A stretch of DNA of 21,846 bases from a virus. The translations under genes and the position numbers were made by a program. Below, one piece after another: positions 1-21,846 of this stretch. The notes under the pieces are model-generated. The model saw nothing but the letters and a program-made list of their open reading frames with translations, did not search any database and was not told the origin of the DNA. Numbering within the stretch: the stretch's first letter is position 1; each line of letters opens with the position of its first letter. Location: positions 1-21,846 of IMG/VR virus record IMGVR_UViG_3300025282_000294, one strand, 5' to 3'.

Positions 1-472
1 CCTTTGCTTCTTCGGTATGCTTATATCCAAAAAAGGGATTTAATTCTCCTACACGAGCCTTCATAAGTTTTACATAGGATTCGGGCATTGTTTTTCCTGT
101 ACCTGCTATACTCATTCTTTCAATAGACTCAGGGGTCATACTATATGATTCCAAACCTCCAGTTGTACAATTATAGCCAAAATCAGGATTGGTTGTATTC
201 CACTCTTTAATTAATCGTTCCTTATAAGAATAAGCGTCCTCTTTGCTATAGAAAGACTCAACTAAACTGTAACTAAAATTATGTTCACCATACCTTACAA
301 GAGCATTATGAAATGGTGTTTTTCCCATCCTAGCTGTTGGTTTTAATTTCATTCTTCTTTCAAACGCTCTCGCTTTTGTTCTGTGACTCCAAATAGAATG
401 ATTAAGTGTTCTGCTCGTTACACCAATGTATCTCTTGTTATTTATTAAATTGATTGCTTGATAGACTATCAT
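1..472 (-). CDS. GIY-YIG homing endonuclease with NUMOD3 motif (3' end outside window)
   Basis: My own translation of the minus strand from ATG 472 stays open to the window edge (157 codons). The N-terminus reads MIVYQAINLINNKRYIGVTS, which is the GIY (here IVY) and YIG signature with the usual 10-11 residue spacing. Near residues 83-105 lies KERLIKEWN followed by GYNCTTGG; the Glu is the probable metal-binding residue of the fold. At about residue 141 the sequence GELNPFFGYKHTEEAK matches a NUMOD3 DNA-binding repeat, as in I-TevI/SegA-like phage free-standing endonucleases. The family nicks or cuts DNA and spreads by homing. The start overlaps the stop of a short upstream frame (TGATG), and a GTG lies directly before the ATG. 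It is the last minus-strand gene after the amidoligase operon. The family assignment is firm; the C-terminus is unseen. Confidence 0.88.
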   Translation of the reverse strand, partial: MIVYQAINLINNKRYIGVTSRTLNHSIWSHRTKARAFERRMKLKPTARMGKTPFHNALVRYGEHNFSYSLVESFYSKEDAYSYKERLIKEWNTTNPDFGYNCTTGGLESYSMTPESIERMSIAGTGKTMPESYVKLMKARVGELNPFFGYKHTEEAK

Positions 473-537
473 CACAATATTTCTTTTTTTATTTTATTTT
501 TCATTTTTTGCTTGACAAACTCCCATTTAAGGCTTAT
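472..537 (-). CDS. possible short leader ORF with non-AUG (ATA) start
   Basis: A strong Shine-Dalgarno AGGAGG lies at 553-548 on the minus strand. No ATG, GTG or TTG follows at a useful distance, but the frame behind it is open. An ATA at 537 is 10 nt downstream and an ATT at 546 is only 1 nt downstream. The frame encodes about 21 lysine-rich residues ending KNKIKKEIL and stops with TGA overlapping the ATG of the GIY-YIG gene (TGATG), as expected for translational coupling. Alternatively the SD is a decayed site, or it serves the GIY-YIG start through RNA folding. This is speculative. Confidence 0.2.
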   Translation of the reverse strand: MSLKWEFVKQKMKNKIKKEIL

Positions 538-540
538 ATT
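512..540 (+). promoter_or_regulatory. class A promoter, rightward, antisense to amidoligase gene
   Basis: TTGACA (512-517), exactly 17 bp, TATATT (535-540), preceded by GC as in the other copies. The flanks closely match the leftward promoter at 9920-9892 (both have TTAAG then CTTATATTGTTA). It points into the 3' end of the minus-strand amidoligase gene, and no + strand gene follows, so the transcript would be antisense. It may be a displaced copy of the early promoter. Confidence 0.55.
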
Positions 541-562
541 GTTAATACCTCCTGGTTGGTTG

Positions 563-582
563 ATATATATATATATATATAT
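563..582. repeat. (AT)10 dinucleotide tract
   Basis: Ten uninterrupted AT units, continuing into an imperfect TA-rich run to about 597. It lies 22 nt downstream of the promoter at 512-540, between the amidoligase stop and the GIY-YIG leader. A second TA tract lies downstream of the matching promoter at 9920-9892, so promoter plus TA tract occurs twice. Confidence 0.9.
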
Positions 583-586
583 TATA

Positions 587-1744
587 CTATATATACCGAA
601 AGTTAATTTCATTGTCCATGTACTGTCTTGATTCCTCCGTACTTGGGCGGTCAAATTTGCGTACTCTCCTTATTATATAATCTTTTATGGCATCAAGTTC
701 AAGTATTTCTACAAACGCTTGTAAGCCTAAATCTCCGTTGGCATTCATAAGTAGATGTGTGTCAGCATCCCAATCTTCAGATTTGTTGTCAAACTCCCTG
801 CTTAGTGCTATGCCTTTTTCCACTATTGACTGGCATATAGTAATCCAGTTCTTAATTTTTGTAGGATTGTTAGTTCCAGAATGATATCTAAACTCTATAG
901 TTCCAAGATATACCCTTGCGTGTAGATTGAGACCTTGATATCTCGCATCATTATACTTATCAAGGGAGGGATGTTCGTCGCAGTGATCGTAATAGCTGTG
1001 GATAAAATCAGAGTCTGATTGCAAAGCCTTTATTGCATTTACAGACATATTTATACTCTTACACCAATTACTATCATATCTTCTACTTGGCAACATACTA
1101 AATATAGTAGACTCAAAAGCTTTTGTTACGAGCATTATGCCCTTTAATTCCTTATAATATAAATCTCTTGCATCAATGTGTATATGTAATCCGCAAGTTT
1201 TATTTATTCTAAATGCTTGACTGCGAAGCCAAGCTCCCATCTTATCTATTTCACTAAATAATGTATCTCCACACATAGGTTGAGATATAAATTCATATCC
1301 ACCATAATCCTCATCAGAGGTACCAACACTTCCGTCGCTTGATGTGTAAAACGAGTCTGGCTTATCACCAGGATAATAATCACTAGGCCCGAGAGTTTCT
1401 ATCTCAACACCTACAAACCTTTCAAATTTGTTATGCTCAAATGTGGTATCTTCTGGTGGATTGTAAACACTAAGAGAATTATCAAAAGAGTTTAAATCTA
1501 CATCCTCATGTCTGCTGTCCCAGCAATAATTACAATAGGTATATCCATTGTCATCGTTGTTTGCATACTCGTATTCAATTACCTCTCCACAATCCTCACA
1601 CTGAGTGAATACCTCATTGTAACAATCTTCACAATAGAGCCCGTCATCGAGACCACGGAGCTCGTATTGTTCCTCTACTCCACGATTGCAGCAACAACAC
1701 TCTCCAATTATCTTTGGTTTATCTTGTACAGAATCTGGTGGCAT
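587..1744 (-). CDS. amidoligase (COOH-NH2 ligase, GS-like fold) with N-terminal zinc ribbons, paralog 2
   Basis: 385 aa. Residues 16-74 hold paired CxxC knuckles (C38/C41, C49/C52, C71/C74 plus a CCCC cluster at 16-19), consistent with zinc ribbons. The remainder matches the amidoligase_2 family, an ATP-dependent COOH-NH2 ligase with a glutamine-synthetase-like fold: GVEIE at 112-116 (metal/ATP-binding Glu), SSDGSV at 135-140, YEFISQP at 150-156, CGLHIHID at 184-191, and RYQGLNLHARV with TIEFRYH at about 268-288. It is paralogous to the 604-aa protein upstream, sharing the same motifs in the same order. The start ATG has SD TAGGAGG six nt upstream; that SD contains the stop codon of the preceding 99-aa gene, so translation is probably coupled. 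The substrate is unknown. The catalytic motifs look intact. Confidence 0.85.
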   Translation of the reverse strand: MPPDSVQDKPKIIGECCCCNRGVEEQYELRGLDDGLYCEDCYNEVFTQCEDCGEVIEYEYANNDDNGYTYCNYCWDSRHEDVDLNSFDNSLSVYNPPEDTTFEHNKFERFVGVEIETLGPSDYYPGDKPDSFYTSSDGSVGTSDEDYGGYEFISQPMCGDTLFSEIDKMGAWLRSQAFRINKTCGLHIHIDARDLYYKELKGIMLVTKAFESTIFSMLPSRRYDSNWCKSINMSVNAIKALQSDSDFIHSYYDHCDEHPSLDKYNDARYQGLNLHARVYLGTIEFRYHSGTNNPTKIKNWITICQSIVEKGIALSREFDNKSEDWDADTHLLMNANGDLGLQAFVEILELDAIKDYIIRRVRKFDRPSTEESRQYMDNEINFRYI

Positions 1745-1752
1745 AATTCCTC

Positions 1753-2052
1753 CTATGCTATACCATAATTAGCTGTAACTATGTACACAGCCAGTACACT
1801 TATCTCTTTCAGCCACCCAAGGCTCTTAAGAGAATTATACATTTCTTCTTCGCTAGAAGCTGTAATTTCCACACCCTCTAAATCTCTAACTTGAGACCTA
1901 ATATGCTCCATATATTCTTCAAATGTCTTATCAGCAATAAACGGATTTTTTCTCGCCCGTTTATAGAGCATGTTCATTACATATCTTTTTGATTTTATCT
2001 GTATCGGGTCAGCTATGCCGACAAATACAGCTTTTTTCTTTTTCTTTACCAT
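1753..2052 (-). CDS. hypothetical protein, 99 aa, in the amidoligase operon
   Basis: Not recognised. It begins with a lysine-rich patch (MVKKKKKAVFVGIADP), followed by a basic, helical middle (KRYVMNMLYKRARKNPF) and an acidic segment around residues 60-72. The C-terminus LAVYIVTANYGIA is hydrophobic. It lies between the glutamine amidotransferase and the second amidoligase; its stop codon TAG is part of the next gene's SD (TAGGAGG). Its position inside a dedicated enzyme cassette suggests an accessory, a carrier or a substrate polypeptide. Its lysines could be acceptors for an amide ligase, but nothing in the sequence proves this. Confidence 0.75.
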   Translation of the reverse strand: MVKKKKKAVFVGIADPIQIKSKRYVMNMLYKRARKNPFIADKTFEEYMEHIRSQVRDLEGVEITASSEEEMYNSLKSLGWLKEISVLAVYIVTANYGIA

Positions 2053-2059
2053 AAATTCC

Positions 2060-3265
2060 TTATCCTAAAACCGCTGGGAGATTAATTTGTTCACCGTTTT
2101 TACGCTTAGACTCAGCATCATAACAGTACTCACAAAGACCATATCCCTCAGTGTATTTCATATTGATTACTTCTACACCATCTCCACAAAAATCACAGCT
2201 ATACATCTTTTGCTCCACAATTTTATCTGTAGAAGATTTTATGTACCCTAAGTTAAATCCACAGGTTTTACACATATATCCACCTTGAGTATCGTATGCG
2301 AGATCGTCATAATACACTTCCATATTACAATCAGTACATGTTGCCATCCAGTCGCCATTACTGTCCATTTTAAGCTGTTTCTCTGGTTTGTCTATACATT
2401 TATAGCAGATAGAATCTACCCTGTAAGTGCTTGTATGACAAAGTTTACACCGATTAGCTGAATGACTGTAGTTATTAGAACCGCGGCTCCAACCTCCGTG
2501 ATAGTAGCCAACATTAGAATATTTATTCCAATTCTCATTAGTTTCTACTTTAGTTTCCTTTGGTTCTAGACTCTTCCAGAACACAGAAGTATCGTATTCA
2601 TATACAGTGTCTATTGGAAGAGAATATACATCTATTACAAGACCAGCAGCTTTAAGTGCTTCCTCCATAATATCAGCAGTTGATGCCCAAAACAGACATC
2701 TCGCTTTCTTCCAATATGCTATATGAAGAGGTCTACCATCTTCGTGCATAAGATTAATCGTCTGATAATCTTCATTTACCCAACTCAGTGCATAATCTCC
2801 TTCAAGTAAATCAAACACATCTTGATATTTATCTTTTTTGTTGAGCAGCCCGAATATTACCTCAGAATCCACTTGAACATTTTTACCAATTTTACTGGCT
2901 ATGTCTTTATGGTTGTATATTACACCATTATGAGCGCCAATAACACTCCCCTTAGTAAAAGGATGAGCGTTTTGTATGGTAATCGTTCCGTGGGTTGCGA
3001 ATCTCACATGCCCCATAAAGATGGTAGTATCTCTATCAACTTTTTCCAGAATCCCATCCCATTCATTACTACATACAAGGGCATCTGATGGTTGAAGAGT
3101 TCTATAGACTAACTTATCCTCCTTAGAAACAATCGCAAGTCCAGTGGAGTCTTGTCCCCTGACTACGGATTCCCAAGTGAGGTTAGTAATCACATCATCT
3201 ATTCGGCGCATCTGATCATCGCTCTGCCAGCCTTCACGCTTGGCAAATCCGAATATTCCACACAT
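2060..3265 (-). CDS. class II (Ntn) glutamine amidotransferase with three C-terminal zinc ribbons
   Basis: 401 aa. The N-terminus MCGIFGF places the catalytic nucleophile Cys at position 2, exposed after Met removal. Other GATase II signatures are RGQDSTG (36-42), GHVRFATHG (85-93; Arg binds the glutamine carboxylate), AHNGVIYN (111-118, oxyanion hole), DSE (133-135) and GDYALSW (156-162). The domain hydrolyses glutamine to glutamate and ammonia. No GlmS isomerase, PRPP-amidotransferase or asparagine-synthetase domain follows. Instead residues 273-381 contain three Cys4 pairs: C273/C276 with C287/C290, C310/C313 with C332/C335, and C357/C360 with C378/C381. The ammonia acceptor must therefore be handled by a partner, most simply one of the flanking amidoligases. 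The start ATG directly follows the stop TAA of the 604-aa gene. Confidence 0.9.
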   Translation of the reverse strand: MCGIFGFAKREGWQSDDQMRRIDDVITNLTWESVVRGQDSTGLAIVSKEDKLVYRTLQPSDALVCSNEWDGILEKVDRDTTIFMGHVRFATHGTITIQNAHPFTKGSVIGAHNGVIYNHKDIASKIGKNVQVDSEVIFGLLNKKDKYQDVFDLLEGDYALSWVNEDYQTINLMHEDGRPLHIAYWKKARCLFWASTADIMEEALKAAGLVIDVYSLPIDTVYEYDTSVFWKSLEPKETKVETNENWNKYSNVGYYHGGWSRGSNNYSHSANRCKLCHTSTYRVDSICYKCIDKPEKQLKMDSNGDWMATCTDCNMEVYYDDLAYDTQGGYMCKTCGFNLGYIKSSTDKIVEQKMYSCDFCGDGVEVINMKYTEGYGLCEYCYDAESKRKNGEQINLPAVLG

Positions 3266-5080
3266 TTACATTTCCTCTCTTTCTTCTTCTATCATATTAT
3301 CTACTAATGGGTCTGAAAGTACCTCACGCAAAGGTTCATACCTATGCGCATTCTCCCATGCTCCACTCGTTACTTCTTCAGCCCCTTTTTCAATAATATG
3401 GGCATCTGCATTTCTATCTCTCAATTCCTCTACATAAGGAATTAAATCATCCATATTCATAGCAGATAAGTAATCGCTGAAGTCATTTGACTCACTTTTA
3501 ATAAATAAATTCTTTATCTTATCATTTCTCTCTAAAAATCTTGCACCAAAATCTGACATACCTAAGCAGAAAGCCATCCATTTAGTTATAAAGTAACTAT
3601 TAAGAGTTCCGTGATGGTATCTGTATTCTATAGTGCCGTGTAAAAATCTTGAGTGTATATTTAATCCTCTATATCTTGAGGTATTATATTTTTCTGTAGT
3701 TGCCTCTGTCTTATTCATACTCTCATACCATAAAACAGACAAATCTTTTGCAGAAGAGATGTCAAGTATATCATCAGATGTAACTACATCATCCATAGGT
3801 GCTGAATATCTGTTTTTACTTCTATCTGGCGGTAACATCTCATAAATAAAAGGCTCTAAAGTCTTAACAGTCAATAATATACCTTTGAGTCCCTGTACTC
3901 CTATATAGTAGCCATCAGTATGCACATGGAGACCGCAACTATTATTAACATAAAAATTATTCTCACTTGCCCAAGAGCAAAAAGATTTAACTAATGCAAA
4001 TGCATCATCTCCTATTTCTGGAACCATAATAAATTCTCTGCCATAGTCATCATCTATCGAGCCGTCGTGGACATCACTCCATCCAGTAGGATAACCCTCC
4101 CAGCTGATATCATCATTAAATTCAGGTATGGCTTCTATCTCTACTGCTACTGGAGTTCTACTTCTATTTATACCATACAATTTATCTGGTGGTATACTTA
4201 ATTTTGCTAATATATCTCGCCTCAGCATTCTTGGAGGACTGGTTAAAATACTTGTTGCTCTGACATTATAACAAGGCTCACAATATCTTACCGAGTCATA
4301 ATTAAAACTTTTTTCGTTTGAATATAATCTGTTACAGTTATTACATTTAAATACTCGCTCATCATAACAATAACGACAAACAAGCTCCCCTTCGTGATAT
4401 CTGGATGGGGTTCGACGCAGTTTAATTGTCCCATGACACCACTCACAGTCATATTCGTGTGTTAGCTGACAAGGTTCGCAAAGACGACCTATGCCTTGAG
4501 CCTGATAAAGGTCATTTACACTAAACCATTCATTACAATCTGAACACCTGTGTAATTCATCTGGAATAAAATTTTCTCTATTTGCTACTTGTCTTAAAAA
4601 CTTACTAACCACTCTTTGAGGAAGAGAGGTTAATCTTTCTTCCGTTAATGGAGAAATACTATCTTCATAATCCTCTACGCAAATTCTCCAATATCCTCTG
4701 TTCGGTGTGGAGACTTTTAAATATGCTAATCCATCGATAGTCTCAAAAGCCATAAGCAAAGCGAGATCAGATGTTTCATCCCTCATTCTGGGATGGTTTA
4801 TTCTTATCACCTGCCTAAGTCTTAATTCAGTACTATCGGATATAAGGGCAATTTGTTGCCAGAATAAATTTCTTTTTTCAACTACAGAATATGGCTCAGT
4901 ATCAGATGACCCTGAATCTGAGTATGTAATCTCAAATTCAGCCTTATATCTATAAGGATTATCTTCTCTCGAGCTTATATTTACAATAGTTCCTAAATAA
5001 TTTCTGAAGATAATGCTATCATCTACAGAGCCTGACCTAAGAAAGAGTATTTTGTCGCCATTATTAAATTTAACTGACAA
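3266..5080 (-). CDS. large amidoligase (GS-like fold) with N-terminal domain and zinc ribbons, paralog 1
   Basis: 604 aa, starting at TTG 5080 with SD AGGAG five nt upstream. Residues 1-130 are an uncharacterised beta-rich region (possibly SH3-like; guess). Three Cys4 zinc ribbons follow: C179/C182 with C201/C204, C212/C215 with C235/C238, and C246/C249 with C267/C270. The amidoligase_2 domain occupies about 305-510: VAVEIE (311-316), HDGS (338-341), GREFIMVPE (347-355), CGLHVHTDG (382-390), and RYRGLNIHSRF then TIEYRYHHGT (about 469-492). These motifs line up one by one with the 385-aa paralog. The C-terminal 90 residues are acidic and end in EEEREEM. The 44-aa ORF upstream overlaps its start by 11 nt. 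The family is expected to ligate an amine to a carboxylate using ATP; the substrate is unknown. Confidence 0.85.
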   Translation of the reverse strand: MSVKFNNGDKILFLRSGSVDDSIIFRNYLGTIVNISSREDNPYRYKAEFEITYSDSGSSDTEPYSVVEKRNLFWQQIALISDSTELRLRQVIRINHPRMRDETSDLALLMAFETIDGLAYLKVSTPNRGYWRICVEDYEDSISPLTEERLTSLPQRVVSKFLRQVANRENFIPDELHRCSDCNEWFSVNDLYQAQGIGRLCEPCQLTHEYDCEWCHGTIKLRRTPSRYHEGELVCRYCYDERVFKCNNCNRLYSNEKSFNYDSVRYCEPCYNVRATSILTSPPRMLRRDILAKLSIPPDKLYGINRSRTPVAVEIEAIPEFNDDISWEGYPTGWSDVHDGSIDDDYGREFIMVPEIGDDAFALVKSFCSWASENNFYVNNSCGLHVHTDGYYIGVQGLKGILLTVKTLEPFIYEMLPPDRSKNRYSAPMDDVVTSDDILDISSAKDLSVLWYESMNKTEATTEKYNTSRYRGLNIHSRFLHGTIEYRYHHGTLNSYFITKWMAFCLGMSDFGARFLERNDKIKNLFIKSESNDFSDYLSAMNMDDLIPYVEELRDRNADAHIIEKGAEEVTSGAWENAHRYEPLREVLSDPLVDNMIEEEREEM

Positions 5081-5204
5081 AATATCTCCTTATTGATTTA
5101 AAACAAACTATAATACTCGAGATGAATGTACCTCCATAAAAAATATAATGAGGCTCACCACAAAGTCCGAGCAAATGTTTAATTATCTCTTTTACAAAAT
5201 CCAA
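5070..5204 (-). CDS. small single-pass membrane protein, 44 aa
   Basis: Starts at TTG 5204 with SD AGAGGTG six nt upstream. The peptide begins MDFVKEIIKHLLGLCGEPHY, then a hydrophobic stretch IFYGGTFISSIIVCF (about 21-35), then a basic tail KSIRRYFVS, which suggests a single membrane helix with a basic end. Its 3' end overlaps the TTG start of the large amidoligase, implying coupled translation. It is the first gene after a promoter-like sequence at 5259-5230, so it probably belongs to the amidoligase operon. No family recognised. Confidence 0.6.
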   Translation of the reverse strand: MDFVKEIIKHLLGLCGEPHYIFYGGTFISSIIVCFKSIRRYFVS

Positions 5205-5229
5205 ATTTTACACCTCTTTTCCATATTGG

Positions 5230-5259
5230 AAAATACGACCAAAAAATCATAAAAGTCAA
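5230..5259 (-). promoter_or_regulatory. class B promoter candidate for the amidoligase operon
   Basis: On the minus strand, TTGACT (5259-5254) is followed by TATTTT (5235-5230) at 18 bp. The upstream context AAAAAAAGACTTGACT is shared with the promoter at 8786. The predicted start near 5223 lies about 20 nt before the TTG of the 44-aa ORF. The -10 element is weak. Confidence 0.45.
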
Positions 5260-5287
5260 GTCTTTTTTTTTAGAGATAAAAATAATT

Positions 5288-5434
5288 TTAGAGCGCTCCA
5301 TTACCCTCTGTCCGAGCAAATTTCGCTTCATTACGCTCTGTATTACGCTCTCTATAAAGAACGGAGTATGCCTTATTATTCTCTGGAACGATGGATTCCG
5401 AGGACGGCTGGCTCAGCTTTTGTGGACAATATAT
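5288..5434 (-). CDS. possible 48-codon ORF with ATA start
   Basis: SD AAAGGAG (AGGAG 5445-5441) follows the preceding gene's stop closely. There is no ATG/GTG/TTG start in the long frame behind it, but ATA 5434 is 6 nt from the SD and the frame is open for 48 codons. The peptide is hydrophilic (YCPQKLSQPSSES..., then YRERNTERNEAKFARTEG). Three short DNA repeats ATTACSCTCTS at 5300-5310, 5330-5340 and 5342-5352 lie in this frame and correspond to the repeated Arg/Asn/Glu residues. A TTG at 5429 in another frame would give only 17 residues. The region may equally be a non-coding leader. Confidence 0.3.
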   Translation of the reverse strand: MYCPQKLSQPSSESIVPENNKAYSVLYRERNTERNEAKFARTEGNGAL

Positions 5435-5452
5435 TTCAATCTCCTTTTATTT

Positions 5453-5758
5453 TTAGGCTCTTTCGAAAGCCTCTACGACTTTCTTAGCTCCTGGGTTTAA
5501 CTTGTATCGAAACCAAGTTCTAATGAGATCATCATGGTCTCCTGCAGACATATCTGCTACGTTTATTCTACCAGGTTGCGATTCATCTGAATCAGATGGG
5601 TACAGACTTGTTATTCTACCATCTTCGATAGTCAGATCAAGTGCTTCCGAGGTCGCATTAATCTCTGGTAGACCGCAAGTGAGCATAGGATATACTCTCA
5701 TATTATCCTTGTCTACATAAGCATTAACACTCTGAAGTGCTAATAGATTCTTAGCCAT
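5453..5758 (-). CDS. hypothetical protein, 101 aa
   Basis: Not recognised. I chose ATG 5758 because AGGAGG of the full-length SD AAAGGAGGTGA ends eight nt before it; the GTG at 5767 lies inside that SD. The protein is acidic with an ordered beta-like part (LDLTIEDGRITSLYPSDSDE, about 44-63) and a C-terminal helical part DHDDLIRTWFRYKLNPGAKK. It follows the 3'-phosphatase gene by 43 nt in the same direction. No signal peptide or membrane segment is visible. Confidence 0.78.
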   Translation of the reverse strand: MAKNLLALQSVNAYVDKDNMRVYPMLTCGLPEINATSEALDLTIEDGRITSLYPSDSDESQPGRINVADMSAGDHDDLIRTWFRYKLNPGAKKVVEAFERA

Positions 5759-5801
5759 ATTTATCACCTCCTTTCTTTGGCGATTAAGGTTAATAGTTTT
5801 A

Positions 5802-6242
5802 TCAGAAATTTCCGTCTGCTACTTGAAAACAAGGTAGCCCTAATTCTCTCCACATATCCACTACTGGACATTTTTCAGAGTTTCTATCATCGAGAACAAA
5901 TAGGATTTCATACTTTCCTTTTACATTCTCTTCATATAATTCTCTTTTGATTATAGTATCACTTCTAAAATCATCAGTAGTACGCATAAAGAGTGGATAT
6001 CCGTCGAGCATATATTTCTCTAAGAACTTTTCGGTTGGCTCTCTGTCTTTTTCTTGACGACCAGACAAAAATATTATCTCAAATTTTACACTACCTAAGT
6101 TATAAAATTGAGCCATATTCAAAACAAGCTGAACAGGTTCATTAATACTGTCTAAATCGCAAGTAGAAGCATCATACCAAGTACGACCATCGTGCTTAAG
6201 AGAGAGTGTTCCGTCAATATCACATATGATTGCTTTCTGCAT
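5802..6242 (-). CDS. stand-alone polynucleotide 3'-phosphatase (HAD, T4 Pnkp C-terminal type)
   Basis: 146 aa. HAD motif I is CDIDGTLS (D8 nucleophile, D10 acid/base), motif II is FLSGRQ (S60), then R93/D95 and K99 (IIKRELYE), and motif III is LDDRN (D118/D119). The end VVDMWRELGLPCFQVADGNF closely resembles the C-terminus of T4 polynucleotide kinase/phosphatase. Enzymes of this type remove 3'-phosphates or 2',3'-cyclic phosphates from nucleic acid ends before ligation. The N-terminal P-loop kinase domain of T4 Pnkp is absent, and no RNA or DNA ligase is visible in the window. The start ATG has the extended SD AAAGGAGGTGATAT. Family assignment is strong; the repair target (RNA or DNA) is not known. 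Confidence 0.88.
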   Translation of the reverse strand: MQKAIICDIDGTLSLKHDGRTWYDASTCDLDSINEPVQLVLNMAQFYNLGSVKFEIIFLSGRQEKDREPTEKFLEKYMLDGYPLFMRTTDDFRSDTIIKRELYEENVKGKYEILFVLDDRNSEKCPVVDMWRELGLPCFQVADGNF

Positions 6243-6286
6243 TTATATCACCTCCTTTCATAGTAATAATCAGATTGATTTTTAAC

Positions 6287-6514
6287 TTAAAAAATAGGTC
6301 GATGTTTTAGTTTACATCTCCTATAAAATTCTTCCCTTGTTATCCGTATATAGACGCTAAACTTCTGGCATCTTCCAGATTTAGATTTTCTATATCTTAC
6401 TCTTTTTTCAATTCTGTATATAGATTTAATATCTGATAGATATTTGTTCACCATCTTAACTATTTTACGAGTAAACCAATTATTTGGAATACCTCTCGCG
6501 ATATGTGCATACAT
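6287..6514 (-). CDS. hypothetical basic protein, 75 aa
   Basis: Not recognised. It is strongly basic (RIEKRVRYRKSKSGRCQKF; C-terminus RRCKLKHRPIF) and may bind nucleic acid. The SD AAAGGAGGTGA contains the stop codon of the preceding 44-aa gene, so the two are probably translated together. No membrane segment or zinc motif is evident. Confidence 0.7.
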   Translation of the reverse strand: MYAHIARGIPNNWFTRKIVKMVNKYLSDIKSIYRIEKRVRYRKSKSGRCQKFSVYIRITREEFYRRCKLKHRPIF

Positions 6515-6520
6515 ATTATC

Positions 6521-6655
6521 TCACCTCCTTTCATTTTGTCTTTCAATTTTTAATTTATGTCTCTTGCGCTGCGCTCTGGTTCTACCCTGTTTACTCAATT
6601 TATCATTAAGCAGACGCTTATTACGCTTTCTAATCTTAGCAGATTTATTAGGCAT
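6521..6655 (-). CDS. very basic small protein, 44 aa
   Basis: ATG 6655 with SD AAAGGAGAG. The peptide begins MPNKSAKIRKRNKRLLNDKL and ends RKRHKLKIERQNERR; about 40 percent of residues are Lys or Arg. A nucleic-acid-binding role is likely. The start lies 2 nt after the stop of the 52-aa ORF and its own stop lies in the SD of the next gene, so it is part of a coupled chain of three small genes. Confidence 0.7.
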   Translation of the reverse strand: MPNKSAKIRKRNKRLLNDKLSKQGRTRAQRKRHKLKIERQNERR

Positions 6656-6657
6656 TA

Positions 6658-6816
6658 TTACTCTCCTTTCGTTCTGATTCTGTGCCAAATGGCAATGAGT
6701 TGATTTTTCTTAAAAGAGTTTGCTTTGGAGTAAGATATATTGAAGTACCTCATCGCCCATTCTACGAGTTGGGGCTTATTTTTATGAGGACATTTATTGT
6801 AGGAGTATGTTATCAT
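6658..6816 (-). CDS. small protein, 52 aa, helical (SAP/HeH-like appearance)
   Basis: ATG 6816 to TAA 6658. The peptide begins MITYSYNKCPHKNKPQLVEW, then AMRYFNISYSKANSFKKNQL, and ends IAIWHRIRTKGE. The pattern L..W....F.IS..K.N.FKK..L resembles SAP or helix-extension-helix DNA-binding folds, but this is by eye only. No strong SD precedes it. Its stop is within the SD of the 44-aa gene, which supports a real coupled gene. Confidence 0.55.
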   Translation of the reverse strand: MITYSYNKCPHKNKPQLVEWAMRYFNISYSKANSFKKNQLIAIWHRIRTKGE

Positions 6817-6878
6817 AATACTGGCTTGGTTTGATTTGTGGAGTTATGTGGCTCAACTGCTCTTCAAATTTAATACTA

Positions 6879-6995
6879 TTATACAGATAAGAATTCAATC
6901 ACTCGATAAAAAACCCAGGCTCCTGTGATTGTGGCAATAATCACAATCCATACCTCAAACCATCTATCAATAGCAGATAGTATTTTATTCATCAT
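6879..6995 (-). CDS. single-pass membrane micro-protein, 38 aa
   Basis: ATG 6995 with SD AAAGGAG. After MMNKILSAIDRWFEV comes a clear transmembrane stretch WIVIIATITGAWVFY (about 16-30), then RVIEFLSV. The gene is 14 nt downstream of the 131-aa gene. Its function is not known; small phage membrane proteins include holin-like, superinfection and inhibitor proteins, but nothing here distinguishes these. Confidence 0.68.
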   Translation of the reverse strand: MMNKILSAIDRWFEVWIVIIATITGAWVFYRVIEFLSV

Positions 6996-7009
6996 TTTGT
7001 TCTCCTTTA

Positions 7010-7402
7010 TTAGTAATTTCTGTCATATATTCGAGTATCTATTTTAGGAGGCTTTTTCCTCCTGACTAACTTTAGTGTAGCCCTCACCCGTCTATTCTCT
7101 TTTGTTAATCGCTGTCTTTCTTGACAGGCTTCGATGTAATCAGTGAATTTACGATAATCAGAATACTTTGTACCTGTATTTTTATCTATTAGAGTGTAAT
7201 CTATGTCCCTGAATTGGGCAATTCTGTGGTAGTGCCAAATGAGTTTTTCACACGATTTGAGATCTGGCAACTCGATAATCGCTCCATCTGGGAAAGTAAA
7301 TTCCCAAGCAGATAGTGTGCGTTCAAGACTGACAACTATTTTCTCTTTAGATTTTATATTCCGAGATAAATAGTCATCAATCGGAGTGGTTTTTTCTGTC
7401 AA
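7010..7402 (-). CDS. hypothetical protein, about 130 aa
   Basis: Not recognised. I prefer TTG 7402, which follows SD GGAGGT, over the upstream TTG 7432, which lacks an SD. The central segment WEFTFPDGAIIELPDLKSCE looks like a small alpha/beta domain. The C-terminal third is highly basic and helical (ERQRLTKENRRVRATLKLVR, then RKKPPKIDTR). No signal peptide is seen. It lies between two membrane micro-protein genes in the left operon. Confidence 0.72.
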   Translation of the reverse strand: MTEKTTPIDDYLSRNIKSKEKIVVSLERTLSAWEFTFPDGAIIELPDLKSCEKLIWHYHRIAQFRDIDYTLIDKNTGTKYSDYRKFTDYIEACQERQRLTKENRRVRATLKLVRRKKPPKIDTRIYDRNY

Positions 7403-7510
7403 ATTACCTCCGAGGTTAGAGTTTCTCTTCAATTCTAATAGAATTTACTCACAAAACCCTATACGAAGCAAGGTTTATTTTGCTCTTTTGAAATTATTTT
7501 CCAGTCGAAT

Positions 7511-7609
7511 TTACGAGTCTAATGATTTGTATGCGAGAAACAAAAAGTGTATTGCTCCAAGCAGACATATAATCGCAAATATATCCATCAGTGTAATTAA
7601 TTCACTCAT
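7511..7609 (-). CDS. membrane micro-protein, 32 aa
   Basis: ATG 7609 with SD AGGAGGTG at good spacing. The peptide starts MSELITLMDIFAIICLLGAI and ends HFLFLAYKSLDS. Residues 8-26 form one hydrophobic helix. It is a stand-alone small ORF in the left operon; no family recognised. The near-perfect SD and the hydrophobic pattern are the evidence that it is real. Confidence 0.62.
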   Translation of the reverse strand: MSELITLMDIFAIICLLGAIHFLFLAYKSLDS

Positions 7610-7649
7610 CTTTTAGTTCACCTCCTCACCTTTTTTTATGTTTTGATCG

Positions 7650-7832
7650 CTATTCTCCGATATTAAGTGTTTCAGCCAAGCGATGCTTTAAAGAGTCAAT
7701 ATCCTGTTTCCAGTATTTGAGATGTCCGTAACTACTTAAATCTGCAAGAGTACTTAATTCTCTTACAAACGAATATGATTCTTTAAGTAACTTCTCATTT
7801 TCCTTCCTTTTCTCCTCTTTATCATTTAACAT
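7650..7832 (-). CDS. hypothetical coiled-coil protein, 60 aa
   Basis: I chose ATG 7832 because the SD AAAGGAGGTGA sits 7 nt upstream, while GTG 7841 is part of the SD itself. The protein is charged and helical (MLNDKEEKRKENEKLLKESY then SFVRELSTLADLSS), probably a short coiled coil. No family recognised. It follows the SprT-like gene by 27 nt. Confidence 0.72.
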   Translation of the reverse strand: MLNDKEEKRKENEKLLKESYSFVRELSTLADLSSYGHLKYWKQDIDSLKHRLAETLNIGE

Positions 7833-7859
7833 ACAATTCACCTCCTTTCGGTGTGTTTA

Positions 7860-8354
7860 TCAGGTTATCAGTTTGCCGTTCTCGTCATAGATATTTTTAT
7901 TTAATCTCCATTCCAATTTATACTCTTCAGCGTATCGTCCTCCGTTATGTTTTTCACAGCATTTACCACATGCTCTAACCTTTGATGTTCGCCTGTTAGA
8001 CTGATACTCAAATTTACAATTATTACAGTGTCGTGTCCATTTACCTCTTGGTCTTTCGGCTCCGTTTGTGCATCTTTCTCCTGTGCATCCAATACTTCTC
8101 GCTATTGTTCTCCATATTCGATTATGTCCGTGTCCAGAACCTGCGAGAGCGTGAGCAATCTCGTGCAGTATAACATTTCTGATTATCTTATAATTATTAA
8201 TCTCGGTGTAAAGAATCGAGAGATATATTGATTTCTCAGAATATCTGCATTGACCAAGATGTGATTTGCTCTCGTCAAATTTAAGTTTCCAGCCGTCGAG
8301 TTTATGTTTCTCCATAAGTTCTCTGGCTAATAAAATTGTTTCAGTTAGTTTCAT
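7860..8354 (-). CDS. SprT-like zinc metallopeptidase domain protein
   Basis: 164 aa. The zincin motif HEIAHAL is at 64-70 with further histidines at 75 and 77 (GSGHGHN), which fits the SprT pattern HExxH...GHxHxxxW. A C-terminal zinc ribbon is formed by C110/C113 and C129/C132. Eukaryotic SPRTN relatives cleave DNA-protein crosslinks; the function of the short phage and bacterial forms is not settled. The ATG has only a weak SD; a GGAGG lies 22 nt away, too far for normal use. The upstream frame is closed by TAG, so no earlier start is possible. Confidence 0.86.
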   Translation of the reverse strand: MKLTETILLARELMEKHKLDGWKLKFDESKSHLGQCRYSEKSIYLSILYTEINNYKIIRNVILHEIAHALAGSGHGHNRIWRTIARSIGCTGERCTNGAERPRGKWTRHCNNCKFEYQSNRRTSKVRACGKCCEKHNGGRYAEEYKLEWRLNKNIYDENGKLIT

Positions 8355-8400
8355 ATTTTTACTGGTCTAAGTTTCCTCCGTGTTAGTTGTGAGGTCTATA

Positions 8401-8442
8401 AGCACAAGCCCCAGTTTGTAAGGCTGGGGCTCGGTTCGTGCT
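8401..8442 (-). terminator. stem-loop after the 86-aa gene (terminator or RNA element)
   Basis: AGCCCCAG (8407-8414) pairs with CTGGGGCT (8424-8431), and outer arms AGCAC (8401-8405) and GTGCT (8438-8442) extend it with an internal bulge. It begins 6 nt after the stop of the minus-strand gene. No U-run follows on the minus strand, so intrinsic termination may be weak; it may instead stabilise or process RNA. Confidence 0.4.
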
Positions 8443-8447
8443 GGGTG

Positions 8448-8708
8448 TTAGTCCTGCCCTGCTACTGCGTGGCAATACACACCAGTTTTCATCAGTTTAC
8501 CAGTTTCTGGGTGAGTGAAGGTTCCAATATCTCTTGTAAGACCTTCTGCCTCAGCGTATAATACCTGCTGTTCCGCTGTTGCGTGAGTTATATTCTTATT
8601 GGCTCGTATACCCTTTTTGCGAAAATTCATATCTTCAGGGTTTATGCCTTGTGCCTCGAGTTCATCCCATTGTTCAGAACTGATTGGCGTTTTCTTAGTT
8701 AAAGTCAT
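8448..8708 (-). CDS. hypothetical protein, 86 aa
   Basis: Not recognised. I chose ATG 8708 because SD AGAAGGAG lies 7 nt upstream. Upstream ATGs at 8786 and 8750 fall in or at the predicted promoter and start point, so they cannot be the main start. The sequence MTLTKKTPISSEQWDELEAQ continues with helical and then beta-like segments (THATAEQQVLYAEAEGLTRD, GTFTHPETGKLMKTGVYC). It has its own promoter, next to a parS site, and is followed by a stem-loop, so it may be a single-gene transcription unit. Confidence 0.75.
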   Translation of the reverse strand: MTLTKKTPISSEQWDELEAQGINPEDMNFRKKGIRANKNITHATAEQQVLYAEAEGLTRDIGTFTHPETGKLMKTGVYCHAVAGQD

Positions 8709-8756
8709 TTTTGACTCCTTCTGTTTTGTTGTTTTGTGTTTCGTTTCCATAGCACC

Positions 8757-8786
8757 AGTATAAACATAAAACATAATACGAGTCAA
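8757..8786 (-). promoter_or_regulatory. class B promoter for the 86-aa gene
   Basis: On the minus strand, TTGACT (8786-8781) and TATACT (8762-8757) are separated by 18 bp. The context AAAAAAAGACTTGACT is shared with the 5259 promoter. The expected start near 8750 gives a leader of about 42 nt carrying the SD AGAAGGAG. A parS palindrome sits 30 bp upstream of the -35 box. Confidence 0.65.
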
Positions 8787-9076
8787 GTCTTTTTTTAATT
8801 ATTTTTCAGTAAGGGTGTTTCACGTGAAACATAGGATTTCAACTGAATATGAAAATTTCAACGAGATACGGATTTTCTAATCTCGAAAACGGGGGATGCC
8901 CATTCGCGCGAAAAAGATCTACACGCATAATTGGCAAATATTTGTAGTTTAATACGCTCTGAAGGCTTGCGGCTATAATAGTATTACAAGTATAAGATAA
9001 ATACAGCGGTTTAAGCGCCATATTGGTACTTTAACGGCGTTTTTTTGATTTCTTGGTAGTTTGGTAGGCTGAGGGG
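8787..9076. other. 290-bp non-coding region containing parS and a small hairpin
   Basis: No convincing gene on either strand. It holds the parS palindrome (8816-8831), a hairpin CGAGAT/ATCTCG at about 8859-8885, and a locally GC-richer patch (GGGGGATGCCCATTCGCGCG). The only long minus-strand frame (9021-8839) has no SD and an unremarkable composition. The region could be a partition, packaging or replication signal, or a regulatory RNA. Confidence 0.5.
8816..8831. promoter_or_regulatory. parS: perfect universal parS site (ParB/Spo0J binding)
   Basis: The 16-bp palindrome TGTTTCACGTGAAACA is identical to the consensus chromosomal parS recognised by ParB/Spo0J across most bacterial phyla. A perfect 16-mer is not expected by chance in a window this size. 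No parA or parB gene is visible here, so if it functions it would use the host ParB (or a phage ParB elsewhere). It lies 30 bp upstream of the -35 box at 8786, so ParB loading and spreading could affect that promoter. Confidence 0.85.
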
Positions 9077-9202
9077 TTATTTTTTAGATTTTTGAACGGA
9101 TTTCTTTTTTCTAAGATCTGGTACAGGAGTACGGCTTTCTACCCAATCCTTAAAAATTTTGGTATAATTTTTTGTATATTGAGTTAAATTATTTATTTTC
9201 AT
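9077..9202 (-). CDS. small basic protein, 41 aa
   Basis: ATG 9202 starts 2 nt after the ferredoxin stop codon; the SD GGAGAA overlaps the last ferredoxin codons. The peptide is MKINNLTQYTKNYTKIFKDW, then VESRTPVPDLRKKKSVQKSK K, with a basic tail. No family recognised. The tight coupling suggests co-expression with the ferredoxin. Confidence 0.6.
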   Translation of the reverse strand: MKINNLTQYTKNYTKIFKDWVESRTPVPDLRKKKSVQKSKK

Positions 9203-9204
9203 CG

Positions 9205-9531
9205 TTATTCTCCAATTTTATAATTATAAATAGTTTCAAATTCTTCAGTAGGTAACATTCTTATTGCATCCCAAGTTAACTTTGTGCATACTTTTGCGCA
9301 AATCTGGCATCCAATGCATTCATCAAATCTTATTTGTACGGGTGGAATCGGTATATTATATTTATCCATTGGTACTGTTTCAATACAGTCAACTGGACAA
9401 AACGGGATACATACTTGACAACCTGTGCATCCATCTTCATCTACTACTGCCATGAGTCTAGGTTTCCTTTTTTTATATCCTATTTTTTCTGCTGGATCTG
9501 GAACTGTTTTATAATGATCGATTGATTTCAT
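9205..9531 (-). CDS. 2x[4Fe-4S] ferredoxin
   Basis: 108 aa. Two iron-sulfur motifs are clear: CTGCQVCIPFCPVDC (CxxCxxCxxxCP) and CIGCQICAKVC (CxxCxxCxxxC). Together they bind two [4Fe-4S] clusters in a bacterial-type ferredoxin, a small low-potential electron carrier. The last Cys of the second motif is followed by Thr instead of the common Pro. N- and C-terminal extensions of about 25 residues flank the core (IDHYKTVPDPAEKIGYKKRK; PTEEFETIYNYKIGE). The ATG overlaps the stop of the 85-aa gene (TAATG). It is the second gene from the leftward promoter. The redox partner is unknown; no obvious oxidoreductase is in the window. Confidence 0.92.
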   Translation of the reverse strand: MKSIDHYKTVPDPAEKIGYKKRKPRLMAVVDEDGCTGCQVCIPFCPVDCIETVPMDKYNIPIPPVQIRFDECIGCQICAKVCTKLTWDAIRMLPTEEFETIYNYKIGE

Positions 9532-9788
9532 TAGTATTTATTTGGCATTAAAGTATGTATGTTATCAATAATATATTGTGCACCATTAGTAGCATAAAAG
9601 GTTTTTGGTAAATTATTATATTGCCCTTTAGATACTTTACCCATATTAGTCATAGATATATTAACTCTTTCGGGCGGCAATCCTTCTAAATTACAATAAT
9701 CCCACTGTATTTTACCATCGATACCTTCTATTTCTACAATAGGTTTACTTCTATTCATAGAATATAATTGTATTAATGGAAAATTCAC
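9531..9788 (-). CDS. hypothetical protein, 85 aa, first gene of the leftward operon
   Basis: Not recognised. GTG 9788 is preceded by AAAGGAAATGATAA (SD AGGA). The sequence has short beta-like segments (PIVEIEGIDGKIQWDYCNLE) and an Asn/Pro/Tyr-rich remainder (KTFYATNGAQYIIDNIHTLM). It is the first gene after the promoter at 9920-9892, with a TA-rich leader of about 97 nt. Its stop overlaps the ferredoxin start, so the two are probably made together. Confidence 0.78.
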   Translation of the reverse strand: MNFPLIQLYSMNRSKPIVEIEGIDGKIQWDYCNLEGLPPERVNISMTNMGKVSKGQYNNLPKTFYATNGAQYIIDNIHTLMPNKY

Positions 9789-9842
9789 TTATCATTTCCT
9801 TTCTTTCTTTTAATATTACGCTAGTAATATGTTTCTTTCTTT

Positions 9843-9870
9843 TATATATATATATAATATATATATTATA
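9843..9870. repeat. TA/AT dinucleotide tract in the leftward leader
   Basis: Seven TA units followed by five AT units, shortly downstream of the leftward promoter at 9920-9892. A second AT tract (563-582) lies downstream of the sequence-related promoter at 512-540. It would make an easily melted region in the 5' leader. Confidence 0.85.
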
Positions 9871-9891
9871 TTAAGCTTACTACGTACTAAC

Positions 9892-9920
9892 AATATAAGG
9901 CTTAAAGTACCTTTTGTCAA
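9892..9920 (-). promoter_or_regulatory. class A promoter, leftward (ferredoxin operon)
   Basis: Minus strand TTGACA (9920-9915), 17 bp, TATATT (9897-9892), with GC before the -35 box. It forms a divergent pair with the rightward promoter at 9956; the -35 boxes are only 35 bp apart. Confidence 0.8.
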
Positions 9921-9955
9921 GCTTTTTCTTAAAAAAAAGAAAAATAATTTTTTGC

Positions 9956-9984
9956 TTGACTTATATTGTATATTACCTTATATT
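9956..9984 (+). promoter_or_regulatory. class A promoter, rightward (start of right arm)
   Basis: TTGACT (9956-9961), 17 bp, TATATT (9979-9984). The expected start is at about 9991, 2-3 nt before the GTG of the first rightward gene, so the mRNA would be leaderless or nearly so. Confidence 0.78.
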
Positions 9985-9993
9985 ATGTAGCAA

Positions 9994-10191
9994 GTGGAAA
10001 AATATAAGAAATCTGATGCTAGGAACAATTGTGCTAACTGGAACGCAGGAAAGTGTTTAGGGGCATTAATGTTCAGAAAGGACGGCGTGTTGCATTACAA
10101 AATAGATAAGGATATGTATGGCAAGGATTGCTTCATAGATAAGGGTTGTGACTATTTTGATAAGATAGTGGTACCAGGTATAGTTAAATGA
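9994..10191 (+). CDS. cysteine-containing small protein, 65 aa, GTG start
   Basis: Five cysteines are arranged in two groups, NCANWNAGKCLG (residues 12-23) and KDCFIDKGCDYF (45-56), which suggests metal binding or a structural disulfide/zinc fold. GTG is the only start in the frame before these residues. No SD precedes it, and the promoter's -10 ends 9 nt upstream, so leaderless translation is likely. Its stop overlaps the next start (ATGA). Function is unknown. Confidence 0.8.
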   Translation: MEKYKKSDARNNCANWNAGKCLGALMFRKDGVLHYKIDKDMYGKDCFIDKGCDYFDKIVVPGIVK

Positions 10192-10373
10192 GTGTTATAA
10201 ACAAAAAAAACATTACACCGAAGAAAATAAAGTTTCTTGAAAAGATAATTGATGAAGTAAAATCAAAAGGAACGCCTGTCCGCGCAAGCGTGATGCCGCA
10301 TAGCGAGCCAGCTTGGGGATGGGGTAGAGATGAAAACAACGATAATAAGGAGAAAGAAGAATGCGAAAAATAA
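10188..10373 (+). CDS. hypothetical protein, 61 aa
   Basis: Starts in an ATGA overlap with the preceding gene, so it is probably coupled. It has a helical N-terminal half (NKKNITPKKIKFLEKIIDEV), a loop RASVMPHSEPAWGWGRDENN rich in Trp, Gly and Pro, and a charged C-terminal tail (KEKEECEK). No family recognised. Its 3' end overlaps the start of the zincin gene by 13 nt. Confidence 0.72.
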   Translation: MSVINKKNITPKKIKFLEKIIDEVKSKGTPVRASVMPHSEPAWGWGRDENNDNKEKEECEK

Positions 10374-10654
10374 ACATAGGTGGTCATGAGTATAAGGTAA
10401 AGTTCATGGATGGCGATAGAAAAGGCGAAGAGAACAGAATGCTCTTTGGAATGAACAATCCTCGTACTTGTGAGATATTCTTAGATGAGAAGCTTGTTAC
10501 ATCAAGAAGGAACGAAACTTTCTTACATGAAGTAATTCACGTTATTCTCGTAAATACTGGCTCTCCACATGATGAAGGGCTTATCGAGAGTCTTGCGAAT
10601 GGATTCCATCAACTAGGAGTAGGAGATTATCTATGGCGGAAAGTAAGCAAATAG
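10361..10654 (+). CDS. phage zincin-like metallopeptidase domain, 97 aa
   Basis: The motif FLHEVIHVIL carries HExxH at 56-60, followed at residue 76 by a Glu (GLIESLAN) that could be the third zinc ligand as in gluzincin-like minimal phage zincins. N-terminal strands (INIGGHEYKVKF) and CEIFLDEKL precede it, matching the usual beta-sheet then helix order. The SD AAGGAG is about 8 nt upstream. The target is unknown. It is unrelated in length and ribbon content to the SprT-like protein on the other arm, so the window has two zincins. Confidence 0.8.
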   Translation: MRKINIGGHEYKVKFMDGDRKGEENRMLFGMNNPRTCEIFLDEKLVTSRRNETFLHEVIHVILVNTGSPHDEGLIESLANGFHQLGVGDYLWRKVSK

Positions 10655-10986
10655 TAAGATCAATAGAAAAAGCCTATCCAGAGATGATGGAAAGGTTTGA
10701 ATCTATTACTGGAGAGCAATATGAATTGTTCTGCCGAAAGCAGTATGACTACGGTTGTGGGAATATAACGCTTGGTGGCGATTTGAATGATGATGAAGAT
10801 AGAATGTTTGCACTTACTGCTTTGGTCATAAGAATGAATGACAAGGTAAATCGGCTTAAAAACATAATTGTAAAGCATAGAGGCGAAAATGCGGTACGTG
10901 ATGAAACATACATGGATGCTTTCAAGGATTTGTCGGTTTACGGAGTAATCGCACAATTAGTTGCAGAAAAGGTATGGGGTAAATGA
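10633..10986 (+). CDS. DUF1599/Nmad1-like protein, 117 aa
   Basis: The sequence FCRKQYDYGCGNITLGGDLN, then RMNDKVNRLKNI and a C-terminal TYMDAFKDLSVYGVIAQLV match from memory the DUF1599 family (nucleotide modification associated domain 1), an all-alpha family related in appearance to MazG-like NTP pyrophosphatases. Acidic residues in DDED and ERxE-like positions could bind metal. Phage members occur near nucleotide or DNA-modification genes. ATG 10633 has SD TAGGAG 7 nt upstream and overlaps the zincin gene. The family call is likely; the reaction is unproven. Confidence 0.75.
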   Translation: MAESKQIVRSIEKAYPEMMERFESITGEQYELFCRKQYDYGCGNITLGGDLNDDEDRMFALTALVIRMNDKVNRLKNIIVKHRGENAVRDETYMDAFKDLSVYGVIAQLVAEKVWGK

Positions 10987-11066
10987 AAACATTGTTTCTC
11001 TATGTAGAATCACTATTCTTAAGATTAGTTATTTTTGTAATCAATCAAAGGAGAAAAAGAGTATGA
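10983..11066 (+). CDS. membrane micro-protein, 27 aa
   Basis: The peptide is MKTLFLYVESLFLRLVIFVI followed by NQRRKRV. It has one hydrophobic helix (about 3-20) and a basic C-terminus, giving a cytoplasmic-basic topology. The start overlaps the upstream stop (ATGA, 10983-10986) and its stop overlaps the start of the exonuclease gene (ATGA, 11063-11066). Exact overlap on both sides strongly suggests a real coupled gene. Function is unknown. Confidence 0.62.
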   Translation: MKTLFLYVESLFLRLVIFVINQRRKRV

Positions 11067-12028
11067 GGTGGACTAAAGCTGAGATGAGTATAATAAGCCA
11101 GTATACAAGGACAATGAAAAGCGTTAAGGCTCTTTGTTCCGAATTGGATTCTGCTGGTTTTATGCGTACATATAAATCTGTTACTCGGAAAATAGAATCT
11201 ATGGGATGGTCTAGACCCACTGATGTAGCGGATATAGGTATTCTTCCTAAGATATTGATTTTTGATATAGAAACAACTCCTATGCCTGTATGGGTATGGG
11301 ATTTCGGAAAGCAATATATTCCGCATACCAATATTGTAAGAGATAAGGCTGGTCATCAAAAATTTTGGTATGTCCTCTCTTGGGCTGCCAAATGGCTTTA
11401 TGACGAAAATGTCTTGTCTGACGTTCTTACTCCAGAGGAAGCTGTTGCTAGGGACGATAAAAGAATATTGGATTCCGTATGGAAGTTGATTGATGAAGCT
11501 GATATTGTAGTTGCTCATAATGGTGATCGGTTTGATATAAGGAAACTCAATGCAAGATTCATACTTAATGACATGAATCCGCCATCTCCATATAAATCAA
11601 TAGACACATTAAAGATTGCAAGAAAGGAATTTGCTTTTAGCTCTAATAAGCAAGACTTTCTTACTAAGACATTCGGTCTTTCGGAGAAATTAAAGACTGA
11701 GTTTCAATTGTGGATTGATTGCATGAATGGTGATAAAGAAAGATTAGCTGAAATGCTTAAGTACAATAAAAGAGATGTTATTGGACTGGAGCAGCTTTAT
11801 CTTAAATTGAGACCATATATAAAGAATCATCCAAATCTTGGCATATTGATGGATAGTAATGTTTGTCCTTCCTGCGGAAGTAAGAATCTTAAACCGTCGG
11901 ATGCTACATACTTTACAAGTTCTAATGAATTTCCTGTATACAGGTGTGGAGGATGTCATTCTCCGTTCATAAGAAGCAAATCTAGTATAGGCTCTAGCCC
12001 AACAGAACTAAGAAGTATTGCAAGGTAA
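11063..12028 (+). CDS. DEDD-family 3'-5' exonuclease with N-terminal HTH and C-terminal zinc ribbon
   Basis: 321 aa from ATG 11063, chosen because SD AAAGGAG lies upstream; a longer frame from 10961 would overlap two genes. Residues 1-50 (RWTKAEMSII... KSVTRKIESMGW) look like a Myb/SANT-like helix-turn-helix. The exonuclease core follows: Exo I FDIETTP (D68, E70), Exo II VAHNGDRFDIRKLN (D158), Exo III YNKRDV (Y234, D238), giving the DEDDy arrangement. A zinc ribbon is formed by C268/C271 and C295/C298. The fold removes nucleotides from DNA or RNA 3' ends with two metals. It could act in DNA processing or host DNA breakdown; the exact role is not visible. Confidence 0.86.
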   Translation: MRWTKAEMSIISQYTRTMKSVKALCSELDSAGFMRTYKSVTRKIESMGWSRPTDVADIGILPKILIFDIETTPMPVWVWDFGKQYIPHTNIVRDKAGHQKFWYVLSWAAKWLYDENVLSDVLTPEEAVARDDKRILDSVWKLIDEADIVVAHNGDRFDIRKLNARFILNDMNPPSPYKSIDTLKIARKEFAFSSNKQDFLTKTFGLSEKLKTEFQLWIDCMNGDKERLAEMLKYNKRDVIGLEQLYLKLRPYIKNHPNLGILMDSNVCPSCGSKNLKPSDATYFTSSNEFPVYRCGGCHSPFIRSKSSIGSSPTELRSIAR

Positions 12029-12031
12029 TGC

Positions 12032-12060
12032 TTGACAAAGGTATACTTAAGGGTTATATT
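12032..12060 (+). promoter_or_regulatory. class A promoter upstream of terminase genes
   Basis: TTGACA (12032-12037), 17 bp, TATATT (12055-12060). It begins 4 nt after the exonuclease stop. The predicted start falls at about 12067, on or next to the ATG at 12068, implying a leaderless mRNA for the packaging genes. Confidence 0.78.
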
Positions 12061-12067
12061 ATAATAT

Positions 12068-12832
12068 ATGCTTGTTCGTAAAATAAAAAATGTCGAACAC
12101 AGGGTATATGATGATGAGAATGAGTTTCGCCAATACTGTCCTGATGAAAATATAATACTGAATTGGAGGGATGGCACCAAAGGTAGCTGGGTTAAGACTG
12201 ATGATGATAAAATATGCCAAGTCCTCAAAAGGGGTAAGCTAAAAATCAGTCAGTCTAAGGGAGTGTATAATTATTACGTCAGGACAGCTATTGGCTCTTT
12301 TGTTTGCAGAGATACTATGAAGATGGAAGGTGGTCTTAGAAAGAATATGTATACTTTCGGAGATAGTGATGTTACATTGTATCAACAGAAGAAACATAGG
12401 AAGAAGGCTACTAGGCGTGAATTCTTGTTTGCTAAGTTCGTTGCGCAAGGTGATGGTATCGCAGAGGCATTTATAAAAGCCTTTCCTACCAATAATGAAG
12501 AATATGCAGATTATCAAGGGAAAATACTATTAAGCACGGAAAGGATCAAAAACTTGATAAGAGAAGAAGTTGACAAAGTCCTACATGAGGCTGAGATTAC
12601 GCCTCTGTATTTGCTTGAACAAATGAAAAAAATTGTTGATGCAAAGAAATCACAGGATAAAGATAAGATTCAGGCTATTAAGGCTCTTATGCAAATTAGC
12701 GGAATGATGGATACGGAGAAGAGAACTGAATCATTAACCCTATTTCAAGGTTTTACAAAGGAGCAATTAGATGCTATCCAAGGTGGAGATTCGAAAAAGC
12801 TCATTGAAGCTTCGAGAGAAGTTGAAAAATAA
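12068..12832 (+). CDS. terS: terminase small subunit with N-terminal extension
   Basis: 254 aa. The C-terminal two thirds resemble a phage small terminase: RREFLFAKFVAQGDGIAEAF is the HTH-like DNA-recognition segment (about 117-136), then helices KNLIREEVDKVLHEAEITPL and a dimerising/coiled region LEQMKKIVDAKKSQDKDKI. The first 85 residues (CPDENIILNWRDGTKGSWVK, KRGKLKISQSKGVYNYYVR) form an extra beta-rich domain not usual for short TerS. The protein binds the packaging site and regulates TerL. No SD precedes ATG 12068; the promoter position predicts a leaderless message. The TerS call rests on pattern plus position two genes before TerL. Confidence 0.78.
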   Translation: MLVRKIKNVEHRVYDDENEFRQYCPDENIILNWRDGTKGSWVKTDDDKICQVLKRGKLKISQSKGVYNYYVRTAIGSFVCRDTMKMEGGLRKNMYTFGDSDVTLYQQKKHRKKATRREFLFAKFVAQGDGIAEAFIKAFPTNNEEYADYQGKILLSTERIKNLIREEVDKVLHEAEITPLYLLEQMKKIVDAKKSQDKDKIQAIKALMQISGMMDTEKRTESLTLFQGFTKEQLDAIQGGDSKKLIEASREVEK

Positions 12833-12995
12833 GAAATGCATAGTTTGTGGATTTCCTATGAGGGAATACGCATCTATATGGTACAATCTAACGGAAGATT
12901 ATTTTTCCATAGAGTGTTGTGAATGCTTTTCGTCGTACGATGAGGACTTCGAAATGCGAATGCCTGGAATAATATTTAATTGTGGAGAAGCATAA
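12822..12995 (+). CDS. small zinc-ribbon-like protein, about 57 aa
   Basis: The frame is open from 12771, but a TTG at 12822 overlapping the TerS stop gives a sensible start: KNKKCIVCGFPMREYASIWY, then EDYFSIECCECFSSYDEDFE. The pair CIVC and CCEC fits a compact Cys4 zinc site. Function is unknown. The true start (TTG 12822 or a position further upstream) is uncertain. It lies within the packaging cluster. Confidence 0.6.
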   Translation: MKNKKCIVCGFPMREYASIWYNLTEDYFSIECCECFSSYDEDFEMRMPGIIFNCGEA

Positions 12996-13241
12996 ATGAA
13001 AACTGTTAAATTTGATCTAGTACTAAAAGTACATAATGATTTAAAAGAAGATGAATTAAAAAGTTCTTTAGAATATTATATGATAAATGATAATGCTGTT
13101 AGGGGACTGGTTTCTCAGGTTATTGGAGAAATTGATGCTCCAGAAAATTTTTCTATAATTTCAATGGAAATAAAGGAAAAAAGAAAGGTAAAGAAGAATG
13201 CCGTACAAAACAATGGGAAAAACGGTATACATCAAAAATGA
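12996..13241 (+). CDS. hypothetical protein, 81 aa
   Basis: Not recognised. It follows directly on the previous stop, with SD GGAGAAG. The N-terminal MKTVKFDLVLKVHNDLKEDE and middle DAPENFSIISMEIKEKRK suggest a small alpha/beta fold; the C-terminus is basic. Its stop overlaps the start of the GGCT gene (ATGA). Confidence 0.72.
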   Translation: MKTVKFDLVLKVHNDLKEDELKSSLEYYMINDNAVRGLVSQVIGEIDAPENFSIISMEIKEKRKVKKNAVQNNGKNGIHQK

Positions 13242-13269
13242 AGCTTGCGGTATACGGAACTCTTCGTAA
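13198..13269 (+). pseudogene. possible remnant of an MPYK-type small phage protein, 23 codons
   Basis: ATG 13198 in a frame of its own encodes MPYKTMGKTVYIKN and then nine unrelated residues to TAA 13269. The start resembles the beginning of small basic phage proteins of the form MPYKxxGKxVYxK-GKW, recalled from memory. The resemblance ends about where the GGCT gene begins (13238), as if the GGCT gene had cut into it. It is weakly supported and could be chance. Confidence 0.22.
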
Positions 13270-13588
13270 TGGAAGTGAGGATACTGGAAGAATAGAAAAT
13301 ACTTCTCTTGTCTATCCTGGGCATCAAAGATTTCCTGCTGTAATACAGGATTATCAAGGCAAGGGTACTGTGGTGGAAGTTCACGATGTAACTAGCGAAG
13401 AGATGGCTCAGTATGATTTGTATGAAGGTCTTGCCATCGGTCTTTACGATAGGGTTAAAGTTAAAGTAAATATGGATAAAGGCGAAGAAGTGGAAGCTTG
13501 GGTATATGTTGCTGGCCCGCGCCTTCTTAAATTAGTAGATGTTTTTGAGGAGATTCCAAATGGAGACTGGAACAATAGAAAACTTTAA
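13238..13588 (+). CDS. gamma-glutamylcyclotransferase-like (AIG2/GGCT) protein
   Basis: 116 aa. The substrate-binding loop VYGTLRNG is at 5-12, and the catalytic Glu is likely E63 in YDLYEGLAIGLYDR, followed by the YxR-V-V strand typical of the fold. GGCT-family enzymes release 5-oxoproline from gamma-glutamyl amides or act on related amide-linked conjugates. The start overlaps the previous stop (ATGA), and its 3' end overlaps the TerL start by 29 nt. It is a metabolic-type enzyme embedded between small and large terminase genes, and its chemistry complements the two amidoligases on the left arm. Family call firm; substrate unknown. Confidence 0.86.
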   Translation: MKLAVYGTLRNGSEDTGRIENTSLVYPGHQRFPAVIQDYQGKGTVVEVHDVTSEEMAQYDLYEGLAIGLYDRVKVKVNMDKGEEVEAWVYVAGPRLLKLVDVFEEIPNGDWNNRKL

Positions 13589-15146
13589 TATAATTTCGAA
13601 TGACTTGGATGAGAAAGAAAGAGTCCTTAATATGGTATCAAAGGACTTGGTTGCTTTTGGGCAGCTTTTTCTTCCAGATGATTTTATGAAATCAAAACCA
13701 GCTCTGTTTCATCATAATGTAGGCGAGTTTCTTTTAGATAATACTATAAGAAGGCTTTGTGTTATATTACCGCGTGGTCATACCAAATCCACTATGGCAA
13801 AAGCAGCTTTGCTCCATAGGATATATTTCAATCCTAAAGGAAAGAATGAATTTGCGGCTTGGGTATCTGAAGAACAGACACAGGCGATAGACCATTTAAA
13901 ATACATTAAAACACATATAGAGTTAAATCCTGCCTTGCATTATTACTTTGGTGATATAGCTGGAAGTAAATGGACGGAAAAAGAAATCACCACATCTAAG
14001 GGTGACAGAATTATAGCAAAAGGAACTAGTCAAAGACTTCGTGGGAGATCGGAACTCGGCCTTCGTTATACAAAAATTATTCTTGATGACTTTGAATCTG
14101 AGTTAAATACAAAAACTCCAGAAAGAAGACGTGAAGTTAAAGAATGGCTTATGTCAACGGTATATCCAGCATTGGAAGAGTCAAAAGGTAATGAAGGTGC
14201 AATATGGCTTGTAGGTACGATCGTCCATTATGACTCTGCTTTGCAGGCTATATACGATGGATATTTAGAGGCTAAAAAAAATAAAGAAGATTATACTTGG
14301 CAGATTATATTTCATCGTGCGCTTGAGGATGGTAAACCGCTTTGGCCTTCTTATTTTCCAAAAGAAAAGATTGCAAGTATAAGAAAAGATTATGAGAACG
14401 TAGGGCAACTTCACAAGTTTGCACAGGAATATATGAATGATGCTCGCGATCTTGAAACAGCTAAATTTAAAATAGACAAGATAAATTATTATGATGGTGA
14501 ATTTAAAGCAAAAAATAATCAAGCGTATATAGTTACTAAGAAAGATGCTATTCCAGTTAATGTTTATATGGGTGTTGACTTGGCTTATGAATCTTCTGCT
14601 AAACATGATTATCAAGTAATAGTGGTAGCTGGAATTGATAGCGATAAGAATGTTTATGTGATTGATATATTTCACGAACATATTCCTCTTTATGATATGC
14701 CTAGAAAGATATTTCAATATGCTAAAGAATACCAGCCGATGCGAAGAGCAAATGTGGAACATGTAGGTGCTCAAGGTATTATAAAAGATGCTGTTAATGC
14801 TCTATCGGGAAAAGATAGAAAGATGGCTCCTGGTATTGCTCGTGGTGTTAGACCGCCTACTGGAATTAAAAAAGAAGATCGGCTTGAATCATTGCTTTGT
14901 CCTCTTGTAAATCGTGGCAAGTTTTTTATGAAAAAGCAACATAATGAAATAGTGGATGAAATGTTTCATTTTCCTAAAGGAAAGAACGATGACTTGCTTG
15001 ACGGCATTTGGTATTCGATTATAAATGCCAGAGCTCCATTGAGCAGAAAGTTTGATGCTGAGAATTTTGAAGAGACAGTAGATCAAAAAAAGGAGTTTTT
15101 AGCAAGAAAAATAGTGAGAAACTGGATTACTGGGCAAAGAATGTGA
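13560..15146 (+). CDS. terL: terminase large subunit (ATPase-nuclease)
   Basis: 528 aa from ATG 13560, which has SD GAGGAG seven nt upstream. A Walker A variant PRGHTKST (71-78) and Walker B IILDDFE (173-179) form the packaging ATPase. The C-terminal RNase-H-like nuclease shows MGVDLAYE (D340), RANVEHVGAQ (E400) and GKNDDLLDGI (D477/D478/D481). The protein forms the packaging motor at the portal and cuts concatemers. It overlaps the GGCT gene. The length and domain order are normal for the family. Confidence 0.95.
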   Translation: METGTIENFNIISNDLDEKERVLNMVSKDLVAFGQLFLPDDFMKSKPALFHHNVGEFLLDNTIRRLCVILPRGHTKSTMAKAALLHRIYFNPKGKNEFAAWVSEEQTQAIDHLKYIKTHIELNPALHYYFGDIAGSKWTEKEITTSKGDRIIAKGTSQRLRGRSELGLRYTKIILDDFESELNTKTPERRREVKEWLMSTVYPALEESKGNEGAIWLVGTIVHYDSALQAIYDGYLEAKKNKEDYTWQIIFHRALEDGKPLWPSYFPKEKIASIRKDYENVGQLHKFAQEYMNDARDLETAKFKIDKINYYDGEFKAKNNQAYIVTKKDAIPVNVYMGVDLAYESSAKHDYQVIVVAGIDSDKNVYVIDIFHEHIPLYDMPRKIFQYAKEYQPMRRANVEHVGAQGIIKDAVNALSGKDRKMAPGIARGVRPPTGIKKEDRLESLLCPLVNRGKFFMKKQHNEIVDEMFHFPKGKNDDLLDGIWYSIINARAPLSRKFDAENFEETVDQKKEFLARKIVRNWITGQRM

Positions 15147-15164
15147 AAAAAATAAAAAAAATAC

Positions 15165-15193
15165 TTGACATTGTACCCTTTTATGCTTATATT
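15165..15193 (+). promoter_or_regulatory. class A promoter upstream of portal
   Basis: TTGACA (15165-15170), 17 bp, TATATT (15188-15193). The expected start near 15200 leaves a leader of about 30 nt that contains the SD AGGAG (15218-15222). It starts 19 nt after the TerL stop and would drive the structural genes. Confidence 0.8.
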
Positions 15194-15278
15194 ATAAGTA
15201 AGACAAATTATATAGTTAGGAGATATCGATATCGCTAATGAAGAAAATCTCGTCGAAGTCGACGAGGCTCAAAAGAAT

Positions 15279-17261
15279 TTGGATTTGTGGCGTAGATGGC
15301 GGGATGCTCGTGTCGATTGGGACGAAGAAGCCCGTGACGCAGTAGATTTCGTTCTCGGAAATCACTATACTCAAGATGAATCAGATACCCTGAGTGCAAT
15401 TGGTCAGGGAGATTTTATCATTGACAGAGTGTATGCTGCTGTTGATAAACTCAAATCCTTATTAACATCAAAGAATCCTAAGTTTTCTGCTATTGGAAGA
15501 GAAGACTCAGATAATAAACTTGCTCAAGTTTGGAGGACTATACTTGAGTATATATGGGATATTTCTGATGGTGACATGGAATTTAAGCAAGCCGTCCACG
15601 ATTATGCAATCGCTGGTATGGGATATTTTTATGTATATATAGACCCCGAGGCGGATTTCGGCAGGGGCGATGTCAAGTTTACCAATGTAAATCCTTTTAG
15701 AGTATATGTTGATCCTGCTGCGAGAAACAGGTATTTCAACGATGCCTCCGCCATCATATTATCTACTATATTAACGGAAGATCAAGTACTTGCCGTTTAT
15801 CCGCAACTTTCAGAATTCATTTCAGAAATAGATAGTATGAATGATGAGGAAGATTATCCTGCTTCAAGCAGAAAAAACTCTTCCCAATCATTTACTCCAG
15901 ATATAGTCAAAGATAGTGACCGTGGAGGATATCAAAGATATAGAGTTTTAGAAAGATTTGAAAAAGTAAAAGTTCCTTATTATAGACTTTTTAATAAACA
16001 GAATGGTGAAGAAAAAGTTGTTGATATGGAAACTTTTGAACAGATAGCCAGCGAAAATGCACATCTAATAGAATCTGGATTAATAGAAGCTGTCGAAATA
16101 ATGCAAACTCGTATTAAAGTAGTGGCAACTATGGGACAACATTTATTATATCAGCAATTATTAAATACTGATGTATATCCTGTTATTCCAGTTCCAAATA
16201 TTTGGACTAATACTCCATATCCCAAATCAGATGTTACAAAAGTTAAAGATTCTCAACGGCTTATAAACAAATTATTTTCATTAACACTTAGTCATGCGCA
16301 AGCTTCTGCTGGACTTAAGCTTCTTGTACCTGAAGGAAGTGTTGATGACGTAGGACAGCTTGAAAGGGATTGGGCTAATCCTAATGCTGTATTGGAATAT
16401 AATCCAGAGTTTGGGGAGCCTCATTTTCCAGCTCCGCAACCACTTGCTGGTGAATTTTATCATTTAATAGACAGAGTAGAACATTACATAGATTTAAATT
16501 TTGGAATACCTGAGTTGATGCAAGGCTTCAAAGAAAAGGCTCCTGATACTGTACGCGGAACTGCTATGCTCTCGGAAATGGGAGAAAGTCGTGGGCGTTC
16601 TAAGCTAAAGGATATAGAAGCAAGTTTAAGTCAACTTGGAAGATGCATATATAATTATGCGAAAGGACATTATACATTCCAGAAAACATTTAAAATCGTG
16701 CAACCTAATAATGATTTAACTGAATTTACAGTTAATAATAGATTGTATGATGATAAGTCAAACGAACTACAGACCATAGAAAATGATATTTCTTTAGGTC
16801 AACATGACGTTCGTATTATATCGGGTTCAACATTGCCGTCAAACAAGATGGCTGAATACAACATGTATCTTGAGGCATATAAGTTGGGACTGGTAGATGA
16901 TGTCGAGGTCTTAAAGAAAACTGAGATCTACGACAAAGAAGGTGTATTGCAACGAAAAGGTATGATGGCGAAAATGCAGTCATACATACAACAACTAGAA
17001 GGTCAGATAAAAGAACTTACTGGTGATCTGCAAACGGCTGACAGGGAAGCTGTTCATGCTAAGAAACAGGTTATCACTGAGAAATTTAAGACCGATTTGA
17101 ATGAAATTGTCTCTGAGGCGAAATATAAGGAAAGAGTCAAGATTAATAAACTAGAAGGTGTGATTGATAAAGCAGATGTTCGTGCCGAAGCTTCGTTAGC
17201 TGTACAAAAGGCAAATAAAGGGAGCTCCTCTAAGAAAGGGAGCGCACAAGGAAAACAATAA
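15279..17261 (+). CDS. portal protein, P22-like
   Basis: 660 aa from TTG 15279, the first canonical start. The sequence resembles P22-type portals: AVDFVLGNHY, then DRVYAAVDKLKSLLTSKNPK, DYAIAGMGYFYVYIDPEADF and NPFRVYVDPAARNRYF. The C-terminal region 555-660 is a long helical barrel-like or coiled segment. Portals form the dodecameric DNA entry ring. The TTG has no good SD, while a strong SD AGGAG (15218-15222) is followed by an open frame with only ATC codons at 15225 and 15231; ATC 15231 is 8 nt from the SD and would add 16 residues (ANEENLVEVDEAQKN). The true N-terminus is therefore uncertain. Confidence 0.9.
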   Translation: MDLWRRWRDARVDWDEEARDAVDFVLGNHYTQDESDTLSAIGQGDFIIDRVYAAVDKLKSLLTSKNPKFSAIGREDSDNKLAQVWRTILEYIWDISDGDMEFKQAVHDYAIAGMGYFYVYIDPEADFGRGDVKFTNVNPFRVYVDPAARNRYFNDASAIILSTILTEDQVLAVYPQLSEFISEIDSMNDEEDYPASSRKNSSQSFTPDIVKDSDRGGYQRYRVLERFEKVKVPYYRLFNKQNGEEKVVDMETFEQIASENAHLIESGLIEAVEIMQTRIKVVATMGQHLLYQQLLNTDVYPVIPVPNIWTNTPYPKSDVTKVKDSQRLINKLFSLTLSHAQASAGLKLLVPEGSVDDVGQLERDWANPNAVLEYNPEFGEPHFPAPQPLAGEFYHLIDRVEHYIDLNFGIPELMQGFKEKAPDTVRGTAMLSEMGESRGRSKLKDIEASLSQLGRCIYNYAKGHYTFQKTFKIVQPNNDLTEFTVNNRLYDDKSNELQTIENDISLGQHDVRIISGSTLPSNKMAEYNMYLEAYKLGLVDDVEVLKKTEIYDKEGVLQRKGMMAKMQSYIQQLEGQIKELTGDLQTADREAVHAKKQVITEKFKTDLNEIVSEAKYKERVKINKLEGVIDKADVRAEASLAVQKANKGSSSKKGSAQGKQ

Positions 17262-17333
17262 TCATAGGTTAAACTTCTTCGAAATATCGAAAGGTAGAGT
17301 TCGAATCAAAGAAGAAATCTAAAAGGAGGTTAT

Positions 17334-18206
17334 ATGGAAGATCAAGTGCAAAATAGTGTAGTTGATAGTCCTGAAAGCAATGTTCAAGCGACAACTCGTG
17401 AAGGGTTGGATGTTTCTATGCCAGATGTTCAATTGGCAGCAGAACTTCCAAGTGTTCAAGATAGTGTCATTAGTGAAGGCAATTCTCGCCCACCTAATTT
17501 AATTACTAAAGAAGGTGATGAGAGCCAAATTGATTACGGGACAGATTGGGAAAATGAAACTCGCAAGTTTCAGTCTATGTATGATAAACAAAAGGCTGAT
17601 TATGAGAGTCTTCAAAGTGAGTACCAGCAACTTGCTCCAATGTCTGAACTGCAAAAGGTTCTTGAATCAAGACCTGATGTAGTTGAGGCAATAAGAGATA
17701 AGTTGGAGGGAAAAAGCAATCAAGAAACTATACGCGAAGGAGATGATACTAATGTAATTGATGAATCATCTTTTGACCCATGGGAAGCCTATTACAAACC
17801 AGAGTCTGCCTCATATAAAATGAGAACGACTCAGGAAAAGGCTTTGGTAGATGAGGCTGTTGGACAACATATGTCTCAAATACAAGGCCAAGTTGCGTTG
17901 CAGAATTTGCGCAATGAGTTATCTAGCAACTATAATATGCAGGATGAAAAGGATATCAGTGATTTTATTGAATTTGCGACCACACCGAGAGATCAACTTC
18001 CGATTGATCTTTTAATCGATGTTTATCGTAAATATTATAATAAAGGAACTGACAATGTTTCTCCGAACATGGAAGCAGTTAGAGCGACTCAAAGCATTCC
18101 TAAGACAGCTGGGATTCTTCAGGGTGGTGAAGCACCAAGAAAGAATGAACAGGATTCTGCTTGGGATAGAATTTTGCAAGCTGGGCAAGCAGGGAGAATT
18201 CCCTAA
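17334..18206 (+). CDS. scaffolding-like protein
   Basis: 290 aa lying between portal and major capsid, with SD AAAGGAGG. It is acidic and Gln/Ser/Asp-rich at the N-terminus (QNSVVDSPESNVQATTREGL). A likely coiled coil follows (WENETRKFQSMYDKQKADYE, then SLQSEYQQLAPMSELQKVLE), then helical segments and a short C-terminal helix NEQDSAWDRILQAGQAGRIP. These traits and the position match head scaffolding proteins, which guide capsid assembly and leave or are cleaved. No protease motif is seen. Assignment is by position and composition. Confidence 0.75.
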   Translation: MEDQVQNSVVDSPESNVQATTREGLDVSMPDVQLAAELPSVQDSVISEGNSRPPNLITKEGDESQIDYGTDWENETRKFQSMYDKQKADYESLQSEYQQLAPMSELQKVLESRPDVVEAIRDKLEGKSNQETIREGDDTNVIDESSFDPWEAYYKPESASYKMRTTQEKALVDEAVGQHMSQIQGQVALQNLRNELSSNYNMQDEKDISDFIEFATTPRDQLPIDLLIDVYRKYYNKGTDNVSPNMEAVRATQSIPKTAGILQGGEAPRKNEQDSAWDRILQAGQAGRIP

Positions 18207-18236
18207 TTAAAAATAATCAAAAATAGGAGGTAACAC

Positions 18237-19691
18237 ATGGCTGTTACAAGTGGGGTAAAATCCAGTTATGATATTACAGCTGCTGCTGCTACTGCTGGTA
18301 TTGGGCAAGCGCCTGATCGCCGCCGATTATACGATTTTTCAGACCGAGTTGCCGAATTGGCACCAGAGGAATCGCCGTTTTTTGTATATCTTTCAAAAGT
18401 TGCAAAAGTACCAACGGACGATCCTGTATTTCGGTTCTTAGAAAATCGTTCTAAGATTGATTGGACTACTCGTAATTTTAAAATGGCTGCTGGTGTAAAC
18501 GGAGGTTCTGCTGTAAGCGCAGGAAGCTCTTATACATTTACAGTTGATTCAGATAGTGCTACGGGTGGAACAGCTTCTGGCGGTGCATCGGTTGATTTCC
18601 TTACAAAAGGAATGGTCTTTGCCGTAAATACTGTTAGTGGAGCTGCTGGTTATTCACAGACTTTAGTCCGTGTAGAAAGCGCTCCTGCTGACTTAGGTAC
18701 ATCTACCTCATTTACTGGTAAGATTATTAATATATCTAATACAGTAACTTCTGGAGATAGTGCTATTACAGGTGAGGATATTATCGCTAATAATGATAAT
18801 TGCCAAGTAATTGGTACTTCATTTCAAGAAGGAAGTGGATCACCTGATGTATGGTCTAGTGAAATCGAAGATGATTTCGGTTATACGCAGATCTTTAAGA
18901 CCGCAGCTGAAATGTCGAATACGGCAATTGCTACTCGTTATCGTGGTTATGCAAATGAATGGGAGCGCATTTGGGCTCTTAAACTTCGTGAGCATAAAGT
19001 AGATATTGAGAGAGCATTGCTATTCGGGCAAAGAGCTCGTGTAAGTTCTATCCAGTATACTGAAGGTATTGTTGGACATATTCTAAAGAATGGTAAAGCA
19101 ATTCTTGGTACGGGTGATATGACTTATACAGCTGGCGAACCATATTTTAGAAGTGTAGCTAGTGCAGAGTTGACATATGATCGTTTGCTTTCAGATATGG
19201 AAGTAATGTTCGATCCAGCTCGTGGCGGAGCAAGTGAAAAGTTAGTTCTTGCAGGTCTTCCTGTAATTTCTTTCTTTAACAAACTTGGTTCAGAGTCATT
19301 CTTGAGTGCAAGTATGTCTCATAGTAAGAATGCATCTGAGACTACTACGCCTACAGCGACTGGTGCAAACCAATATCCATATAGAATGGGTATGGAAACA
19401 CGCGATGGTGCTTTTGGTCATCAAGTATATACTATTGAAACTGTTCATGGTACTATGCATTTGGTCAAAGAACCGCTATTTCGTAGTATTTCTGCCAATA
19501 TGATGGCAATGGTTGATATGAGTAAAGTATCTTATCGTCCATTAGTAGGTAATGGTGTTAATAGAGATACATCAATTTTAACTAACGTACAAAACTCAGA
19601 TGAAGACTTGAGAAAGGATATGATCCTTACTGAAGCAGGCTTAGAAGTCACGCTTCCAGAATCTCACGCGCTTTATCAAGTAGAATTATAG
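18237..19691 (+). CDS. major capsid protein (HK97 fold, SU10/DUF5309-like)
   Basis: 484 aa, with SD TAGGAGG before ATG. The N-terminal DFSDRVAELAPEESPFFVYL and FENRSKIDW-like region (RFLENRSKIDWTTRNF), the central AAEMSNTAIATRYRGYANEW and the C-terminal domain segments GGASEKLVLAGLPVISFFNK, GHQVYTIETVHGTMHLVKEP and MVDMSKVSYRPLVGNGVN fit SU10-like/DUF5309 capsid proteins. A Ser/Gly/Thr-rich insertion (about 80-190) may be an extra surface domain. It follows the scaffold in the usual order. The fold call is by recall of sequence style. Confidence 0.85.
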   Translation: MAVTSGVKSSYDITAAAATAGIGQAPDRRRLYDFSDRVAELAPEESPFFVYLSKVAKVPTDDPVFRFLENRSKIDWTTRNFKMAAGVNGGSAVSAGSSYTFTVDSDSATGGTASGGASVDFLTKGMVFAVNTVSGAAGYSQTLVRVESAPADLGTSTSFTGKIINISNTVTSGDSAITGEDIIANNDNCQVIGTSFQEGSGSPDVWSSEIEDDFGYTQIFKTAAEMSNTAIATRYRGYANEWERIWALKLREHKVDIERALLFGQRARVSSIQYTEGIVGHILKNGKAILGTGDMTYTAGEPYFRSVASAELTYDRLLSDMEVMFDPARGGASEKLVLAGLPVISFFNKLGSESFLSASMSHSKNASETTTPTATGANQYPYRMGMETRDGAFGHQVYTIETVHGTMHLVKEPLFRSISANMMAMVDMSKVSYRPLVGNGVNRDTSILTNVQNSDEDLRKDMILTEAGLEVTLPESHALYQVEL

Positions 19692-19705
19692 TAGGAGGTT
19701 AAAGA

Positions 19706-20188
19706 GTGTATAATAAATCATTAAATACTAGTAGCGGAAGCTATAATACTAAAAAGCGCGCAATACAGAATATTGATAATGGCGCTGCTGTGACAAGAAC
19801 ATTAACAGATGCTGAGTCTGGGACTCTATATCTTGTTGATATGTCAACAGTAGATAACGATGTTGCAATAACTCTGCCAACAGCTTCAGATTCTGAAGGT
19901 GTATGGTTTGATTTCTGTTTCACAGTTGCCTGTGATGACGATGCAGATTTTTCTGTAACAACTGGTGCTGACGGAACTGATATATACGGTTATATTGTCA
20001 CTGGTGCTGCAAACAGCACGGTTGATGATGTTGATGGATTGTCAAAAATAACTGTAGACGGTTCAGTAGCTCAGACGACAGAAGGAATGAGACTCACATT
20101 TTTATGTGATGGTACTAATTGGCATCTTAGTGGGTATAATCCTACTGCAATTGGAACTGTTCTGGTTGTCGAATCTGCGAGTGCTTAA
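19706..20188 (+). CDS. capsid decoration or head-fibre-like protein, 160 aa
   Basis: GTG 19706 with SD AGGAGG. After a short polar N-terminus, the chain is beta-rich and Gly/Thr/Asp-rich: TLTDAESGTLYLVDMSTVDN, AITLPTASDSEGVWFDFCFT, RLTFLCDGTNWHLSGYN. This repeated strand pattern resembles phage decoration or fibre-type beta domains that coat heads. No signal peptide. It directly follows the major capsid gene, which supports a virion role. Confidence 0.68.
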   Translation: MYNKSLNTSSGSYNTKKRAIQNIDNGAAVTRTLTDAESGTLYLVDMSTVDNDVAITLPTASDSEGVWFDFCFTVACDDDADFSVTTGADGTDIYGYIVTGAANSTVDDVDGLSKITVDGSVAQTTEGMRLTFLCDGTNWHLSGYNPTAIGTVLVVESASA

Positions 20189-20226
20189 TTACCTAAATAG
20201 ATAAAGGTAAGCAGTTTTGGATACTG

Positions 20227-20256
20227 TGGGGCTGGTCGTATAAAGGGCTAGCCCCA
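20227..20256 (+). terminator. strong stem-loop after the decoration-like gene
   Basis: TGGGGCT (20227-20233) pairs with AGCCCCA (20250-20256), with further pairs inside. It is followed by AAAAATCC rather than a U-run, so it is not a textbook intrinsic terminator on the + strand. It may attenuate or process the capsid mRNA. The same 7-nt arms occur in the stem-loop at 8401-8442. Confidence 0.4.
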
Positions 20257-20288
20257 AAAATCCTAAAAATTTTAAAATTGGAGATAGT

Positions 20289-20492
20289 ATGGCAGCTTAT
20301 AACACGATAACAAAAATTATAGTAGGGCAAATTCCATCTGGAACTGAAGATAGTGGTACAGCAGGTACATTGTCAAAGTTAATTAATGACTTCTGGCAGA
20401 CGCTAGACAGTACTAGTGGAGCGGTTCAAAGTATGACCGCTGTTCAGATTGCGCCTTACACAGTTGCAGTAATTATAGTTTACTTAGGTTAA
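20289..20492 (+). CDS. hypothetical small protein, 67 aa
   Basis: ATG with SD GGAG. The sequence MAAYNTITKIIVGQIPSGTE continues with polar Ser/Thr/Gly stretches, a helix LSKLINDFWQTLD, and the hydrophobic C-terminus VQIAPYTVAVIIVYLG. No family recognised; probably a minor virion or assembly protein because of position. Confidence 0.7.
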   Translation: MAAYNTITKIIVGQIPSGTEDSGTAGTLSKLINDFWQTLDSTSGAVQSMTAVQIAPYTVAVIIVYLG

Positions 20493-20493
20493 G

Positions 20494-20706
20494 ATGCCTA
20501 AATGCCAACATTGCGAAGAGCCTAATCCAGAGCATTGGTTCTATTGCAGAGAGTGTGGTAAAAGAGCTTCTAAGCCAAAATTTACAACAAACTCTTTTAT
20601 GAGAACTGAAGCTGGAAAAAGAACGGATGTAGAGTTTAACACTATTTCCTACGAAGAAAGCTTTGATAAAATGAATAAAGCCGATAAGCGGTGGAAGGGA
20701 TTTTAA
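20494..20706 (+). CDS. zinc-ribbon small protein, 70 aa
   Basis: An N-terminal zinc ribbon CQHCEEPNPEHWFYCRECGK gives a Cys4 site, followed by a polar region NSFMRTEAGKRTDVEFNTIS and C-terminal KADKRWKGF. Small proteins with this start (MPKC..C..PNPE.WFYC..CG) are familiar from environmental phage structural clusters. It begins 1 nt after the previous stop. Function is unknown. Confidence 0.8.
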   Translation: MPKCQHCEEPNPEHWFYCRECGKRASKPKFTTNSFMRTEAGKRTDVEFNTISYEESFDKMNKADKRWKGF

Positions 20707-20707
20707 T

Positions 20708-20827
20708 ATGCCTTATGGAAAAGGAACTTATGGAAGCAAGGTCGGAAGACCGAAGAAAAAGAAATCTTCTAAGAAAAAGAAGTCTTACAAAAAGAAAAAG
20801 AAATCTTCTAAAAAGAAAAAGAAATAA
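20708..20827 (+). CDS. lysine-rich small protein, 39 aa
   Basis: MPYGKGTYGSKVGRPKKKKS, then mostly lysine and serine repeats to KKKKK. The MPYGKGTYGSK-GRP start followed by a Lys tail is typical of small basic phage proteins in structural clusters that probably bind DNA. It begins 1 nt after the zinc-ribbon stop. The codon repeats AAG/AAA and TCT TCT make the 3' half a low-complexity DNA segment. Confidence 0.82.
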   Translation: MPYGKGTYGSKVGRPKKKKSSKKKKSYKKKKKSSKKKKK

Positions 20828-20831
20828 TTAG

Positions 20832-21846
20832 ATGGCAACATTTAGCGCACAAGTAGTAGATTTAGTTGGTGCTTTCAGTGACGAAACTGCTTTAGATTCG
20901 TTTATCACAGAAGGTGCTAATGAAGTTATTAATGCTATGCCTCGCGATATGCAGGAGCGAGTAGCAGAAGAAACATCTTTTACAAATACTACCACTTCTG
21001 AGGGAAGTAAGATACTACATGTTATGAGGAATGATGGTACGATAGATCAACCTTGTAGAAAAGTGCCTGCTAGAAGAAGAGGTCGTATACAAGATTCTTC
21101 TGATATGGAATATGCTACTGCGACAGATCCCGCTTACTATATACAAGATGCTCTTGTAACTGTATTCCCAACTGGTACTGGCAAGTTGGTTTCAATTCCT
21201 ACTTATAATCAAGGCTCTGCTCTAGATGCAAGTAGTCTTAGTACAATTACCAATTTCCCAAATGAAGCTGAATATTTGGTTACAACATATGCTGCTATAA
21301 AAGCATTACAACAAAATATGAGTGGTATGATGACACTTGCAGCTATTGATACAACTGCATTAGGAGCTATTACAACCGAGCTGAATAAAGCGGATGATAT
21401 TATCAGTACGGCTCAGGGAAAAGTAGATGCTTTTTATACTTCTATTGGTGATATTGATGACACTACAGAGTTGTGGGATAATACGAATAAAAGATTTACA
21501 GTGGTAAGAGATGCGTTGGTTTATGCTGGAAACTTAATAGACAACAATAAGCCTGATGCAGCTTATGATGTAGCACAGAATTTATTAGATGTAAACGCAG
21601 CCCTTGATGGGATGCAAGCTCATTTAGCTGATGGGGAGGCTATTCTTACAAACGACCCAACTTCAGGAGATATTGCTACAGCTTTGACCGCTATGAAAAA
21701 TGCAATAGAAGCCGCTGAGGCCTCGATTGACACAATGGAAGCCTCTGCCAGCTCTGTATTTGGTGATTCAGATACTTTTACAGCTGCAAGTTCTCAACTT
21801 ACAAGAGTAAAAGCTGCTATAGATAATGCTGAAGATGTTATAAACA
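20832..21846 (+). CDS. neck/adaptor-like virion protein (3' end outside window)
   Basis: ATG 20832, open to the window edge (338 codons). The N-terminal 150 residues (MATFSAQVVDLVGAFSDETA, GANEVINAMP, AEYLVTTYAAIKALQQNMSG) match the style of phage head-tail adaptor or neck proteins found just after the capsid genes. From about residue 170 the chain becomes long helical segments rich in Ala, Asp and Thr (TTELNKADDIISTAQGKVDA), suggesting a coiled-coil extension. No full-length comparison is possible. Assignment is by position and pattern. Confidence 0.65.
   Translation, partial: MATFSAQVVDLVGAFSDETALDSFITEGANEVINAMPRDMQERVAEETSFTNTTTSEGSKILHVMRNDGTIDQPCRKVPARRRGRIQDSSDMEYATATDPAYYIQDALVTVFPTGTGKLVSIPTYNQGSALDASSLSTITNFPNEAEYLVTTYAAIKALQQNMSGMMTLAAIDTTALGAITTELNKADDIISTAQGKVDAFYTSIGDIDDTTELWDNTNKRFTVVRDALVYAGNLIDNNKPDAAYDVAQNLLDVNAALDGMQAHLADGEAILTNDPTSGDIATALTAMKNAIEAAEASIDTMEASASSVFGDSDTFTAASSQLTRVKAAIDNAEDVIN

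Follow-up and report, generated by a model that had tools for sequence, protein, structure and literature searches.

A gamma-glutamyl cyclotransferase gene within the terminase unit of marine phages which carry an amidoligase cassette on the opposite strand

A 'peptidoglycan modification cassette', which comprises an Amidoligase_2 protein, a class II glutamine amidotransferase (GAT) and a gamma-glutamyl cyclotransferase (GGCT) in each phage and lies on an arm also carrying replication genes, has been described for RIO-1/PSA-HP1, phiEco32 and LUZ24-like phages (PMC5498523, PMC11945000). For the RIO-1-like phages the GGCT and the GAT of the cassette were listed as peptidoglycan degradation genes, and modification of the host cell wall by the cassette was put forward as a hypothesis (PMC5498523); the same association of the three genes was noted in Pseudomonas phage U17 (PMC11945000). 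Pairs of an amidoligase with a nearby GGCT occur in firmicute prophages and phages, among them Terrisporobacter TPDSL_ph1 (PMC11253131) and C. clostridioforme (PMC11318856), both of which papers credit the idea to Iyer et al. 2009, as well as Geobacillus GR1 and Blautia NatCom_2932. These four papers already cover the joint occurrence of amidoligase, GAT and GGCT in phages as well as the suggested role at the cell surface. Cassettes of this kind are widespread among phages; the literature surveyed reports neither a demonstrated substrate of such a cassette nor a substrate or activity of a phage GGCT.

The locus described here lies in a complete viral contig record of 21,846 bases, in the following called the window, which probably represents about half a genome; records related to it reach 46–48 kb. 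No close cultured relative was found by the terminase large subunit (TerL, best matches about 25% identity) or by the portal protein (20–25%), and MEP401, an amidoligase/GATase phage among the TerL matches, has only small unnamed reading frames before TerL. Assignment of a host was attempted, the closest matches in genome_contigs (L158-L160) being short contigs binned in unrelated MAGs, and no host is claimed.

The GGCT is encoded on the plus strand by a reading frame of 116 amino acids (13238–13588), an AIG2-like cyclotransferase of the GGCT/GGACT type. It matches PF06094 (Pfam GGACT) with an E-value of 1.1e-13 and 52.3 bits, above the family cut-off of 22.8 bits, and phrog_2520 (gamma-glutamyl cyclotransferase) with 4.3e-13. 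A YGSL-type loop together with a glutamate is the catalytic signature of GGCT-fold enzymes, whose reaction releases 5-oxoproline (PMC7022552, PMC12756093). The corresponding YGTLR loop at residues 6–10 and the general base Glu63 (in YDLYEG), pointed out in the earlier note, were checked in the relatives and are kept throughout: A4-R10 (AVYGTLR), Y62-E63-G64, and Y70 and R72 of the Tyr70-x-Arg72 motif are invariant in 66 of 66 non-redundant relatives, and an alignment shows the active-site residues to be common to other phage and cellular GGCTs. The median pairwise dN/dS is 0.16 (243 pairs, codons outside the TerL overlap), and this low value, together with a gene order shared by more than 80 contigs, argues that the reading frame has not arisen by chance.

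Structure prediction yielded the GGCT fold, a beta-barrel, with a pLDDT of 88 and a pTM of 0.82. When the model was used for a fold search, YkqA (2qik) was the best match with a Z of 13.6, followed by mouse and human GGACT (1vkb and 3jub) with Z about 13. These GGACT and YkqA-type proteins have the fold, the YGTL loop and the catalytic glutamate in common with the phage protein; they differ from it in being longer and are 22–26% identical. It was this fold search that revealed the kinship, phmmer against PDB sequences having found no significant relative; a search of plasmids with the GGCT gave no match. By family, fold, intact active site and selection the protein is an active-looking enzyme. 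Its fold also bears on a reading in which the GGCT would act upstream of the cassette, cleaving host gamma-glutamyl compounds such as glutathione and gamma-glutamyl peptides and thereby supplying amines or glutamate, with no modification being undone. Glutathione and gamma-glutamyl amino acids do serve as substrates of GGCT-fold enzymes (PMC12756093), and the listing of GGCT and GAT among degradation genes mentioned above (PMC5498523) agrees with such a task. Against it stands the greater distance of the model from ChaC (Z 6 to 9, as compared to 13 for GGACT and YkqA), to be read with the qualification that similarity of a predicted fold would not by itself fix the substrate, and the reading is regarded as possible but unlikely.

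The gene lies between the two terminase genes and overlaps TerL, as the earlier note had claimed, with the refinement that two small conserved reading frames stand between the terminase small subunit (TerS) and the GGCT. On the plus strand TerS (12068–12832; phrog_51 1.8e-5, weak PF03592) is followed by a frame of 74 amino acids with zinc-ribbon-like CxxC pairs (12771–12995; present in relatives, no family match), a frame of 81 amino acids (12996–13241; in most relatives) which overlaps the beginning of the GGCT by 4 bases (ATGA), the GGCT itself, and TerL (13539–15146; phrog_38 1.3e-76). The overlap of GGCT and TerL amounts to 50 bases if TerL starts at 13539 and to 29 if it starts at 13560. 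TerL and GGCT searches recovered the order from TerS through GGCT to TerL in more than 80 related contigs, and the position of the GGCT has been maintained over about 40% protein divergence. Among the phages examined outside this marine clade no other lineage with a GGCT between TerS and TerL was found. So fixed a location and the overlap with TerL would be explained if the GGCT protein acted in the assembly or activity of the terminase; as the catalytic residues are fully kept and the gene stands away from the terminase in other phages, this is hardly credible. Sharing a unit with the terminase genes could also point to another task of the GGCT, which counts against a link to the amidoligase pathway.

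The amidoligase cassette occupies the minus strand between 587 and 5080, with the Amidoligase_2 and class II GAT genes adjacent. It consists of AL1, an Amidoligase_2 protein with a Cys-rich N-terminal part (587–1744; PF12224 8.1e-21, phrog_2443), a frame of 99 amino acids conserved with AL1 and GAT and without a credible family (1753–2052), the GAT with its N-terminal cysteine and a Cys-rich C-terminal part (2060–3265; PF13522 1.6e-15, phrog_4736 1.7e-31) and, on the other side of the GAT, a second Amidoligase_2 protein, AL2 (3266–5080; PF12224 2.4e-21), found in the nearer relatives of the window and absent from the deeper ones. The GGCT is encoded on the other strand at a distance of about 8 kb, in agreement with the proposed split of the system over two opposite arms, with PF12224 in AL1 and AL2 on the minus strand and the GGCT on the plus strand. 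The window clade thus resembles the RIO-1, phiEco32 and LUZ24-like cassettes in its three kinds of protein and in an arm with replication genes, since in two relatives the cassette arm also carries replication and recombination genes (DnaB helicase, Sak, methylases). It differs from them in that its GGCT lies between TerS and TerL, on the strand facing away from the cassette, and in that AL2 is present in only part of the clade; a further difference may concern the ATP-grasp and COOH-NH2 ligase partners, of which none was recognised in the scanned proteins of the window, which is a fragment, or in the ten genes beyond AL1 in two relatives. The firmicute pairs are like the window phage in having an amidoligase with a nearby GGCT and unlike it in that both genes share a strand, a GAT is not annotated in the regions covered, and the GGCT does not lie between TerS and TerL. 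As a separate observation, AL1, AL2, GAT and the 74-amino-acid frame before the GGCT all have Cys-rich segments of the CxxC type which look zinc-binding, and a shared scaffold or target is conceivable; a ferredoxin-like frame with two CxxCxxCxxxC motifs (9205–9531, minus strand) is present in only one of the fetched relatives (L003).

Thirty long records of the clade were searched over their whole length, and PF12224 was found in 20 and PF06094 in 28 of them. The ten records lacking an amidoligase extend no more than about 9.2 kb upstream of the GGCT and so stop short of the full cassette, two of them holding an amidoligase fragment at the edge, and the two lacking a GGCT end before TerS or at AL2. 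A GGCT at this locus in many phages devoid of amidoligases would have spoken against the link drawn in the earlier note; what was found is that all 20 relatives reaching both places (including G031 and G069) have both genes, as does the window. There is one PF12224 match per contig in the deeper relatives and two in those nearer to the window, so AL1, the 99-amino-acid frame, GAT and GGCT form the constant set and AL2 is variable. One record of 80,282 bases (G019; L102, L176, L243, L244) has two copies each of GGCT and amidoligase, at a separation of about 44 kb; it is probably a contig in which two genome units, or else two related phages, have been joined.

The association extends to unrelated phages. 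Among 17 phage records which had been picked for having a GGCT (Kuravirus-type, Grimontviridae, Zobellviridae, LUZ24-type, Rhizobium, Alcaligenes, Planctomycetes and other phages), 16 contained PF12224. As a control, 42 random viral contigs of at least 20 kb were chosen by an arbitrary 14-mer, and none of the 42 contained either PF06094 or PF12224. The resulting Fisher p of 1.5e-13 (16/17 versus 0/42) is uncorrected for relatedness; with lineages that are not independent and a control drawn from another collection, it is a rough figure only. The seventeenth record, MW202828, was considered as a counter-example and set aside: it encodes a single protein (L139:3503-4720) in which a class II GAT part at the N-terminus (MCVIIIK...) is fused to a GGCT domain and a tail rich in Cys, next to a protein of 574 amino acids which has no family match and contains GFEVE, CGGHITIG (GGHITIG) and EFRLP (EFR) stretches resembling the amidoligases of the window, and which from these motifs appears to be amidoligase-like. 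In the reverse direction, phages selected for an amidoligase contained a GGCT in five of seven cases. Searching with a distant GAT yielded 36 long contigs from outside the clade (L184-L235, records G032-G067), many of them longer than 40 kb; PF12224 was present in 32 of the 36 and PF06094 in none, with the proviso that the PF06094 profile could miss a very divergent GGCT. A GGCT therefore nearly always implies an amidoligase and not the reverse, and since many amidoligase/GAT phages are without a GGCT, the system can do without a removing arm. The link between GGCT and amidoligases proposed in the earlier note thus stands as a co-occurrence across related and unrelated phages, with the restrictions that the GGCT is an optional addition and that the link had already been described by others.

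These counts also bear on whether the GGCT is a broad, housekeeping-type cyclotransferase which is unrelated to the amidoligases and located here by chance. Cells often carry PF06094, as 9 of 14 control genomes did, and a GGCT is optional for amidoligase phages, as would fit a free-standing metabolic gene; the near-constant company of an amidoligase and the fusion of one phage GGCT to a GAT disfavour this explanation, which is quite improbable.

In most of the phages examined the GGCT is encoded in or next to the ligase operon. It lies on the same strand and within a few genes of the ligase or GAT in Bas88, BUCT695, Zobellviridae, Ab22, Geobacillus GR1 and Arthrobacter Shrooms, and is co-directional at a distance of 1 to 6 kb from the ligase genes in C75C1, Bacillus 031MP003 and Alcaligenes QDWS535. 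In the Blautia phage NatCom_2932 the amidoligase and the GGCT are located shortly before TerS. The window departs from this usual arrangement. A derivation of the marine GGCT from cassette GGCTs was tried with a tree, in which the marine GGCTs formed a clade of their own with no supported grouping with the cassette GGCTs; the deep forks were not resolved and the branches were long. This lack of grouping and the optional nature of the GGCT (0 of the 36 GAT contigs) count against a link to the pathway.

Another finding was a set of promoter motifs. The sigma70-type motif TTGACW-N17-TATATT occurs five times, as compared to 0.02 expected. On the minus strand it heads the arm with the amidoligase cassette (TTGACA, 9892–9920); on the plus strand it heads the opposite arm (TTGACT, 9956–9984), precedes TerS (TTGACA, 12032–12060) and, past the TerL stop, precedes the portal gene (TTGACA, 15165–15193). 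A weaker promoter-like site, TTGACT-N18-TATTTT (5230–5259, minus strand), is located just upstream of AL2 and reads TATATT in the relative L008. Such a motif was present before TerS in 49 of 49 and before the portal in 54 of 54 distinct relatives, against a background of 4.7% of random stretches, and in the listed relatives the hexamers were fixed and the spacers drifted. With motifs before TerS and before the portal, the stretch from TerS to TerL looks like one short transcription unit with a promoter motif of its own. The fifth copy (512–540, plus strand) is situated just past the AL1 stop codon and points into AL1 in antisense orientation. Similar sites occur at this place in relatives L066, L079, L095, L102, L103, L105, L117/L118 and L121, and an antisense transcript over the amidoligase cassette is possible.

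According to the earlier note, the two arms would allow an early step of addition and a later step of removal, the amidoligases acting early from one arm and the GGCT, expressed with the packaging genes, later taking off a gamma-glutamyl modification. The conserved place of the GGCT in the short terminase unit, opposite to an arm which in two relatives also holds DnaB helicase, Sak and methylases, would suit such a switch. The same sigma70-type motif, however, heads both the cassette arm and the TerS-GGCT-TerL unit, so the proposed timing was not borne out; as judged from the motifs, a separate late class for the GGCT would gain no support, other forms of control being possible. Nor does a separation of the genes appear to be a general requirement, since in most phages examined the GGCT is co-directional with the ligases and close to them. 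Many ligase or GAT phages do without a GGCT altogether. A timed switch is accordingly judged improbable.

The favoured reading is that the GGCT is probably an active gamma-glutamyl(amine) cyclotransferase which serves the amidoligase/glutamine amidotransferase pathway of the phage. The amidoligases would join a carboxylate to an amine at the expense of ATP, and the GAT would act on glutamine. In the GGCT the free alpha-amine of a gamma-glutamyl group would attack its own gamma-carbonyl with the help of Glu63, yielding 5-oxoproline and a free amine, by which the enzyme would process gamma-glutamyl amides produced in or fed into the amidoligase pathway, be it for trimming, de-protection or recycling. 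In the marine clade this would be carried out from a gene outside the cassette, within the short TerS-TerL transcription unit. The biological end may be, as proposed in the literature, a change of the cell surface directed against superinfection. In butirosin biosynthesis a ligase attaches a gamma-glutamyl group and the GGCT-fold enzyme BtrG takes it off again; this case differs from that of the phage in belonging to a bacterial biosynthetic pathway and in involving an ATP-grasp ligase. Within the phage pathway the GGCT may undo the ligase product, edit it or furnish precursors; that it undoes an amidoligase product is chemically plausible. Since the reaction requires a free alpha-amine, the usual D-Glu bond in an intact stem peptide, with its acylated amine, would presumably resist the enzyme, and a suitable substrate would be a gamma-Glu attached to the amine of a side chain. 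There is also a slim chance that in the marine clade the GGCT moved into the terminase unit and thereby tied reversal of a gamma-glutamyl modification made by the amidoligases to DNA packaging, the modification being taken off before the progeny leave.

Within the range of the searches, the split layout, in which the GGCT belongs to a TerS-TerL unit, is new, and so are the conservation of this layout, the promoter map, the fusion of GAT and GGCT, and the asymmetry of co-occurrence. By this asymmetry the GGCT is an optional addition to the amidoligase cassettes. As the marine clade separates the cyclotransferase from the ligases, it offers a natural setting in which either could be deleted or expressed without the other.
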